From contig JAEPMY010000006.1 of the NCBI GenBank assembly GCA_017643685.1, forward strand, positions 1 through 64,000: 64,000 nucleotides of DNA, in the 5' to 3' direction. A model generated the notes under the pieces. It was not told where the DNA came from. It was given only the letters and a program-made list of their open reading frames with translations, and did no database searches. The DNA is from Sneathiella sp. Its GTDB lineage: Bacteria > Pseudomonadota > Alphaproteobacteria > Sneathiellales > Sneathiellaceae. Position 1 is the first letter of the stretch, and every line of letters starts with the position of its first letter. Shown piece by piece: positions 1-64,000 of this stretch. Both the position numbers and the translations under genes were made by a program.

Positions 1-254
1 AACTGAATGAGGGATACGACGTGCTAGTGGCGATGCAAGATACGCTTGGCCATGTAAATGATATGAAGGAAGGGATGCAGCTACTCAGCAGGCTGATTGC
101 CGACGTGAACGCTGAACATGTGTCAAATATTTTGCAGCTCATGTCAGTCAAAATCAGTGAAGCCAGTGGCTCGGTTGAAGAAAACCTGCACGAGTTCCAG
201 AAAAACTGGCACCGTTACGAAGACTATACGGTTGAAGTTAAGGACCTGATTTAA
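1..254 (+). CDS. Hypothetical protein, 3' end only (truncated by window edge)
   Basis: The frame is open from the first bases of the window, so the true start probably lies upstream; a GTG at 21 is the only in-window start candidate and has no convincing ribosome binding site. The visible 83 or so residues are soluble, acidic and mostly predicted helical, with no signal peptide or membrane segment. I recognise no family. It converges on the hydroxylase gene that ends at 257, with only two bases between the stop codons and no terminator hairpin in the gap. Confidence 0.5.
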   Translation, partial: LNEGYDVLVAMQDTLGHVNDMKEGMQLLSRLIADVNAEHVSNILQLMSVKISEASGSVEENLHEFQKNWHRYEDYTVEVKDLI

Positions 255-256
255 TC

Positions 257-1057
257 CTATTTGCGAAACGGCAGTAAGATCATCCAAAGGATATGCTGGC
301 GTAGGTCTTTTTGATATTTCTCCAGCCCAATGGTCATGCCAAGCTGCCCTTTGTCTGGTGAAGGCTTATAAGTCCTAAAAAGCCGGTCCCAAATCGCCAG
401 GTTAAAACCATAGTTATGATTAAATTCCGGGTAGATAGCGGAATGGTGAACCCGGTGCATATCTGGCGTTACAACAAATAGCCGTATAATCCGATCAAGA
501 GGTTGTGGCAATGTAGCGTTAGCGTGGTTGAACATAGCCATAGAGCTAAGCAGGATCTCAAACAAAATAACGGCGATAACAGGTGGCCCAAGTAACAGGA
601 CAAGGCCAAGCTTGATCCCCATGGAGAGGCAGATCTCAATTGGGTGAAAACGTGCGCCTGTGGTGACGTCATAGTCTGGGTCGGCATGATGCATTTTATG
701 TAGCCGCCAGAGGATAGGAACGTGATGGAACAGCACGTGTTGCCCGTAGATAACAAGATCCTGCAAAATAACTGCGCCAATGATCGCTGCCCACAGTGGT
801 AGTTCAATTATATTGAAAAGCCCCCAGCCTTTTTCTGCGGCTATTGTTGCCATACCAACAGCCAAAATCGGAAACAGAAAACGGAGCAGGAATGAATTGA
901 AAAATGTCAGCCCCAGATTGTTAGCCCAACGCCATAACTTTGGCACCCGAAGAGATCGTCTGGGGGAGAGAATTTCCCACAGACCAACCGCTGCTAGCGT
1001 TCCAAAAAAGAAGCTGAGGCGAACGGTTGGTTCATATTGCAAAATAAATTCGATCAT
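257..1057 (-). CDS. Sterol desaturase / fatty acid hydroxylase superfamily membrane protein
   Basis: This 266-residue integral membrane protein has hydrophobic segments near residues 10-30, 45-70, 85-105 and 145-170. It carries the histidine clusters of the di-iron fatty acid hydroxylase superfamily: HVLFHH and HKMHH near residues 107-124 and HRVHH near residue 203. Family members use a di-iron centre and O2 to hydroxylate or desaturate lipids or sterols in the membrane. The lipid substrate here cannot be read from the sequence. The start at 1057 gives a normal length. It is divergent from the alpha/beta hydrolase at 1151, so a promoter region of about 90 bp is shared. Confidence 0.87.
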   Translation of the reverse strand: MIEFILQYEPTVRLSFFFGTLAAVGLWEILSPRRSLRVPKLWRWANNLGLTFFNSFLLRFLFPILAVGMATIAAEKGWGLFNIIELPLWAAIIGAVILQDLVIYGQHVLFHHVPILWRLHKMHHADPDYDVTTGARFHPIEICLSMGIKLGLVLLLGPPVIAVILFEILLSSMAMFNHANATLPQPLDRIIRLFVVTPDMHRVHHSAIYPEFNHNYGFNLAIWDRLFRTYKPSPDKGQLGMTIGLEKYQKDLRQHILWMILLPFRK

Positions 1058-1150
1058 AGTGCCATTGTAAAACTTGCAGCCTCACTTGCATATGGGGATT
1101 ATGAGGGCAAATGATCAACAATTTGTCATGATCCAAATGAAAGAAGTGAC

Positions 1151-1771
1151 ATGCTGCTTTTAAAAAACGGCCCTGAAAATGCACCTATCAAGCTTATTCT
1201 GGCACATGGTGCGGGTGCGCCGATGGATAGCCCTTTTATGGTCCATTTTGCGGAAAAACTGGGTGCAATGGGAATTGCAGTCGTTCGTTTTGAGTTTCCA
1301 TACATGCAAAAGCGTCGGGACGAGGGAGTGAAAAAGCCCCCTGACCGCCAGCCGAAGTTATTAGAATGTTGGAGGGAAGTTATTGAGCAAGAGCAGGCTT
1401 CGGGACAGTTACTTGTTATTGGCGGCAAATCTATGGGCGGCCGCATGGCATCCTTGATCGCTGACGAGGTCGGCGTGGATGGGTTGGTATGTCTTGGGTA
1501 CCCGTTCTATGCCCCCGGAAAAATGGATAAGCCCAGAATTGAGCATTTAGCTGATCTACAATGCCCAACTTTAGTTGTTCAGGGAGAGCGGGACAGTATG
1601 GGCTCAAAAGAAAATGTATCCGGATATTCGCTCTCTAGCGCTATAAACCTTGCTTGGCTTGACGATGGAGATCACAGTTTCAAACCGCGAAAAAAATCAG
1701 GTCTTACCAAAGAGGAGAACTGGGATGAAGGCGTTGAGCTGACAGCGCAGTTTTTAAAGGACTTGCAATAA
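1151..1771 (+). CDS. Alpha/beta hydrolase (KANL3/Tex30-like, dienelactone hydrolase fold)
   Basis: This is a 206-residue cytoplasmic alpha/beta hydrolase. LAHGAGAPMDSPFM near residue 17 resembles the oxyanion region, GGKSMGGRM near residue 97 carries the nucleophile elbow (Ser in G-x-S-x-G), and DDGDHSFKP near residue 175 supplies the expected catalytic histidine. The short length and N-terminal HGAGAP motif fit the KANL3/Tex30-like group of predicted hydrolases, whose substrates are mostly unknown. The gene is monocistronic and closed by a strong hairpin terminator directly at its stop codon. Confidence 0.85.
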   Translation: MLLLKNGPENAPIKLILAHGAGAPMDSPFMVHFAEKLGAMGIAVVRFEFPYMQKRRDEGVKKPPDRQPKLLECWREVIEQEQASGQLLVIGGKSMGGRMASLIADEVGVDGLVCLGYPFYAPGKMDKPRIEHLADLQCPTLVVQGERDSMGSKENVSGYSLSSAINLAWLDDGDHSFKPRKKSGLTKEENWDEGVELTAQFLKDLQ

Positions 1772-1804
1772 AAAAAAGGGGCCTGAAAACCAGGCCCCTT
1801 TTTT
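1771..1804. terminator. Rho-independent terminator, bidirectional
   Basis: An 8-bp GC-rich stem (1778-1785 with 1791-1798, loop AAAAC) is flanked by an A-run on the left and a T-run on the right. It can therefore end transcription of the hydrolase (+) and of the converging TerB gene (-). Confidence 0.9.
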
Positions 1805-1821
1805 GAATTATGTTTAAATTT

Positions 1822-2229
1822 TTACAGGCGTGTGAAGCGAGCTGCAGCGCCTTTTTCAATCGCGGCAGCGGTCAACCGGTCCACATCTAAGCCGTGCCGC
1901 AGGATTTCCAGAAGACGAAGTTCTTCCTGACTTAGCTGACCATCGCAAACGGCAATGTCACAGGCGATAGCATATGCCATATCGTAGCATTTTTTCGGCA
2001 GAACAGCTTTGATCTTCGCGGCCATTTTGTCGAGGCCTTCAGTTTCCTGAAGCAGCTTCATAGAGCTCTCTGCATCTGCCGGAAGGTGCTCTTCGTTATA
2101 GTCAGAAAAGATCGGCAGAGTCCGAACGATTTCACCAATCGTGTTAAATTCCCGGTCCGTCATGTCTCCGTCCGCTGCGGAAACGAGCACCATTGTGGAA
2201 ATTAGTGCGGTGTGAAGGTTAAGGGACAT
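1822..2229 (-). CDS. TerB family protein (tellurite-resistance TerB-like fold)
   Basis: This 135-residue soluble helical protein has the TerB-type acidic repeats: ADGDMTDREF near residue 19 and CDGQLSQEE near residue 96. In TerB relatives these acidic loops bind divalent metal. It was named for tellurite resistance, but stand-alone TerB proteins in Proteobacteria occur widely without a ter operon and their role is unknown. It follows the DinG gene by 51 bp on the same strand and could be co-transcribed. No terZ/D-like genes are nearby. A second, different TerB protein lies at 59692-60147. Confidence 0.8.
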   Translation of the reverse strand: MSLNLHTALISTMVLVSAADGDMTDREFNTIGEIVRTLPIFSDYNEEHLPADAESSMKLLQETEGLDKMAAKIKAVLPKKCYDMAYAIACDIAVCDGQLSQEELRLLEILRHGLDVDRLTAAAIEKGAAARFTRL

Positions 2230-2280
2230 TCAGTCAGGCTCCTGTTGCATTGGTTGTTTTCGTTTCTCAGGATATGGCGA

Positions 2281-5070
2281 TCATCCCTGATTATCCAAGG
2301 AAATTTTCTGCATTTCCTGATCTTTCTCAGCCAGGAAGTTACGGGTGAGTGAAATCGCATCTTTTAAGCCTAATCGTTCAACCTGTACATCCGGGGGGAA
2401 GGCTGAGGTCAGGCGAGTTGGCATCATGCTGTCGAGCATGACAAACACACCATAATCGGTTTCCCGCCTTAAAAGGCGCCCATAAGCCTGTTTCAGTTTC
2501 AGGCGTGTTAGCATGTCGTCATAGCGGCTGCCCCCAAAAGCGGCCTTGCGTGCTTTATGCTTTAAATCAGGGCGAGGCCAAGGAACGCGGTCAAAAACCA
2601 TCAGACGTAACGACTTTCCGGGTACGTCCACCCCATCGCGCACAGCATCAGTGCCGAGTAGAACCGAGTTCTCTTCTTCACGGAAGATATCAACCAAGGT
2701 GGCTGTATCCATGGCATCCATATGCTGGGCGAATAAGTCAATCCCGCGATCTGCAAGCGGGTTAGAGATATGGTTATATACTTCCCTAAGGCGCCAAATC
2801 GCTGTGAACAGTCCAATCCCGCCGCCACCAGAAGCGAGGAACAGTTCCCGATAGGCAGCGGATACATCACGAATATGGTCCCGCCGAACGTCTGTTACCA
2901 CAATAACCTTAGTTCGATTGGCAAAATCAAAAGGTGATGTCAGATAGGCTCGTTTTGGCGGTAAGGCCAAATGGCTGATGCCAGTTCTCATATCTGCACT
3001 AGACCAATCTTCGTCACTTTCAATGTGATCCCGAAGCGTTGCGGAGGTAATCATCACCCCATGAGAGGGCTTGTAGAGGATTTCAGACAGGGGCTTGGTT
3101 GGATCCACCCAGCTTCTATAATAACCGAGATCAAAGTCGCGCCCGCCTACTCTTTCGATAGCCAGCCAATCTACGAATATCTCAGGTGTTGGTGCGTTCA
3201 GGTTTTTAAGAATGTTTTGCCAAGGGACAATCATTGTGTTCGTCCGCCGCGAAATGCCTTGTACGGCGGCTTCTATTCGCTGGCGAGTGGCGGTATCCAG
3301 GTCTTCTGCTTGATCATCAAGGCGTTGTACGAGTGCTTTTGCAAGCTTCATCAGGGGGCTTGCCAATTTATGCAACGCATCATGAAGTTCTATCGCGGCC
3401 TCTTCGATGCCGGGATTAAACTCATTCGCAGGGCATTCAAGGGAATAAGGGCTATCTGGCGAATTGCTCCTAGCCTTAACTTGCCCTTTCACAAGATGAA
3501 GGAAATTCTCCATCGGGCCATTGGGAAGCCCATCATCCAATCGCTTTAACCATCCTTCTGATGGAAGACAGCGACTTGCCTGCAAAGCATCCTGCAATGC
3601 ATGAAGACCATCTTCGCTCTCCCCTAAAAGGTCTGTGATCCGTTTTTCAAGCCCCCTCATGCGCCCTTTTCTGGCCGTATCACTACCTGAAATCCAACGG
3701 CGAAGCTCAGCTCCTTCAAGGCCTGTCAGGTGGACAGAAAATGCACTGTCGGCGGCATCAAAAAGATGGTGGCCTTCATCAAATACATGCCGTTTGGGCA
3801 GGTTGGGGTCATCTGGGCGCGCGGCAGCGTTAATCATCACAAGGGCATGGTTCGCGATAACGATATTTGCTTTGCGCGCTTCTCGTGTCGATTTTTCAAT
3901 GAAGCATTTTTTGTAGTGGCTGCAGGCGGAGTAAATACATTCTCCTCGTCGATCAGCCAGGCGATTGATGCGGCCATGACCGGCAAGCTCAAAAAGCCAG
4001 CCAGGTAGATCCCCGCCCATGTCTCCATCGCGGGTGGTTTGTAGCCACCGCGCAATCATGCCAAGGATGATCCGATCGCCTTGCATGGCTGCACCGCCTT
4101 GTAATGCTTCCTCGTAATTCAGAAGGCAGACGTAATTCTCACGCCCTTTTCGAACAACAACTTTGCGGGATTTTTCTGCAGGATCCGGGTAGAGGCGATC
4201 TAATTCTTCGTCAATTTGTCGCTGCAGGTTTTTGGTATAGGTGGAAAGCCAAACAGCGGCGCCATTTTTTTCCGCCCAAAGACTTGCGGGCGCAATATAT
4301 CCCAAAGTTTTCCCAGTGCCTGTTCCAGCCTCGGCGAGAACCATGCGAGGACTGTCTTCCATCTCACGGGGAATAAACGCATGAGACGCTGCGGCACTAA
4401 AATCAGATTGCTGCGGGCGTGCTTCAGCCCCTGCATGGAGAATTTCAGACAGTCTTGTTCTGGCTTCTTGCTCACTTACTGGTTCGTCATCCGGCGGCTG
4501 GGCAGGTGCAAAATCGGGCCAGTCTTTTAAAGATTTCCAGATATCTAATCCGCCGAATGGGCCGGAGCCTTCAGGAAGCCCCGTCGCGGCCAGAACCGTC
4601 GGGGCCCAATTCCACCCGGCTTGACCCATGGTCATAGCAATGCGCGCAGCTGATTTTCTATGATCTACAGGGAGCTTAACGAGCCCTTCGAGCAGGGCGT
4701 TCATTATTTCATATAACGCAAACGCCTGATCCTCAGGAGAGCGAGGCTCATCCATGCCCATTGCGCGGGCGAGCCCTCGGGGGGTTGGTAGGCAGCTTGT
4801 GGCAGGGCGGGCAAATGCAAAAAGCTCCAGAATATCCAGTGCTGTGAACGGATTAATGCCCAATTTGCGGGCGGTTGCTAATCGGTGCACCACAAGGGGG
4901 GGGATGTTTGAAACGGAACGTGCCGCTTGCTCCAGCGATTCTTCAACGATTTCTCCATCACTGGTCAACCAGATTGCACCGCTACCGGAGACAACCAAAA
5001 CAGGGGCGTCGGGCAGCCGAATGAGCCCCCCGCTGTGATCTGTTTCTGTCTCTGGTACGTTTTCTTCCAT
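2281..5070 (-). CDS. dinG: ATP-dependent DNA helicase, DinG/XPD-like (superfamily 2)
   Basis: A 5'-3' iron-sulfur DNA helicase of the DinG/XPD group, expected to unwind D-loops, R-loops or forks during repair. Walker A is GTGTGKT near residue 250. Four Fe-S cysteines follow, one in YVCLL and three in CIYSACSHYKKC. The DEAH box is written DEGH, and the C-terminal motifs TSATL, the GTDAVRDGVDVPG region and QAYGRLLRRE are present. About 200 N-terminal residues precede the helicase, usual for alphaproteobacterial versions. The longest frame starts at 5163, inside the divergent lysK gene. The Met codon at 5070 leaves room for the lysK promoter and fits the family N-terminus, so I prefer it. Confidence 0.9.
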   Translation of the reverse strand: MEENVPETETDHSGGLIRLPDAPVLVVSGSGAIWLTSDGEIVEESLEQAARSVSNIPPLVVHRLATARKLGINPFTALDILELFAFARPATSCLPTPRGLARAMGMDEPRSPEDQAFALYEIMNALLEGLVKLPVDHRKSAARIAMTMGQAGWNWAPTVLAATGLPEGSGPFGGLDIWKSLKDWPDFAPAQPPDDEPVSEQEARTRLSEILHAGAEARPQQSDFSAAASHAFIPREMEDSPRMVLAEAGTGTGKTLGYIAPASLWAEKNGAAVWLSTYTKNLQRQIDEELDRLYPDPAEKSRKVVVRKGRENYVCLLNYEEALQGGAAMQGDRIILGMIARWLQTTRDGDMGGDLPGWLFELAGHGRINRLADRRGECIYSACSHYKKCFIEKSTREARKANIVIANHALVMINAAARPDDPNLPKRHVFDEGHHLFDAADSAFSVHLTGLEGAELRRWISGSDTARKGRMRGLEKRITDLLGESEDGLHALQDALQASRCLPSEGWLKRLDDGLPNGPMENFLHLVKGQVKARSNSPDSPYSLECPANEFNPGIEEAAIELHDALHKLASPLMKLAKALVQRLDDQAEDLDTATRQRIEAAVQGISRRTNTMIVPWQNILKNLNAPTPEIFVDWLAIERVGGRDFDLGYYRSWVDPTKPLSEILYKPSHGVMITSATLRDHIESDEDWSSADMRTGISHLALPPKRAYLTSPFDFANRTKVIVVTDVRRDHIRDVSAAYRELFLASGGGGIGLFTAIWRLREVYNHISNPLADRGIDLFAQHMDAMDTATLVDIFREEENSVLLGTDAVRDGVDVPGKSLRLMVFDRVPWPRPDLKHKARKAAFGGSRYDDMLTRLKLKQAYGRLLRRETDYGVFVMLDSMMPTRLTSAFPPDVQVERLGLKDAISLTRNFLAEKDQEMQKISLDNQG

Positions 5071-5156
5071 ATTCACGGCTGTTTTACTTAAGGTGTCGTT
5101 GACGCGCTCACTTTGTACGCCTAAATTCCGCCGACGACAAATTATGGAGAGTAAAA

Positions 5157-6746
5157 ATGTCATCGGAAGCTGAAATCGCGTTATCTAGCAACTCCTGGGC
5201 GTTCGCCGAGGCGAAGAAACTTGCAGATCGATATGCGAAGGAAGCGCCTGCCAAGGGTTATGTTCTGTTTGAAACCGGTTATGGGCCATCAGGTCTGCCG
5301 CATCTGGGAACATTCGGTGAGGTGGCGCGGACCACTTGGGTTATGAATGCCTTTAAAAAGCTGTCTGATCTTCCTGTGAAGCTGGTGGCTTTTTCTGATG
5401 ACATGGACGGCCTGCGCAAGGTGCCGGACAATGTCCCAAATAAAGAATTGCTTGCTGAAAATCTGGATAAGCCGCTGACAGCAGTGCCGGATCCTTTTGG
5501 AACGCACAATAGCTTCGGTGAGCATAACAACGCGCGCCTTGTGAAGTTTCTTGATCAGTTCGGATTTGATTATGAATTTAAATCCGCAACGGAATGTTAC
5601 AAATCCGGCGAATTCGACGAGACACTGAAGCTGGTTTTGGAAAAATATGATCAGGTGATCAATGTCATCCTTCCAACTTTGGGAGAGGAGCGTCAGGCAA
5701 CTTATTCACCGTTCCTGCCTGTATGTCCGAAGACAGGCAAGGTGCTGCAGGTTCCAATCATCGCCCGTGATCTCGACGCGGCGACGGTGACTTATAACGA
5801 TCCGGAGAGCGGTGAAGAAGTTACCGTTCCGGTGACGGGCGGCCATTGTAAGCTGCAATGGAAAGTTGACTGGGCCATGCGGTGGCATGCGCTGGAGGTT
5901 GACTATGAAATGGCGGGTAAGGACCTGATCGATAGTGTGACCCTATCCAGTAAAATCGTCCGCATTCTAGGTAAGCGCCCCCCTGAAGGCTTTAATTACG
6001 AGCTGTTTTTGGATCAGGAAGGCAAGAAGATCTCCAAATCCAAAGGGAATGGGATCAGCATCGAGGAATGGCTGACTTATGCTTCTCCTGAGAGTCTTGC
6101 GCTTTACATGTATCAGAATCCGAAGAAGGCGAAGCGTCTCTATTTTGACGTGATCCCCAAAGCGGTAGATGAATATTATACGTTCCTGGAGAAGTTCCCT
6201 GAGCAGGAAGCCAAGCAGCAGTTTGGTAACCCAGTTTGGCACCTGCATAATGGTAATCCGCCAGCTGCGAATATGCCAATTTCATTTGGAATGCTGCTAA
6301 ATCTGGCGGCAGTTGTGAACCCGGATGAAAAATCCGTTCTGTGGGGCTTTATTACTCGTTATGCCGATGGGGCGACGCCAGAAAATAACCCTGAATTGGA
6401 TAATCTGGTTGGGTATGCGATTTCTTACTACAATGACTTTGTGAAGCCGCATAAAAAGTATCGTCTGCCTAATGATCAAGAAAAAGCAGCCATGCAGCAA
6501 TTGGTGGATATGCTGAAAGATGTGGATCAAACTGCTGAAGCAGGTGATTTGCAAACAATGGTTTTCACTGTGGGCAAAGAACATGAGTTTGAAAACTTAC
6601 GCGACTGGTTTAAGGCATTGTACGAAACACTGTTGGGGCAGTCTCAAGGTCCGCGCATGGGGTCTTTCATTGCTCTTTACGGTGTGAAGGAAAGTATTGC
6701 GCTGATCGAGCGCGTTCTGGCTGGCGAAGATCTCGCAAAAGATTAA
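5157..6746 (+). CDS. lysK: Lysyl-tRNA synthetase, class I
   Basis: This 529-residue class I lysyl-tRNA synthetase charges tRNA-Lys with lysine in the cytoplasm. The Rossmann signature is [13 protein letters not shown] near residue 43 (a HIGH-type motif) and the KMSKS loop is KKISKSKG near residue 290. Most bacteria use the unrelated class II enzyme; the class I form is typical of alphaproteobacteria, spirochaetes and archaea. No class II gene is visible in the window. ATG 5157 is preceded by a GGAGAG ribosome binding site. The gene is monocistronic and followed by a strong terminator. Confidence 0.95.
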
Positions 6747-6765
6747 CCAGCGTATCATTCTAAAT

Positions 6766-6797
6766 AAAAAAGGCCGCGAATTTCGCGGCCTTTTTTG
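6766..6797. terminator. Bidirectional rho-independent terminator
   Basis: A perfect stem AGGCCGCGAAA/TTTCGCGGCCT is flanked by A and T runs. It sits between the convergent lysK (+) and aminotransferase (-) genes and can serve both. Confidence 0.9.
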
Positions 6798-6814
6798 TGT
6801 TTATGTGCTTCAAC

Positions 6815-7660
6815 TTAGAAAATCTGGCTGGCTTTAGAGAAATCCATATACATGTCGCGGAGTTTGGAAGCGACTGGTCCTGGCTGGAACTCTTTGTCAT
6901 CAACACGTGTGACAGACATTACCTTGCCGTAGTTGCCACTGTTAAAGACTTCATCAGCGTTCAGAATATCGCCTTTACTCATGTAAGTTTCGACAACTTC
7001 GATGCCGGCTTGCTCCGCCAATGTTTTGACGCGCGCACGTGTAATACCTGCAAGGAAGCATCCATTTGCAGCAGGTGTAAAGGCAACACCGTCTTTTACA
7101 GCCCAAATATTGGATGTGGCGAATTCTGCAACGTTATTATTGGAATCCATCAGGATGGCATTGTCGAACCCGTTCTGGCGAGCAATAGCCATCGCGCGGC
7201 CAGAGTTTGGATACAAGCAGGACGCTTTTGCATCGGTTGGAGCCATGTCGCTTGCAGGGCGGCGAAGAGGAGAGAATTGAGCGCTGAAGCCCGTATTTTC
7301 CGGCATCGGGCTGTCATATACTGCCAGCACGAAATCTGTGCTTTCTGGATCTGGATCAATAAAGCCACCGCGCGCAAAATACATGGGGCGAATATACAGC
7401 TCTGACTCTTTCGGCATTTTTTTGATAGCTGTTTTACAAAGTTCGACAATTTCACCTGTTTCCATTGTCGGCGTCATACCAAGAGCAGTGGCAGAGCGAC
7501 CTAGCCGAGCGCAATGAGGCTCTAGGTCCGGAGCCATACCTTGGAAGGAGCGGGCTCCATCAAATACGGAGGAAGACATCCAAAAAGCATGATCCTCAGG
7601 CCCAATTAACCTTGGGTTTTCATTATACCATTTGCCGTCATAAAAATAGACACCAGCCAT
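6815..7660 (-). CDS. Class IV PLP aminotransferase, branched-chain amino acid aminotransferase-like
   Basis: A 281-residue fold-type IV PLP enzyme of the branched-chain aminotransferase / D-amino acid transaminase / aminodeoxychorismate lyase family. The probable Schiff-base lysine is in DAKASCLYPNS near residue 144. The NNNVAEFATSNIW segment near residue 173 is the conserved glutamate and phosphate-cup region, and GITRARV near residue 204 the second phosphate-binding turn. The likely reaction is reversible transfer of the amino group of Leu/Ile/Val to 2-oxoglutarate. Specificity within class IV is not secure from sequence, so I give no gene symbol. It is monocistronic, with its 3' end facing the lysK terminator. 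Confidence 0.85.
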   Translation of the reverse strand: MAGVYFYDGKWYNENPRLIGPEDHAFWMSSSVFDGARSFQGMAPDLEPHCARLGRSATALGMTPTMETGEIVELCKTAIKKMPKESELYIRPMYFARGGFIDPDPESTDFVLAVYDSPMPENTGFSAQFSPLRRPASDMAPTDAKASCLYPNSGRAMAIARQNGFDNAILMDSNNNVAEFATSNIWAVKDGVAFTPAANGCFLAGITRARVKTLAEQAGIEVVETYMSKGDILNADEVFNSGNYGKVMSVTRVDDKEFQPGPVASKLRDMYMDFSKASQIF

Positions 7661-7814
7661 TTTAAAAATTCCTGTCAGTAGCCGATTAAAATGTTTGATT
7701 ATAACCCATATCAGATAATGACTTTGTTCCGCAAGCCAACTCCCTGTGAGGGTAAGGTCTGTTCAAAGGCCGGATGATGGGATAGGTTGCGGCAACGATG
7801 AATCTGAGGATCAT

Positions 7815-8156
7815 ATGACGACAATTTACCACATGGCAAATGGTGCCGACTGGCAAGCCGCCAAGGCAGAAGGGTTTTACTACGGCACCCCTATGGATAA
7901 GGCCGATGGCTACATGCACTTCTCCACTGCAGAGACAGTTGTTGAGAGTGCAGCCAAGCATCGTAAGGGTGTTGAAGGGCTTGTTCTTTTATGCGTAACG
8001 GCTGAAAATTTTGGGAACGATATCAAGTGGGAGCCTGCCCGCGGTGGTATTCTCTTTCCGCACCTATATGCACCGCTAGACGTGAGCAAAGTGGATAAAG
8101 CTGTTCCTTTGCCGCTTGGTGACGACGGATTGCATGTTTTCCCAGAGCTGGACTAG
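7815..8156 (+). CDS. DUF952 family protein
   Basis: A 113-residue soluble protein of the DUF952 family: YHMANGADWQAAKAEGFY at the N-terminus, DGYMHFSTAETV in the middle and LYAPLDVSKV at the C-terminus. The fold of this family resembles glutathione/ADP-ribosyl-type small domains, and no activity is established. The frame is open from 7746, but ATG 7815 has a TGAGGA ribosome binding site five bases upstream and begins the conserved domain, so I use it. pyrD follows 8 bp downstream and is almost certainly co-transcribed. Confidence 0.85.
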   Translation: MTTIYHMANGADWQAAKAEGFYYGTPMDKADGYMHFSTAETVVESAAKHRKGVEGLVLLCVTAENFGNDIKWEPARGGILFPHLYAPLDVSKVDKAVPLPLGDDGLHVFPELD

Positions 8157-8164
8157 GGACGCCG

Positions 8165-9223
8165 ATGTATAAAAAACTATCTCGTGCTCTTTTTATGCTC
8201 GACCCAGAGAAGGCGCATGGTGTCTCAATTGCAGGTCTTAAATCTGGATTGATGAAAATGGTTCCGGCGGATATTGATCCGATCCTGAACTGTAAACGGT
8301 TTGGAATTGACTTCCCAAACCCGATCGGTTTGTCTGCCGGGTTCGATAAAAATGGCGATGTACTCGACGCATTGTTAGGGCTTGGCTTTGGGTTTGTGGA
8401 GGCTGGTAGTGTGACGCCGCGCCCTCAGGATGGAAATCCGAAACCCCGTATCTTCCGACTTGAAGAAGATAAGGCTGTTATCAATCGTCTTGGGTTCAAT
8501 AACCGGGGACTTCAGGCCGCTGTAAAAAACTTTGCGGCACCCCGCCGAAACGGTGTGGTTGGAGCAAATCTTGGTGCCAACAAAACGAGTGATGATCGCA
8601 TTGCCGATTATGTGAAGGGACTTGGGGCCCTTAGCCCCTATGCAGATTATGTGACTGTGAATATTTCCTCTCCAAATACGCCAGGGCTTCGGGCCTTGCA
8701 AGGGCGTGGGGAGTTAGAAGATTTGCTCGGCCGTTTGATGGAGGCGAGAGCTATCTTGCCGCGGGAGAGAGAGCAGAAAATTCCGCTATTGCTGAAAATT
8801 GCGCCTGATCTGACCGATGAGGACAAAGAAGATATTGCCGCCGTTGCCAGTTCTTCAGGGCTAGATGGGCTGATCGTCAGTAATACGACCATCACGCGCC
8901 CGGATAGTTTGAAAAGCGCTCACAAAAATGAAATGGGTGGGCTTAGTGGTAAGCCACTCAAGAAGCTGGCGACCGAAGCGCTTCGGGATATGTATAAGCT
9001 TACCGATGGGAAAATCCCTTTGTTGGGCGTGGGCGGTATTGCGGACGCTGATGACGCGTATGAGCGGATCAGGGCTGGGGCCTCTCTTATCCAGTTCTAC
9101 TCGGCCATGGTTTATGAAGGGCCTTACCTTGCATATCACATGGCGCGCGGTCTTGCGAAAAAGCTGCGTGAAGATGGATATAAAAGCCTTGATGAAGCGG
9201 TTGGCGCCAAAGCAAAAAGTTAA
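8165..9223 (+). CDS. pyrD: Dihydroorotate dehydrogenase, class 2 (quinone)
   Basis: This membrane-associated flavoenzyme oxidises dihydroorotate to orotate in pyrimidine synthesis and passes electrons to quinone. The N-terminal 40 residues form the amphipathic quinone-tunnel helices typical of class 2. FPNPIGLSAGFDKNG near residue 57, NISSPNTPGLRALQ near residue 173 with the catalytic serine, LLKIAPDL, SNTTI and GVGGIADADDAYERI near residue 285 are FMN and substrate motifs. At 352 residues the length is normal. It lies 8 bp after the DUF952 gene, and its stop overlaps the stop of the convergent XRE-cupin gene by four bases. Confidence 0.95.
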   Translation: MYKKLSRALFMLDPEKAHGVSIAGLKSGLMKMVPADIDPILNCKRFGIDFPNPIGLSAGFDKNGDVLDALLGLGFGFVEAGSVTPRPQDGNPKPRIFRLEEDKAVINRLGFNNRGLQAAVKNFAAPRRNGVVGANLGANKTSDDRIADYVKGLGALSPYADYVTVNISSPNTPGLRALQGRGELEDLLGRLMEARAILPREREQKIPLLLKIAPDLTDEDKEDIAAVASSSGLDGLIVSNTTITRPDSLKSAHKNEMGGLSGKPLKKLATEALRDMYKLTDGKIPLLGVGGIADADDAYERIRAGASLIQFYSAMVYEGPYLAYHMARGLAKKLREDGYKSLDEAVGAKAKS

Positions 9224-9768
9224 AAGCTTGGCGGGGTGCACGCGCTGACGACGACGGCGTCTTCATCACCGATACAGCGGAAACGATGTGGGTGGTGGCT
9301 TTCAAAATAGAAGGCATCACCTGTTTTCAAAATTTTTCGCTCGGCTCCAACTGTGACTTCCAGTTTGCCTTTTACCACTACCCCTGCTTCCTCCCCTTCA
9401 TGGGAGAGCATGCTACGCCCGGTATCTGCGCCGGGTTTGTAGGTTTCGTGTAATACCTGCAATGCTTTTCCAGTTAAATCGCGGCCAACCTGCTTATATT
9501 CAATCTTCCCCTCTGAGATGCTGGCAAGTTCAGGCGCTGTGAAAAAGATTTTTCGGTTGGCTGAGAAATCATTTGCGAAGAATTCAGAAAGGGCAACCGG
9601 GAAGCCGTCTAGCACCTTCTTCAGCGAACCAACGGATGGGCTGATTTTATTCTGCTCGATCATGGATATTGTGCCGCTGGTGATACCTGCGCGATCTGCG
9701 AGTTCCCTTTGAGATAGACCGTATCTAGCTCGTAAAGATCGTAAGCGCGATCCAATATTGATATCCAT
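9220..9768 (-). CDS. XRE-family transcriptional regulator with C-terminal cupin domain
   Basis: Residues 1-65 form a Cro/CI helix-turn-helix (LSQRELADRAGITSGTISMIE). Residues 105-180 form a small cupin barrel (GEEAGVVVKGKLEVTVG, HPHRFRC), which usually binds a small metabolite. The architecture matches PuuR/SutR-type repressors of amine or amino acid catabolism. The gene is divergent from the aminotransferase and alanine dehydrogenase genes, with a perfect 18-bp palindrome in the gap. Repression of that pair and of itself is therefore the simplest reading. Its 3' end overlaps the pyrD stop by four bases. Confidence 0.88.
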   Translation of the reverse strand: MDINIGSRLRSLRARYGLSQRELADRAGITSGTISMIEQNKISPSVGSLKKVLDGFPVALSEFFANDFSANRKIFFTAPELASISEGKIEYKQVGRDLTGKALQVLHETYKPGADTGRSMLSHEGEEAGVVVKGKLEVTVGAERKILKTGDAFYFESHHPHRFRCIGDEDAVVVSACTPPSF

Positions 9769-9802
9769 TGCTGTATATCCGAAAAAACTGATTCAAAAAT
9801 AG

Positions 9803-9820
9803 TGATTAATATATTAATCA
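9803..9820. promoter_or_regulatory. Perfect 18-bp palindrome, candidate operator of the XRE-cupin regulator
   Basis: TGATTAATATATTAATCA is perfectly self-complementary. It lies 35 bp before the regulator start (-) and 110 bp before the aminotransferase start (+). The position between a PuuR-like gene and its probable target suggests operator function; this is inferred, not shown. Confidence 0.6.
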
Positions 9821-9930
9821 AAGTCATCATCCCTGTCTTTTGAAAAGCGCAGAAAACAGGGGTGAAAAAATATGCTTGTACAGTTTACTCGCCTTGGTAC
9901 GGTCAAAAAAATCATTTCTGGGAGTATGTA

Positions 9931-11259
9931 ATGAGCAATTCTACATCAAGCGCGGCGAACAATCTGGATGCTTTCTGGATGCCGTTTACGGCTAACCGTC
10001 AATTCAAATCCAATCCACGTATGCTGGTGAGTGCAAAAGGTATGCACTATACAAATGCAGAGGGAAAGCAGGTTCTGGATGGAACTGCAGGCTTGTGGTG
10101 TTGTAACGCTGGTCATAGCCGCGATAAAATTGTTGAGGCGGTAAGTAGCCAAATTCGTCAGCTTGACTATGCGCCGGCATTTCAGATGGGGCACCCAACT
10201 GTGTTCGAACTGGCTGCTCGTGTTTCAGCCATGTTACCAAATGGTTTGGACCATGTGTTCTTTACAAACTCTGGATCTGAATCTGTTGATACTGCGCTTA
10301 AAATTGCGCTGGCTTATCACCGGGCAAAAGGTGATGGCGCGCGGACCCGCCTGATCGGACGTGAGCGAGGTTACCACGGTGTTGGCTTTGGTGGTATTTC
10401 TGTGGGCGGTATTGTTGCTAACCGTAAAAACTTCGGAACATTATTGGCTGGTGTTGATCATATGCCGCATACGCATTTGCCGGAGAAAAACTCATTCAGC
10501 CGCGGCATCCCTGAACACGGCGCGGATTTAGCAGATGAGCTGGAGCGGATCGTAACACTGCACGACGCGTCTACGATTGCCGCCGTAATCGTTGAGCCGA
10601 TTGCGGGTTCAACTGGTGTTATCTTGCCGCCAAAAGGATACTTGCAGCGCCTCCGTCAGATTTGTGATAAGCATGGTATCTTGCTGATCTTTGATGAGGT
10701 GATTACAGGTTTTGGTCGTCTAGGGGCGTCCTTTGCAACCGAATATTTCGATGTTAAGCCAGACATGATCACAACCGCTAAAGGTCTTACCAGCGGGACG
10801 ATCCCAATGGGAGCGGTTATTTGCTCCGCTGAGATTTATAATACCTTTATGAACGGCCCAGAAAACATGATTGAGCTGTTCCATGGGTATACATATTCCG
10901 GTCATCCAGTTGCGGCGGCTGCAGCTCTTGCAACACTGGACATTTATCAGGAAGAAGATCTTTTCAATCGGGCAAATGATCTTGCGCCATATTGGGAAGA
11001 GGCGATGCATTCTCTCAAAGACTGCAAGCATGTGATTGATATTCGAAATCTGGGCCTGATCGGGGCGATCGAGCTGCAGTCTATTGAAGGTAAGCCAACA
11101 GCTCGAGCTTTCGAAGCTTTCCTGAAGGCCTACGAGAAAGGTGTCTTAATCCGGACAACAGGCGACATTATCGCCCTGTCTCCACCACTTATTATCGAGA
11201 AATCTCAAATTGATCAGATCGTCGATACATTGCGCGATGTTCTGAACAGCTTGGACTAA
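9931..11259 (+). CDS. Class III aminotransferase, omega-amino acid (beta-alanine):pyruvate aminotransferase-like
   Basis: A 442-residue fold-type I PLP aminotransferase. NLDAFWMPFTANRQFK at the N-terminus is typical of beta-alanine/omega-amino acid:pyruvate aminotransferases. FTNSGSESVDTALKIA binds PLP phosphate, IFDEVITGFGRLG carries the PLP-ring aspartate and TTAKGLTSG the Schiff-base lysine. It should move an omega-amino group to pyruvate, giving alanine. The alanine dehydrogenase next door would regenerate pyruvate and release ammonium, a pairing also seen with taurine:pyruvate aminotransferase. No xsc is nearby, so taurine is less likely. ATG 9931 has a GGGAG site; a GTG at 9862 would add 23 unrelated residues. 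Confidence 0.9.
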   Translation: MSNSTSSAANNLDAFWMPFTANRQFKSNPRMLVSAKGMHYTNAEGKQVLDGTAGLWCCNAGHSRDKIVEAVSSQIRQLDYAPAFQMGHPTVFELAARVSAMLPNGLDHVFFTNSGSESVDTALKIALAYHRAKGDGARTRLIGRERGYHGVGFGGISVGGIVANRKNFGTLLAGVDHMPHTHLPEKNSFSRGIPEHGADLADELERIVTLHDASTIAAVIVEPIAGSTGVILPPKGYLQRLRQICDKHGILLIFDEVITGFGRLGASFATEYFDVKPDMITTAKGLTSGTIPMGAVICSAEIYNTFMNGPENMIELFHGYTYSGHPVAAAAALATLDIYQEEDLFNRANDLAPYWEEAMHSLKDCKHVIDIRNLGLIGAIELQSIEGKPTARAFEAFLKAYEKGVLIRTTGDIIALSPPLIIEKSQIDQIVDTLRDVLNSLD

Positions 11260-11290
11260 TCCCCAATATTTGGAAAAAGGTTATTTTAAA

Positions 11291-12409
11291 ATGCTAATTG
11301 GTGTTCCCGCAGAGATTAAAACACTGGAGTCCCGCATCGGAATGACTCCAGCCGCCGTTCGAGAAGCCGTTGCCCATGGGCATCAGGTAATGGTTCAAAG
11401 AAACGGCGGCGCAAAAATTGGTCTGACTGACGATCTTTACGTCGCGGCCGGTGCCCAGATCATTGATACAGCAGAAGAGATCTTTGCTTCTGCTGACATG
11501 ATTGTAAAAGTGAAAGAACCGCAGCCACAGGAATGTGCGATGCTGCAGGAGGGGCAGATCCTCTTTACATATTTGCATCTGGCTCCGGATCCTCAGCAAG
11601 CTGAAGGTCTTTTGAAATCTGGCTGTGTGGCTATTGCCTACGAAACAGTAACAAGTCCGCGCGGTGGCCTTCCGCTTTTGGCGCCGATGAGTGAAGTTGC
11701 CGGTCGCATGTCCATTCAAGCCGGTGCTCATTGCCTTGAAATGCGTCAAGGCGGTGAAGGTATTCTTCTTGGTGGTGTGCCTGGCGTTCCCGCTGCGAAT
11801 GTTGTGGTGTTGGGCGGTGGTGTTGTGGGCGTTAATGCCGCCCGGATGGCGATGGGAATGGGCGCAAATGTCACCGTTCTTGACCGCTCCTTGCCTCGTC
11901 TTGCAGAATTGGATGGCCTGTATGGACCGCAACTTAAAACCATCTACTCCAACAATGAGACTGTTGAAGAATATGTGACCAATGCTGATCTGGTTATTGG
12001 CGCAGTCCTTATCCCAGGTGCAGCGGCTCCGAAATTGGTGCGTAAGGATCATCTGAAAAAGATGAAAGCAGGTTCTGTGGTCGTGGACGTGGCTATTGAT
12101 CAGGGTGGATGCTTTGAAACATCCCGTGCGACAACACATCTGGAGCCGACTTATAATGTCGATGATGTCGTTCACTACTGTGTAGCCAACATGCCGGGTG
12201 GCGTCGCTCGAACGTCTACCTTTGCTCTTAACAATGCGACAATGCCGTTTACTCTTGCTCTTGCCAATAAAGGCTACAAGCAAGCGTTGCTGGATGATCG
12301 TTATTTACGAGAAGGTCTCAATGTTCATCATGGGAAATTGACCAATGAGGCTGTCGCCCATGATTTGAACAAAGAATTTATATCTACTGATGCTGTGCTT
12401 GCCGCTTAA
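11291..12409 (+). CDS. ald: Alanine dehydrogenase
   Basis: This NAD-dependent enzyme interconverts L-alanine with pyruvate plus ammonium. The 372-residue protein starts with the family's [20 protein letters not shown]. It contains the substrate-binding KVKEPQ, the HLAPDP active-site region and the Rossmann loop [13 protein letters not shown] near residue 172. ATG 11291 follows an AAAAGG ribosome binding site; an upstream in-frame ATG at 11270 would add seven residues not conserved in the family. It lies 31 bp after the aminotransferase and is surely in one operon with it, recycling the alanine that the aminotransferase makes. Confidence 0.95.
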
Positions 12410-12432
12410 GCACATCTGATTTGGATTCTAAG

Positions 12433-12461
12433 AAGGGGTGCGGAAGGGCGCCTCTTTTTTT
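12433..12461 (+). terminator. Rho-independent terminator after ald
   Basis: A 9-bp stem with two G-T pairs (AAGGGGTGC with GCGCCTCTT) and a short loop is followed by seven T. It closes the aminotransferase-ald operon. Confidence 0.75.
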
Positions 12462-12470
12462 ATTAAGTAT

Positions 12471-12545
12471 TTGCGAATGATTATCGTAACGATTTGCTTT
12501 TGTTGGTTTGAGGTGCTATATGCTGAATTTGATAATCATTCGCAT
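12471..12545. promoter_or_regulatory. Pair of inverted Fur-like iron boxes flanking the promoter
   Basis: GCGAATGATTATC at 12473-12485 recurs as its exact reverse complement GATAATCATTCGC at 12531-12543. Both halves match the classical Fur box core (GATAATCATT). The second copy ends 16 bp before the ATG of an iron-binding protein gene. The arrangement predicts iron-dependent repression by a Fur-type protein. Confidence 0.65.
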
Positions 12546-12559
12546 AAAAAGGGACTGAT

Positions 12560-13582
12560 ATGCGCGTTTCATTTGGTATTTTGACTGCAACTGCTCTGAT
12601 GTCTGCGGTCGCAGGCACAACAGTAGCTCAAGCTGAAGAAGTTAATCTGTATTCTTATCGTCAAGAAAACCTGATTCGTCCTATTTTGGATGAATTCCAG
12701 AAAGAAACCGGCATTAAAGTAAATGTTGTGTTTGCCAAAAAGGGCATGCTGCAACGTTTGAAATCTGAGGGGATGAATAGTCCGGCTGATGCGATCCTGA
12801 CAACAGATATCAGCCGTCTGCAAGCTCATAAAGAAGCGGGTGTATTGCAAGCCGTGTCCTCTGATAAACTGGAAGAAAATATTCCAACTCAGTATCGCGA
12901 TGCTGAAGGCGTATGGTATGGCCTGACAGTTCGTAGCCGTATCGTTTTCTTCGCGAAAGATCGGGTGAAAGCATCTGAGCTGTCTACATATGAAGATTTG
13001 GCAGATCCAAAATGGAAAGGCCGAATTTGTGTTCGCTCTTCATCCAACGTTTATAATCAGTCTTTGATGGCTTCCATGATTGCTCATCACGGTGCAGAAG
13101 AAGCCGAAAAATGGGCTGCCGGCATTAAAGACAATCTTGCCCGCAAACCTCAGGGCGGTGACCGGGACCAGATTAAAGCAGTTGCTGCAGGTGAGTGCGA
13201 TATCGCAATTGGTAACACTTACTATTACGGTAAAATGCAGAATGCTAAAGATGACGTTCAGAAAGAAGCCGCTGCTAAGACAGAAATGTTCTGGCCTAAT
13301 CAGGATGGTCGTGGCGCGCACGTGAATATCTCAGGTGCGGCGGTAACAAAATCTGCAAAGAATAAAGAAGCTGCGATTAAATTGATTGAGTTTCTGTCAG
13401 ATGAAAAAGCTCAGAGCTTCTATGCCTCTTCTAACTATGAATATCCAGTGAAACCGGGTGTTAAGTTGGATGGTACTGTTGAGGCCTGGGGGCAGCATAA
13501 ATTCGACACTATCGGCCTGAACAAAGTGGCGGATAAGCAAGTTGATGCTGTGAAAATTTTCGATCGGGTTGGCTGGCGTTAA
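12560..13582 (+). CDS. Periplasmic Fe(III)-binding protein of an ABC transporter (FbpA/FutA type)
   Basis: A 340-residue secreted ferric-iron binding protein with a signal peptide cleaved near VAQA-EE (residue 26). The mature start EVNLYSYRQENLIRPIL and the GNTYYYGKM segment near residue 215 fit the FbpA/FutA/IdiA family; the paired tyrosines of that motif coordinate Fe3+. No permease or ATPase gene is adjacent, so the partner transporter must be encoded elsewhere. The gene stands alone between its own promoter, which carries Fur-like boxes, and a strong terminator. Iron limitation is its probable inducer. Confidence 0.9.
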   Translation: MRVSFGILTATALMSAVAGTTVAQAEEVNLYSYRQENLIRPILDEFQKETGIKVNVVFAKKGMLQRLKSEGMNSPADAILTTDISRLQAHKEAGVLQAVSSDKLEENIPTQYRDAEGVWYGLTVRSRIVFFAKDRVKASELSTYEDLADPKWKGRICVRSSSNVYNQSLMASMIAHHGAEEAEKWAAGIKDNLARKPQGGDRDQIKAVAAGECDIAIGNTYYYGKMQNAKDDVQKEAAAKTEMFWPNQDGRGAHVNISGAAVTKSAKNKEAAIKLIEFLSDEKAQSFYASSNYEYPVKPGVKLDGTVEAWGQHKFDTIGLNKVADKQVDAVKIFDRVGWR

Positions 13583-13602
13583 TCAGGTCGTTTGCCGAAT
13601 TG

Positions 13603-13628
13603 AAAAGGGGCCGTAAGGCCCCTTTTTT
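13603..13628 (+). terminator. Rho-independent terminator after the iron-binding protein gene
   Basis: A perfect 10-bp stem AAAAGGGGCC/GGCCCCTTTT with GTAA loop and T-run. The A-rich left side lets it also act on the convergent hydrolase gene. Confidence 0.9.
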
Positions 13629-13645
13629 GTGTCTTGTTATGAGGC

Positions 13646-14584
13646 TTACCTTCCAAAGGCAGCATTTAATGCTTCTACCCCTTCTGCGACGGCCACATTG
13701 GCTTGATCGATCACACCGCCCAGATTGATGAAGCCATGTATCATGTCGGGATATTCTGTATGGCTTGCCGAGGAGCCTTCCTTATTCATACGCTCTCCAT
13801 AAAGGACGCCTTCATCTTTTAGGGGGTCAAAGCCAGCGGTTTGGATCAATGCAGGTGGGAGATCCGCAAGACTTTCCGATCTTAGTGGTGAAACACGCCA
13901 ATCGTCCCGATCACCTTCATTTTGAAGGTAATGACCTTGGAACCAGTTCATTAAGTCTTTGGTGAGGAAGTAGCCTTCGCTTAGTTCTTTGTGGCTGTCT
14001 GTTATCATATGGGCGTCGGTAGCGGGATAGATTAACCACTGAAAAGCTGGTGGTTGGATCCCTAAGTCTCGTGCCATTATACTGACAACTGCACTTAAGT
14101 TCCCGCCTGCGCTATCTCCGGCAACGGCAACTTTCTTTGCGTTTCCACTATGGTTTTGGATATTTTCAATTGTCCATTTGTAGGCGTCGAATGCGTCAGT
14201 TGGTGCCGCAGGAAAGGCATGCTCGGGGCCCATTCTGTAATCAACTGACAGCACTATAAAGGGGCCTTCATTGCTGATTTGGCGGCAGAGTGCATCATGG
14301 CTGTCACGGCTACCTATTACCCAACCGCCACCATGGTAATATACCACAACGGGAAGATCTTCACCGCCGTCAATCGGCTTATATAAACGGACAGGAATGC
14401 TACTTTCACTTCCGGGGATTTCGAAATCTTCCGAGGAGCCAATTGATAAGTCCTTAAGGCACATCTTCTGCGCCCGAGCCTCATAAGCTTTTTTTGCATC
14501 AGTCGCGCTCATGCTATCCAAGGGTGGGACTTTATTTTTTATCGCAATGTCTAAGACGAATTTCGCCTGCGGATCCAATGTCAT
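13646..14584 (-). CDS. Alpha/beta hydrolase, hormone-sensitive lipase (HSL) family
   Basis: A 312-residue cytoplasmic esterase/lipase. YYHGGGWVIGS near residue 80 is the HGGG oxyanion motif of the HSL family. GDSAGGN near residue 150 holds the nucleophile serine, and GFDPLKDEG and DMIHGF hold the acid and histidine of the triad. It probably hydrolyses short-chain esters. ATG 14584 has an AGAGGGA ribosome binding site and leaves 14 bp to the upstream isomerase-like gene. A longer frame to 14650 would overlap that gene and adds residues with no family match. The two genes likely form one operon. Confidence 0.88.
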   Translation of the reverse strand: MTLDPQAKFVLDIAIKNKVPPLDSMSATDAKKAYEARAQKMCLKDLSIGSSEDFEIPGSESSIPVRLYKPIDGGEDLPVVVYYHGGGWVIGSRDSHDALCRQISNEGPFIVLSVDYRMGPEHAFPAAPTDAFDAYKWTIENIQNHSGNAKKVAVAGDSAGGNLSAVVSIMARDLGIQPPAFQWLIYPATDAHMITDSHKELSEGYFLTKDLMNWFQGHYLQNEGDRDDWRVSPLRSESLADLPPALIQTAGFDPLKDEGVLYGERMNKEGSSASHTEYPDMIHGFINLGGVIDQANVAVAEGVEALNAAFGR

Positions 14585-14598
14585 TTGGTCAGTTCCCT

Positions 14599-15198
14599 CT
14601 AACTTCTTTTTAGTTTCTTGTCGACGAAGTCCAATCTGTCTTGTCCCCAATAGATGTCATCCCCGATGACATAGGTTGGGGCTCCGAAAACGCCCTTTTC
14701 AATGGCTTGATCCGTATATGTGTCATATTGGTCAAGTATTTCCTTACTGTGACCCTTTTCAAAAAGTCGCGCCCCTTCAAACCCTCGATCAGTTGCGACT
14801 TTAATCACAGTATCAGTGTCGTTGATATCTAGGTTATGCATCCAAACAGCTTGCATATAGGCAAGTCCTAGATCTAGTCCATTATCGCCCTCAGACTGGG
14901 CTGCAATAACAGTTAGTGCCGCTTTTGTGTGCGGTACAGGGAAGAATTTTGGCTCTAAATGTAAGGGGACGCCTGTTGCTTCCCGCCAGCGAATAAGTTC
15001 TTGCATACGATATGCCCGCCGCGCAGGTGGGCGTTTATCAAGAGGCAGTCCGCCTGTATGGGAAAAAACTTTTGGCAGATCAACCAGTTTAAATTCAATG
15101 TTCGCACCGGCTTCTTCTGCTATTTGGACAAGTCTCTCGTGCCCCAGATATGTCCAGGGAGATGATAAGCCTCCGAAATACTCGATTAGAACTGACAT
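14599..15198 (-). CDS. 2-hydroxychromene-2-carboxylate isomerase-like DsbA-family protein
   Basis: A 199-residue thioredoxin-fold protein of the HCCA isomerase / kappa-class GST group. The N-terminal GGLSSPWTYLGHERL carries the serine that replaces the DsbA CxxC motif, and GVFGAPTYVIGDDIYWGQDRL near residue 170 is the conserved cis-proline and C-terminal signature. NahD-type enzymes use glutathione as cofactor in naphthalene catabolism, but most genomic relatives have no known substrate. No other naphthalene genes are nearby. It heads a probable two-gene operon with the HSL-type esterase. Confidence 0.87.
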   Translation of the reverse strand: MSVLIEYFGGLSSPWTYLGHERLVQIAEEAGANIEFKLVDLPKVFSHTGGLPLDKRPPARRAYRMQELIRWREATGVPLHLEPKFFPVPHTKAALTVIAAQSEGDNGLDLGLAYMQAVWMHNLDINDTDTVIKVATDRGFEGARLFEKGHSKEILDQYDTYTDQAIEKGVFGAPTYVIGDDIYWGQDRLDFVDKKLKRS

Positions 15199-15266
15199 GC
15201 TGCCTCCATTTTTTTGATTATAGTGGCAAGAAGGCAGTCAAAAGTCCATGCGCATAAATCGACTTA

Positions 15267-15890
15267 CTATTTGATCATTTTCTGGGCGAGCAGCATCGCT
15301 TGTGTTCTGTTGCGAACACTAAAGACCCTGAATATCGCCGTAACGCGCACTTTGACGGTACCTTCCGACAGATTCAGTATCTCGGCAATCGCTTTGTTAC
15401 TTTTTCCTTGGGCCAAAAGAGTCAGCACTTCTCTTTGCCTGGGGGTCAGCTTGGAAAGTTCGCCATTTTCCTTAGGTATGATGCTAGACACAGTTTGAGC
15501 CTGAGAGGGGAAATATCTCCCTCCGCTCAGCAATTGCGAAATAGCTTTTTTGTAGGAGGATATGGCAAACGTCTTATGGATCACCCCTTCGACAGGATAA
15601 CAGTCAGGCGTCTGGTTGGATTGCGGATGACGCTGGTCTTCAATAAGGAGAACCGGTGTGTGTGGTTGATATAACCTGATCTGTTCATACTCGCACTTTT
15701 CAGCAATTTCTTTGAAGCAGATATTAGTTCCAAGCAGAATTAGACTGATTTTTTCTTTTCTTAAACTGGCAAGGAAAGATTTGGCGCACCCCGCCTCAAA
15801 GATGGTTATTGGCGTAGAGACTACTTCCGACAATACGATCTTTAGGCTCTGTCTAAACAGATCCTGTTTGTCGGCGATTAAAGCGCGCAT
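15267..15890 (-). CDS. LuxR/NarL-type regulator with degenerate receiver domain
   Basis: Residues 1-120 align with a receiver domain and residues 145-208 are a LuxR helix-turn-helix (LTPRQREVLTLLAQGKSNKAIAEILNLSEGTVK). The receiver is unusual: the position that normally holds the phosphoacceptor aspartate is Gly54 (ISLILLGTNIC), and only one clear acidic residue is left at the N-terminal pocket (IADKQD). The lysine in GVIHKTF is kept. Control by ordinary phosphorylation is therefore unlikely. ATG 15890 begins the domain; a longer frame to 15962 adds 24 hydrophobic residues outside the family. It lies downstream of a DUF2336 gene. Confidence 0.85.
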   Translation of the reverse strand: MRALIADKQDLFRQSLKIVLSEVVSTPITIFEAGCAKSFLASLRKEKISLILLGTNICFKEIAEKCEYEQIRLYQPHTPVLLIEDQRHPQSNQTPDCYPVEGVIHKTFAISSYKKAISQLLSGGRYFPSQAQTVSSIIPKENGELSKLTPRQREVLTLLAQGKSNKAIAEILNLSEGTVKVRVTAIFRVFSVRNRTQAMLLAQKMIK

Positions 15891-16020
15891 CTTGTTGCTC
15901 TCTGGCTCTGTTTTGTGGAGTTTTGTAAAGCCAATTAAGAAAATTATTATGTTTGGTCGCAAAAAGTTACAGATGCAATTATTAGCTGTATAGAAGAAAA
16001 ATAATTATTGAATTATCGTT

Positions 16021-17142
16021 CTAGTTTAGTTTTTTTTGGGTGGTTGTAGGCAGTAACTGTGCCAACAAATCCTCTGGGGATTTGGAGGTGCTGAGATGAT
16101 AAATGCCTTTCATCTCGTCAAGAGCATGATGCTTTAGTCTGAGCTTTTGGTTGCTGCTAAGTTTACCCTTGTTTTGTAGGAGTTTAATGACCGTTTTAAC
16201 CGCAGGCTGAAGGTGCGGAGGGATGCCCGCTTTGCGGAAAGCTTCTTTTAATCCTATGAAATCCATATTCCGAACTGACGCTCTGATTGAACTTTCCGGG
16301 AATTTACTTTTGATTGAAAGTCCGATGATGAAAAAATCAACATCGGCGTCCAACAGCTTTCGGTACAGTAAGGAATATGTCAGCCTTCCATCTTCAAAAA
16401 GCTGTGATGACGCATCGCGTTTTCGCGATATCGACCAATTAGAACTTAATTTATCAACAAGTTCCTGTTCACGTTCTCTCACGTTTACACCTGAGCATAA
16501 GTTGGTTTGGGGCGAGGGTTGTCTGCCCATTAAAACATGAACTTGGGTTTGATCTGAAGCGTGAGCCTGATCGGTATATTCAATGGGTAAGTCTGATCTA
16601 TTATATAATGTTTTTAGAACAGTGTGGTTGTCTGCAAAACGACTGATTATTGATTGAGTACCTTTCACACTCAGTCGACTGGAAGTGTTTCGTATGAGGT
16701 CAGAAACCGCATCTACGCAGCCATATTGAGAAATGTAATCAAATATCAGAGGCGTCACATCAGGTCGCCGAGCGATTTGTTCATACTCCTTGCAGCCACC
16801 AGATAGTAAAATGGCTAGCAAATCTTGTTCTTCGAACAGGGAATAATTCTCGAGGAGCCAATCTGCTGATGCGAGTTTATTGATAACAATCTGAACAGCA
16901 ATATCTCGTGGTAGATTTGGAGATTGAAAAATGCGACTAGAGACTTCTTCCTGTATAGAGGTATCTCGGTCACTTAGGCACATTTGCAAAAGTTTATGGT
17001 ATAGGTTCTTAGTTTTTGTATTTTTATTTGATTTCAAAAAGTTATGAGCGAAAGACCGAGCCGCAAACTGGCGCTCTGTCGTTGGTTGCGACATAAATAC
17101 AGAGACGTCATGAGTGTCGAGCTTAAACCTGTCTAATGCCAT
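16021..17142 (-). CDS. DUF2336 family protein
   Basis: A 373-residue soluble, largely helical protein that matches the DUF2336 family, found mainly in alphaproteobacteria, with HEAT-like repeated helices (for example IQEEVSSRIFQSPNLPRDIA). No enzymatic motif is visible. Members often lie next to response regulators or PAS proteins, and here it sits between dgt and a LuxR-type regulator on the same strand, which suggests a regulatory role. The region is more AT-rich than its neighbours. Function is unknown. Confidence 0.75.
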   Translation of the reverse strand: MALDRFKLDTHDVSVFMSQPTTERQFAARSFAHNFLKSNKNTKTKNLYHKLLQMCLSDRDTSIQEEVSSRIFQSPNLPRDIAVQIVINKLASADWLLENYSLFEEQDLLAILLSGGCKEYEQIARRPDVTPLIFDYISQYGCVDAVSDLIRNTSSRLSVKGTQSIISRFADNHTVLKTLYNRSDLPIEYTDQAHASDQTQVHVLMGRQPSPQTNLCSGVNVREREQELVDKLSSNWSISRKRDASSQLFEDGRLTYSLLYRKLLDADVDFFIIGLSIKSKFPESSIRASVRNMDFIGLKEAFRKAGIPPHLQPAVKTVIKLLQNKGKLSSNQKLRLKHHALDEMKGIYHLSTSKSPEDLLAQLLPTTTQKKLN

Positions 17143-17226
17143 AATTTAGAACCATTGGAGCGATAATTAGAATGTATCTAATATAATGGCTCGGTATTAT
17201 GAAAAAAGAATTAATACCAATATTTT

Positions 17227-18561
17227 TTAGCTGATCCCCTTTAGATCTTTAAACTGCCTCACAGCAAAGCTATCCGTCATACCTGACACGAAATCTGTGA
17301 TGTCCAACAGCCAATCGTAGCGCTCTTTTCGTTCATTTTGAGCTTGAGGAAAAAGGTTCATTAAGACCGAGGATCTGGGCGCGGGGTCACTTCCAGTTTT
17401 AAATTTGTCCTCCCACTCCAGGTTCGCAGTGTAGAAAGCATCTAGCATTGCAGTTAGGATCTCAGAACCTCTCAGTTCTGCTTCGACACGTTCGGGATGG
17501 CTAAAGATACTGGTTCGGCAGAGTTCTTCTATTTGGGAGAAGACAGAAGCGCTTTTGGAGTGCTGAAGAAGATCACCTTTATATTTTCCATCTAAGATGG
17601 CGGCTTCGTTATCTGCAAAGATTGTCGAAATTTCACCGATCAGATGTCCGATACATTTTGCCCGAAGGTAAGATATTTTCTCTGACTTATCTTCAAGCTC
17701 ACCATAACGGTTTGGCGGACTGCCCAAGATTTCAAGCATTAGTGCTTCGGTCTCGGCAAACTCAAGACGCCCAAGTTTGAAGCCATCTTCAATATCAACA
17801 ACCAGATAACAAATATCGTCTGCTGCTTCCACAAGATAGGTTAGCGGATGACGGCACCAATAATCTTCATGATCACGACGGAGAAGTCCGATTTCGGACG
17901 CTATTTCACGGAAGAAATCCGTTTCAGATTGCATAATGCCGAATTTTTTAGCTGCCTTATCATCTTCAATGGGATTTGAAATGACTGAGGCCCGTGGGTA
18001 TTTCATAAAGGTTCCCAAAGTGGCGTAGGTGAGACGTAATCCTCCATCATTTCGCCAGTTTTGCAGGCGTGTCAGAATGCGAAAGCCTTGAGCATTGCCT
18101 TCAAACTTTAAGAAATCTTGCTGTTCTGTCTCCGTAAGAGGTGCCAGTTCTCTCCTTGCTAACGGACCGGTTTTAAACCAATGGCGAATGGTTTCTTCAC
18201 CAAAATGGCCAAAAGGGGGATTGCCTATATCGTGAGCAAGGCAAGCCGCGGATACAATATGACCAAATTCCGCGGCGCTGAAATCCGTGTTCCTCATATG
18301 GCGATCAATGATCATCTGCCCTGCATTCGCTCCTAAAGAGCGGCCAACGGAGGCAACCTCCATAGAATGGGTCAGCCTGGTTCTAACGTAATCGTTTTCC
18401 GCCATTGAATGGACTTGAGTTTTGTCCTGAAGCCGGCGAAAAGCAGATGAGAAGACAATACGGTCCTGATCTTTGTGAAAGGGACTACGGCTATCAGTAA
18501 TAGGCTCAAGCATGTCTTGCCCATACCGTTTTGTGGACAAAAGCTTATTCCAGTCCATCAT
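17227..18561 (-). CDS. dgt: Deoxyguanosinetriphosphate triphosphohydrolase-like HD protein
   Basis: A 444-residue HD-domain enzyme that should cleave dNTPs, classically dGTP, to deoxynucleoside and triphosphate, helping balance nucleotide pools. The N-terminal SAFRRLQDKTQVH and the HD motif residues RLTHSMEVA (near 63) and CLAHDIGNPPFGHFGEE (near 108) are intact. The C-terminal region includes the YLVEAADDICY helix that completes the metal site. The length fits the type 2 subfamily. ATG 18561 and 18558 are tandem; the first has a GAGGGA site about 12 bases upstream. It is preceded by a 167-bp AT-rich gap that can hold its promoter. Confidence 0.93.
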   Translation of the reverse strand: MMDWNKLLSTKRYGQDMLEPITDSRSPFHKDQDRIVFSSAFRRLQDKTQVHSMAENDYVRTRLTHSMEVASVGRSLGANAGQMIIDRHMRNTDFSAAEFGHIVSAACLAHDIGNPPFGHFGEETIRHWFKTGPLARRELAPLTETEQQDFLKFEGNAQGFRILTRLQNWRNDGGLRLTYATLGTFMKYPRASVISNPIEDDKAAKKFGIMQSETDFFREIASEIGLLRRDHEDYWCRHPLTYLVEAADDICYLVVDIEDGFKLGRLEFAETEALMLEILGSPPNRYGELEDKSEKISYLRAKCIGHLIGEISTIFADNEAAILDGKYKGDLLQHSKSASVFSQIEELCRTSIFSHPERVEAELRGSEILTAMLDAFYTANLEWEDKFKTGSDPAPRSSVLMNLFPQAQNERKERYDWLLDITDFVSGMTDSFAVRQFKDLKGIS

Positions 18562-18728
18562 GTTTTATTGTCCCTCGCAATTACACATATTTGATTCTTA
18601 TTTTACTGAATAAATGTGGTTAAACTCGAACTATCATTGGGAACTATGATTACATTGACATATTTTTGTGTCCGATAATTGCAAATATGTAACGGTGCCC
18701 TACTTTAATTTCGGACGAATGGTTTGTA

Positions 18729-19082
18729 TCAAACTTTCCCCCACCCTGGATAGGTGACAATTAGGTCTGCAGCAAGTTCCCGATTGTTTCGATCCATGGA
18801 ATGAATCAGCTTGCCGAGTGTGCCGAGGCCCTCGGAAAAGATACGATCTGCCTCATTTCCTTCCCATAAGGCAACAAGAAGCATAAGCATCCTACGCTGC
18901 GCGTGAGAGAGTTTTAGGCCCCCTGCTGAGGCGATGTCTTTTTCAATTTCGTTGGTGTCAGGGGCGAGCTCGAAATGGCTTTCAATTTTGTCAAATTCCT
19001 CGCCCTTCGGAGAAAAATATCGCTCCAATTGATTATAAAGGATTGCTTCCTGCACAATTTTTGTAAAATCTGTTTCAACCAT
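18729..19082 (-). CDS. Hypothetical protein
   Basis: A 117-residue soluble acidic protein, mostly predicted helix, with no signal peptide, membrane segment or motif I recognise. The start at 19082 begins MVETDFTKIVQEAI; an ATG five codons upstream (19097) is possible. It is divergent from a single-domain receiver gene that starts at 19149, so the two share a promoter region of about 65 bp. A functional link, such as a partner or target of that receiver, is possible but only inferred from position. Confidence 0.6.
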   Translation of the reverse strand: MVETDFTKIVQEAILYNQLERYFSPKGEEFDKIESHFELAPDTNEIEKDIASAGGLKLSHAQRRMLMLLVALWEGNEADRIFSEGLGTLGKLIHSMDRNNRELAADLIVTYPGWGKV

Positions 19083-19148
19083 GTATGATATTCTCATATG
19101 CTGGGTTATGTATTCGTTTGAAATTAAATAAAGAAACCGTGTTAAGCA

Positions 19149-19514
19149 ATGAGTGAAAAACGCGCATTAATTATCGATGACGAAAAAATGTTTGCTGATT
19201 TCGTCAGACAAGTTGCTGAAGGCATGGGTTACGAAGTCCGCGTAACAGATGATGCCGAGGTGTTTAAGGATACCTACACGGAATTTGATCCAACCGTTAT
19301 CATTCTTGATATGGTCATGCCGGGCGTCGAGGGAATTGAGTTGGTTAACTGGTTGGCCGAGCAGGATTGCACTTCCCGTATAATGGTTGTGACCGGCTAT
19401 AATCCTCACTATGTAGATTTTGCAAAAACTATTGGGAGTGCTCGCGGACTTTCAGAAGTTCAAAGCTATACGAAGCCAATTAGCCTTGCTGATTTGCGGG
19501 CGGCACTCTCCTAG
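19149..19514 (+). CDS. Single-domain response regulator (CheY-like receiver)
   Basis: A 121-residue stand-alone receiver domain with all phosphorylation residues: IIDDEKM (acidic pair at 10-11), phosphoacceptor Asp in IILDMVMPG near residue 56, Thr in VVTGYNP and Lys in SYTKPI near residue 108. It has no output domain, so it must act by protein contact or as a phosphate shuttle. No histidine kinase is adjacent. It lies between a divergent unknown gene and the FMN riboswitch, in a region that also holds DUF2336 and a LuxR-type protein. Confidence 0.9.
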   Translation: MSEKRALIIDDEKMFADFVRQVAEGMGYEVRVTDDAEVFKDTYTEFDPTVIILDMVMPGVEGIELVNWLAEQDCTSRIMVVTGYNPHYVDFAKTIGSARGLSEVQSYTKPISLADLRAALS

Positions 19515-19577
19515 CATCTTGCAAATATAATCATCAATCTATACATATAAAATTGATATTGTGTTCGAATATGAACC

Positions 19578-19715
19578 AATGTTCTCAGGGCAGGGTGAAA
19601 GTCCCTACCGGCGGTAAGGTATTTTGCTAAGCCCGCGAGCGCCTGCGAAAGTAGGGTCAGCAGATCTGGTGCAACTCCAGAGCCGACGGTCATAGTCCGG
19701 ATGGAAGAGAACAGC
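19578..19715 (+). ncRNA. FMN riboswitch (RFN element)
   Basis: The leader contains the RFN consensus almost base for base: TTCTCAGGGCAGGGTGAAA, TCCCTACCGGCGGTAA, CCCGCGAGCG, GGTCAGCAGATCTGGTG, CCAGAGCCGACGGT and ATAGTCCGGATGGAAGAGAA. It binds flavin mononucleotide and controls the downstream lumazine synthase gene. The 83 bases between aptamer and start codon form the expression platform. Confidence 0.96.
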
Positions 19716-19756
19716 TAACGGGAAGCCTGTGCGCGTCACGGCTATGCTCGTCTGTC

Positions 19757-19793
19757 TTGCCTTGAGTTTTTGATGAAACTAATAACAAGGCAA
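19757..19793 (+). promoter_or_regulatory. Shine-Dalgarno-sequestering hairpin of the FMN riboswitch
   Basis: TTGCCTTG (19757-19764) pairs perfectly with CAAGGCAA (19786-19793). The AAGG at 19787-19790, nine bases before the ribH ATG, is the likely ribosome binding site and is buried in this stem. There is no T-run, so control is probably translational. Confidence 0.6.
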
Positions 19794-19798
19794 ATAAG

Positions 19799-20308
19799 AT
19801 GACAACAGAAAAACAAACAAGTCTCCTGCCGCAGGTCAAAAACTCAACCCGCAAAATTGCTGTTATTCAAGCTAACTGGCACACGGATATTGTGTCCCAG
19901 GCAACTAAGTCTTTTATTAAAGAGATGGAAGATGCTGGATTGGATAAGGGTAAGGTTGATGTAATTGATGTGCCTGGGTCGCTCGAAATCCCACTTATGT
20001 CCCAGAAACTAGCAGAGACCGGTGGCTATGATTTGATCATGGCGACAGGGCTGATTGTGGACGGTGGTATTTACCGTCACGATTTTGTTGCGCGGACAGT
20101 TCTGGATGGGATGATGCGTGTGCAGCTTGATACGGGTGTTACAGTGCTGTCCGTTGTACTGACACCACATAATTTCCAAGAAGTTCCGGCGCACATGGAT
20201 TTCTACCGTGATCACTTTGTGACTAAAGGGGCCGAAGCAGCCTCTGCTGCGGTGCAGATGCTGAATACCTTGGCAGGCATATCAGCGGTTACAAAACTGG
20301 CGTCTTAA
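19799..20308 (+). CDS. ribH: 6,7-dimethyl-8-ribityllumazine synthase, type II (RibH2-like)
   Basis: This enzyme condenses ribityl-amino-uracil with dihydroxybutanone phosphate, the step before riboflavin synthase. The 169-residue protein has IQANWHTDIV near residue 25, VPGSLEIPL near residue 60 and GLIVDGGIYRHDFVA near residue 85, whose RHDFV carries the catalytic histidine. The segment QLDTGVTVLSVVLTPHNFQE is characteristic of the decameric type II enzymes first known from Rhizobiales. It sits alone behind an FMN riboswitch, with no other rib gene in the window, so a second ribH inside a rib operon elsewhere is likely. Confidence 0.93.
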   Translation: MTTEKQTSLLPQVKNSTRKIAVIQANWHTDIVSQATKSFIKEMEDAGLDKGKVDVIDVPGSLEIPLMSQKLAETGGYDLIMATGLIVDGGIYRHDFVARTVLDGMMRVQLDTGVTVLSVVLTPHNFQEVPAHMDFYRDHFVTKGAEAASAAVQMLNTLAGISAVTKLAS

Positions 20309-20310
20309 TT

Positions 20311-20342
20311 AAAAAAAGGTGCGGAGAAGTCCGCACCTTTTC
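20311..20342. terminator. Bidirectional rho-independent terminator
   Basis: An 11-bp perfect stem AAAGGTGCGGA/TCCGCACCTTT with GAAG-type loop, A-run on the left and T-run on the right. It separates ribH (+) from the convergent acyl-CoA synthetase (-). Confidence 0.92.
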
Positions 20343-20343
20343 C

Positions 20344-21885
20344 TCAGATTATTCGGCTGTCATGCCCTTCCCAATATTTGTCCCGAAGTAAACGTTTATA
20401 GAGTTTACCGGTTGGATGCCTTGGTAGTTCTTCTGTGAAATCAATACTCTTGGGGCATTTGATGTGACTGATGTGATCGCGGCAGAATTGGATCAGTTCG
20501 TCAGCAAGTCCATTTTGGGCCTGTTTCATATCCATAGGCTGAATCACGGCTTTCACTTCCTCACCAAAATCAGCATTGGGAATGCCAAAAACAGCAACGT
20601 CAAAAACTTTCGGATGTGTGACTAATAGATCTTCAACTTCCTGTGGGTAAATGTTTACGCCGCCAGAAATAATCATGAAGCTTTTGCGGTCTGTCAGATA
20701 TAGAAAGCCATCGTCATCAATCCGGCCGACATCTCCAAGGGTGCTCCACCCTTTGTCGTTATAGCTTTCCTTCGTTCGCTCAGGATCGTTGTGATAGACA
20801 AAGTCCTTGCCGTCAGAATAGTAAATTACACCAGTTTCACCGGTTGGGAGCTCAGTGCCATCTTCATCCACGATATGAAGGTTTCCAATTACCGGCTTGC
20901 CGACACTCCCCGGATGATTTAGCCATTCTTCTGGTGAGATGGAGCAGTATCCATTCCCCTCTGTTCCGCCATAATATTCAAATAGAATAGGTCCCCACCA
21001 CGCGAACATCTGCTTTTTTACTTCGATGGGGCAGGGAGCCGCGGCGTGGATCGCAAATTTAAGGCTACTAACATCATATTTGAGGCGCACTTCCTCAGGC
21101 AGTTTTAGCATGCGTACAAACATGGTGGGGACAAGCTGACTATGGGTAATCTGATATTTTTCAACTAGCTGCAGATACCATTCTGGATCAAAATGATCCA
21201 TTACAACGACTGTCCCGCCAAATCTCTGCACCCGCATATTGTAGCGAAGAGGTGCTGCATGATAGAGCGGGGCCGGGGAGAGATAAATGACTGTGTCATC
21301 AAAACCGTATAGACCGCGAAGGACGTTATACAGGTTATCATCTGCCCCGATAGGATTTCCAATTTCGGTGGGTTTCACACCTTTTGGTTTACCTGTTGTT
21401 CCTGATGAATACAGCATGTCTGTGCCCTCGCATTCATCTAAAAGAGGCTCCGAAGGCATAGCGCCGATTTCCGCTTCATAAGAGAGGTAGCCATCCAGTT
21501 CGCCACCCATTAGCAAGCGGGTTTTGGTATTTGGAATGTGGGGTAGTATATCTCTTGCAAGTTCTCGTTTGTAGTCAGAGGTAATGAAGAGCTGTGCCCC
21601 GCAGTCGTTGACAATATAGGCCGCTTCTTCTGCGGAAAGACGAGAGGAAATGGCGGTGTAATACAGGCCCGCGCGCTGTGCACCCCACAGCAGCTCATGG
21701 AAACGATTATTGTTTTCCAAAAGAAAAGCGATGTGATCACCTACTTTCAGGCCGAGTTTCCTGAAATATTGAGCAACGCGGTTGGAGCGCTCGTCCAGTT
21801 CTTTGTATGAGATGGTTTCGCCTGTTGATGCCATGATAACCGCGGCCTGATCCGGCCGCGATTTGGCAAAGTCCCTGATATGCAT
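20344..21885 (-). CDS. AMP-dependent acyl-CoA synthetase (ANL superfamily)
   Basis: A 513-residue acyl-CoA ligase that activates a carboxylic acid with ATP and CoA through an acyl-adenylate. The P-loop-like LYSSGTTGKPKGVKP lies near residue 157, and EYYGGTEGNGYCSI and YLTDRKSFMIISGGVNIYPQE near residue 400 are the adenylate and hinge motifs. PTGKLYKRLLR near the C-terminus holds the catalytic lysine. It closes a run of leftward genes with a CoA-transferase and an acyl-CoA dehydrogenase, downstream of a TRAP transporter. The acid is unknown; FadD-like medium-chain or aromatic acids are possible. Confidence 0.9.
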   Translation of the reverse strand: MHIRDFAKSRPDQAAVIMASTGETISYKELDERSNRVAQYFRKLGLKVGDHIAFLLENNNRFHELLWGAQRAGLYYTAISSRLSAEEAAYIVNDCGAQLFITSDYKRELARDILPHIPNTKTRLLMGGELDGYLSYEAEIGAMPSEPLLDECEGTDMLYSSGTTGKPKGVKPTEIGNPIGADDNLYNVLRGLYGFDDTVIYLSPAPLYHAAPLRYNMRVQRFGGTVVVMDHFDPEWYLQLVEKYQITHSQLVPTMFVRMLKLPEEVRLKYDVSSLKFAIHAAAPCPIEVKKQMFAWWGPILFEYYGGTEGNGYCSISPEEWLNHPGSVGKPVIGNLHIVDEDGTELPTGETGVIYYSDGKDFVYHNDPERTKESYNDKGWSTLGDVGRIDDDGFLYLTDRKSFMIISGGVNIYPQEVEDLLVTHPKVFDVAVFGIPNADFGEEVKAVIQPMDMKQAQNGLADELIQFCRDHISHIKCPKSIDFTEELPRHPTGKLYKRLLRDKYWEGHDSRII

Positions 21886-21912
21886 TTAGGACCTCCCCCT
21901 TTTAGTTTTTTA

Positions 21913-23130
21913 TTATTTTTTTGCTCCTTGCATTATGACATTTTTCTGAAGTAAGTCAGCAATTGTTTTTTCATCAACGCCTGCCTCTCTCAAGACTTCT
22001 ACGGAATGCTCTCCCAAGGATGGAGCGTGTTGTCTAATACGGCCGGGAGATTTCGAGAAGCCGGTGGGAATGCCTGTATAGCGAAGCTTACCTTCTGTTG
22101 GGTGGTCGATTTCTTTCCAGAACCCTGTTGCGACAAGATGAGGGTCTGTTACCAGATCTTCTGGGCTGTTTATCGGGACGTGCGGGATGCTGGCGTTCTC
22201 TAGAAGTTCCAACCAAACTGCTGCTGGTTTGGTGGCGATGATATCGGCTAAGATGCCATATAGCTCTGTAATGTTGGCAAGGCGGGCAGGAATGCTGTTA
22301 AAGCGAGGATCATCCGCGAGCTCTGAGCGCTGTGCCAGACCGAAAAAGGTGCGCCATTGTTTGTCTGTGTAAGGAAGGGCGCCGATCATCTTCCCGTCGC
22401 TTGCCATATAGGGTCGCTTGTTTGGGGACATAGCCCGGGGGTAGCCAGCTTTCCCAATCGGAGGTTCAAAATTCAGACCATATAAATGTTCCAACATGTG
22501 AAACTGGACCATGGTTTCATACATGGGCACAGTAACCTCTTGGCCTTCACCTGTTCGCTCCCGATGGAAAAGAGCCATGGTGATGGCATAGACGAGGGTG
22601 AGACCAGTTGCTTTATCGGCTAAGACTGTTGGGATATAGCTCGGCTTGCCAACGACTTCCGATTGCGTTGCCGAAATGCCGCTGACGCCTTGGATCATAT
22701 CATCATATGCGGGTTTGTCGGCGTAGGGACCCGATTGATCAAAACCAAAGGCACCGCAATAGATAATGTTCGGATTTACCTTTTTAACGTCTTCGTATGA
22801 GAGGCCAAGACGGGCAACAGCTGAAGGGCGCATATTGTGTACAAACACATCCATGGTGGATAAAAGTTGCATCATTGCCGCCAAGCCATCTTCGGATTTC
22901 AGGTTGATGCAAAGGTCGCGTTTGTTGCGATTGGCATTGAGATATACCGTTGACATTCGCTCGGATCTGCTAGGGCCAATGTCGCGGGTCAGGTCCCCCT
23001 CAGGGCTTTCAATTTTGATGACATCGGCGCCATGATCCCCAAGAATTTGAGTGGCAAAAGGACCTAACAACACCGTTGTCAGGTCCGCTACTTTAATGCC
23101 ACTCAAAGGTCCGTTATTTTCGTTATTCAT
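21913..23130 (-). CDS. CaiB/BaiF family (class III) CoA-transferase
   Basis: A 405-residue class III CoA-transferase that would move CoA between an acyl-CoA and a free acid through an aspartyl-CoA anhydride. LSGIKVADLTTVLLGPFATQILGDHGADVIKIE is replaced here by key parts only: GPFATQILGD near residue 24 and DVIKIE near 36. AYDDMIQGVSG near residue 145 carries the presumed catalytic aspartate. It lies 23-27 bp from its neighbours on both sides, between acyl-CoA dehydrogenase and acyl-CoA synthetase, so these three are one transcription unit. Having both a transferase and a ligase suggests two ways to activate the acid. Confidence 0.9.
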   Translation of the reverse strand: MNNENNGPLSGIKVADLTTVLLGPFATQILGDHGADVIKIESPEGDLTRDIGPSRSERMSTVYLNANRNKRDLCINLKSEDGLAAMMQLLSTMDVFVHNMRPSAVARLGLSYEDVKKVNPNIIYCGAFGFDQSGPYADKPAYDDMIQGVSGISATQSEVVGKPSYIPTVLADKATGLTLVYAITMALFHRERTGEGQEVTVPMYETMVQFHMLEHLYGLNFEPPIGKAGYPRAMSPNKRPYMASDGKMIGALPYTDKQWRTFFGLAQRSELADDPRFNSIPARLANITELYGILADIIATKPAAVWLELLENASIPHVPINSPEDLVTDPHLVATGFWKEIDHPTEGKLRYTGIPTGFSKSPGRIRQHAPSLGEHSVEVLREAGVDEKTIADLLQKNVIMQGAKK

Positions 23131-23153
23131 TATCGGAACCTTTTACAGGAAGT

Positions 23154-24320
23154 TTAATAGGATTTTGGAAGGCCGAGAGCTTTCTCTGCCACATAGCATA
23201 GAACAAGCTGTGGGCTGACCGGGGCAATCCGGCAAATCATAACTTCGCGCATTAGCCGCTCAACTGTGAATTCTTTTGCATATCCAACGCCGCCATGTGT
23301 CATGACCGCTTGTGTACAGGCTTTGAAGCCAGCCTCCCCGCCCAGATATTTGGCGGAGTTTGCGTAAGTGCCGCATTCCTGGCCACTGTCATATAGGTAA
23401 GCAGCTTTCATTGCCATCATATACGCGGCTTCCAGTTCCATCCAATTTTCCGCAAGAGGGTGCTGGATAGATTGGTTCATTCCAATGGGACGACCGAAAA
23501 CTTCGCGTTCTGCCGCGTATTTTGCAGCCCGGGCAAGTGCATTCTGACCAATGCCAATACCTTCAAGGCCAACCAAAATACGTTCAGGGTTGAGGCTGTG
23601 GAGTAGATAATAGAAGCCCTTCCCTTCTTCGCCTATCAGGTCTTCTTCAGGGATGGGAAGGTCATTGATAAATATTTCGTTTGAATCGACCGCTTTGCGG
23701 CCCATTTTGTCAATCACACGGACATCGCAATAATCACGGTTCAGGTCTGTGAAGAATAGCGATAGACCATCCGTTTGCTTTTTACAGTCCTCTTTGGGGG
23801 TCGTCCGGGCAAGTAGCATGATTTTGTCTGCTTCCTGTCCCGTAGTGGTCCACATTTTCTGGCCATTTGCGATATACTTGTCGCCATTTTTTACGGCTCG
23901 GGTTTGAATGGATGTCGTGTTCAAACCGGCATTCGGTTCGGTAACCCCGAAACAGGATTTAATTTCACCTTTGATCAATGGCGGTAGCCAGCGTTGTTTT
24001 TGATTTTCATTTCCGAAGACCACAATCGGGTGCGGCCCAAAAATGTTAATGTGAATGGCACTGGCGGCGGACATTCCACCTGATGAGTTGGCAACGGTAT
24101 GCATCATGATTGCGGCTTCTGTCACCCCTAGGCCAGCCCCTCCATACTCTTCTGGCATCGTGATCCCGAGCCAGCCGGCATCAGCCATTGCGCGGTGAAA
24201 GTCGTCTGGAAACTCGCCAGTTTGATCTCGGTTGCGCCAATATTCGTCATCAAATTTAGAGCAGAGTGCTGCCACATTCTCACGAATGGCTTCCTGTTCA
24301 TCAGTGAGGGAGAAATCCAT
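23154..24320 (-). CDS. Acyl-CoA dehydrogenase
   Basis: A 388-residue FAD-dependent acyl-CoA dehydrogenase that should introduce an alpha-beta double bond into an acyl-CoA and pass electrons to ETF. Family signatures are FGVTEPNAGLNTTSIQT near residue 128, GQKMWTTTGQEAD near residue 152, and the C-terminal MTHGGVGYAKEFTVERLMRE near residue 340. The start at 24320 gives MDFSLTDEQEAI, a standard N-terminus. It is the first gene of a three-gene acyl-CoA unit. The dctM terminator 120 bp upstream suggests that it has its own promoter in 24321-24430. Confidence 0.92.
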   Translation of the reverse strand: MDFSLTDEQEAIRENVAALCSKFDDEYWRNRDQTGEFPDDFHRAMADAGWLGITMPEEYGGAGLGVTEAAIMMHTVANSSGGMSAASAIHINIFGPHPIVVFGNENQKQRWLPPLIKGEIKSCFGVTEPNAGLNTTSIQTRAVKNGDKYIANGQKMWTTTGQEADKIMLLARTTPKEDCKKQTDGLSLFFTDLNRDYCDVRVIDKMGRKAVDSNEIFINDLPIPEEDLIGEEGKGFYYLLHSLNPERILVGLEGIGIGQNALARAAKYAAEREVFGRPIGMNQSIQHPLAENWMELEAAYMMAMKAAYLYDSGQECGTYANSAKYLGGEAGFKACTQAVMTHGGVGYAKEFTVERLMREVMICRIAPVSPQLVLCYVAEKALGLPKSY

Positions 24321-24435
24321 CTACATACTCCGTTTATTCTTGTTGTTATTTATAAAGCCGTAAGGTGCCTTAAAAATCGGCGCATTGCAAGTTTTTCGTA
24401 TAAGTTTCGCATATCCGAACAGTAAGGCTAAGGGC

Positions 24436-24466
24436 AAAAAAAGAGCCCGGAAAACCGAGCTCTTTC
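24436..24466 (-). terminator. Rho-independent terminator after dctM
   Basis: Stem AAAGAGC-CGG/CCG-GCTCTTT with one internal mismatch and an AAAA loop. Read on the minus strand it ends in seven T, so it closes the TRAP operon and separates it from the acyl-CoA genes. Confidence 0.78.
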
Positions 24467-24482
24467 GTATTGTTTGACTTGG

Positions 24483-25790
24483 TTAGTTCAACATCTGTTG
24501 CGGTAACCACAAGATCAAGGATGGGAATGCCACAAACAGGGCAATAGTGATCACATCAGCGATAAAGAAGGGGCCAATTCCTCGGAAGACATCCGAAAGA
24601 GGAATATCCGGCCTGACCCCGTTCACGACATAGCAGTTCAGCCCAATTGGAGGGGTGATCAGGCAGATTTCAACCATCTTCACGACGATAATACCAAACC
24701 AAATCGGATCATAACCAAGACCGATCACTGCTGGATAAACCACAGGCAGCGTCAAAAGGAGCATGCCGATAGCATCCATGAACATACCAAGGATCGCGTA
24801 ACCAATCAGGATCATAACGATAATCATGGTTGGCGGGAATGGCAGCCCTAAGATCCATTCTGCGAAAGCTTCAGGCAAGCCAGAGAAGCCAAGGAAGCGA
24901 ACGAATACAAGCACCCCCCAGATGATGGAGAAAATCATCACTGTGAGTTTTGCTGTCTCAAAAAGAGCATCTTTTAAAGCTTTTGTTCGCATTCCATGCA
25001 TCAAGGCCAGAATAAACACCACGAATGCACCCAATGCACCAGCCTCTGTCGGTGTTGCCCAGCCACCATAGATAGCGCTGAAAATAATCCCAATTACGGC
25101 CACGATAGGCAGCGTTCCTGGTAAGGACTTGATGCGGTCTGACATTGTGTAGCCACGAACCGGAGGTCCAAGCTTTGGATTAACAGAGGCGCGCCCCATA
25201 ATGATAAATGCATAAATGAGCGCGGAGACAATTCCTGGAATGAAGCCGGCCAAAAGTAGAGCGCCGACAGATTGCTCAACGATAATGGCGTAGATCACAA
25301 GGATTGCACTTGGTGGGATCAAGGAAGCGAGCGTTCCGCCCGCAGCAACAACCCCAGCAGCCAAACGGCGATCGTACCCGGCTTTCAACATTTCTGGGAT
25401 GGCAACTCGGCTAAAGACAGCCGCAGTAGCCGTACTCGCGCCCGATACAGCAGCAAAGCCTGCGGCCGCAAAAACGGAAGCAACGGCAAGGCCGCCCGGA
25501 ACCCAGCCAAACCATTTCTTTGCGGCGTCAAAAGCCGCGGTGGTGATCCCAGCGTGGAATGCCAGATACCCGATCAGAATGAACATTGGCAAGACACTCA
25601 ATGAATAGAGTGTAGATTTAGAATGAGGGATAGTGCCAACAATCCCAGTGCCAGGAGCCCATCCAACGATTGAAACAATACCGATCATGCCGACAATTGT
25701 GGCTGCGATATATACCCGAACACCCAGAAAAACCATGATGATCAGGGCGCCCATTCCAATGACGCCAGTTGTAAGCGGATCTAATTCCAT
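24483..25790 (-). CDS. dctM: TRAP transporter large permease, DctM
   Basis: This 435-residue polytopic inner-membrane protein is the Na+-coupled transport subunit of a TRAP system. About twelve hydrophobic helices run through the whole chain. Typical DctM segments are AAGGTLASLIPPSAILVIYAII near residue 150 (shortened here: GGTLASLIPPS) and EICLITPPIGLNCYVVNGV near residue 370. It starts where dctQ stops (TAATG overlap at 25790), so translation is coupled. With DctP and DctQ it imports an organic acid, probably the one activated by the CoA genes downstream. Confidence 0.93.
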   Translation of the reverse strand: MELDPLTTGVIGMGALIIMVFLGVRVYIAATIVGMIGIVSIVGWAPGTGIVGTIPHSKSTLYSLSVLPMFILIGYLAFHAGITTAAFDAAKKWFGWVPGGLAVASVFAAAGFAAVSGASTATAAVFSRVAIPEMLKAGYDRRLAAGVVAAGGTLASLIPPSAILVIYAIIVEQSVGALLLAGFIPGIVSALIYAFIIMGRASVNPKLGPPVRGYTMSDRIKSLPGTLPIVAVIGIIFSAIYGGWATPTEAGALGAFVVFILALMHGMRTKALKDALFETAKLTVMIFSIIWGVLVFVRFLGFSGLPEAFAEWILGLPFPPTMIIVMILIGYAILGMFMDAIGMLLLTLPVVYPAVIGLGYDPIWFGIIVVKMVEICLITPPIGLNCYVVNGVRPDIPLSDVFRGIGPFFIADVITIALFVAFPSLILWLPQQMLN

Positions 25791-26473
25791 TACGCATCTC
25801 CTCCGCTTTTATTTTTGTTTTGGCGGTATGTTTCATCAAACTTCGCTTCGGCGGCAGCCTCTTCGCCGAGGGCATCGGCGATCTCGTGACGGGCCTGTTC
25901 TTCAACATCTTCAATCACAGGGACAGCAACAATAGGTGCAGAAGGATTGAGGAAGAGGCGGAAGAAGCCAACGGCTTGGATCGCAAAGCGCACCCACAGT
26001 ACACAGAATGCTAGAGGAATGATCAGTTTTGCAGGCCAAATTGGCAGGCCAATGTCGATGGTGGAGTCGCCGAAATCAAAGGCGCGCTTGAAGTGGAGCC
26101 AGCTTGTTTCAATCAGAATTGTAATCACAAACAACCCAACCAATGTTGCCAACCCTTCAAAGAAATAGAGAGGGCGGCCGCTGAAACGTGCCATGAAGAG
26201 GTCCATGCGAACATGGCCGCCGAGACGTTGGCAATAAGCAATACCGAAGAAGGCAAAAACCACCATGCCCTGTTCGATAAAGTCAATGTAGCCGTGAATT
26301 GGCATATTAAAGATTTTACGGCCGAAAATCTGAGAAACACCCAGAAGCATGACGGCAAAAATGGCGATTGCGGAAAAGCCATTCAGGAAGTTTTCGATCT
26401 TGGAGAACCAATGATCAAAAACGGCCAGCGCCCCTTTAGGGGGAGATTGAGGCGTTGAAGAATGCGTAATCAT
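25790..26473 (-). CDS. dctQ: TRAP transporter small permease, DctQ
   Basis: A 227-residue membrane protein with four hydrophobic helices near residues 35-55, 70-90, 105-130 and 150-175. FGRKIFNMPIHGYIDFIEQGMV is the DctQ hallmark (shortened: IHGYIDFIEQ near residue 62). The acidic hydrophilic C-terminal tail of about 45 residues is longer than usual and looks unstructured. Its stop codon overlaps the dctM start. It forms the membrane complex with DctM and is separated from dctP by a hairpin that may lower permease expression. Confidence 0.9.
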   Translation of the reverse strand: MITHSSTPQSPPKGALAVFDHWFSKIENFLNGFSAIAIFAVMLLGVSQIFGRKIFNMPIHGYIDFIEQGMVVFAFFGIAYCQRLGGHVRMDLFMARFSGRPLYFFEGLATLVGLFVITILIETSWLHFKRAFDFGDSTIDIGLPIWPAKLIIPLAFCVLWVRFAIQAVGFFRLFLNPSAPIVAVPVIEDVEEQARHEIADALGEEAAAEAKFDETYRQNKNKSGGDA

Positions 26474-26550
26474 CTATCGTAACCTTAAAAGTGAGGAGGG
26501 GTAACGACTGCGTTTGTCGCTGTCTTTTTTTATTGTTATGCGACGACTTA

Positions 26551-26587
26551 CCAAAAAAGCCGACTATCAGATGATAGCCGGCTTTCC
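26551..26587 (-). terminator. Intra-operon hairpin/attenuator between dctP and dctQ
   Basis: On the minus strand, AAAGCCGGCTATC pairs with GATAGTCGGCTTT and is followed by a T-run. Within a TRAP operon such a partial terminator lets the binding protein be made in excess over the permeases. Confidence 0.7.
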
Positions 26588-26604
26588 CGATAATAATCAG
26601 GATG

Positions 26605-27639
26605 TTACTGCTTTGCAGTTGTCATGATTAGGTCGAGAAGTTCCTGCGCGGGCAGGCCCTCGGAATTCATTTTCTCGATCCAGTCATTCCATACTGGCTG
26701 TGCGCCAACTTTACGGAATTCTGCCAGTTCCTCATCAGAGTAAGTAACAGCAACGAGACCTTTTTCCTTCATAAGTGGGAAATTCTTCTTATCAGCTGCT
26801 TCATAGGCGGAGATAAGAGCGTCATATGCAGCTGGTTTAGCATCGATAAGAAGCTGTTTGTACTGATCAGGTAGCGCTTCCCAAGCTGGGATATTGACTA
26901 CAACCGGACAGTTGTTAGCACCTGGTGTCAAGTTAGCCGTGTACCATTTGCCAACGTCTGTCAGCTTGTAAGCCACATGCGCATATGTGAATGGGAATGA
27001 CGCAGCTTCAACAGTACCGCGCTCAAGTGATGTATACACTTCTGAAGCTGTCACAGTTGTTGGAATGGCGCCGAGTTTTTTCATCGCTTCGCCAATACCG
27101 CCGAGAGCGCGAACACGCATGCCTTCCCAGTCTTTCAGTGTTTTTGGCGCGTCGCCGACACCTGTAAATTCATACTGTGGCAGCAAAGCGCTCATCAATA
27201 GCTTCGCATTCCAACGAGCAAGGTCTTTCGCGACTGCTGGATGAGAATAATAGGCATCATGCACTTTTGCCTGAACCCGCAAGTTCGGGAAAGGCAGGAA
27301 TGGCAAGTCCAATCCTGTCAGCGTAGGGTTTTTCGCAGGGTGGTAGGCCGAGCAGAACATCGCCATCTGGAAAGCACCAAGCTGAATACCGTCAAGATTC
27401 TCACGGGATTTAGAAAGAGCTTCACCATAGTGAATTTTGATGTTGAATTTACCGCCTGTACGTTCTTTTGCGGCTGCGCTCAAAGCTTCAATACCAGCTG
27501 TAAAAGCACGCTGCTTGCCCCAAACGGACAAATTCCAGTTCACTTCTGGACCATCAACCATATCTGCGGCTGAGGCACTGAAAGCAAAACCGGCCATTGC
27601 GGTTGCCGTCGCAACGGTCATGATTGTTTTTTTAATCAT
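26605..27639 (-). CDS. dctP: TRAP transporter substrate-binding protein, DctP
   Basis: A 344-residue periplasmic binding protein with a signal peptide ending near SASA-AD (residue 24). The DctP fold shows in GGKFNIKIHYGEALSK near residue 61, the MRVRALGGIGEAMKKLGAIPTTV region near residue 180 (the arginine that binds substrate carboxylate is expected here) and SLERGTVEAAS. It captures an organic acid for the DctQM permease. It is the first gene of the dctPQM operon. The preceding 208 bp, divergent from a CbiX-like gene, must hold its promoter. The ligand class is not predictable by eye. Confidence 0.92.
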   Translation of the reverse strand: MIKKTIMTVATATAMAGFAFSASAADMVDGPEVNWNLSVWGKQRAFTAGIEALSAAAKERTGGKFNIKIHYGEALSKSRENLDGIQLGAFQMAMFCSAYHPAKNPTLTGLDLPFLPFPNLRVQAKVHDAYYSHPAVAKDLARWNAKLLMSALLPQYEFTGVGDAPKTLKDWEGMRVRALGGIGEAMKKLGAIPTTVTASEVYTSLERGTVEAASFPFTYAHVAYKLTDVGKWYTANLTPGANNCPVVVNIPAWEALPDQYKQLLIDAKPAAYDALISAYEAADKKNFPLMKEKGLVAVTYSDEELAEFRKVGAQPVWNDWIEKMNSEGLPAQELLDLIMTTAKQ

Positions 27640-27847
27640 TTTGTTTCTCCCTTACATTTTTGCTTAACTGCTTATTATTTTTTGGTGTTTTCTACAGTTG
27701 AAAAAAATAAAGCACGGTTTATCTGCCTTTTCAACCAGATGTTCTAAAGAGTTGGAATTTCTGGGGATAAAAGGGAAAAGTTTTATCTAGTTGCAAATTA
27801 TGAGTGAAATGACTTCTTTTTGTTTCGCGTTAATTTAGGGAATCGGA

Positions 27848-28612
27848 ATGGTGCCGAGCAGGCCATCACTTATCATCGTTGGGCATGGTTCTTCAGCCAG
27901 TCTTGCCGCGGAGCAGGCAGCGGAGGAGCACGCGCTGACCCTGCGTCAAAGTCAGCGTTTCGGTACAATTCTTACCCACTTTATTCAGAGGGGAAATGCA
28001 CTTCCAGAACTCCCAAAAGGGGAAGTTTTTATCCTGCCTTTCTTTATGAGCGATGGGTTTTTTGTGCGTAAAAAAATCCCAGAAATTTTCGGGCTAGAAG
28101 ATCGCTTGAGACGGGATGAGAACAGAAGTCTCATCCAATGCGACGCAATTGGAGTTGATGCTGAACTGGCGGAAATCGTTATCGATAGTGTCAAAGAGCA
28201 GACCAAAAAACTTCGAGTAACTGATAAAGACGTCAGTGTTTTGCTCGTGGCGCACGGCTCTCAAAAAAGTACGGCATCGAGAGAAGCCGCTTTGTTCCAA
28301 AGAGATCAGGTGAGGGCGCGGTCTCTGTTTGAACGTGTTGAAGTCGCTTTGTTGGAGGAGCCGCCGCTAATCATTGATATGCTTAGAACCCTAGAGGCAG
28401 AGGGGGCTAAGCTCATTATCGTAGTAGGCCTCTTTTCAGCAAATGGGCCTCATGCAGCTGAGGATGTGCCAAAGGCTGTGCAGGCGTTTCTGACGCAAAT
28501 GCAGGATAAGAAAAGGGCGGAGGTTCATTATCTTGGTGCTGTTGGTGTCAGGAGAGAAATCGTCAAGCTGATCCAGAACAGCATTAGCCGCCGCGCGGCC
28601 GAGATTGGGTAG
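27848..28612 (+). CDS. CbiX/SirB-like protein (sirohydrochlorin chelatase family)
   Basis: A 254-residue protein made of two CbiX-like halves. The first has IIVGHGSSAS near residue 8 and a second starts with LLVAHGSQKST near residue 134; GPHAAEDVP near residue 200 is the third conserved region. In this family a histidine in each half positions metal for insertion into sirohydrochlorin, giving sirohaem or cobalt precursors. Siroheme is needed by the CysI encoded at 52360-54012, but no direct link is shown, and distant members may have other roles. The gene is monocistronic. Confidence 0.78.
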   Translation: MVPSRPSLIIVGHGSSASLAAEQAAEEHALTLRQSQRFGTILTHFIQRGNALPELPKGEVFILPFFMSDGFFVRKKIPEIFGLEDRLRRDENRSLIQCDAIGVDAELAEIVIDSVKEQTKKLRVTDKDVSVLLVAHGSQKSTASREAALFQRDQVRARSLFERVEVALLEEPPLIIDMLRTLEAEGAKLIIVVGLFSANGPHAAEDVPKAVQAFLTQMQDKKRAEVHYLGAVGVRREIVKLIQNSISRRAAEIG

Positions 28613-28719
28613 ATATGCCGCACATTCTGATGAATTAGCCATTTTTTGTCAGAATAATTTGAGATTTTCTGTATTCTTCTGTATTGCATGGAGCAGTTTA
28701 ATAAAGAGGTCCGTACCGG

Positions 28720-29208
28720 ATGAATGATCGCAAACAGCAAAAATCTGTTCGTAAGAATATTACAGCTACCGTAAAGTTTTTTGATGAAGCCAAAGGGTTT
28801 GGTTTTGTCTCCCCTGCAGATGGCTCACCAGATGCCTTTATTCATATCTCTGTTTTGCAGGGCACTGCATATAGCGAGCTCTCCGAAGGTATGAAGATTG
28901 TCTGTGACTTGGTTGCAGGTGACCGCGGTCCACAGGTTGCAGCGATCCACGAGCCAGAAGAAGGCGAAGTACCTGCTCCAGCTGGACAGGAAGTTGTCGT
29001 TGAAGGCGTGGTCGTGACTTACGTGCCAGAACATCGTTATGGGTTCGTGGCGCCTGAAAATGGCGGTCAGAATGTGTTTTTCCACACGAACATGTTGGAG
29101 CGCTCCGAAGTGGATATGGAAAACTTCGGCGTTGATGCGCGCGTCAAATGCGAAGTGCGCATGGGCATCAAAGGTCCGATCGCGGATACTCTCGAAGTTC
29201 TGGAATAG
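28720..29208 (+). CDS. Cold-shock protein with two cold-shock domains
   Basis: A 162-residue nucleic-acid binding protein with two tandem cold-shock (S1-like OB) domains: residues 12-75 with KFFDEAKGFGFVSPADG and DAFIHISVL, and residues 90-160 with RYGFVAPENGGQNVFFHTNML. The RNP1-like GFGFV and RNP2-like DAFIH motifs are clear in the first domain and weaker in the second. Double-CSD proteins are common in alphaproteobacteria and are thought to act as RNA chaperones. DUF3126 follows 10 bp downstream and is probably co-transcribed. Confidence 0.92.
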   Translation: MNDRKQQKSVRKNITATVKFFDEAKGFGFVSPADGSPDAFIHISVLQGTAYSELSEGMKIVCDLVAGDRGPQVAAIHEPEEGEVPAPAGQEVVVEGVVVTYVPEHRYGFVAPENGGQNVFFHTNMLERSEVDMENFGVDARVKCEVRMGIKGPIADTLEVLE

Positions 29209-29218
29209 AGGATAGTTT

Positions 29219-29437
29219 ATGACACGCTCTGAAGCCCTGCGCGTACAACGTTATTTGAGAGAAAAATTTGGCGCTGACGGATTTGTCGTCAAGGAGCGCC
29301 GCCCTTCAGATGGCAGCGCAGAAGTCTCATTGGATGATGAATTTATTGGTGTTCTCTACCGCGATGAAGAAGATGGCGATGTGTCATTCGCATTTCATAT
29401 GACCATTTTGGACATTGACCTGCCGGAGACAAGTTAG
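29219..29437 (+). CDS. DUF3126 family protein
   Basis: A 72-residue soluble protein of the DUF3126 family, restricted largely to alphaproteobacteria. RYLREKFGADGFVVKERR and GVLYRDEEDGDVSFAFHMTILDIDL (here in parts) are the conserved blocks. Function is unknown. It starts 10 bp after the cold-shock gene, with AGAGGATAG as ribosome binding site, which suggests a two-gene operon. Confidence 0.85.
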   Translation: MTRSEALRVQRYLREKFGADGFVVKERRPSDGSAEVSLDDEFIGVLYRDEEDGDVSFAFHMTILDIDLPETS

Positions 29438-29481
29438 GCCTTGTAACCTTTTTTTGACATAATTCCTATTATACTAAAGGC

Positions 29482-29895
29482 ATGGTGAATATTCGGCTCC
29501 ATGCCTTTTTTATTGCTATTTTGCTGATGAGTTTGTCAGTCATCCCATTGCCCGCTTTTGCGGGGGGCGTGAGTATGATCGAATTACAGATATCCGGCGC
29601 TGATGGACAGGCTTTTCGTGGTGATTGTGCTTTCCACACGAAACATGGTCAGTTGAAGCGTCAAAAGATCTCTGGTCGCTCTCCCTTTAAGGTTCTGTTT
29701 CCTGCGAAAACGTTAGCCTGCAATATTGAAAAGGCTGATATCAACGGTTTTATGACCGTGAAAATTTTAAGGGGTACTGAGGTGGAAATTGCTCAGGCAA
29801 ACCGGTATCCATTCAAGTGGATCGTTGTCTCAAGCTCTGGCCCCTGGGGGAAGCCAAACGGCGCAACCTACGCCGCACGTCCGACTTATCGCTGA
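29482..29895 (+). CDS. Secreted hypothetical protein
   Basis: A 137-residue protein with a clear signal peptide: positive start MVNIRLH, hydrophobic core to residue 22, and a cleavage site near PAFA-GG. The mature part has two cysteines (in GDCAFH and LACNIEK) that could form a disulfide, and a Gly/Tyr-rich C-terminus. I recognise no family. No ribosome binding site stands out, and it follows an AT-rich gap after DUF3126 that may hold its own promoter. It is likely periplasmic. Confidence 0.68.
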   Translation: MVNIRLHAFFIAILLMSLSVIPLPAFAGGVSMIELQISGADGQAFRGDCAFHTKHGQLKRQKISGRSPFKVLFPAKTLACNIEKADINGFMTVKILRGTEVEIAQANRYPFKWIVVSSSGPWGKPNGATYAARPTYR

Positions 29896-30332
29896 TATCT
29901 TCAATCCGGAGAAGCGCTAATTCCACTGTAAATGAGTTTGGGGCTTCCAGAAGCCCGGTATCCTCTCTATGAGGAGGAAGGGTTTCTGCGTCAAAATATG
30001 ATTTGGGTGTTTGAAATAGCAGTAAGAAAAGACGCATTTTTTACCAGCAAATAAAAAATCTTATAACTGAATACCTTTTGCCTTATTTGTTTCATATTCA
30101 ACAAAGATGATTATGTTGTATGCAAAATGCAGCAATTTTGTCACTATGTGTTGATTAATATCAGTGATGCATTACTTAGCTCTGACACAAGTATTTGTGT
30201 AAACTATTAATACAACACTCAGTTGACGTTTGTTGCCCGGTGCTATTTTAGGCGCAAGTTTGACGCACCTGACGCCGATAATTGAGAGTGTCCATGTGGA
30301 CGTTATTTCCTACTGTTAGTTAGGGGAGAGAT
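29896..30332. other. Intergenic region, 437 bp, with hairpins and the promoter region of the OmpA-like lipoprotein gene
   Basis: I see no gene here. A perfect 7-bp hairpin GGGCTTC-CA-GAAGCCC lies at 29941-29956, followed by a smaller one at 29960-29975; neither has a T-run. The right half is AT-rich. ACACAAGTATTTGTGT at 30185-30200 is an inverted repeat with 6-bp arms. TTGACG at 30223 and TATTTT at 30244 could be a promoter with a short spacer. A 74-codon minus-strand frame here lacks any support. Confidence 0.5.
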
Positions 30333-31199
30333 ATGAAAAAACTGGTAACCTTGGCTGTGCTTGGTGCAGCATCTGTGACATTGGCAGCTTGTGGTGGCAA
30401 GTTGGGTGAAGCAGAAAAAATGAGCGCAAGTGGCTCCGCTTACAGCAAAGCCCTTTACAATGACTACATTGCACTGTCCAAAGGTGAGTATGGTGAAGGC
30501 GACTACACCGATTCTGACCGTTTCGCTGAAAAAGCAATGGCAGCAGCGATGGGCGAAGAAGTTGGTCCATATAACCCAGGTGAGTGGAGTATTCCAGCTG
30601 ACCGTGAGCCTGTGATGAAAGGTGCATATGATCGCCTGGTCGCAGCACTGAACAGCACAGCAAAAGATAAAGCAACTGTTCAGCTTGCGCGCGCGCAGAC
30701 AAGCTTTGATTGCTGGGTACAAGAGCAGGAAGAAAACTTCCAGCCAGATCACATTGCGGCATGCCGCGACGCCTTCATCGCTGCAATGGGTGATGTTGAC
30801 AAAATGATTGCTGTTAAACCAGCACCAGCTCCAGCACCAGCTCCAAAAGAAATGGTTGCTAAGCCAATGACTTGGAACATCCTGTTCCAGTTTGACAGTG
30901 TGAAAATGCTGCCAGGCTCTGCAGACAAGATTGCTGAAGCTGTTAAATATGTAAACAACTTCAAACGTCCTCGAGTAACGATTGCTGGTTATACAGATAC
31001 ATCTGGTTCTAAAGAATATAACGCTGCTCTGTCAGAGCGCCGTTCTGAGGAACTGGCTTTGAAAGCAATGGACATCGGTCTAAACCCACAGAATGTGATC
31101 ATGCGCTCCTACGGTGAAGATCGCCTTGCAGAACCAACTGCTGATGGCGTGAAGAACCAAGCTAACCGCCGCGCAACAATCACTGTTGAAAGCAAGTAA
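30333..31199 (+). CDS. OmpA-family lipoprotein (peptidoglycan-binding outer-membrane protein)
   Basis: A 288-residue lipoprotein: the signal ends in the lipobox LAAC (Cys20), so it is anchored in the outer membrane. Residues 25-145 form an uncharacterised helical domain. A proline-alanine linker (PAPAPAPAPKE) near residue 165 leads to a C-terminal OmpA-like domain with FQFDSVKMLPGSADKI and TIAGYTDTSGSKEYNAALSERR, which binds peptidoglycan. There is no beta-barrel, so it ties outer membrane to cell wall in a Pal-like manner. A strong GGGGAG ribosome binding site and terminator suggest high expression. Confidence 0.92.
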   Translation: MKKLVTLAVLGAASVTLAACGGKLGEAEKMSASGSAYSKALYNDYIALSKGEYGEGDYTDSDRFAEKAMAAAMGEEVGPYNPGEWSIPADREPVMKGAYDRLVAALNSTAKDKATVQLARAQTSFDCWVQEQEENFQPDHIAACRDAFIAAMGDVDKMIAVKPAPAPAPAPKEMVAKPMTWNILFQFDSVKMLPGSADKIAEAVKYVNNFKRPRVTIAGYTDTSGSKEYNAALSERRSEELALKAMDIGLNPQNVIMRSYGEDRLAEPTADGVKNQANRRATITVESK

Positions 31200-31212
31200 T
31201 TCGCTTTAGCTG

Positions 31213-31246
31213 ATCGGGCGGGATTTCCCGCCCGATTTTTCTTTTT
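31213..31246 (+). terminator. Rho-independent terminator after the OmpA-like gene
   Basis: A perfect 10-bp stem ATCGGGCGGG/CCCGCCCGAT with ATTT loop and T-rich tail. It lies between the OmpA-like gene and the small DUF3012 gene, so the latter is reached by readthrough or has its own start. Confidence 0.92.
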
Positions 31247-31261
31247 TGAAAGATCAAGATA

Positions 31262-31429
31262 ATGAAATCCATACTTAGTCTTGTTTGTGTGGCGGCTCTA
31301 GTCAGCTTCTTGGGCGCATGTTCACCAGAGGTTGGCTCTAAAGAGTGGTGCGAAGAAATCAAAGGCAAAGACAAAATGGATGTGACCGCGCAGGAAGCCG
31401 CGGATTTTGCAAAACATTGTGTCTTCTAG
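31262..31429 (+). CDS. Small DUF3012-family lipoprotein
   Basis: A 55-codon gene starting at ATG 31262. It encodes MKSILSLVCVAALVSFLGAC, a signal peptide with lipobox LGAC (Cys20), and then a 35-residue mature domain with SPEVGSKEWCEEIKGK and a C-terminal AADFAKHCVF. The Trp-Cys and terminal Cys pattern matches DUF3012, a family of tiny proteobacterial lipoproteins of unknown role. The mature domain has two cysteines able to form a disulfide. Terminators lie on both sides (31213 and 31451). Confidence 0.78.
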   Translation: MKSILSLVCVAALVSFLGACSPEVGSKEWCEEIKGKDKMDVTAQEAADFAKHCVF

Positions 31430-31450
31430 GTCTTGTTTCATAAAAGCATT

Positions 31451-31478
31451 AAGGTCGCCTTTGGCGGCCTTTTTTGTT
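31451..31478 (+). terminator. Rho-independent terminator after the DUF3012 gene
   Basis: Stem AAGGTCGCC/GGCGGCCTT (one T-G pair), TTT loop, followed by six T. Confidence 0.88.
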
Positions 31479-31517
31479 GGCCGTTATCAAAGAAGTTTAA
31501 ATGCTTACAGCCTCGCA

Positions 31518-32462
31518 TCAAATTTTGCGCCTGATTTGGGGGATACGTCGGGTGGAAGACGCTCTGCTAGTCGCAGGTGGATCTTGTTCCAACATTGCAA
31601 AAAGCCAATCAATGAATACACTTACAATTGAGGTTGTTCTCATTTCATTTCGGCATGCGAGATAAAACGCCCCGGTTGACGGGACTGCCAAGTCAAATGG
31701 CATGACCAGATCCCCTTTTGAGAGAAGGTTGCTGGCAGTTAGCGTATCACCAAGTGCAACTCCTAAACCCAAGAGGGCTGCATCGATTGCACCACGTGCA
31801 TCCCCCATATAATGTTGCTGATCCGATGTGTGTGCATGTGCACCAGCCGTACCAAGCCATGTATGCCATTCCCGCCCATCATCTGCATGAAGCATAATTT
31901 GATCTTTGAGATTCTTAAAGGTTTTAAGGGTGTGCCGGTTGAGATAAGTGGCAGACGCAACTGGAAAGAGATCAAATTGGGTCCAGAGACTGGTCCAGCA
32001 ATCCAAGCGAGGCGTTTCCCCATATAGGATGCATAAATCCGTATTGGGATCGAAAACCATGCTGTTATCGACGGATGAATTGAAGATCAACTTGATATCA
32101 GGGTACTGCTCAATAAAGAGATGTATCCTCGGCATAAGCCAAAATGACAGGAGGGCAGGGGCGCAGGAGACAGATAGCTGTCCGCTTGTTGTTTGCTGAT
32201 TAACCCGATTGAGCGCTTCAGTAATTCCGTTAAAGGCGTCCGTTACCGCAGGTACAAGCATTGCCCCTTCAGGTGTGAGCTTTAGTCTTTTTGCACCTCG
32301 TTCAAATAGCTTATACCCAAGTGCAGTTTCCAAGGTTTTGATCTGATGGCTGATGGCGCTATGGGTGACATTAAGCTCTGCTGCTGCTGCGGTTACTGAT
32401 CCTGCGCGAACAGTTGCTTCGAATGCTTTCAAGGGCTTAAGGGGAGGTAATTTGTTTGACAC
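31518..32462 (-). CDS. LysR-family transcriptional regulator (GcvA-like)
   Basis: A 314-residue LysR regulator. Residues 8-65 form the winged helix-turn-helix (LKAFEATVRAGSVTAAAAELNVTHSAISHQIKTLE, seen here in part as VTAAAAELNVTHSAISHQI), and residues 92-295 the periplasmic-binding-like ligand domain. Sequence style is close to GcvA-type regulators. It is divergent from the ureohydrolase gene, with 120 bp between starts containing a TGTGA-N7-TCACA element. It is the obvious candidate activator of the ureohydrolase-ABC-amidase genes. Confidence 0.92.
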   Translation of the reverse strand: MSNKLPPLKPLKAFEATVRAGSVTAAAAELNVTHSAISHQIKTLETALGYKLFERGAKRLKLTPEGAMLVPAVTDAFNGITEALNRVNQQTTSGQLSVSCAPALLSFWLMPRIHLFIEQYPDIKLIFNSSVDNSMVFDPNTDLCILYGETPRLDCWTSLWTQFDLFPVASATYLNRHTLKTFKNLKDQIMLHADDGREWHTWLGTAGAHAHTSDQQHYMGDARGAIDAALLGLGVALGDTLTASNLLSKGDLVMPFDLAVPSTGAFYLACRNEMRTTSIVSVFIDWLFAMLEQDPPATSRASSTRRIPQIRRKI

Positions 32463-32477
32463 AGGACATAACTTTCG

Positions 32478-32494
32478 TGTGAGAAAATTTCACA
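32478..32494. promoter_or_regulatory. Candidate LysR (or CRP-type) binding site
   Basis: TGTGAGAAAATTTCACA has 5-bp inverted arms and fits the T-N11-A pattern used by LysR regulators. It starts 16 bp before the LysR gene. A CRP/FNR-type protein could also bind it. Confidence 0.45.
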
Positions 32495-32582
32495 TAACAG
32501 CATATAACAATATCAATTGATTTTTCAAAATCGTTTCACAAAAATTAAGCATCTAGGTAAAGTCTGAGCAGGGTATGGCCTA

Positions 32583-33641
32583 ATGAGCAATAATTGGAAC
32601 GATGATAAGCTGAAAGAGTTGCAAGACCTTTATGGTGAGAACCATGGGGGAGAGATGCATGACCCTGAATTCCAGAAAGTAGCCGATCAAATTTTCACTG
32701 AAGGTGGTACACGGTTAGCACCGTACTCTGGAGTTCCAACGCTTCTTGATGCACCGCATCGTCCGATTGATCCGTTTGACCCGGATATTGCCGATCTTGA
32801 AGTCGCAATGATTGGTATTCCAATGGATTTGGGCGTGACAAATCGTCCAGGCGCGCGCTTTGGTCCGCGCGCACTTCGCGCTATCGAGCGGATAGGCCCT
32901 TATAATCATGTCTTAAAATGCGCCCCGGTTCAGGATCTGAAAGTTGCGGATATCGGAGATGTCCCATTTGATAGCCGCTACCGTCTTGAGAAGAGCCTTG
33001 AAAACATCGAGGCGTATATGAACCGTATTAAAGATAAAGGTGTCATTCCTTTGTCTGTTGGCGGTGACCATTCTGTTACACATCCGATTCTGAAGGCGAT
33101 TGGCCGGGATAGGCCTGTTGCCCTCATCCATATTGACGCGCATTGCGATACTGGCGGATCTTTTGACGAAACGAAGTTCCACCACGGCGGCCCTTTTAGA
33201 AACGCGGTTCTGGATGGGGTGCTGGATCCAACTCGTACAATCCAGATTGGAATTAGGGGATCTGCTGAATATCTTTGGGAATTCTCTGAAAAGGCAGGAA
33301 TGACCGTTGTCCACGCTGAGGAAGTCCCTCATCTGGGGATACCGGCACTAGTAGAAAAAGCGAAAGAAGTGGTTGGTGAGGGGCCAGTCTATATTTCATT
33401 CGATATTGATGGTGTAGATCCTTCCTTCGCACCTGGAACAGGTACGCCGGAGGTTGGTGGGTTGACCACGCGGGAAGTGCTAGAATTCCTGCGTGGCTTA
33501 AAAGGCCTTGAAATCTGCGGCGGGGATGTGGTTGAAGTAGCACCGCAATATGACCCGACAACAAATTCCGCCCATGTTGGGGCACAGGTTCTCTTTGAGA
33601 TATTGAGCCTGATGTCTCACAGTAAGGGTATTCGGAAATAA
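32583..33641 (+). CDS. Ureohydrolase (agmatinase family)
   Basis: A 352-residue Mn2+-type ureohydrolase that cleaves a guanidino group to urea plus amine. All six metal ligands are visible: His163 (GGDHS), Asp185, His187 and Asp189 (HIDAHCD), Asp274 and Asp276 (SFDIDGVD). An N-terminal arm of about 40 residues exceeds the usual agmatinase, and the substrate loop reads GVTNRPGARFGPRALR. Relatives act on agmatine, guanidinobutyrate, guanidinopropionate or guanidine, and I cannot choose among them by eye. It leads a cluster with a polyamine-type ABC transporter and an amidase. The start at 32583 has no strong ribosome binding site. Confidence 0.92.
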   Translation: MSNNWNDDKLKELQDLYGENHGGEMHDPEFQKVADQIFTEGGTRLAPYSGVPTLLDAPHRPIDPFDPDIADLEVAMIGIPMDLGVTNRPGARFGPRALRAIERIGPYNHVLKCAPVQDLKVADIGDVPFDSRYRLEKSLENIEAYMNRIKDKGVIPLSVGGDHSVTHPILKAIGRDRPVALIHIDAHCDTGGSFDETKFHHGGPFRNAVLDGVLDPTRTIQIGIRGSAEYLWEFSEKAGMTVVHAEEVPHLGIPALVEKAKEVVGEGPVYISFDIDGVDPSFAPGTGTPEVGGLTTREVLEFLRGLKGLEICGGDVVEVAPQYDPTTNSAHVGAQVLFEILSLMSHSKGIRK

Positions 33642-33711
33642 GGGAGAAACGCTCGATATTTTGGGCGATCGTTGAATTCAGCTGAAAGGCTGGCTAACAG
33701 AGGAGGCAGAA

Positions 33712-34800
33712 ATGCACAAATTTAATAAATCAGGCGTCAGCCGCCGGGCTGTGATGGCTGCAGGTGCAGCCGGGGCAGCAGCCCTTTCCATGCCGACAAT
33801 TCTCTCTGCTCAGGAACGCTCCCTGAAAGTGGGCGTTTATGGCGGGTACTTTAAGAAATCATTCGATACGCACATCTTCCCTGAATTTACCAAAGCAACT
33901 GGTATTAAAGTGGAATCCGTTGCAGAGCCAACAGGTGAAGCCTGGTTGGTTCAGCTTGAGCAGGCCGCTCGGGCGAAACGGGCGCCAGCAGATGTGTCCA
34001 TGATGTCGCAAGTTGCGTTGCTGAAAGGTCAGACAACCAAGCTTTGGGCGCCGCTTGATATGGGTAAACTTCCAAACGCTTCTAACCTGCTTAGCAACTT
34101 TATCAACAAATACCCAGATGGTCAGACCGCTGGTATCGGTGCAGTTTCCTGGTATGTGAATTTGGTTTCTAATACCGACATTATTAAAGAAGAGCCAACA
34201 TCTTGGGCCGCGATGTGGGATCCTTCACGCAAAGACCAGCTGGGTCTTCTGGCGTTGGTATCCAACTCCTTCCTGCTCGAGGTGACAGCAACCACATTCT
34301 TCGGTGGTACACAGATTTTGGACACTGAAGAAGGTATCCTGAAAGTTATGGACAAACTGGCAGAGCTGAAAGGCAATGTCCGTCTTTGGTATCGTGATGA
34401 AGCTCAATTTGAGCAGGGTCTCAAAACTGGTGAAATTCCAATGGGCCAGTATTACCACGATGTGACTGGTCTTGCGATTGCTGACGGCCACCCAGTTCGT
34501 TCCACCTTCCCGAAAGAAGGCGGTATCCTAGACAGTGGTAGCTGGGCGGTATCACGTGCTTCAGAAAAACTGGATGAGGCGCATGAATTTATCAATTACA
34601 TGTGCCAGCCAAGCGTTCAGTCCGACATGTCCCGCAAAGTTGGGACCGCCCCAACTGTTAAGACAGATCTTCTTGATATGACGGCCGAAGAATTTGCGGC
34701 TGTGTCTTCTGAAATTGCGCCGATCATCCCGCGCTATGACATGTATCAGACACGCAGTGACTGGCTGAACCAGAAATGGACTGAGCTGATTGTCGGATAA
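33712..34800 (+). CDS. ABC transporter substrate-binding protein, PotD-like, Tat-exported
   Basis: A 362-residue periplasmic binding protein with a twin-arginine signal: SRRAVMAAGAAGAAAL at residues 9-24, cleavage near LSAQE. Tat export suggests folding, or oligomer formation, before transport. The mature protein resembles spermidine/putrescine and related cationic-solute binding proteins (SLKVGVYGGYFKKSF, VRLWYRDEAQFEQGL). It follows the ureohydrolase by 70 bp, with AGAGGAGG as ribosome binding site, and precedes the ATPase. The likely ligand is the guanidino or amine substrate of the ureohydrolase. Confidence 0.9.
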   Translation: MHKFNKSGVSRRAVMAAGAAGAAALSMPTILSAQERSLKVGVYGGYFKKSFDTHIFPEFTKATGIKVESVAEPTGEAWLVQLEQAARAKRAPADVSMMSQVALLKGQTTKLWAPLDMGKLPNASNLLSNFINKYPDGQTAGIGAVSWYVNLVSNTDIIKEEPTSWAAMWDPSRKDQLGLLALVSNSFLLEVTATTFFGGTQILDTEEGILKVMDKLAELKGNVRLWYRDEAQFEQGLKTGEIPMGQYYHDVTGLAIADGHPVRSTFPKEGGILDSGSWAVSRASEKLDEAHEFINYMCQPSVQSDMSRKVGTAPTVKTDLLDMTAEEFAAVSSEIAPIIPRYDMYQTRSDWLNQKWTELIVG

Positions 34801-34843
34801 TCCGTCAAATCGGTTGAATATTTCCGTTTCTTGATTTAATTCC

Positions 34844-34869
34844 CTCGCAGCCGTTCTTTCGGCTGCGAG
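34844..34869 (+). other. Intergenic stabilising hairpin between binding protein and ATPase genes
   Basis: A perfect 10-bp stem CTCGCAGCCG/CGGCTGCGAG with TTCTTT loop and no T-run. In ABC operons such hairpins protect the 3' end of the binding-protein mRNA and raise its level over the permease genes. Confidence 0.65.
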
Positions 34870-34895
34870 CTAGCCAGTACATATGTGAGGCCAGA

Positions 34896-35924
34896 ATGTC
34901 TGGATTGACCTTAAGCGGTATACGTAAGGAATTTGGAACTTTCGTTGCCGTCGAAAAAATTGATCTTCAAATTCCTAATGGCAGTTTTGTCTGTCTGTTG
35001 GGTCCCTCCGGGTGCGGTAAAACCACGTTGCTTAGGATGATTGCTGGCCTTGAGCAGCCGACAAATGGTGAAATTCTTATTGATGGATCTGATATCACTG
35101 GTATTCCAACCCACAAACGGGAACTTGGAATGGTGTTTCAGTCTTTAGCATTGTTTCCCCACCTAACGGTTGCTGAGAATATTTCATATGCACTTCGGAT
35201 CCGCGGGGCGTCTAAATCAGATCAGGCTGCACGCGTTAATGAACTGCTTGAGATGATCCACTTGTCCGGTTACGGCGACAGAAAAGTCTCGCAGCTTTCA
35301 GGTGGGCAGCGGCAACGTGTTGCGATTGCGCGTGCTCTTGCTTTATCTCCAAAGCTTTTTTTGCTGGATGAACCGCTGTCTGCATTGGATGCAAAACTCC
35401 GCGAGAGTATGCAGGTTGAATTGCGTCAGTTGCAGCAAAAGCTTGGCATTACAACGATTGTTGTGACACATGATCAACGAGAGGCCATGACAATGGCTGA
35501 TATTGTTGTTGTCATGGGGGAAGGGCGCATTCGCCAGGCGGCCCCTCCTGTTGAAATCTACCGAAATCCGGCTGATAAGTTTGTTGCTGACTTTATTGGC
35601 GTGACGAACCTGTTGCCGATTTCTCAAAATGGCGGTGTCGCAGAGTTTATGGGCACTAAACTTGAAGGGATTTCCCTTAATCAAGCCGAAGCTACCCTGT
35701 CCGTCCGACCCGAGGATATCCATCTGTTGCCCGCGGGTGCTGGTGCGCTGGATGGGGACGTTGCATTTATCCGCGATCTTGGAGCAACCGTTGAAACCTT
35801 TGTGGACGTTGCGGGGCATCAACTTATGGCATCCTGTTCGCCACGTGATCGCCTTCCGCTCAATTTGGGTGAAAAGGTTGGTGTTAAGTTTGATGCCGAT
35901 GCCAGTGTGGTGCTCACCTCATGA
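34896..35924 (+). CDS. ABC transporter ATP-binding protein, PotA-like
   Basis: A 342-residue ATPase subunit. Walker A is GPSGCGKTT near residue 38, the signature LSGGQRQRVAIARAL near residue 134, Walker B LFLLDEPLSALD near residue 155 and the switch His in VVTHDQ near residue 191. The C-terminal 100 residues form a TOBE regulatory domain (SVRPEDIHLLPAG). The group is the PotA/FbpC spermidine/iron/sulfate-type importers; its neighbours point to a cationic amine. Its stop overlaps the next gene by four bases (ATGA), so translation is coupled. Confidence 0.93.
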   Translation: MSGLTLSGIRKEFGTFVAVEKIDLQIPNGSFVCLLGPSGCGKTTLLRMIAGLEQPTNGEILIDGSDITGIPTHKRELGMVFQSLALFPHLTVAENISYALRIRGASKSDQAARVNELLEMIHLSGYGDRKVSQLSGGQRQRVAIARALALSPKLFLLDEPLSALDAKLRESMQVELRQLQQKLGITTIVVTHDQREAMTMADIVVVMGEGRIRQAAPPVEIYRNPADKFVADFIGVTNLLPISQNGGVAEFMGTKLEGISLNQAEATLSVRPEDIHLLPAGAGALDGDVAFIRDLGATVETFVDVAGHQLMASCSPRDRLPLNLGEKVGVKFDADASVVLTS

Positions 35925-36778
35925 GCGGACCAGCACCTCAATCTGTAAAGGACTATGGGCCGCTTTTATATCCAGCTCTAATGCTGCTGGTGTTTTTTGC
36001 GATCCCATTTGGGATTATGATCGCCGTCAGCTTCTTTCAGCGAGATCCTGCAGGTTTCTATTCGGTCGATTTTGTGTTTAGCAATTATGAGCGATTTATC
36101 TCCAGCTTCTTCGGGAAGGTCCTCAGCTTTTCCATCGCACTTGCGGTGCTTGTATCCATCATTTGTACGGTTATCTCTTTCCCTTTTACCTATCTCCTCA
36201 CGCGATTAAAGAGGCGCACTCAAGTTTATTGGCTTGTCGGGATTTTGTCCGTTCTGTCTCTTTCTGAAGTGATCATCGGCTTTTCCTGGTCCTCGCTTTT
36301 TTCGAAGACAGCGGGCCTTACAAATATACTGGTGAGTTTGGGAATTATGGATAGCCCAACCTCGCTTTATCCAAGCTTTGGTGCTGTATTGACAGCGATG
36401 GTCTATCAGGCCCTTCCTTATACGATTTTGGTTCTCTATCCATCTCTCGCCCGGTTTGATAGCTCGTACCTCGAGGCCGCAAAAACGATGGGGGCGTCCC
36501 CCGTTCGAGCATTCATGAATGTGATGGTGCCGGTTCAACGGAATACATTGATTGCAACATTGATTATGGTGTTTGTTTTCGCGCTCGGCTCTTATCTTTT
36601 GCCGCAGATTCTGGGCCGCCCGCAGCATTGGACCTTATCTGTTCTCATTACTGATCAGGCAATTTATCAATCCAACATGCCGTTTGCTGCGGCGATGGCA
36701 GTATTCTTGGTTCTGATTTCTTTGGCACTTATTGGGCTTACCTTACTTGTCGGGCGGGAAGAGAAGGTGAAGACATGA
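35921..36778 (+). CDS. ABC transporter permease, PotB-like
   Basis: A 285-residue inner-membrane permease with six predicted helices. The EAA motif is LEAAKTMGASPVRAFMNVMVP near residue 185 (read as EAAKTMGASPVRAF), which contacts the ATPase. It resembles the PotB family of spermidine/putrescine importers. It begins in an ATGA overlap with the ATPase gene and ends in another with the second permease gene. An additional N-terminal hydrophilic stretch of about 14 residues precedes the first helix. Confidence 0.9.
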   Translation: MSGPAPQSVKDYGPLLYPALMLLVFFAIPFGIMIAVSFFQRDPAGFYSVDFVFSNYERFISSFFGKVLSFSIALAVLVSIICTVISFPFTYLLTRLKRRTQVYWLVGILSVLSLSEVIIGFSWSSLFSKTAGLTNILVSLGIMDSPTSLYPSFGAVLTAMVYQALPYTILVLYPSLARFDSSYLEAAKTMGASPVRAFMNVMVPVQRNTLIATLIMVFVFALGSYLLPQILGRPQHWTLSVLITDQAIYQSNMPFAAAMAVFLVLISLALIGLTLLVGREEKVKT

Positions 36779-37578
36779 GCCGATTTGGGACATATCTTTT
36801 CTTGGGTGCAGTTGCGTTGTTTTTGCTCCTGCCCCTGATTGTTGTGCTCGGGGTGTCTGTGAATGAAAAACAGTCCCTAACGTTTCCGCCGGAAGGTTTC
36901 TCACTTGTCTGGTATGGACAAATCTTTACGGATCCAGAATGGCGAAGTGCTTTGTTTAACTCGTTAATTCTTGCATCGGGTTCAGCAATCCTCGCTATTT
37001 CGATTGCATTGCCATTATCTTGGTTTTTGTGGCGTTGGTATGCGCCGTGGGCAAATATCTTTCGTCTTTTGGGGGTTGCCCCCTTTATTTTGCCGCCCGT
37101 TATTACCGCGCTTGGATTTCTAACTTTCTGGGCAACGTCTGGCTTTTATGGGGAGCCTTGGACGGCGATTGTCAGTCACGGTATTTTCTTTGTGACACTG
37201 CCGTTGGTGACAACAACGCTTGGGTTTACCTCGATTGATAAATCTGTGGTTGAGGCCGCTTCCACGCTTGGTGCAAGTGAAATGACAACGTTTAGAACGG
37301 TAATCTTTCCCCTGATTTTACCTTATGTAATTTCGGGCTTTGCTTTCACCTTCGTGTTATCTCTGAACGAATATATCGTGGCTTATATGTCAGTTGGCTT
37401 CACGATGGAAACCTTGCCAATCAAGATTTTCAACGCTCTCCGTTATGGATACACGCCGACAATGGCATCGGTCTCCTTCCTGTTTGTTGCTGTTGCTGCT
37501 CTCATTTTCGCGGTAGTCGCCCGTTTTGGGGATTTGCCAAAACTGCTCGGAAATCATTCAGGCGAAGATGTGAAATGA
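36775..37578 (+). CDS. ABC transporter permease, PotC-like
   Basis: A 267-residue six-helix permease. VEAASTLGASEMTTFRTVIFP near residue 160 (key part: VEAASTLGASE) is the EAA loop that couples to the ATPase. The sequence fits the PotC group, partner of PotB. It overlaps the preceding gene by four bases and the amidase gene by four bases (37575-37578). The amidase is therefore tightly bound to the transport operon. Confidence 0.9.
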   Translation: MSRFGTYLFLGAVALFLLLPLIVVLGVSVNEKQSLTFPPEGFSLVWYGQIFTDPEWRSALFNSLILASGSAILAISIALPLSWFLWRWYAPWANIFRLLGVAPFILPPVITALGFLTFWATSGFYGEPWTAIVSHGIFFVTLPLVTTTLGFTSIDKSVVEAASTLGASEMTTFRTVIFPLILPYVISGFAFTFVLSLNEYIVAYMSVGFTMETLPIKIFNALRYGYTPTMASVSFLFVAVAALIFAVVARFGDLPKLLGNHSGEDVK

Positions 37579-38348
37579 TTGTTGCAGGTGCTCAATTTCA
37601 GCCGGTTGCCGGAGATATTTGCGCAAACCTGGAAAAAATAAAGGCCTTCACATCTGAAGCAAAGGCGGCGGGGGCCGCGGTTCTGATTTTTCCTGAGCTG
37701 GCTGTGCAGGGATATGGAGCCGCTGATCAGATGGGGGAGCACCATATTAATGGCAAGCCAGTTATGGACGAACTGCAGAAGCTTGCAAAGGACAACGATA
37801 TTGCTTTGATCGTTGGGATCGCAGAGCAGGTTGGTGAGCACCTATTCAATAGTGCGGTATTTGTGCGACCAGATGAAGGACCTGTTTTTTATCGGAAATC
37901 GCATCTCTATGGGCCTTATGAAAAGGGGTTGTTTAAAGCAGTTGATCCGATGACCGTTATCGTCCCTTACCAAGGGCTGAAAATCGGGATGTTGATTTGC
38001 TATGATGTCGAGTTTCCAGAAAATGTGCGAAGGCTGGCAAAGTCGGGTGCTGATCTAATTGCGGTTCCAACCGCGACCCCCAAAGGATCCAGTGGTGCTT
38101 TTATTGCTGATAAGATGCTGCCAACGCGCGCTTTTGAAAATCAGCTGTTTATCGCTTACATCAATTTCTGTGGCAGTGATGGGGTTTTCTTCTATCAAGG
38201 CGGAGCAGGTGTGCATGCCCCAGATGGAATGACACTGGCATCTACTGGGAATGGTGAAGGTTTGATTTTTGCTGAGATAAAGCCGTCTAATTATGAAAAG
38301 TCGCGGGCGGAGAATACCTACTTGCAGGATCTAAAAACTGTCCCGTAA
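37575..38348 (+). CDS. Nitrilase-superfamily amidase (N-carbamoylputrescine amidase-like)
   Basis: A 257-residue carbon-nitrogen hydrolase with an intact Glu-Lys-Cys triad: Glu41 (IFPELAVQGYG), Lys108 (FYRKSHLYG) and Cys142 (MLICYDVEFPENV). It should hydrolyse a non-peptide amide, carbamoyl or nitrile-like bond. AguB-type N-carbamoylputrescine amidase is one known partner of agmatine catabolism, but the ureohydrolase route does not need it. A different amide produced from the transported compound is thus plausible. The start is fixed by the ATGA overlap with the permease gene. Confidence 0.88.
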   Translation: MIVAGAQFQPVAGDICANLEKIKAFTSEAKAAGAAVLIFPELAVQGYGAADQMGEHHINGKPVMDELQKLAKDNDIALIVGIAEQVGEHLFNSAVFVRPDEGPVFYRKSHLYGPYEKGLFKAVDPMTVIVPYQGLKIGMLICYDVEFPENVRRLAKSGADLIAVPTATPKGSSGAFIADKMLPTRAFENQLFIAYINFCGSDGVFFYQGGAGVHAPDGMTLASTGNGEGLIFAEIKPSNYEKSRAENTYLQDLKTVP

Positions 38349-38425
38349 TTATCATTTCTCGTCAGCAAATGTTTCCATCTTCTGTTTGTCGGGGTAAACT
38401 CGGTGAAACAGATAGTGGGTGAATA

Positions 38426-39523
38426 ATGCTGAATGTGTTAGTGATTGGTGGGGCTACTATCGATGTTATTGCGTCTATTGAGACCGAAGACATCGAATGT
38501 ATGACGATGACCAATGCAACGAATTCTTTCCTGATGCTTGAGCAGGGTAAGAAAGTGGAGGCGAGCCGCATCGATACCCAAATAGGCGGCGGGGCCACCA
38601 ATGCAGCGGTTGCAATGTCTCGCCTCGGGGCAAGGGTCTCTGCTCTTCTGAAACTGGGTGACGATCTGGACGCTGAGCGTGTTTTGAAGCGCCTAAAAGA
38701 AGAAAATATAACCGACTGCTTTGTTCATAAAGTTTCGGGCGAGCAAACAGGTAAATCTATTATCATTTCCTCTCATGACAAAAATGCAGGTGTATTTGTG
38801 CATCGGGGGGCGAACACCACCCTTTCGCTTTTAGATGTTGAGGCTGAAATGTTTGAGGGCGTGGACTTGGTATATGTCTCTACTTTGAGTTCAGAATCCG
38901 CTGATGCTTTTCCTGAAATTGTGCGCCTTGCAAAAGAATCCGGGGCGTTTGTGGCCTGCAATCCGGGCATTCGGCAAATTCGCAACCGAAAGGAACAGGT
39001 TTTGCACGCACTTCAATTTGTTGACCTAGTTGCGATTAATAAAGAAGAGGCTGCCGCATTCGCTGAGGGTATGAGTTGTCCCGAAGATAGCTGTTTGCCG
39101 ACTTCCAAAGATTTACCTGATCTCATTCAAAATGGTCTAGGCGAGAAGGATGCAAAGGTTTCTCTCTCGTTCCTTGGGGATCGTATTTTGAAAACGGGTT
39201 GCCGTTATCTCGCCGTCACCAATGGCGGGGAGGGGGCATATCTTTTGTCCAATGAAGAAATCGTTTTTGTTCCATCTGTCGAGGTTGAGGTTGAGTCAAC
39301 TATTGGGGCAGGGGACGCGTTCAATGGGACGCTGGCCTTGGCGATGGCAAGTGAGTTCGGGGCAGTACAAGCTCTGAACATGGCTGCCTGCAATGGTGCG
39401 TCCGTTGCCGCGACACTGGATGCTCAAGGTGGTTTGCTGACTGAAAAACAAATGAATACCCAGCTTACTGAAGCTGGCAAGGGTGCGGCGCAGAAGTTCC
39501 CGTTTACGCCATCAGTGTGCTAA
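38426..39523 (+). CDS. PfkB-family carbohydrate kinase
   Basis: A 365-residue sugar or nucleoside kinase of the ribokinase/PfkB family. GGGATNAAVAMSRLGA near residue 53 is the first PfkB signature; ESTIGAGDAFNGTLALAMA near residue 290 is the second, with the catalytic aspartate in GAGDAF. Insertions near residues 210-250 make it longer than ribokinase. The substrate is unknown; ribokinase, 5-dehydro-2-deoxygluconokinase and pseudouridine kinase are relatives. It starts 77 bp after the amidase with a GTGGGTG site and no terminator between them, so it may belong to the same operon. Confidence 0.88.
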   Translation: MLNVLVIGGATIDVIASIETEDIECMTMTNATNSFLMLEQGKKVEASRIDTQIGGGATNAAVAMSRLGARVSALLKLGDDLDAERVLKRLKEENITDCFVHKVSGEQTGKSIIISSHDKNAGVFVHRGANTTLSLLDVEAEMFEGVDLVYVSTLSSESADAFPEIVRLAKESGAFVACNPGIRQIRNRKEQVLHALQFVDLVAINKEEAAAFAEGMSCPEDSCLPTSKDLPDLIQNGLGEKDAKVSLSFLGDRILKTGCRYLAVTNGGEGAYLLSNEEIVFVPSVEVEVESTIGAGDAFNGTLALAMASEFGAVQALNMAACNGASVAATLDAQGGLLTEKQMNTQLTEAGKGAAQKFPFTPSVC

Positions 39524-39533
39524 TTATCAGGCA

Positions 39534-39610
39534 TGGTGACCCCGACAGGACTCGAACCTGTTGCCTCCAGATTAGGAATCTGGCGCTCTATCCTGATGAG
39601 CTACGGGGCC
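39534..39610 (-). tRNA. tRNA-Arg (anticodon CCT), CCA encoded
   Basis: On the minus strand a full cloverleaf is present: acceptor GGCCCCG/CGGGGTC with one G-U pair, a D-arm, anticodon stem CCAGA/TCTGG with loop TTCCTAA (anticodon CCT, reads AGG), and T-arm ACAGGTTCGAGTCCTGT. The 3' CCA is encoded at 39534-39536. No integrase or duplicated tRNA 3' end marks an insertion here. Confidence 0.96.
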
Positions 39611-39807
39611 ATTGGCCTCTATTTATGCTGAAAAATGATCCGCTACAAGGCTATTTGTTAAGTTGTAGGATGGTGGGATTATGAGTGTGTCTTACCTCTC
39701 ATTTCCCTTATCTGGTGAATTTAGAATTTAAAATTAGATTTAATTAATTAAAGATTTACCCTGATTGGTCCATAAACACCAAAGATGTGTGTGTTGATGA
39801 GGGACAA

Positions 39808-41196
39808 ATGGAACACTCAGAACGAGATATTATTTCAGAGATCGCCAGTAAGGTGGGAGAGCTTGGTGTGTCCGCCGCGGATATCGCCGGGCAGGTGTCA
39901 GAGGTTGCCGCAAGAAGTGAGCAGCAGTCGGGAATGGTATCAAGTTTGGCGGGCGCCGCCCAGTCTATGGTCGCAACTAATCAGGAAATCGCTGGTACGG
40001 TAACTCAGACAAGGGAGGCTGCTGATACCGCGGCAGAAGCGGTGCACGGCGCCGTGTCTGATATCGAAACTTCAGTCCAATATATTTTTGCACTGGTTGA
40101 AAGTGTAGAAGGAATGGAGGCGCGCCTCGCGAAGCTAAGTCAGTCATTAAGTAGTGTTGCGAAAGTGGCTGAAGGTATTGAGGGGATTGCCAGTCAAACC
40201 AATTTGCTCGCACTGAATGCCACAATCGAAGCGGCGCGTGCGGGTGAAGCCGGTAAAGGTTTTGCTGTGGTCGCCAATGAGGTGAAGGCTCTAGCTGATG
40301 AGACGAAAAAGGCGACAATTGAGATTGCTGACACGGTAAAAGAATTAACCGGCCAAGTCTCCGAAATCCAGGTTGAAGGCCAGAAAAATACTGAGAAAGC
40401 AGTGTCTGCTCAGGAGGGGACAGGCCGAATCTCAAATACATTTGAATTGTTGAAGGCGCATTTAGCAGATATCTCGACAAATATCGGAGATGTGTTCAAC
40501 GTAGCTCAGAAAAACCATCAGCAGTGTGAGGATGTTGCTTCACAGTTACAATCCGTTCTTGCTGGTAATGAAGAGACATCAAAAAACCTTCATGCGGCTG
40601 ATGAAGGGGCTTCGACACTTTTGCGTATGAGTGAAGGCTTGTTTGAGGCCTTGGCGCTCAGTGGTCATGAAACCGATGATACTCCTTTTATAAATCTTGT
40701 GCAAAAGAAAGCAGCGGAGATTTCTGCGGTTTTCGAGGCTGCAATTAATACAGGCGAGATTTCTGAAGATGCGCTGTTTGATCAGAACTATGTTGATATC
40801 ACTGGTACTAACCCTGTTCAGAAAATGACCAAATTTGTGGAATTTACTGATCGAGTTTTACCGCCTATTCAAGAGCCAGTGTTGGATTTTGATGACAGTA
40901 TCGTTTTTTGTGCAGCCGTAGATAAAAATGCTTTTTTGCCGACACATAACAAAAAGTTTTCCAGCCCGCAAAAGCCCGGTGAAACAGAGTGGAATATGGC
41001 GAATAGCCGTAATAGGCGGATCTTTGATGATCGTACAGGAATGGCTGCTGCAAGTAACCAAAAAACCTTTTTACTTCAAACATATAGGAGGGAGATGGGC
41101 GGTGGTGTCTACGCTGTTATGAAAGACCTTAGCGCCCCGATTTGGGTGAGCGGAAAACACTGGGGAGGCGTGCGCTTGGCCTATAAGCCAAAATAA
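39808..41196 (+). CDS. Soluble methyl-accepting-type signalling protein with C-terminal sensor domain
   Basis: A 462-residue cytoplasmic chemoreceptor-like protein without membrane segments. Residues 10-280 form the coiled-coil MA signalling domain; the hairpin tip near residue 130 reads [26 protein letters not shown] in its key parts ([18 protein letters not shown]). The C-terminal 170 residues carry [17 protein letters not shown] and [17 protein letters not shown], a Cache/PAS-like module seen downstream of MA domains in many alphaproteobacterial receptors. This is the reverse of the usual sensor-first order. ATG 39808 has a GAGGG site; the longer frame from 39787 lacks one. Confidence 0.88.
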
Positions 41197-41293
41197 CACA
41201 TGCAAGTTTTTTTCTTCTGTAGCAGATAGTTAGCGGACTTCTTTGTAACTGTGCTCACATTTGTGATTGGCAATCAATTGGAAGAAATCGAGT

Positions 41294-41307
41294 GTGATCC
41301 TCATCAC
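41294..41307. promoter_or_regulatory. Candidate CRP/FNR-type site upstream of the porin gene
   Basis: GTGATCCTCATCAC (GTGAT-N4-ATCAC) is a short palindrome 119 bp before the porin start and resembles FNR/CRP-family sites. I see no strong promoter elements near it. Confidence 0.35.
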
Positions 41308-41425
41308 TTCAAATGTTTGTCATCTCTTGTGTAGATACTTCTCGTCGGGCTGGCTTAGAAGCTGGCTTTGTCGTTCCCTCATACATTGATTTTGCTCCTG
41401 TTATCTGGGCGAAATGGAGAATGAA

Positions 41426-42481
41426 ATGAAAAAAGTGATCTTGGGCACAACAGCACTCGTTGCTGCAAGTGCACTGACAGCAGGCTCAGCTTCTGCTGCC
41501 GAAAAAATTAAACTGGACGTTGGCGGTTACCTGCAGACTTCTTTTGTCGTCGCAGACTACGACACAGACAATGACCAGTTGCCAACTGACCTGCGTCACG
41601 AAGGTGAGGTTCACTTCACTGGTGAAACTACTCTGGACAATGGTCTGACTTTCGGTGTTAACATCCAGCTGGAAGCTTACACAGCTTCTGACCAGATCGA
41701 CGAAACTTTCATTTATGTTGAAGGTAACTTCGGTCGCATCAACGTTGGTTCTGAAAACTCTGCTGACTATCTGATGCACTACGGTTCTCCAGCACCAGTT
41801 CCTGCTTGGACCTTGAATGATCCAAATGCAGAAGCAGGTGGGTTTGAAACTCCAGCAACAGTTTCTAAACAAGTAAGCGATGCAGATAAAATCACTTACT
41901 TCACACCACGTTTCTCCGGTTTCCAGTTCGGTGTTTCTTACACACCAGATGGGGACAAAGAAACTACAAGCGGTACAGTATACGCACCAATCGCTGTTGA
42001 AGGCACTGCTGACGAAGCTTACTCCCTCGGTGCAAACTACACTGGTGACTTCGATGGTGTATCACTTGCAGCTTCCTTGGGCTACCAGTTGCTGACTCGC
42101 TCTGGTGCTTTGGAAGACACTGACGAAATTTCTGCTGGTGTAACTGTCGGTCTCGCTGGTTTTGAAGTTGGTGCAGCATATAAGTTCACTGACAACGAAG
42201 ACGGTGCAAATGACGACGAGCGTCAAGACTGGAACATCGGTGTAACTTATGGTCAAGGTCCTTGGAAAGTTGGTGTTCAGTACGCTGGTATCAACCGTGA
42301 TGGCGATACAGCTAACTACGATGGCGATCTGGCTGCATTCGTAGTCGGTGGTCAGTATATCCTCGGTCCAGGTGTAACTGCGTTCGGTGGTGTTCAGTAC
42401 TGGGATGGTGAAGACGGCCTTGAAGGTTCTGAAGGCGAAGATGCAACTATCTTCTTCGTAGGTACAGCTCTCTCCTTCTAA
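41426..42481 (+). CDS. Outer-membrane porin (16-strand general porin type)
   Basis: A 351-residue outer-membrane protein: signal peptide MKKVILGTTALVAASALTAG ends near ASA-AEK, and the mature chain is acidic, rich in Gly, Tyr and alternating beta-strand patterns. FGRINVGSENSADYL resembles the L3-type constriction region of alphaproteobacterial porins. The last residue is Phe (ALSF), the usual signal for outer-membrane assembly. Codon choice is unusually uniform for this window (CTG, GGT, GAA), suggesting high expression. An in-frame ATG 12 bp upstream is possible but the Met before two lysines is a better signal start. Confidence 0.92.
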   Translation: MKKVILGTTALVAASALTAGSASAAEKIKLDVGGYLQTSFVVADYDTDNDQLPTDLRHEGEVHFTGETTLDNGLTFGVNIQLEAYTASDQIDETFIYVEGNFGRINVGSENSADYLMHYGSPAPVPAWTLNDPNAEAGGFETPATVSKQVSDADKITYFTPRFSGFQFGVSYTPDGDKETTSGTVYAPIAVEGTADEAYSLGANYTGDFDGVSLAASLGYQLLTRSGALEDTDEISAGVTVGLAGFEVGAAYKFTDNEDGANDDERQDWNIGVTYGQGPWKVGVQYAGINRDGDTANYDGDLAAFVVGGQYILGPGVTAFGGVQYWDGEDGLEGSEGEDATIFFVGTALSF

Positions 42482-42501
42482 TCAAAGTAGAGCATGTAAC
42501 G

Positions 42502-42530
42502 AAAAGGCGGGCATTTGCCCGCCTTTTTTG
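42502..42530 (+). terminator. Rho-independent terminator after the porin gene
   Basis: A perfect 11-bp stem AAAAGGCGGGC/GCCCGCCTTTT with ATTT loop and T-run; also usable by the convergent thiolase gene. Confidence 0.93.
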
Positions 42531-42551
42531 TTTAAATATTTGTAAAAGCCT

Positions 42552-43757
42552 TTAAGCGCCTTCTTTACCGATAATGGTCAAGGAGCATACATTTTGATGC
42601 GGGAAGCCGCCTAAGTTATGCGTCATGCCAAAGACGGGATCTTCTTTTCGTTGACGCTCTCCCGCCCGACCTTGCATTTGAAGATACATTTCATATAGCA
42701 TCCGAATGCCTGAGGCGCCGATAGGATGGCCAAAGCATTTCAGGCCGCCATCAATTTGGCAGGGTATTTTGCCATCTGCGTCATAGAAGCCATCCATGAT
42801 GTCGTTGACCGCACGCCCTTCTTCAGAAATGAAGAGGTCTTCCATCGTCACCAGCTCCGTAATGGAGAAGCAGTCATGAACTTCAAACATACTGATTTGG
42901 TCACGAGGTTTTGTAATGCCTGCTTCTTTATAGGCACGTTCTGCTGCTGCGCGGGTCGTCACAAAATGGCTACCATCCCAGCTGTTATGCTGCGCCTCAC
43001 GGCCGTTGGAAGCTGCAAGTTGCATTGCTTTGACGGTAATCAGATCTTTTTTACCAAGCGAGCGCGCAATTTCCGGTGTTGTTACGATTGCAACCGCAGA
43101 GCCATCACTCACACCGCAGCAGTCAAATAGACCAAGTGGCTCCGCGATCATTGGAGCATTCATGACCTTATCTTCGTCAATACGATTCCGAAGGTGAGCT
43201 TTTGGGTTTTTAGAGCCGTTTTCATGGCTTTTTACGGAAACGTGGGCCATCGCCCGTTTCAAGTCTTTTGCATCTACCTTATGTTTAGCGGAATAAGCCG
43301 TTGCAAGTTGAGCGAAGGAGCCTGGCGCGGAAGCATTAGCCCAGAATAGATCATTAACAGCACCACGGCTTCTCTGTGGTAGGCCACCATATCCTGTGTC
43401 TTTAAGCTTTTCAACGCCAACGGCCATTGCGATGTCGCATGCTCCTGATGCAACGGCATATACAGCACCGCGAAATGCTTCGGAGCCACTGGCGCAGTAA
43501 TTTTCAACGCGGGAAACCGGAATGTTTGGTAGACGAAGTGCCATAGAGAGCGGGACTGCGGATTTACCCACATGTTGTTCTTCGATAGCTGTCCCGAACC
43601 AAGCCGCATCGATTTGACTTTTATCGATGCCGGCATCTTCGATGGCTTCCACGAAGGCCTCAATAATCAGGTCTTCAGCGTTATCATTCCATCTCTCCCC
43701 AAAATGGGAGCAACCCATGCCAAGAATGGCAACTTTATCCTTGATACCAGAAGCCAT
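42552..43757 (-). CDS. SCP2-type thiolase (acetyl-CoA acetyltransferase-like)
   Basis: A 401-residue thiolase of the SCP-x/sterol-carrier type. The nucleophilic Cys88 lies in VENYCASGSEAFRGA, and GGLKCFGHPIGASGIRM near residue 345 holds the HxxGxSG-like histidine. It should cleave a 3-oxoacyl-CoA with CoA. Thiolases of this group often need a DUF35 partner, and the gene upstream encodes a DUF35 fusion. Translation starts at ATG 43757 behind AAAGGAG, 3 bp after the upstream stop. A longer frame to 43802 would run into that gene. Confidence 0.9.
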   Translation of the reverse strand: MASGIKDKVAILGMGCSHFGERWNDNAEDLIIEAFVEAIEDAGIDKSQIDAAWFGTAIEEQHVGKSAVPLSMALRLPNIPVSRVENYCASGSEAFRGAVYAVASGACDIAMAVGVEKLKDTGYGGLPQRSRGAVNDLFWANASAPGSFAQLATAYSAKHKVDAKDLKRAMAHVSVKSHENGSKNPKAHLRNRIDEDKVMNAPMIAEPLGLFDCCGVSDGSAVAIVTTPEIARSLGKKDLITVKAMQLAASNGREAQHNSWDGSHFVTTRAAAERAYKEAGITKPRDQISMFEVHDCFSITELVTMEDLFISEEGRAVNDIMDGFYDADGKIPCQIDGGLKCFGHPIGASGIRMLYEMYLQMQGRAGERQRKEDPVFGMTHNLGGFPHQNVCSLTIIGKEGA

Positions 43758-43759
43758 GA

Positions 43760-45223
43760 TTATACTCCTTTCTGAGTGTCTTCGAGGGGAACCGCTTTCC
43801 AAAAATAGCGTCTGAAACCCCGCTTGTTGTCGTAATCTTTTACCCGAAATACCATTCGCATCTTGTCACCGACCGAAAGTTCTGCATCCGGTGCGATGTC
43901 TGTGAAATCAGCCATCAAGCGCCCTCCGCCTTCAAATTGAACCATACCGTAATAGGCTGGTGGGTCAGGGGAGTAAGTCAAACGGTCTGCTGTAAACGAA
44001 TTGACGGAAGCGATCTTTTCGGCGAAGGGGTGATCTTCCTGTGTGCCGATTTCGCCGCAATTTTCGTTCACGCACATGTTCGTTTTTGGGAATTGAATTG
44101 TGCCGCATTTACTGCATTCGCCGCCAACCATTCGCTGAGCGAGATATCGGTTTCTGTAATGAGTTGTGAGACCTGTATTTTTGTCAACCTCTGCCCGGAT
44201 GCCTTGCTCTGTGGAGAGCTCTCCATTGATAACAAGGAAGCGGTTATAGTTGCTCTCTGGCCGACCATTCTTCAGGGAGCTGGAAAGGCTTGCAGCAGCA
44301 GATTTTACTTTGTCAGTTGCTTCAAACAGGAGAGCGTCGCAGCCTTGACCAAAGCTAGCAACAAGGATTTTGTCTCCAGGCTTTGCCTGTTCAAGGGCCT
44401 GAACAAGCATTACGATTGAGTGAGCAGATCCGGTTTCACCCACCGTTGCTTGTAGGTTGTCAGCGACAGCATCTGGGTTGATACCAGTTTTTTTTGCAAG
44501 TCCGGCGGCGACATTTCTTGCGGCAACTGGAAAGCAGAATGTCGTGATGTCTGCAGCATTAATACCTGCCTTGTCGAGGAGAGCGGAAATTGCTGTTGGG
44601 ACGATCTTCATATAGCCTTCGTCCCGGATCCAGCGCTCTTCCCAAGTGTAGTCATGGTTGTTTTCTTCGCCGCGAAAATGATCCACAAAGTCGACAGATT
44701 CAGTATGTGCGCCCAATAGGCGTGCCATTATATCGCCTTCACCAACAAGCAGTGCCGCGGCCCCGTCGCCAGATGTCATTTCTAAGGCGTTACCCGCTTT
44801 TGTCTGACGCTTCTCAGACGCAGTGAAAAGAACTTTACCCGCGCCGCCCTTGGTGGCTTGCAAAGCCATCAGGAGGCCAGACGTTCCCGCTCGCATCGAA
44901 GATGAAAAATCTAGCGTTTGCAAAGAACTTGAGAGATTGAGAGCATCGGCGACGATGCCGGCATTTTGACGGTCCTGGAACGGATAACTGGTTGAGGCCA
45001 TATACACACCTGAGATATCCGCTCTATCTTGGTCGGCAAGACAGTTACGTGCGGCTTCGACGGCCATCGTGACACTGTCTTCATCCCAGTTAGCCGCGGC
45101 GCGTTCACCACGCGCTAGACCTTTTAGACCTGGGTTGAACCAAGCATGGGCTTTAAAGATTTCACTTCTTTGCAAACGGCTTTTGGGGATGTATCCGCTA
45201 AAAGCCAAGATTCCGACTTCCAC
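43760..45223 (-). CDS. HMG-CoA-synthase-like / DUF35 OB-fold fusion, probable thiolase partner
   Basis: A 487-residue fusion. Residues 1-310 match the HMG-CoA synthase/KAS III thiolase fold; residues 350-480 are a DUF35 domain with zinc ribbon cysteines 370, 373, 384, 389 and a following OB-fold. At the position of the nucleophilic cysteine (archaeal pattern ACKAGT) this protein reads SMRAGT, with Met110 in place of Cys. The catalytic histidine region (HMP in relatives) reads FCFPVAARN. Independent catalysis is therefore doubtful. Adjacent coupling to the SCP2 thiolase suggests a heteromeric thiolase complex in which DUF35 binds CoA. Confidence 0.85.
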   Translation of the reverse strand: MEVGILAFSGYIPKSRLQRSEIFKAHAWFNPGLKGLARGERAAANWDEDSVTMAVEAARNCLADQDRADISGVYMASTSYPFQDRQNAGIVADALNLSSSLQTLDFSSSMRAGTSGLLMALQATKGGAGKVLFTASEKRQTKAGNALEMTSGDGAAALLVGEGDIMARLLGAHTESVDFVDHFRGEENNHDYTWEERWIRDEGYMKIVPTAISALLDKAGINAADITTFCFPVAARNVAAGLAKKTGINPDAVADNLQATVGETGSAHSIVMLVQALEQAKPGDKILVASFGQGCDALLFEATDKVKSAAASLSSSLKNGRPESNYNRFLVINGELSTEQGIRAEVDKNTGLTTHYRNRYLAQRMVGGECSKCGTIQFPKTNMCVNENCGEIGTQEDHPFAEKIASVNSFTADRLTYSPDPPAYYGMVQFEGGGRLMADFTDIAPDAELSVGDKMRMVFRVKDYDNKRGFRRYFWKAVPLEDTQKGV

Positions 45224-45377
45224 GCCTTCTCCTCCTTATTTTTATTGGGGCAGGAATTATACTTAATCACTCAATCCAGCAGACTTCAGGCATTCAAGAG
45301 CATTTTTGAACTTAAGATACACAACATTTTATTCTTCTTATTTAGTGTAAATCAAATTCGGCTAACAAACTAGCGAT

Positions 45378-45396
45378 CTTGCTATTAATAAGCAAG
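45378..45396. promoter_or_regulatory. Inverted repeat, candidate MarR operator
   Basis: CTTGCTATTAATAAGCAAG has 6-bp perfect arms around an AT centre. It lies in the gap between the divergent HMG-CoA-synthase-like gene and the MarR gene at 45460, where an autoregulated MarR protein would bind. Confidence 0.5.
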
Positions 45397-45459
45397 CTAA
45401 TTAAAATGACTTTGAAAAAGGGGATGTGCCTTGCGCTCCCGTGGGGAGTGGTTATAGTG

Positions 45460-45972
45460 ATGCCGAAAAAGAAACTGGGGCAGGATATGGATTATCTGGA
45501 TCATCGAGCTGGCTTTATTTTCAGTGACATAGCGCGCTTTCGAGCTCGACTGTTTGATAGCCTTCTTGCGCCCCATGGTCTCACCACATCTCAAGCGTGG
45601 GTTCTGGCGCAATTGTTTGTTGAGGATAATTTACCTCAAAAAGAATTGGCGCGGCGTATGGATGTGGGGACTGTTACGGTTGGTGGGCTTATTGATCGGC
45701 TGGAAGCTCGCGGATTCGTTGAACGTAAAGTAGATCCGGACGACAGGCGCGTTAAAAGGGTGTTGTTGAAAGATGCTGCCCGACCTATCGGACGGATCAT
45801 GTCTGAGTGCGGCCGTCAGGTTAATAAAATTACCTTCACTGATATGGCGCCAGAAGATGCGCAGCGTATGATGGATAATATGGTGACCATTCGCCGTAAT
45901 TTGTTGAACGCGCTTGATAATGACAAATCAATTCATAACGCGACCGATATCTTGCTGGAAAAGTCGAAGTAA
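45460..45972 (+). CDS. MarR-family transcriptional regulator
   Basis: A winged-helix MarR protein of about 170 residues (from ATG 45460). The recognition region is NLPQKELARRMDVGTVTVGGLIDRLE near residue 52 (key part LARRMDVGTVTVGGLIDRL), followed by the wing RKVDPDDRRVKRVLL. It is divergent from the fusion/thiolase operon and is probably its repressor, released by a CoA thioester or free acid. The frame is open from 45379; ATG 45460 follows GGGGAG by 12 bases, while ATG 45487 is a shorter option right before the conserved domain. Its end faces a second MarR gene 4 bp away. Confidence 0.88.
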   Translation: MPKKKLGQDMDYLDHRAGFIFSDIARFRARLFDSLLAPHGLTTSQAWVLAQLFVEDNLPQKELARRMDVGTVTVGGLIDRLEARGFVERKVDPDDRRVKRVLLKDAARPIGRIMSECGRQVNKITFTDMAPEDAQRMMDNMVTIRRNLLNALDNDKSIHNATDILLEKSK

Positions 45973-45976
45973 CGAC

Positions 45977-46432
45977 TTAATTTGAAGACTTGTCCATTTC
46001 CAGCATGGAGCTGTTGAGTTTGTTCAGATAATGAACAAATGCAATTCTGTCATCTTCAGAAAAACCTGAAAGCGCTTGATCATAAAACGCGTTAATTAGT
46101 GGGGCAATGCGTGCCCATACCGCATGGCCTTCTTCTGTCAGGCAAATCCTTCGGGATCGTTGATCATTTGGATCGGGTTTCCGACCTATTAAGCTCCGGT
46201 CCTCTAATCTGCTTAGGACACCGTTCATATTCTGCCGGCTGAGGCGCAGGTATTCACATAATTCGGAAACCGTCATTCCTTCGCCTGCAGCGGGACGAGA
46301 CAACGCACCTAGAATGGACCACTGCTGAGTAGTGATCTGCTCTTCCTCTAGGGCTTGCGCCCCTACTTTTTGCAGGGTGTTTGCCGTTTGGTAGAGGCGA
46401 AAGAACAATCTATTGCTTAAATTATCGAACAT
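45977..46432 (-). CDS. MarR-family transcriptional regulator, BadR-like by position
   Basis: A 151-residue MarR protein. MTVSELCEYLRLSRQNMNGVLSRLE near residue 60 (key part CEYLRLSRQNMNGVLSRL) is the recognition helix region and RKPDPNDQRSRRICLTEEG the wing. It is divergent from the acyl-CoA dehydrogenase-badH-badI operon, with a perfect 16-bp palindrome between them. BadR, the MarR repressor of the bad/ali genes in Rhodopseudomonas, holds the same kind of position, so the same role is likely. Orthology is not proven by eye. Confidence 0.9.
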   Translation of the reverse strand: MFDNLSNRLFFRLYQTANTLQKVGAQALEEEQITTQQWSILGALSRPAAGEGMTVSELCEYLRLSRQNMNGVLSRLEDRSLIGRKPDPNDQRSRRICLTEEGHAVWARIAPLINAFYDQALSGFSEDDRIAFVHYLNKLNSSMLEMDKSSN

Positions 46433-46467
46433 AAGTCTTCATTTATCGGTATTGCTGAAAAAATATC

Positions 46468-46483
46468 TGTCAATATATTGACA
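46468..46483. promoter_or_regulatory. Perfect 16-bp palindrome, candidate operator for the ring-degradation operon
   Basis: TGTCAATATATTGACA is exactly self-complementary. It lies 36 bp before the MarR start (-) and 48 bp before the dehydrogenase start (+), where a MarR dimer would block both promoters. Confidence 0.7.
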
Positions 46484-46530
46484 TAAAGTTTGAAAGAGGT
46501 AAAGCTAAAGAAAAACAAAGGGAGGGCCAA

Positions 46531-47676
46531 ATGAATTTCGAACTTAGCCCAGATCAAAAAGCGATGATTGCTGCTGCAGAGCAATTTGCCATGGATAAGA
46601 TTGCACCTGGTTATCAAGCGCGGGAGAAGGCTGCAGGGCTTGACCGAGTGCTTCTAAAGGAGATGGGCCAGCTTGGCTTTATCGCGCCTGAGCAGTCAGA
46701 AGCTTTCGGTGGCTCCGAGGTTTCTTATCTAACAAGTGGATTGATTATGGAGGCTTTGTCAGGTGCTGATTTCAATATGGCATATGTCCAGCTTTTAGGG
46801 TCGTTAAACACGCAAATATTGGTGCGTTATGCCTCTACCGCACTGGCAGAGAAGTGGATTCCGAAGATTTGCCGCGGTGAGGCGGTTCTTGGGGTGGCCT
46901 TGACGGAGCCTGGTGGGGGCTCAGATGCGGCTAACCTGCAGCTTCGGGCAACTAAAGTAGAAGGTGGGTATATCCTGAATGGAGAGAAGGCATCTATCTC
47001 TGCGGTTGATCAAGCCGATATCATGATTGTGTTTGCGAGGACCGGCGAAAAAGATAGCCGAGCAAAAGGGGTGAGTGCCTTTTTAGTAGAGATGAATTCT
47101 AAAGGGGTCACTTCCGCCCGCTATGAAGGGATGGGGCAGCATGCAGTTGGGCATGGGTCTATCTTTTTTGAAGACGCGTTTGTTCCTGATGCCCATCGTT
47201 TAGGAGATGAAAACAAGGCTTTTACTCAAGTAATGGAAGGGTTTGATTTCAGTCGTGCCCTTATCGGGTTGCAGTGTCTTGCTGTCGCCCGTCAATCATT
47301 AAAAGAAAGCTGGAAATATGCTTCTGAAAGGGAAGCATTTGGTGCACCAATTTCAGTTAATCAGGGGGTGACCTTCCCGCTCGCCGAGGCAGAAACCATG
47401 TTAGAGGCGGCTCGATTGCTTTGTTACAAGACGTTGTGGCTTAAAGATAACAACCAGCCGCATACGACCGAAGCGGCGATGTGCAAGTGGTGGCCACCTA
47501 AACTGGCGTTTGAAATCGTACATCAATGTCTGCTGACCCATGGTTTTGGTGGATACACAAGTGATTACCCATTTGAACAGCGTCTGCGGGATGTTCTGGG
47601 ACTGCAGATTGGGGATGGAACTGCAAACATCATGAAGATGATTATTGCGCGACAAAAATTGGGAGAAGTACAATGA
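46531..47676 (+). CDS. Acyl-CoA dehydrogenase, probable cyclohexanecarboxyl-CoA dehydrogenase (AliB-like)
   Basis: A 381-residue FAD-dependent dehydrogenase with LTEPGGGSDAANLQLRA near residue 128, NGEKASISAVDQAD near residue 152 and LLTHGFGGYTSDYPFEQRLRDV near residue 330. By neighbourhood (MarR, BadH, BadI) it should make cyclohex-1-ene-1-carboxyl-CoA from cyclohexanecarboxyl-CoA, as AliB does. The start follows a GGGAGGG site. Its stop overlaps the badH start by four bases (ATGA), so translation is coupled. The exact substrate is inferred from context only. Confidence 0.87.
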   Translation: MNFELSPDQKAMIAAAEQFAMDKIAPGYQAREKAAGLDRVLLKEMGQLGFIAPEQSEAFGGSEVSYLTSGLIMEALSGADFNMAYVQLLGSLNTQILVRYASTALAEKWIPKICRGEAVLGVALTEPGGGSDAANLQLRATKVEGGYILNGEKASISAVDQADIMIVFARTGEKDSRAKGVSAFLVEMNSKGVTSARYEGMGQHAVGHGSIFFEDAFVPDAHRLGDENKAFTQVMEGFDFSRALIGLQCLAVARQSLKESWKYASEREAFGAPISVNQGVTFPLAEAETMLEAARLLCYKTLWLKDNNQPHTTEAAMCKWWPPKLAFEIVHQCLLTHGFGGYTSDYPFEQRLRDVLGLQIGDGTANIMKMIIARQKLGEVQ

Positions 47677-48431
47677 GAGGTCTAGAAGGCAAAAGGGCTA
47701 TTGTCACAGGCGGCGGCGGCGGTCTTGGAACCGCGATTTGCCAGCGTTTGGCAGAAGAAGGTGTTTGTGTCGGTGTGTTCGACTTAAATCAGGAAGCCGC
47801 TGAGAGAACGGCGGCGACGCTTCAAACGCCCGGTGCGGCCTATTCCGTTGATATTTCCGATCAGGAAGCGGTGAATGCCGCAGTAGTGGAGTTTGAGGCG
47901 ACGAAAGGTCCCGTAGATATTCTTGTCAATAATGCGGGCTGGGATAAGGTCGGCACGTTCCTCGATACAGATAAAGAACTTTGGGAAAAGATTGTGGCGG
48001 TCAACCTTTGGGGGCCTCTCCATATGACGCATGCCGTTGGGAGAGGAATGTCAGAGCGAGGCGCGGGTAAAATCATCACCGTGGCATCTGATGCGGCACG
48101 TGTCGGATCCAGCGGCGAAGGCGTCTATTCTGCCTGCAAGGGGGGAATGGTGGCTTTCTCGAAAACGCTTGCTCGTGAACTTGCTCGTAAAAATATCAAT
48201 GTTAATGTTGTGTGCCCGGGACCATCTGACACGCCAATTCTGAACGATTTTGTTGGCGAAGGAGAAATGGGGCAAAAAATATACGAAGGCCTGAAGCGGG
48301 CCATCCCGTTCAAGCGGTTGGGGCAACCAGAAGATTTCGGCGGAATTGTAACGTTTCTAGCCAGTGAAGAATCCGACTATATCACAGGGCAGGTCATTAG
48401 TGTGTCTGGCGGCCTGACGATGGCAGGATAA
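47673..48431 (+). CDS. badH: 2-hydroxycyclohexanecarboxyl-CoA dehydrogenase (BadH-like SDR)
   Basis: A 252-residue short-chain dehydrogenase. The NAD loop is TGGGGGLGTA near residue 12, NNAGWDKV near residue 89 is a marked BadH trait, and the catalytic residues are S140-Y153-K157 type (SDAARVGSSGEGVYSACKGG). It should oxidise 2-hydroxycyclohexanecarboxyl-CoA to the 2-keto thioester. The C-terminus DYITGQVISVSGGLTMAG is very close to the BadH I recall from Rhodopseudomonas. It is coupled to the dehydrogenase upstream, and the ring-cleaving hydrolase follows 11 bp downstream. Confidence 0.88.
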   Translation: MRGLEGKRAIVTGGGGGLGTAICQRLAEEGVCVGVFDLNQEAAERTAATLQTPGAAYSVDISDQEAVNAAVVEFEATKGPVDILVNNAGWDKVGTFLDTDKELWEKIVAVNLWGPLHMTHAVGRGMSERGAGKIITVASDAARVGSSGEGVYSACKGGMVAFSKTLARELARKNINVNVVCPGPSDTPILNDFVGEGEMGQKIYEGLKRAIPFKRLGQPEDFGGIVTFLASEESDYITGQVISVSGGLTMAG

Positions 48432-48442
48432 GGAAAACAAAA

Positions 48443-49225
48443 ATGTCATACGAAGATATTCTTTATGAAGTAAAAGACGGTGCGGCTTGGATCACGATTA
48501 ACCGTCCGGAAAAGTATAATGCGTTTCGCGGCCAGACTGTTGAGGAGCTGATCTCTGCCTTTAATAAGGCCGCTTGGGATAATGAAATTGGGGTCGTTGT
48601 TTTAACAGGCGCCGGTGACAAGGCCTTTTGCACTGGGGGTGACCAGTCGGCGCATGATGGGCAGTATGACGGGCGCGGAACTATTGGTCTTCCGGTCGAG
48701 GAATTACAATCCTTGATCCGCGATATGGCGAAGCCCGTTATTGCGCGTGTTCAAGGTTTCGCTATTGGCGGCGGTAATGTTCTTGCCTCTATCTGTGATA
48801 TGACAATCGCTTCTGAGAACGCACAGTTTGGACAGGTTGGTCCAAAAGTTGGCTCCGTTGATCCAGGGTTTGGAACTGCTTATCTGGCGCGAATTGTTGG
48901 TGAGAAAAAAGCGCGAGAGATTTGGTATATGTGTCGCCGTTATAAAGCGGATGAAGCAGAGCGTATGGGGCTGGTAAATCGGGTCGTAGCACACGACCAA
49001 TTGGATCAGGAGGTAGAAGCTTGGTGCGCTGAAATTATGGAGAAAAGTCCGACAGCTCTCGCCATTGCAAAACGTTCTTTCAATATGGATAGTGAAAATA
49101 TTCGGGGCATTTCCTCTATGGGGATGCAGGCGCTCAAACTGTATTATGATACAGAGGAATCCCGTGAGGGGGTAAAGGCTTTCAATGAAAAGCGGAAGCC
49201 TGAATTTAGGAAATATGTGAAATAG
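48443..49225 (+). CDS. badI: 2-ketocyclohexanecarboxyl-CoA hydrolase (BadI-like)
   Basis: A 260-residue crotonase-fold enzyme that should open the ring of 2-ketocyclohexanecarboxyl-CoA with water, giving pimeloyl-CoA. FCTGGDQSAHDGQYDGRGT near residue 68 and FGQVGPKVGSVDPGFGTAYL near residue 133, plus the C-terminal LYYDTEESREGVKAF, are hallmark BadI segments also related to MenB. The chain ends KRKPEFRKYVK, also as in BadI. An AAGGAAAAC site precedes ATG 48443. It is the last gene of the dehydrogenase-badH-badI unit, closed by a terminator. Confidence 0.92.
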   Translation: MSYEDILYEVKDGAAWITINRPEKYNAFRGQTVEELISAFNKAAWDNEIGVVVLTGAGDKAFCTGGDQSAHDGQYDGRGTIGLPVEELQSLIRDMAKPVIARVQGFAIGGGNVLASICDMTIASENAQFGQVGPKVGSVDPGFGTAYLARIVGEKKAREIWYMCRRYKADEAERMGLVNRVVAHDQLDQEVEAWCAEIMEKSPTALAIAKRSFNMDSENIRGISSMGMQALKLYYDTEESREGVKAFNEKRKPEFRKYVK

Positions 49226-49284
49226 TTCTGATGTTAATGCGGGGTATTTGCACTATTCCGAACACATAAACTTCTTTATAGTTG

Positions 49285-49318
49285 GCCAGACCTAATCAAA
49301 CGGGTCTGGCTCTTTTTT
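49285..49318 (+). terminator. Rho-independent terminator after badI
   Basis: An 8-bp perfect stem GCCAGACC/GGTCTGGC with 10-base loop and a run of seven T. Confidence 0.88.
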
Positions 49319-49389
49319 TGTGGGAAGAATGAATAATAGTAACCCCCTCAGATTTCTCGCCGACCCCTTTCCATAAGCGGGAGACATCG

Positions 49390-50523
49390 ATGCCACTCGA
49401 TAAAAATAAGAACAACACTAATGGTCCACTCTCAGGCAGACTTGTAATTGATGTAAGTCAAGGAATTGCGGGCCCTTACTGTGCGCAGATGCTGGCGTCC
49501 TATGGGGCGCGGGTGATCAAGATTGACCCGCCAAGCGGGGACTGGTGCCGTGCTGTCGGAACTACTTTTGGGACATTGTCTTACTATGCCGTTGCCTATA
49601 ACCGGGGTAAGGAAGGTATCGTTCTCGATTTAAAGCAAAAAGAGGATTTGGAGACGCTTTACGAGCTGGTCTCTGAGGCTGACATTTTTCTGGAGAGTTC
49701 CCGTCCGGGTGTTGCTGAAAAAATTGGAATTGATTTTGAGACATTGAAGTCAAAAAATTCATCTTTAATTTATTTGTCTATTAGCGGTTTCGGGCAGCAA
49801 GGCCCGTACTCCACGCGCCCCTGCACTGATGGGGTGGCGCAGGCCTACAGCGGCTTAGTCAATGGCAATGTTGGTGAAGATGGGTTGCCGCATAAATTGG
49901 ATATCCCGATTGTAGATATCGTGACAGGTTTAATGGCCTGTCAGTCAATCGGGATGGCTTTGTTGCAGCGGGATCGTGATGGCCAGGCACAATATCTGGA
50001 TAACAATCTGGTTGCGAGTGCGCTGGAAGTTCAGAAGGTGAAGTTAATTGAACAGCACCTGAACGGCTCTGTTGTGGCGAAATTGAATGTTCCATCCGGA
50101 ATTTATGCAGCAAAGGATGCCAATATTGCCATTGCTCTTGCAACCTATGCCCATTTTCAAAAGCTAATGGACCTTCTGGATGCTAATGATGTGATTGCTG
50201 AGATGGGGCTTGATAGTTTTGAAGCTTGTATGAGGGAAGAAGAACCGCTTCGTACAATGCTACGTGAGATTCTGGGAGCAATGCCAGCGGAGCATTGGAT
50301 GTCTCTTTTGGGTGGTGCAGGCATTATTGTGAACCGTATTAACAGTCTTGAAGATGTTTTAGCAGATGAACAAGCCAAGGAAGGTGGTCTTCTTCGTGAG
50401 GTGTCGCATGCAGGGCTGAGTGATTTTCTTCTGCCGCAGTTGCCTTTGACCATTGGTGATGTAGGCGACGCACCAGAAAAAGGACAGGATACCGAGGCTG
50501 TCCTTGCAGAACTCAGGGGCTGA
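49390..50523 (+). CDS. CaiB/BaiF family (class III) CoA-transferase
   Basis: A 377-residue class III CoA-transferase. SQGIAGPYCAQMLASYGARVIKID is the N-terminal CoA-binding pattern (key part AGPYCAQML near residue 27), and RPCTDGVAQAYSGL near residue 140 contains the presumed catalytic aspartate. It follows the badI terminator and so has its own promoter in 49319-49389. It could activate cyclohexanecarboxylate or a related acid by CoA transfer instead of the AliA ligase, which is absent here; this is an inference from position. A different member of the family lies at 21913. Confidence 0.88.
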   Translation: MPLDKNKNNTNGPLSGRLVIDVSQGIAGPYCAQMLASYGARVIKIDPPSGDWCRAVGTTFGTLSYYAVAYNRGKEGIVLDLKQKEDLETLYELVSEADIFLESSRPGVAEKIGIDFETLKSKNSSLIYLSISGFGQQGPYSTRPCTDGVAQAYSGLVNGNVGEDGLPHKLDIPIVDIVTGLMACQSIGMALLQRDRDGQAQYLDNNLVASALEVQKVKLIEQHLNGSVVAKLNVPSGIYAAKDANIAIALATYAHFQKLMDLLDANDVIAEMGLDSFEACMREEEPLRTMLREILGAMPAEHWMSLLGGAGIIVNRINSLEDVLADEQAKEGGLLREVSHAGLSDFLLPQLPLTIGDVGDAPEKGQDTEAVLAELRG

Positions 50524-50556
50524 TTTCTTTTGATTTTTCTGTCATACTCACCACAT

Positions 50557-50582
50557 AAAGGCGGCTAACAGCCGCCTTTTTT
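50557..50582 (+). terminator. Rho-independent terminator after the CoA-transferase gene
   Basis: A perfect 10-bp stem AAAGGCGGCT/AGCCGCCTTT with AAC loop and T-run, immediately before the rhomboid gene. Confidence 0.93.
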
Positions 50583-50599
50583 CAGGTCAGGAGAGTGAA

Positions 50600-51247
50600 T
50601 TGGAAGAGCAAGAAGAGCGCGTACTGAATGTTCCGCCGATTACCAAATATATGGTGGTCGCCTTAATCGTTGTTCATATTTTGCTTCTGATGACGCAGGA
50701 TCAGACCATTGTGTGGGTCATGACCAATTTTGCTTTTGATTTGGAGCGTGCCGGGCAAGTTCTGATGAACTTGGATGGTCAAGGTGTCGGCTATCTTGTG
50801 ACAACTTTGACAACGCATATGTTCTTGCACCATGACTTAATGCATCTGGTCCTAAACGCTTTTATGTTGTTAGCTTTTGGCGCAATGGTGGAAAGATACT
50901 ATGGTGCCGCGCCTTTTTTGATTGTTTTTCTATTGGCAGGCTGGATAGGAGCGGGTGCTGAATATCTAACAACCCCTGCCGGTGGTGAGGGCTTCTTATA
51001 TGGTGCATCTGGTGCTGTATTTGGGATGATGGGCGCGACGCTTCGGCTTTTATATCCCCGTTTTGGGCTTCAAAAGACCATGATATTTGCTGCCGTATTA
51101 ATGGGGGTGAATTTACTGATCGGATTAAGCCCACTTGGCGCGATGTTGGCGGGTGATGGTGCGACAGTGTCATGGGCGGCTCATGCAGGCGGCTTTATCG
51201 CTGGGTTTATACTTTCCCTAGGTTTTAATATTCGGACACCAGCCTGA
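50600..51247 (+). CDS. Rhomboid-family intramembrane serine protease, TTG start
   Basis: A 215-residue six-helix membrane protease. GASGAVFGMMG near residue 136 holds the nucleophilic serine and WAAHAGGFIAGFI near residue 193 the catalytic histidine; HHDLMHLVLNAFMLLAFG near residue 77 carries the family's H-x-x-x-N oxyanion histidine and asparagine. It cleaves transmembrane segments inside the inner membrane. The only start that keeps the cytoplasmic N-terminus (EEQEERVLNVPP) is TTG 50600 with an AGGAGAG site; the first ATG would delete half of helix 1. Substrates are unknown. Confidence 0.9.
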   Translation: MEEQEERVLNVPPITKYMVVALIVVHILLLMTQDQTIVWVMTNFAFDLERAGQVLMNLDGQGVGYLVTTLTTHMFLHHDLMHLVLNAFMLLAFGAMVERYYGAAPFLIVFLLAGWIGAGAEYLTTPAGGEGFLYGASGAVFGMMGATLRLLYPRFGLQKTMIFAAVLMGVNLLIGLSPLGAMLAGDGATVSWAAHAGGFIAGFILSLGFNIRTPA

Positions 51248-51316
51248 TCACACTATTGTTAGCAGAATGTGAAGTCCGTTTTCCTTATATTTCAGGTGGG
51301 GCAAATATGAGGAAGC

Positions 51317-51784
51317 ATGATGAAACTTTCAACATATGTAAAAGCAGGCTTTAGTATCTTATTTGGAGCGATCTTTTCTCTAAATGTATGGGCAGGTGAG
51401 GCCGGCCCGTATTCAAAAGACTGGACCGGAACCGCGGCGGATGGATATGACGTTGTGGCCTATTTCAGCGATGGGGCTGCGACTAAGGGTAGTAAGGATT
51501 TTGTCCATGAATGGAATGGGGCGAAATGGCGTTTTTCTTCTGAAGGAAACCTAAACACTTTTGCCGCGAACCCGGAAAAATATGCACCTCAATATGGCGG
51601 CTATTGTGCTTATGCAGTATCTAACGGATATACTGCAAGTGTTGACCCGAAAGCCTTTACCGTGGTGGATGGGAAGCTGTACTTGAATTATTCTCAAAGC
51701 GTAAAAGAGACTTGGGAGAGAGATGTTCCCGGCTATATCTCGAAAGCGGAGAAGTATTGGCCAACTGTTAGAAGCAAGCTCTAA
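51317..51784 (+). CDS. Secreted YHS-domain protein
   Basis: A 155-residue protein with a signal peptide ending near VWA-GE (residue 26). The mature part has GYDVVAYFSDGAATKGSKDF and PEKYAPQYGGYCAYAVSNGY near residue 90, the YHS domain found in metal-handling proteins and oxygenases. It closes with WERDVPGYISKAEKYWP. YHS proteins are thought to bind metals, but this one has a single cysteine, so copper or iron sensing is only a guess. ATG 51317 and 51320 are tandem, with GAGGAAG upstream. Confidence 0.85.
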   Translation: MMKLSTYVKAGFSILFGAIFSLNVWAGEAGPYSKDWTGTAADGYDVVAYFSDGAATKGSKDFVHEWNGAKWRFSSEGNLNTFAANPEKYAPQYGGYCAYAVSNGYTASVDPKAFTVVDGKLYLNYSQSVKETWERDVPGYISKAEKYWPTVRSKL

Positions 51785-51790
51785 AATTAG

Positions 51791-51865
51791 GCACCCGAGG
51801 TGTGCGGGGGCGCTCACCTCGGGTGCAAAAATGCGGTTCTCTCGATCGGGAGAGAAAGAACCGCA
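51791..51865. other. Two tandem hairpins between convergent genes
   Basis: A 12-bp perfect repeat GCACCCGAGGTG/CACCTCGGGTGC (51791-51826) is followed by a 9-bp repeat TGCGGTTCT/AGAACCGCA (51832-51865) with smaller pairing inside. Neither is followed by a strong T-run on either strand. They lie between the YHS gene (+) and DUF934 (-), so transcription termination is the likely role. Confidence 0.7.
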
Positions 51866-51878
51866 CTTCTAGAGACGG

Positions 51879-52367
51879 TTAGCGTCGCCAAATAGGCGCA
51901 TCAACATCTGCAGCGCCTTGATAGGTGACACTCATTTCATCAAATGCTTTCAGAACAGAATTGAGGTCCTGATCGTCGCGAAGTTCAAATGCATTGAAGC
52001 CGCACCGTTGCATATAGAAGACCTGATCTTGCAGGACATCGCCGACAGCTCGGATCTCACCTTTATATTTCAGCCGCTCCCGAAGGAGGCGGGCCTGAGT
52101 AAAGGCGCGTCCATCGACCATTTTGGGAAATTGCAAGACCACGAGGTCAAGGCGATCAAGGTCGTCGATGATTTCAGAGACATCGTCTGTGTTTTCTAAA
52201 ATCACACCAAGACGGCTATTGCGGGTCAGGAGTTCATCCCGGCGTTCTTTCCACGCCTCCAACGGTACATAAATGTCTCCAGACGGAAGTGTGTCAGAAT
52301 CTTCAAGTCCTGTATAAGGCATCCAGTTATCTTCGGATGGTTTGCGGTCCTTAATATACTTACCCAT
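51879..52367 (-). CDS. DUF934 family protein of the sulfite reductase cluster
   Basis: A 162-residue soluble protein of the DUF934 family. RLDLVVLQFPKMVDGRAFTQARLLRERL near residue 93 (key part VDGRAFTQARLLRERL) and the QVFYMQRCGFNAFEL segment near residue 120 are the conserved blocks. It is always found with the sulfite/nitrite reductase-type CysI in alphaproteobacteria and may help electron delivery or assembly, but no activity is proven. Its start overlaps the cysI stop by eight bases, so it is translated with it. Confidence 0.88.
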   Translation of the reverse strand: MGKYIKDRKPSEDNWMPYTGLEDSDTLPSGDIYVPLEAWKERRDELLTRNSRLGVILENTDDVSEIIDDLDRLDLVVLQFPKMVDGRAFTQARLLRERLKYKGEIRAVGDVLQDQVFYMQRCGFNAFELRDDQDLNSVLKAFDEMSVTYQGAADVDAPIWRR

Positions 52368-54012
52368 AAAGCCGCTCCTTAAACGGGGATTGTCCGATGC
52401 GACGATAAGTGGTTAGAAAATCTTCTTCCGAGTCCTCTCGGTTCTCAAGATAAACCTCTAATACCTCTCCAATAGCATCAACGATTTCATCAGCTGTGAA
52501 AGCTGGGCCCAGAATTTTACCAATTGCGGCATCTTCACGGGCGCTGCCGCCAAGAGTTAGCTGATAAACTTCCACGCCTTTTTTATTTACACCTAAGATA
52601 CCGATATTGGCGACATGGTGATGACCACAGGCATTGATACAGCCAGAGATGTTTAGGCTAATATCACCAAGATCATTTACATAATCATAGCTTTCAAATC
52701 GGTCGGTTAGGGCCTGTGCAATTGGGATCGAACGTGCGGTTGCAAGTGCGCAATAATCCATACCCGGACACGAAATGATATCGGTCAGGTGGTTATAATT
52801 CGGCGTTGCCAACCCAAGCTTTGTGAGTTCTTCCCAAAGTTCAAAAAGGTCGGTCAGCTTAACATCCGACAGAACCAAGTTTTGTCGGTGAGTAGATCGG
52901 ATTTGTCCGAGGCTATAACGATCTGCCAGGTCGGCGATTGCATCCATTTGATCTGCGGTTACATCTCCCGGTGGCTGGTCCGGTGATTTCAGCGACAGGT
53001 ATGCAATTCGATACCCAGGCTTTTTGTGCAGTTCCAGATTGTTGTCTACCCATTTCGCAAACTCAGGGTTTGTGATCAGGTGATTGTCAAAATCGGCGTC
53101 ATTGTCTGGCAAGATCTCGTAATCAGGATCTTTGAAGTGAGCGCTAATAGCTTCGATGTCTTCATCCCGCAGACGAAGTTTGCTGGCTTTTACATTTTCC
53201 CACTCGGCTTCAACCTGTTTGCGGAACTCATCTTCACCAGTTTCATGAACCAGAATTTTAATCCGGGCTTTATATAGATTATCCCGGCGGCCGAACTGGT
53301 TATACACGCGCAAAATTGCTTCCAGATAAGTCAGAATATCGTGGACAGGCAGGAATTCCCGGATCAGTTTACCGATCATCGGGGTCCGCCCAAGGCCACC
53401 GCCCACATAAACTTCAAGACCAAGCTCGTCGCTCTCATTTTTCACTAGGCGTAGTCCGATATCATGAACAGCAACAGCTGCGCGGTCATGAATTGCACCG
53501 CTCACCGCGATTTTAAATTTACGTGGCAGGAAGTTGAACTCTGGATGGAATGTAGACCACTGACGGATCAATTCGCAATAAGGGCGCGGGTCCGCAACCT
53601 CATCCCGAGCAACGCCAGCCAGCGGGTCAGAGGTTGTGTTGCGGATACAGTTACCACTTGTCTGGATGGCATGCATTTCGACAGCTGCCAACGCGTCCAG
53701 AATTTCAGGAACCTCTTCCAGTTTGGGCCAGTTATATTGAATATTTTGGCGAGTACTGAAATGACCATATCCCCGATCATAACGGCGGGCGATATGCGCA
53801 AGAGTGCGCATCTGCTCTGATGAGAGCAGGCCATACGGCACAGCAACTCGCAGCATGTATGCATGAAGCTGAAGATATAGCCCATTTCTCAGGCGTTGTT
53901 GTTTGAATTCGTCCTCAGACAACTCTCCTTTTAGCCGGCGGCTGACCTGATCTCGAAATTGTGTGACCCGCTCTAACAGAAGCTGGTGGTCCGCTTGTGA
54001 ATACTGATACAT
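52360..54012 (-). CDS. cysI: Sulfite reductase hemoprotein-type enzyme (nitrite/sulfite reductase family)
   Basis: A 550-residue siroheme/[4Fe-4S] reductase that takes six electrons to turn sulfite into sulfide. The cluster ligands are Cys415 and Cys421 (SCPGMDYC) and Cys458 and Cys462 (SGCINACG), the CX5C...CX3C pattern; the second block also binds siroheme. Two N-terminal ferredoxin-like halves precede (GYGHFSTRQNIQYNW near 81 and the IRSTHRQNL segment near residue 371). Neighbouring cysH and DUF934/DUF2849 point to assimilatory sulfite rather than nitrite reduction. No flavoprotein CysJ is present, so ferredoxin or an NAD(P)H partner is expected. Confidence 0.92.
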   Translation of the reverse strand: MYQYSQADHQLLLERVTQFRDQVSRRLKGELSEDEFKQQRLRNGLYLQLHAYMLRVAVPYGLLSSEQMRTLAHIARRYDRGYGHFSTRQNIQYNWPKLEEVPEILDALAAVEMHAIQTSGNCIRNTTSDPLAGVARDEVADPRPYCELIRQWSTFHPEFNFLPRKFKIAVSGAIHDRAAVAVHDIGLRLVKNESDELGLEVYVGGGLGRTPMIGKLIREFLPVHDILTYLEAILRVYNQFGRRDNLYKARIKILVHETGEDEFRKQVEAEWENVKASKLRLRDEDIEAISAHFKDPDYEILPDNDADFDNHLITNPEFAKWVDNNLELHKKPGYRIAYLSLKSPDQPPGDVTADQMDAIADLADRYSLGQIRSTHRQNLVLSDVKLTDLFELWEELTKLGLATPNYNHLTDIISCPGMDYCALATARSIPIAQALTDRFESYDYVNDLGDISLNISGCINACGHHHVANIGILGVNKKGVEVYQLTLGGSAREDAAIGKILGPAFTADEIVDAIGEVLEVYLENREDSEEDFLTTYRRIGQSPFKERLYG

Positions 54013-54033
54013 TTTCTAGCTCTTTAAATTGGA

Positions 54034-54354
54034 TCAGGCAGCTACGCGGGCATTTGCAGTTGTATTTTTAGCCGCAGGAAGGGCAACGGTTGGTCCGCCT
54101 GCCCGAATGCGTTCCCGGTTTTCTGTTGGGACCAAACGATCGCCGTCACGTGTTACTTCAACAGAGTATACCCCAACTACAATGTTTTCTTGCTCAGACC
54201 GCTCAGCTTCAGTTGAGAGAATGCTGTCATCAACTGTCTCAGTACTTGTTGCCCGGTTTACATCCGTGGTCCATGACGTTTCACCATCACGGATCGACAG
54301 GTAAGCGACTAAGCCTTCTTTGAGAAGGGATGCTGTATAAACTGTGTATGCCAT
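54034..54354 (-). CDS. DUF2849 family protein of the sulfite reductase cluster
   Basis: A 106-residue protein of the DUF2849 family: VYTASLLKEGLVAYLSI at the N-terminus, TDVNRATSTETV near residue 30 and VGVYSVEVT in the middle. It is a small alphaproteobacterial family found just before cysI, and its function is unknown. It is the first gene of the DUF2849-cysI-DUF934 operon, 21 bp before cysI. An imperfect palindrome lies upstream in the 107-bp gap to cysH. Confidence 0.85.
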   Translation of the reverse strand: MAYTVYTASLLKEGLVAYLSIRDGETSWTTDVNRATSTETVDDSILSTEAERSEQENIVVGVYSVEVTRDGDRLVPTENRERIRAGGPTVALPAAKNTTANARVAA

Positions 54355-54381
54355 TTATCATCTCCGCCCTTGAGGGTCGAT

Positions 54382-54421
54382 TTGCGTTGTTGAATTATAA
54401 GAAATAATTTTAATAACGCAA
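54382..54421. promoter_or_regulatory. AT-rich inverted repeat upstream of the cysI operon
   Basis: TTGCGTT (54382-54388) and AACGCAA (54415-54421) are perfect arms, with an inner ATTAT/ATAAT pair. It is 28 bp before the DUF2849 start and can be an operator for a sulfur-responsive regulator. Confidence 0.45.
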
Positions 54422-54461
54422 TATATATGTAAATATAATTTAAATCACAAAATTATAGTGT

Positions 54462-55211
54462 TTAATTGATCGCTGAAACGGATGCAGGACGTGACATATG
54501 AATTCCGCATTCGGTTTTCTTTTGTCCTGACCAGCGACCAGAGCGGGCGTCGCCGCCGTCCGATACGCGTTCAGTACAAGGCATGCATCCGATGGAAAGA
54601 AAGCCATCCGCTACCAAAGGATGGGGCGGCAGGTTTTTTTCGAGAAAAGCAGATTTGATATCTGCTTCTGTCCAATGGGCAAGTGGATTGATTTTGATAA
54701 AGCCGTCTGCAGCCTCAATCACTTCGACGGATGATCGACTGGAGGATTGAAAACGTTTGCGTCCGGTGATCCATCCTTTGAATCCAGATTTCTCTAGTGT
54801 TTGAAGTGACTTATCGAGGGGGAGAACTTTGCGAATGTGACAGCATTTATCAGGCTCTGTGGTGAAAAGCATATCATCAGGGTCTAGATTTTCGAGATCA
54901 GCGCTTTCAGGGCGAATGATGCGGACATCTTCCAAGCCTAGAAGTTCTGTAATCTGGCGTTGATATCGTAGTGTCTCTCCAAACAGGCGGCGGGTATCCA
55001 GAAAGATAACTGGAATGCTTGGGTCTGCTTTTGCAACTAAATCCAGCAACACCACTGATTCCGCGCCGAAGGAGGATGTGATCATAATCTGGCCTCGCAT
55101 CTCACGTTTGGCAAGGGCGCTTAAAAGCTCCCCTCCATCAAGGTGGCCATATTTACCGCGTAGCTGAGCTGCTACGGTTTCCAGATCTTGATTTAGGTCG
55201 ATTTGTGACAT
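54462..55211 (-). CDS. cysH: Adenylyl-sulfate (APS) reductase, Fe-S type
   Basis: A 249-residue reductase giving sulfite from activated sulfate with thioredoxin as electron donor. Cys123-Cys124 (DKCCHIRK) and Cys209/Cys212 (GCMPC) bind a [4Fe-4S] cluster and mark the APS type rather than the PAPS type; ECGIH at Cys235 is the catalytic thiol. SSFGAES near residue 46 and LDTRRLFGET near residue 71 bind the nucleotide. It lies upstream of DUF2849-cysI-DUF934 on the same strand, 107 bp away. The gap is AT-rich with its own inverted repeat, so cysH may be a separate unit. Confidence 0.92.
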   Translation of the reverse strand: MSQIDLNQDLETVAAQLRGKYGHLDGGELLSALAKREMRGQIMITSSFGAESVVLLDLVAKADPSIPVIFLDTRRLFGETLRYQRQITELLGLEDVRIIRPESADLENLDPDDMLFTTEPDKCCHIRKVLPLDKSLQTLEKSGFKGWITGRKRFQSSSRSSVEVIEAADGFIKINPLAHWTEADIKSAFLEKNLPPHPLVADGFLSIGCMPCTERVSDGGDARSGRWSGQKKTECGIHMSRPASVSAIN

Positions 55212-55283
55212 TCGGTTATTCCACTTTACTTCGATAATGAAAACATAGTGTGAAAATATTGAATCGCAACCAAATTATGTAAA

Positions 55284-55318
55284 ATATATAATACACATAT
55301 AAATACTGTATTATATAT
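55284..55318. promoter_or_regulatory. Perfect 12-bp inverted repeat upstream of cysH
   Basis: ATATATAATACA (55284-55295) and TGTATTATATAT (55307-55318) are exact reverse complements with 11 bases between. They sit in the 152-bp gap between cysH (-) and a secreted protein gene (+). Confidence 0.45.
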
Positions 55319-55363
55319 GAATTTGAGTTCTGGTATGATGGAGGTGATTAATAGGGGGAGGGG

Positions 55364-56038
55364 ATGATCAGAAAAAGCGCAGTTTTACTTGCTTTTCTTT
55401 TATCTGTCAGTGCAGCTCAAGCAAGTGACAAACTTTTAGAGCGGTATGAATTTCTGCATTGGTTTAATAAACCGCCATTAGTCCAAAGTGTGATATGCGA
55501 TACAGGGCGACCGGTCGGTCTTGCTCCTAGTAGATATGATCATGTGCTGGTTAAGGAATGTGATTCCTCAGGGGGCTGGTTACTCACTAAGTGGATATCA
55601 GATGGGAATGCTGTATTTAATGGTGTAGGTGTGATCTCAAAGGCATGGTTGACTGAGTTTCGTGATGCAGAAGAGCAGGCCCGGTTATCCGGAAATGGGG
55701 GGTGGCGGGATTTTAAAATCCAAAAGGCAGAATTCCCAGAAACGATTTCGGTTAAATCAGATTTTCAAATTGTACAAGGCACAGTGTATGCGATGAAAAA
55801 GCATAAAGGTGTCTTCTATTTGAATTTTGGATCAAACTGGCAAGAAGACTTTACAGCCGTAATTCCGTCCCATTTAAAAGCCAGATTTAAGAACGAAAGC
55901 TGGAATTTTGATGATTTGGTGAATATGTCTATTCGTGTGCGCGGTACTGTTCGGCAATATAACGGCCCCTTTATGGAAATTGAGTGGCCAGCACAAATAG
56001 AAGTTTTGCCAAATCTAAATGACGGGGCGAAGGAATGA
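55364..56038 (+). CDS. Secreted protein with OB-fold (nuclease-like) C-terminus
   Basis: A 224-residue exported protein: signal peptide ending near AQA-SD (residue 21), then a region with three cysteines (VICDTG, KECDSS). The segment IVQGTVYAMKKHKGVFYLNFGSNWQEDFTAVI, of which the key part is GVFYLNFGSNW near residue 148, resembles the OB-fold portion of thermonuclease-family proteins without the catalytic residues. No function can be claimed. Its stop overlaps the M48 protease start (ATGA, 56035-56038), so the two are co-translated. Confidence 0.78.
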   Translation: MIRKSAVLLAFLLSVSAAQASDKLLERYEFLHWFNKPPLVQSVICDTGRPVGLAPSRYDHVLVKECDSSGGWLLTKWISDGNAVFNGVGVISKAWLTEFRDAEEQARLSGNGGWRDFKIQKAEFPETISVKSDFQIVQGTVYAMKKHKGVFYLNFGSNWQEDFTAVIPSHLKARFKNESWNFDDLVNMSIRVRGTVRQYNGPFMEIEWPAQIEVLPNLNDGAKE

Positions 56039-57525
56039 AACAGCTGCAACATATTCGATATAAGCTTATCGGCCTGTGTGCCGGTTTGGCGATTACTATG
56101 ACTGCGGTAATGTCACCTTCAATGGCAGCGCCTGAGGCAGAGCGTCATGTGGCGGACATCTTCGATATCTTCGAGCCTTCCAACGAACAGGCTATTGGGG
56201 CCAAGGAGCATGACCGGATTGTTGCGCAATATGGCGGAGAGTATAAGCAAGAGAGGCTGAATGAATATATTCTGGACATTGTGCTTCGGATTGTGTTCGT
56301 TACGGAAAAGAAAAACGATCCTTGGCGCGTAACTGTTTTAAATAGCCCGATTGTTAATGCTTTCGCATTACCGGGAGGTTATGTCTACGTCACACGAGGT
56401 CTCCTAAATCTTGCTAGAAATGAAGCCGAGATAGCTGGTGTTCTCGCTCACGAAGTGGGACATGTGATCGCCCGCCATGGGGTGGAGCGACAGTCTCGGG
56501 CAACTGGTCTTGGGATATTTGGGGCAATAGCAGGTATTCTTACGCAGAATGCTGACGTTTTTAAGCTTGGACAAACTCTTGGTGGGTTGTATCTGGCCGA
56601 TTATTCACGAGACCAAGAATATGAAGCTGATGACCTTGGCGTGAAGTATCTGGGGCTTGCAGGGTATCCGCGTGAGGCAATGGCAGATTTCCTGCAACGC
56701 CTTGAAGATCATGCTGCGTTTGAGCAGAAAAAAGCTGGTAAGGATGGTCAAAGTGGTCAGTTCGATTTCTTTGCCTCTCATCCACAGACCGAAGACCGTA
56801 TCATTCGCGCGCGTGGGCTTGCCGACAAAGCTGATCAGAAAAATCGTGACTATGGTCGAGAAGCTTACTTAAAGCATATTGACGGAACCCGTTATGGGGA
56901 TGATATCCGCGAGGGCGTTATTCGGGGTAGAACCTTTGTTCATCCTGATTTACGACTGACTTTTGATGCGCCAAAGGGATTTCAGCTGATTAATTCCAGC
57001 CGGGCAGTGTATGCGCAGGACCGAAATGGAAATCGGATGACCTTTGATATGGATCCTCGCGGACTTCAAGGGCAAACTATCGAAGGATATGTGCAAAATA
57101 TCTGGACCGCGAAATTTAACGTAAAGAATATCCGATATATGGATGTTGGAGGATCTCCCGCCGCATATGTTCGCTTTAATTTGAAGCAGAATAATCAGGT
57201 GCGCATTCTAACGGCAGTGGCAATTGATCGAGGAGACGGGAACATTGCGCGTTTCCTCTACACGTCTAAACGCCGAAATTCAGATTTAGAAAACCTGTAT
57301 GTTGAGAGCTTCCAAAGTTTCCGTCCCATTACATACGATGAGGCGGCAGAGATTAAGCAGCTGGTGGTTGACGTGCAGACTGTAGGTTGGGGAGACGACC
57401 TCGATGATCTTGTTGATAAGATGCCAGAAGGGCAGTATCGCCGCGATCTGTTCTTGCTCCTTAATCCGGAATTCAAGGACCGTGAGCCTGAGCGCGGCGA
57501 CCGTTACAAGATTATTAGCGGGTGA
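56035..57525 (+). CDS. Periplasmic M48-family metalloprotease
   Basis: A 496-residue exported zinc protease of the BepA/M48 type. The signal segment is near residues 12-32. HEVGH (near residue 137, in VLAHEVGHVIARHG) is the zinc site, with EYEADDLG near residue 195 supplying the third ligand. The C-terminal 230 residues are not repeat-like TPR but a beta-rich domain with RGDRYKIISG at the end. Family members maintain outer-membrane assembly by degrading misfolded proteins. It is coupled to the OB-fold protein upstream by an ATGA overlap. Confidence 0.9.
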   Translation: MKQLQHIRYKLIGLCAGLAITMTAVMSPSMAAPEAERHVADIFDIFEPSNEQAIGAKEHDRIVAQYGGEYKQERLNEYILDIVLRIVFVTEKKNDPWRVTVLNSPIVNAFALPGGYVYVTRGLLNLARNEAEIAGVLAHEVGHVIARHGVERQSRATGLGIFGAIAGILTQNADVFKLGQTLGGLYLADYSRDQEYEADDLGVKYLGLAGYPREAMADFLQRLEDHAAFEQKKAGKDGQSGQFDFFASHPQTEDRIIRARGLADKADQKNRDYGREAYLKHIDGTRYGDDIREGVIRGRTFVHPDLRLTFDAPKGFQLINSSRAVYAQDRNGNRMTFDMDPRGLQGQTIEGYVQNIWTAKFNVKNIRYMDVGGSPAAYVRFNLKQNNQVRILTAVAIDRGDGNIARFLYTSKRRNSDLENLYVESFQSFRPITYDEAAEIKQLVVDVQTVGWGDDLDDLVDKMPEGQYRRDLFLLLNPEFKDREPERGDRYKIISG

Positions 57526-57527
57526 CT

Positions 57528-58346
57528 TTAAGCGTCGCTAGAGGTGACAAGATCGTCGATCTCGCCGTCTAGCGTGATGCATGCGGCACTCAAAGGGCCC
57601 TCAAAACCACACCCGCTATCGAGGGAGATGGTATGCCCCGTCTCCACCACGCCGTCATGTTCCCGATCATACCCCCGAATGACCCGTTTGAAACCGGAGT
57701 ACGGGGTTTCGATCTTATCGAAGTAGCCACTGCCCCACCAGAAGGTGTCTGTTTGTTCTGTGACCGGGCGACTTGGGTCGATGCCGGCGTGAACGAATAA
57801 TAGTTCTCCGTCCATGCTATATGCGGCTCGGCGAAGAGAGATCAGGATATCGTTGTGACCGGGGTGGCTTTGAATGGTATCGCGCAGTCGTCCTGTCCAT
57901 CGGGTGGTTGCAAGGATACCCTCTCTCAGGTAACCACGGGCTTCTTGTTCACTTTGCCCATATGCTTCTAGTGTTGCCCCAATTCCATGCTCAACCATCC
58001 AGTCGAAAACACCTTTGGGGTCACTGGCAAGTTGGATCTGCAGTAGCTTACGAAGCATCTCTTCCTGAGCGCCACGCAGATAAATGATATCTGATGGCTC
58101 CATCCCAGGTAGGCAAAGGCGATCAATACGGAATTGCAATAGCTCATCCATGACGCCTTTGATGTCACTGCCGTGCCCAAGATAATTGCCGAGGTAAACC
58201 AGACGATCCCCATGTTGCCATCGGTCGCTGATTTTCTGGTGGACTTCACGAAGTGGCTTAAGCTCTCCGTGAATGCAGGATACAGCCCACACGCGCCCGG
58301 CGTAGGACAAGCATCCGAATTTTTCGCTGTGTGGGTTATGTTTCAT
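57528..58346 (-). CDS. Phosphoesterase-fold protein with altered metal motifs (predicted pseudo-phosphatase)
   Basis: Resembles the calcineurin-like phosphoesterase (metallophosphatase) fold, but the usual metal-ligand motifs are changed. The expected GDxHG reads VSCIHGE (Cys24 in place of Asp), GDxxDRG reads GNYLGHGSD (Asn54) and GNHE reads GAQEE; HAGID near residue 190 is retained. The protein therefore probably does not use the standard two-metal site. Numbering is for ATG 58346. An ATG at 58415 lies directly on the T-run of the carD terminator, so I prefer the later start, although neither has a good ribosome binding site. The family is otherwise unknown to me. Confidence 0.72.
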   Translation of the reverse strand: MKHNPHSEKFGCLSYAGRVWAVSCIHGELKPLREVHQKISDRWQHGDRLVYLGNYLGHGSDIKGVMDELLQFRIDRLCLPGMEPSDIIYLRGAQEEMLRKLLQIQLASDPKGVFDWMVEHGIGATLEAYGQSEQEARGYLREGILATTRWTGRLRDTIQSHPGHNDILISLRRAAYSMDGELLFVHAGIDPSRPVTEQTDTFWWGSGYFDKIETPYSGFKRVIRGYDREHDGVVETGHTISLDSGCGFEGPLSAACITLDGEIDDLVTSSDA

Positions 58347-58413
58347 GGTTTTACAGAATGAATCGAGTGATTCGTTTTTGCAAGCCCCTGATTCGCAATT
58401 CCACAAAATTTTC

Positions 58414-58446
58414 ATAAAAAAAGCCCGGATTTGAAAATCCAGGCTT
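58414..58446 (-). terminator. Rho-independent terminator after carD
   Basis: Stem AAGCC-GGATT/AATCC-GGCTT (one C-A mismatch, loop TGAA); on the minus strand it ends in seven T. It abuts an alternative start codon of the phosphoesterase-fold gene. Confidence 0.85.
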
Positions 58447-58470
58447 AATTTATCGAATTTTGTAGCGCGC

Positions 58471-58968
58471 TTAGGCGGCTTTCAGAACTTTCTGAAGCTT
58501 CTCAGTCGCGGCGTCGTCTTCAATTTTCTCAACAACAGCCAATTCACGAGAAAGGCGCTCAAGGGCGGCTTCATAAATCTGACGCTCGCTGTATGACTGA
58601 TCTGGTTGATCTTCATTGCGATGCAGGTCACGCACGACCTCTGCGATTTGCACTGGATCACCTGAGTTGATCTTCGCTTCATATTCCTGGGCGCGGCGGC
58701 TCCACATTGTGCGTTTAACACGGGCGCGGCCTTTCAAGGTATCAAGCGCTGTCTTCATAACTTTAGGAGAAGACAATGGACGCATGCCAACTACTTTGGC
58801 TTTTGTGATAGGAACCCGAAGAGTCATCTTTTCATGTGCGAAATCGACAACATAGAGTTTCAGGCTCATCCCTGAGATTTCCTGATCTTCAATGCTGACG
58901 ACCTGGCCTACACCATGAGTTGGGTAGACCACGTGATCCATTGGTGCAAATTCCATTTCTTTTGTCAT
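58471..58968 (-). CDS. carD: CarD-family RNA polymerase-binding regulator
   Basis: A 165-residue CarD protein that binds the RNA polymerase beta subunit and stabilises open complexes, notably at rRNA promoters. The N-terminal RID (residues 5-60) shows DHVVYPTHGVGQVVSIE and RVPITKAKVVGMRPL; the C-terminal domain carries TLKGRARVKRTMWSRRAQEYE and QIAEVVRDL. A longer frame to 59052 exists, but ATG 58968 has an AAGGAAG site and starts the RID. It is monocistronic with a strong terminator, and 281 bp of upstream sequence holds its promoter and the ferredoxin terminator. Confidence 0.93.
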   Translation of the reverse strand: MTKEMEFAPMDHVVYPTHGVGQVVSIEDQEISGMSLKLYVVDFAHEKMTLRVPITKAKVVGMRPLSSPKVMKTALDTLKGRARVKRTMWSRRAQEYEAKINSGDPVQIAEVVRDLHRNEDQPDQSYSERQIYEAALERLSRELAVVEKIEDDAATEKLQKVLKAA

Positions 58969-59206
58969 GTACTTCCTTCTCCACCAGGGGCCGGTCTCAA
59001 AATTGCACAAAAAAATTGCAGCAATCCTAGGGTACGCTGCATTTGAAACCAATCCGGATATGTGATGATTACGCCATCACCCGGTTGTCATGAGATGTCT
59101 CATTAAAGACAACCGATTTTGTGACAATCAGGCAGAATTCGCCCAACTGAAATATCAGTGTAACACAATTTTCGATAAATTGCTAATCCAGAAGCATAAA
59201 TAATAC

Positions 59207-59230
59207 GCGGACCTGATATTACAGGTCCGC
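59207..59230 (-). terminator. Hairpin after fdxA (probable terminator)
   Basis: GCGGACCTG (59207-59215) pairs with CAGGTCCGC (59222-59230), loop ATATTA. The minus-strand tail (GTATTATTTATG) is T-rich but not a clean run, so this is a moderate call. Confidence 0.6.
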
Positions 59231-59249
59231 ATAGCTCGCTTAAAGCGGC

Positions 59250-59585
59250 TTAGGAACCGGCACCTGGGTTCGGGCTTAGTTCCGCCAATTTTCCTTTTTT
59301 ACCGTTCCAGTCTTCTGCATCGGCTGGCGCGTCACCCTTCTGGGTGATGTTTGGCCATTTTTCTGCGTAGTCCCGGTTTAGTTCCAGGAATTCATCTGCG
59401 CCATCCTCTGTGTCTGGCAAAATGGCTTCAGCAGGGCATTCTGGCTCACATACACCACAGTCGATACATTCATCAGGGTGAATTACCAGCATGTTTTCGC
59501 CTTCGTAGAAACAATCTACCGGGCAAACCTCCACGCAGTCCATAAATTTGCATTTGATGCAATTTTCTGTAACGACATAAGTCAT
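59250..59585 (-). CDS. fdxA: Seven-iron ferredoxin (3Fe-4S/4Fe-4S)
   Basis: A 111-residue ferredoxin. The first cysteines ([18 protein letters not shown], residues 9-25) and the second set ([14 protein letters not shown] near residue 40) give the mixed 3Fe-4S/4Fe-4S pattern of FdxA. The C-terminal extension of about 45 residues is typical of alphaproteobacteria. It is an electron carrier; a partner such as the ferredoxin-dependent CysI is possible but not shown. The gene is monocistronic, with TGGAGAAG upstream. Confidence 0.94.
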
Positions 59586-59691
59586 TATCTTCTCCAGCTC
59601 ATTGGATGTCAGGTTTTGGCTTTATTAAGGGATTATCGCTATTGCTTTGAGCTGACAACCCCTTTTTGCGAAAATGCCCCCAAAGAACCTC

Positions 59692-60147
59692 TTATTCTGA
59701 AAGTCCAAGTCGTGCCAAAACACGTTTCCGTGCTTTGCCGCTTTCCAAGTCATCTACATAAATCAGCCCACAGATGCGGCGGATCAAATTGGCTTCATAG
59801 TCGCTAAGTTCACCATCTGCATACGTGATTTCCCACAGCATCTCTACGATGTGAACCCGCTCGTCATATGGAACTGTTTCTTTCACTGTCCTAGTGAAAT
59901 ACAGGATCTGATCCGAGTTGGAGTGCGCTTTTTCAGCGGCCTCAACGACATCCTTCACCTCAGCATCACTTGGCTCATAATTGCGTTTTAACACAGAGAT
60001 AATCATCTCTTTTTCGGTTTCGCAATATGTCTCATCGCTCAAGGCCGCTTCGATGAGAAGGGCGGCCGTCGCCGTTGTCTTCTCATCCAGCTGAGGGCTT
60101 GAGCTTTGTTTGTCGTTTGAAAAAATCTTCTTCAACTGAGAAAGCAC
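59692..60147 (-). CDS. TerB-family protein
   Basis: A 151-residue soluble protein: DETYCETEKEMIISVLKRNYEPSD near residue 38 (key part ETEKEMI) and YADGELSDYEANLIRRICGLIYV near residue 107 (key part ADGELSDYEANLI) are TerB-type acidic repeats. It is more like the widespread stand-alone TerB group than the protein at 1822. It lies 19 bp after the secA stop on the same strand and could be in one operon with it. Function is unknown. Confidence 0.87.
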   Translation of the reverse strand: MLSQLKKIFSNDKQSSSPQLDEKTTATAALLIEAALSDETYCETEKEMIISVLKRNYEPSDAEVKDVVEAAEKAHSNSDQILYFTRTVKETVPYDERVHIVEMLWEITYADGELSDYEANLIRRICGLIYVDDLESGKARKRVLARLGLSE

Positions 60148-60166
60148 GCGCTATCTCCTTGGTTCT

Positions 60167-62851
60167 TTAGGTGGCAGCACCGTGGCAATGCTTGAATTTT
60201 TTTCCAGATCCACAAGGGCAAGGATCGTTTCGGCGGACCTTACCCCATGTCGCAGGATCATTCTCATCAAACGCCGGGGCCATCTCATTTTCACCCGTGT
60301 CGGGGTTGATGTGAGTTGCCTGCATTTGATTTTCATCAGGCTCTTCGCGCTCGATCACCTCAGCCGGATTTTGAAGTTCAACGTGAGATAGATAGGTGGT
60401 TACGCTCACATGTAACTGATCCAGCATTGCCTGGAACATGTTGAAGGCTTCAGATTTATACTCATTGAGCGGATCTTTTTGCGCATAAGCCCGAAGAGAT
60501 ACACTCTGGCGAAGGTGATCAAGTTGTAACAGATGATCTTTCCAGGTTTGGTCAAGGATCTGTAGAAGTAGGCTTTTCTCCACCATACGCATGACATCTG
60601 GGCCATAACGAACAGCTTTTTCTGCCATTTTCCGATTGCTGTGGTCTTCTAGGCGCTCACGAATTTCTTCATCCGCGATACCTTCCTCTTTTGCCCACTC
60701 ATCTACCGGTAGATCAAGGCCAAGGACTTCTTGCACTTGCGCTTTTAAGCCTTCCATATCCCATTGATCGGGATAAGCTTTCGGTGGGATATGCTCAGCA
60801 ACCATCGTATCAATGACATCGTGGCGCATATCACGAACAGTTTCGGACACGTCGTCCTGTTTCATTAACTGGATACGTTGTTCATAAATGACCTTCCGTT
60901 GGTCATTCATCACATCGTCAAATTTCAGCAGGTTTTTACGAATATCGTAGTTTCGAGCCTCAACTTTTTGCTGAGCTTTTTCGAGCGCCTTGTTAATCCA
61001 AGGGTGAATAATGGCTTCACCTTCTTCAAGGCCAAGTTTACGCAGCATACCGTCCATACGCTCTGAGCCGAAGATGCGCATAAGGTCATCTTGTAGAGAT
61101 AAATAGAAGCGGCTTGTGCCGGGGTCACCCTGACGTCCAGAGCGGCCACGAAGCTGATTATCAATACGGCGGCTTTCATGACGTTCTGTGCCGATAACAA
61201 ACAGACCGCCACTGCTGAGGACTTTTTGCTTCTCTTCTTCGACCTGTGCTTCAATCTCTGCAGTGATTTGAGCTATTTTTTCTGGATCGGTTATATCTTT
61301 GGTCTTTGCCTCAATCAGCATCTGGGCGTTACCACCCAGCTTGATATCAGTTCCACGGCCCGCCATGTTGGTGGCGATAGTTACCGCTCCAATGCGGCCT
61401 GCTTGGCTTACGATTTCGGCTTCCTGCTCGTGATAGCGCGCGTTCAGAACCGCATGCTTCACGTTACGTTTCTTCAAGAGCTCAGCAAGCATTTCTGATT
61501 TCTCGATAGAAACCGTACCCACAAGAACAGGCTGACCTGTTTTCTGGCATTCTTCAATTGTTTGGGCAATCGCTTCGTATTTTTCCTGCGCGGTCCGGTA
61601 AACCTCATCATCGAGGTCTTTACGCTGAATAGGAATATTTGTCGGCATTTCCAGAACAGGGAGATTATAGATCTCCATAAACTCTTCGGCTTCAGTTGAG
61701 GCCGTACCAGTCATGCCTGACAATTTGTCATACATGCGGAAGTAATTCTGGAAGGTAATAGAGGCTAGCGTTTGGTTTTCTGGCTGAATGTCGGCATCTT
61801 CTTTTGCCTCAAGTGCTTGGTGCAAACCATCAGAGAAGCGACGGCCTTCCATCATGCGGCCTGTGAATTCGTCAATAATAACAACCTTGTTATCTTTCAC
61901 GATGTAGTCGGTATCGCGCTCAAAAAGCTTGTGCGCGCGGAGGGCCTGATTGGCATGGTGCAGAGCGGCAACATTTTCGACATCATAAAGATTGCTGCTT
62001 TTCAGCAGGCCAGCATCTTCAAGCAAGCGTTCGATATGCTCTGTACCATCTTCGGTGAAGCTGACAGCTTTGGATTTTTCATCAACTTCGTAATCTTCCT
62101 CTTTTAGCTGAGGGATCAGTTCGTTCACAGCGCGATATAGCTCAGATGAATCTTCCGCAGGACCGGAGATGATCAGTGGGGTCCGGGCTTCATCAATCAG
62201 AATGCTGTCTACCTCATCGACGATTGCAAAATTGAAATCCCGTTGAACCATGGATTCTTTGTCGAACTTCATATTGTCGCGGAGATAGTCGAAACCGAAC
62301 TCGTTATTGGTGCCGTATGTGATGTCACACGCATAAGCCGCGCGGCGAGACGCTTCATCGATCCCGGAGGCAATACAGCCCACGGTCATTCCAAGGCGTT
62401 CATATACGCGGGCCATCCACTCACTATCGCGCGTTGCCAGATAGTCGTTTACGGTGACCACATGGACGCCTTTTCCTTCAAGTGCATTTAGGTAAGCCGC
62501 TAGTGTGGAGACGAGCGTTTTACCTTCACCGGTTTTCATCTCTGTGATCTTACCTTGATGAAGAACGATGCCGCCCATCAACTGTACATCATAGTGACGC
62601 TCTCCAAGAGCGCGTTTCGCCGCCTCACGAACCGATGCGAAAGCTTCTGGTAGGAGATCGTCAAGGCTCTTGCCGTCTTTCAAGGCCGCGCGAAACTCAT
62701 CTGTCTTCGCTTTTAGGGCTTCGTCAGAAAGGGGGGCTATCGTCTCTTCTAGCGCGTTGATCTGAGTAACAAGGTTATTAATCGGTTTCAGCGCACGATC
62801 GTTGGATGACCCGAAAATCTTTTTGGCTAACGTACCAAACATTTCTGACAC
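60167..62851 (-). CDS. secA: Preprotein translocase ATPase SecA
   Basis: An 894-residue motor that drives proteins through SecYEG. Walker A is [10 protein letters not shown] near residue 104 and the Walker B/DEAD region is [15 protein letters not shown] near residue 210; [14 protein letters not shown]-type motif VI is present as [17 protein letters not shown] near residue 505. The C-terminal zinc-binding tail is [14 protein letters not shown]. Full length, so it is intact. It is followed by a TerB-type gene and preceded by a 302-bp gap shared with the divergent PPIase gene. Confidence 0.97.
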
Positions 62852-63153
62852 AACTCCATCTATCCGGCAGACGGTCAGTCTATTCCAGCCGGTGTATAGG
62901 TAAGGTTTTCAAAATTCCAAAAACCCGCAAAGCAATGCATGACAGATAAGCGTCCGTGGCCCAACTGTCAATCGTAGCGGGGGAATGCGACATTAAACCG
63001 CCATAATTCTATATGAAAGGGAATAATGAGTGTGAATTTGCAACAATCCTTGTGTGGCCTTTTAAATGGCCTATATTGCCTCACAGAATGGTGGGGGAGA
63101 CAGGATTGTTCTATTCCCTGTCTGAGACGAATTAACATTGGGAACTATCGATT
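62852..63153. other. Divergent promoter region between secA and the PPIase gene (302 bp)
   Basis: I see no gene in it. It must hold promoters for secA (-) and the PPIase (+). A small hairpin GGCC-TTTTAAAT-GGCC lies at 63056-63071, and AGACAGG/CCTGTCT at 63098-63123 forms another just before the PPIase start. The secM-type regulatory ORF known from enterobacteria is not seen. Confidence 0.5.
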
Positions 63154-64000
63154 ATGAAAGCAGCAAATCTCTTGGCGGTGGTTATCATCGCTGGGGTGTC
63201 CGCAGGTATCGGTTATTACGTTGGTGAAGGGGATTTGATTTCCGGCGCCATGAAAGCTGATGATGCAAAAATGGAAACCGCCGCGACAGAAGCAACCGCA
63301 CCGGCAGCAGATGATGCCGTTGTTGCAACCGTTAATGGTCGCGAAATCCGCGAATCTGACGTCAAATTGATCCATGATGCACTGCCAGCGCAGTATAAGC
63401 AGGTTCCGTTTGAATTGCTGAAATCGCAATTGGTATCTCAGGCAGTGAATATGGCATTGGTTCAAGAAGCTGCCAAAGCTGAGGGATATGCGACGAATGC
63501 TGATGTGAAGCAAAAGCTCTCGCTGGCGACTGATCAGATTATCCAAGAAGTTTACTTGCAGGCTCAGATTGATGCGGCGCTGAACGATGCAGCTGTTCAG
63601 GCTGAATATGACAAAATGACTGCAGATTTCACGCCCGCAGAGGAAATTCGTGCCCGCCATATTCTTGTTGAAAAAGAAGAAGAAGCCCTTGATGTCGTGA
63701 CTAAGCTGGACGAAGGCGGAGATTTTGTTGAGCTTGCGAAAGAGCTGTCTGTTGGTCCTTCAGGGCCACAAGGTGGTGATCTTGGGTATTTCCAGGATGG
63801 ACAAATGGTAAAACCTTTCTCTGAGGCTGCCTTTGCTTTGGAAAAAGGCACTTACACAAAAGAACCTGTTCAAACGCAGTTCGGTTGGCACGTTATTTTG
63901 CTGGAAGATCGCCGCAATACACAGCCACCTGCACTGGAAACTGTCCGTGCGGATATCGAAAACAGCCTTTCTGGTGAAGCTGTGAACACATTGATTGAAG
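63154..64000 (+). CDS. Parvulin-type peptidyl-prolyl isomerase, membrane-anchored (truncated by window edge)
   Basis: The frame runs open from ATG 63154 to the end of the window, so at least 282 residues are visible and the C-terminus is missing. Residues 5-25 form an N-terminal signal or anchor helix (LLAVVIIAGVSAGIGYYV), followed by an Ala/Thr-rich linker. The PpiC domain shows EIRARHILVEKEEEA near residue 167, GPQGGDLGYF near residue 207 and FGWHVILLEDRR near residue 245. Such proteins assist folding of exported proteins, so it makes sense beside secA. Confidence 0.92.
   Translation, partial: MKAANLLAVVIIAGVSAGIGYYVGEGDLISGAMKADDAKMETAATEATAPAADDAVVATVNGREIRESDVKLIHDALPAQYKQVPFELLKSQLVSQAVNMALVQEAAKAEGYATNADVKQKLSLATDQIIQEVYLQAQIDAALNDAAVQAEYDKMTADFTPAEEIRARHILVEKEEEALDVVTKLDEGGDFVELAKELSVGPSGPQGGDLGYFQDGQMVKPFSEAAFALEKGTYTKEPVQTQFGWHVILLEDRRNTQPPALETVRADIENSLSGEAVNTLIE

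Follow-up and report, generated by a model that had tools for sequence, protein, structure and literature searches.

The stretch of DNA analysed here, referred to below as the window, comprises 64,000 nucleotides of a Sneathiella sp. contig. Its minus strand carries an open reading frame, read from 45223 to 43760, whose product joins a domain resembling HMG-CoA synthase (HMGCS) to a DUF35 zinc ribbon and OB-fold; the plus strand of the same interval is broken by stops. A gene for an SCP2-type thiolase lies downstream, and a gene for a MarR-type regulator is located divergently on the other side. The features of the locus are collected in Table 1.

Table 1. Features of the HMGCS-like/DUF35 fusion locus, with positions in the window.
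Feature	Position	Strand	Basis
HMGCS-like/DUF35 fusion gene, 487 aa, GTG start	43760..45223	-	Open reading frame and domain searches
HMG-CoA-synthase-like (thiolase-superfamily) domain, approximately aa 1-310	44294..45223	-	NCBIfam, alignment, Foldseek
DUF35 zinc ribbon, Cys370/373/384/389, CX2C-X10-CX4C	44054..44137	-	Pfam, numbering check, homologue alignment
DUF35 OB-fold domain (PF01796)	43844..44011	-	Domain search
Shine-Dalgarno-like AAGGAGGAG, a few nt upstream of the fusion GTG start	45229..45237	-	Read directly
Met110 codon, nucleophile position (Cys in archaeal HMGCS)	44894..44896	-	Numbering and alignment
Thr78 codon, catalytic Glu position, Thr in 109/111 homologues	44990..44992	-	Alignment
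Pro232 codon, catalytic His position, Pro in 108/111 homologues	44528..44530	-	Alignment
SCP2-type thiolase, 401 aa, PRK06157 family; ATG 2 nt past the fusion stop codon	42552..43757	-	Open reading frame, profile match
Thiolase nucleophile Cys88 codon	43494..43496	-	Thiolase alignment
Divergent MarR-type regulator, adjoins the fusion in several relatives	45448..45972	+	Neighbourhood in relatives

Pfam searches placed three domains in the fusion protein, namely ACP_syn_III_C (residues 216-295), zf-ChsH2 (363-390), and OB_ChsH2_C (405-460), all above their curated cut-offs. The archaeal-type HMG-CoA synthase models of NCBIfam, PRK04262 and TIGR00748, matched approximately residues 1-310, both below cut-off (194 against 244 and 149 against 353). 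A sequence-only reading of this locus had described the zinc ribbon and OB-fold as intact, and the ribbon cysteines indeed stand at the positions it had numbered. Within the ribbon stretch at window positions 44057-44116, the last two of them are spaced as CX4C, with CVNENC here and CVNPNC in the family, while DUF35 ribbons usually carry CX2C. About ten homologues (L030, L113, and about eight others) lack most of the zinc cysteines and conserve the rest of the fusion; thus, the DUF35 part varies, and zinc is not universal in the family. One open reading frame encodes both the HMGCS-like and the DUF35 part here and across the aligned homologues, more than 100 of which have the fusion intact. 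A damaged gene or a chance reading frame was therefore rejected, as the frame is both intact and conserved and the nucleophile Cys is missing from all homologues.

The active site was examined by alignment with the HMG-CoA synthase of M. thermolithotrophicus (6esq_I) and across 111 non-redundant fusion homologues. Met110 aligns with the catalytic Cys of the archaeal enzyme, Thr78 with its catalytic Glu, and Pro232 with the His of its FHQP motif, which confirms two points proposed earlier, that methionine occupies the nucleophile position and that the HMP-type histidine has been lost. Among the homologues, the nucleophile position holds Gln in 91, Leu in 11, Met in five, Arg in three, and Ser in one, and Cys in none; two homologues from Rhodococcus plasmids carry Ala and Pro. 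A special role of Met110 was rejected, since the family norm is Gln. No other Cys of the HMGCS-like domain is strictly conserved among the 111 homologues (C61 occurs in 87 and C295 in 75), and the alternative pocket cysteine that the sequence-only reading had weighed against itself did not appear. The fusion therefore lacks both hallmarks of an archaeal-type HMG-CoA synthase, the Cys/Glu/His triad and a model score above cut-off. Replacement of the whole triad across the homologues supports, at the level of sequence, a non-catalytic HMGCS-like domain throughout the family, as had been suggested for the window protein. Conservation reaches at least 98% at 72 positions of the fusion in the 111 homologues; the motifs DYxWEERWIR and RYFWKA are among these, and the pattern indicates strong selection for something besides HMGCS catalysis.

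The neighbouring thiolase is a member of the PRK06157 family (691.8 bits against a curated cut-off of 403), and its residues Cys88, His294, Cys296, and His344 are invariant in all 111 aligned thiolases. Across the 289 sampled genomes of the class, the fusion and the thiolase occupy the identical set of 52 genomes, and after every one of the 55 true fusion genes the thiolase gene comes next in the same orientation, with gaps mostly below 130 nt. The sole fusion match without that arrangement (G210) is a different, unfused relative. Such pairing cannot be chance. Second copies of PRK06157-type thiolases without an adjoining fusion of their own occur in two genomes (L171 and L172, in G197 and G082), and these copies may work alone or share a partner. 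The Sneathiella genome itself contains two more stand-alone DUF35 genes (L001 and L002, at G000:C186 and G000:C22), each located beside a distant thiolase with 26-28% identity to that of the window.

An AlphaFold model of the fusion, built from 89 sequences with the plasmid-record rows left out of the structure alignment, reached a pLDDT of 92.6 and a pTM of 0.93. Every one of its ten best Foldseek matches in the PDB is the HMGCS-like subunit of a three-component thiolase/HMGCS-like/DUF35 complex, namely CsATase (9skh), archaeal HMGCS (6esq, 6et9), PhlA (5m3k, 5mg5), and MucABC (9vbo, 9vbt), with ordinary HMGCS and FabH ranking below them. The sequence-only reading had proposed structure prediction of the fusion together with its thiolase. 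This was carried out on the homologue L012, whose fusion and thiolase lie in one natural in-frame stretch, with the stop read as Gly and 81 aligned rows. The read-through model has a pTM of 0.80 over 911 residues, a value that applies to one chain, joined artificially through roughly 33 linker residues, and with the dimers outside the model. Because two well-folded but unplaced halves would by our own estimate score about 0.55, the model favours, with fair confidence, a defined arrangement of fusion and thiolase. Together with the shared genomes, the strict adjacency, and the invariant thiolase residues, this prediction speaks for the earlier proposal that the fusion is a single-chain partner of the adjacent thiolase.

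The strongest precedent is PpATase, whose HMGCS-like subunit PhlA lacks Cys and Glu and which forms a PhlABC complex of stoichiometry (A2C2)2B4; activity was obtained only when all three proteins were expressed, and the chemistry is carried out only by residues of PhlC (PMC6392133). As early as 2010, fusions of DUF35 to thiolase-superfamily proteins and the "inactive" PhlA were noted (PMC2954200). The window locus resembles PhlABC (PpATase and CsATase, of Pseudomonas and Chromobacterium) in several respects: an HMGCS-like fold without Cys and Glu, a DUF35 zinc ribbon with an OB-fold, an adjoining gene for a thiolase with an intact active site and an active Cys88, and the closest fold. PhlABC, however, consists of three separate chains, whereas here the HMGCS-like and DUF35 parts share one polypeptide. 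PhlABC acylates phenols, while the neighbours of the fusion suggest acyl-CoA catabolism. The replacement residues also differ (Q/M/L, T, and P in the fusion; G, C, and Q in PhlA), identity is about 31%, and the two proteins belong to separate branches.

Other complexes share parts of this architecture. The archaeal acetoacetyl-CoA thiolase/HMGCS/DUF35 complex (6esq) contains the same three domains and the same fold (TMt 0.91 for the HMGCS part), but its HMGCS is an active, separate chain with Cys114 and Glu82 that makes HMG-CoA. The MucABC acyltransferase of Streptococcus macacae is likewise multi-component and has an HMGCS-like subunit without the Cys (Glu stands there); in contrast to the fusion, it is composed of separate chains, shows about 26% identity, and is encoded in a natural-product gene cluster. 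In the steroid aldolase complexes Shy/Sal and ChsH1-ChsH2/Ltp2, DUF35 is likewise part of a fusion that docks on an enzyme of thiolase fold, but there it is joined to a MaoC-type hydratase, and the enzyme of thiolase fold acts as an aldolase. In the BbsAB benzoylsuccinyl-CoA thiolase, whose operon belongs to a modified beta-oxidation, a DUF35 protein accompanies an SCP2-type thiolase. BbsAB is not known to have an HMGCS-like domain; the window pair shares the thiolase similarity and differs by the presence of that domain.

The maximum-likelihood trees place all fusions in a single group (95/95), separate from one of archaeal HMGCS, PhlA, and MucA (98/95) and from another of unfused alphaproteobacterial proteins (100/99); these trees are unrooted, with long branches and one active reference. 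The unfused group is represented in the same class by two operons, L174 (G210:C15, 4587-7186) and L124 (317-2439), in which a thiolase gene is followed by a gene for an HMGCS-like protein and then by one for a DUF35 protein; in L174, the last two encode 336 and 138 aa and overlap by 4 nt. The unfused HMGCS-like proteins also lack the nucleophile Cys, with Pro in one and Ala in the other. Such an operon is a possible forerunner of the fusion. Since PhlA shares its group with the archaeal enzyme that retains the Cys, and the replacement residues differ, HMGCS catalysis was probably lost more than once, although on an unrooted tree this is only a suggestion. A phylum-wide search for stand-alone archaeal-type HMGCS returned only fusions, with E-values up to 1e-30.

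The genomic surroundings offer hints of function. Annotated plasmids from Sphingomonas, Variovorax, Sphingopyxis, Sphingobium, Azoarcus, and Rhodococcus often carry SDR and MaoC genes ahead of the pair, with genes for acyl-CoA dehydrogenase, enoyl-CoA hydratase, CoA transferase, and CoA ligase around it. The analogy between these acyl-CoA catabolism neighbours and the bbs operon points to thiolysis in a modified beta-oxidation. In the window, the MarR-type gene, a possible regulator of the fusion operon, is accompanied by a divergent aliB-badH-badI-CaiB-like (CoA transferase) operon (45977-50523 for this region) that resembles those of cyclohexanecarboxylate degradation, and its BadI-like protein scores above the equivalog cut-off. 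This operon accompanies the fusion only in close kin and thus says little about its substrate. The BadR operator CAATnnATTG has three exact matches in the window, no more than chance, and two of them (46406 and 46471) are suggestively placed just upstream of the aliB-like gene; a search of the window for the same motif found no exact match at the fusion promoter. A role of the fusion in cyclohexanecarboxylate degradation was therefore set aside as unsupported beyond close kin.

The computations establish the loss of the triad, the intact thiolase residues, a near-obligate gene partnership, and the predicted fold. The fusion is probably a single chain uniting an HMGCS-like subunit that has lost catalysis with a DUF35 subunit, and it probably forms a complex with the product of the thiolase gene 2 nt downstream, leaving all the chemistry to this thiolase. 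Its mode of action would match that of PhlA plus PhlB in PhlABC, or of the HMGCS and DUF35 subunits of the archaeal complex: the thiolase dimer would be held by the dead domain together with the zinc-ribbon/OB domain, and both would form part of the wall of its acyl-CoA pocket. Covalent chemistry would take place entirely at Cys88, His294, Cys296, and His344 of the thiolase, whose activity is expected to depend on the fusion. Most likely, the fusion serves the thiolase as an integral structural partner, enabling it to cut or make unusual acyl-CoA; thiolysis of an unusual 3-ketoacyl-CoA, as a step of a modified beta-oxidation, is probably the usual reaction. More tentatively, the pairs may constitute a separate class of bacterial thiolases, spread across Proteobacteria, Actinobacteria, and other phyla, that need a single-chain dead-HMGCS/DUF35 partner for any activity; this partner would have lost its triad independently of PhlA, and its former HMGCS pocket would have been remodelled for bulky acyl-CoA.

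Three other explanations compete with a structural role. It is very improbable that the fusion works as an HMG-CoA synthase with a different nucleophilic residue: the HMGCS models match across the whole domain, but they do so below cut-off, the catalytic Glu and His are lost along with the Cys, and none of the remaining cysteines is strictly conserved. An activity independent of Cys, such as that of an aldolase, lyase, or decarboxylase, is unlikely but deserves more weight. CtSal, which repurposes thiolase residues, provides a precedent for new uses of thiolase folds, and many polar residues of the domain are invariant or nearly so (D47, E48, D49, D178, D191, E195, R197; H268 in 108/111 and H182 in 97/111). 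These may instead be interface residues, however, and the nucleophile position is chemically too variable (Q, L, M, R, S, and A/P in Rhodococcus) to be well suited to catalysis, with Thr78 and Pro232 standing in for the other two catalytic residues. KSQ-type decarboxylases need Gln and His residues; the window protein has Met and most homologues have Gln, but the aligned His is gone, with Pro in its place in nearly all of them.

We also regard it as rather improbable, slightly more so than a Cys-independent activity, that the fusion serves as an acyl-CoA delivery or regulatory factor instead of a stable structural subunit. DUF35 proteins have been proposed to deliver acyl-CoA non-covalently (PMC2954200), yet relatives of known structure form stable complexes with defined stoichiometry, and in the read-through model the thiolase is positioned fairly confidently.

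PhlA of PhlABC provides an earlier example of an HMGCS-like partner without catalysis, so the principle has been published before. The widespread single-chain PhlA-PhlB-like family, usually found among acyl-CoA catabolism genes, its family-wide census, and the strict pairing with a thiolase are new; a specific description of the fused protein was not found in the searched literature, which covers few subscription journals. The gene pair is common, occurring in 52 of the 289 sampled genomes of the class, and it is annotated only as "OB-fold domain-containing protein" and "acetyl-CoA acetyltransferase". If the pair is one enzyme, studies of the thiolase alone could mislead, and many degradation pathways would gain a likely C–C cleaving step. 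The fusions apparently represent a second lineage whose thiolase-associated HMGCS partner has kept its structure after losing catalysis, and they open the structural role of such a partner to direct testing.
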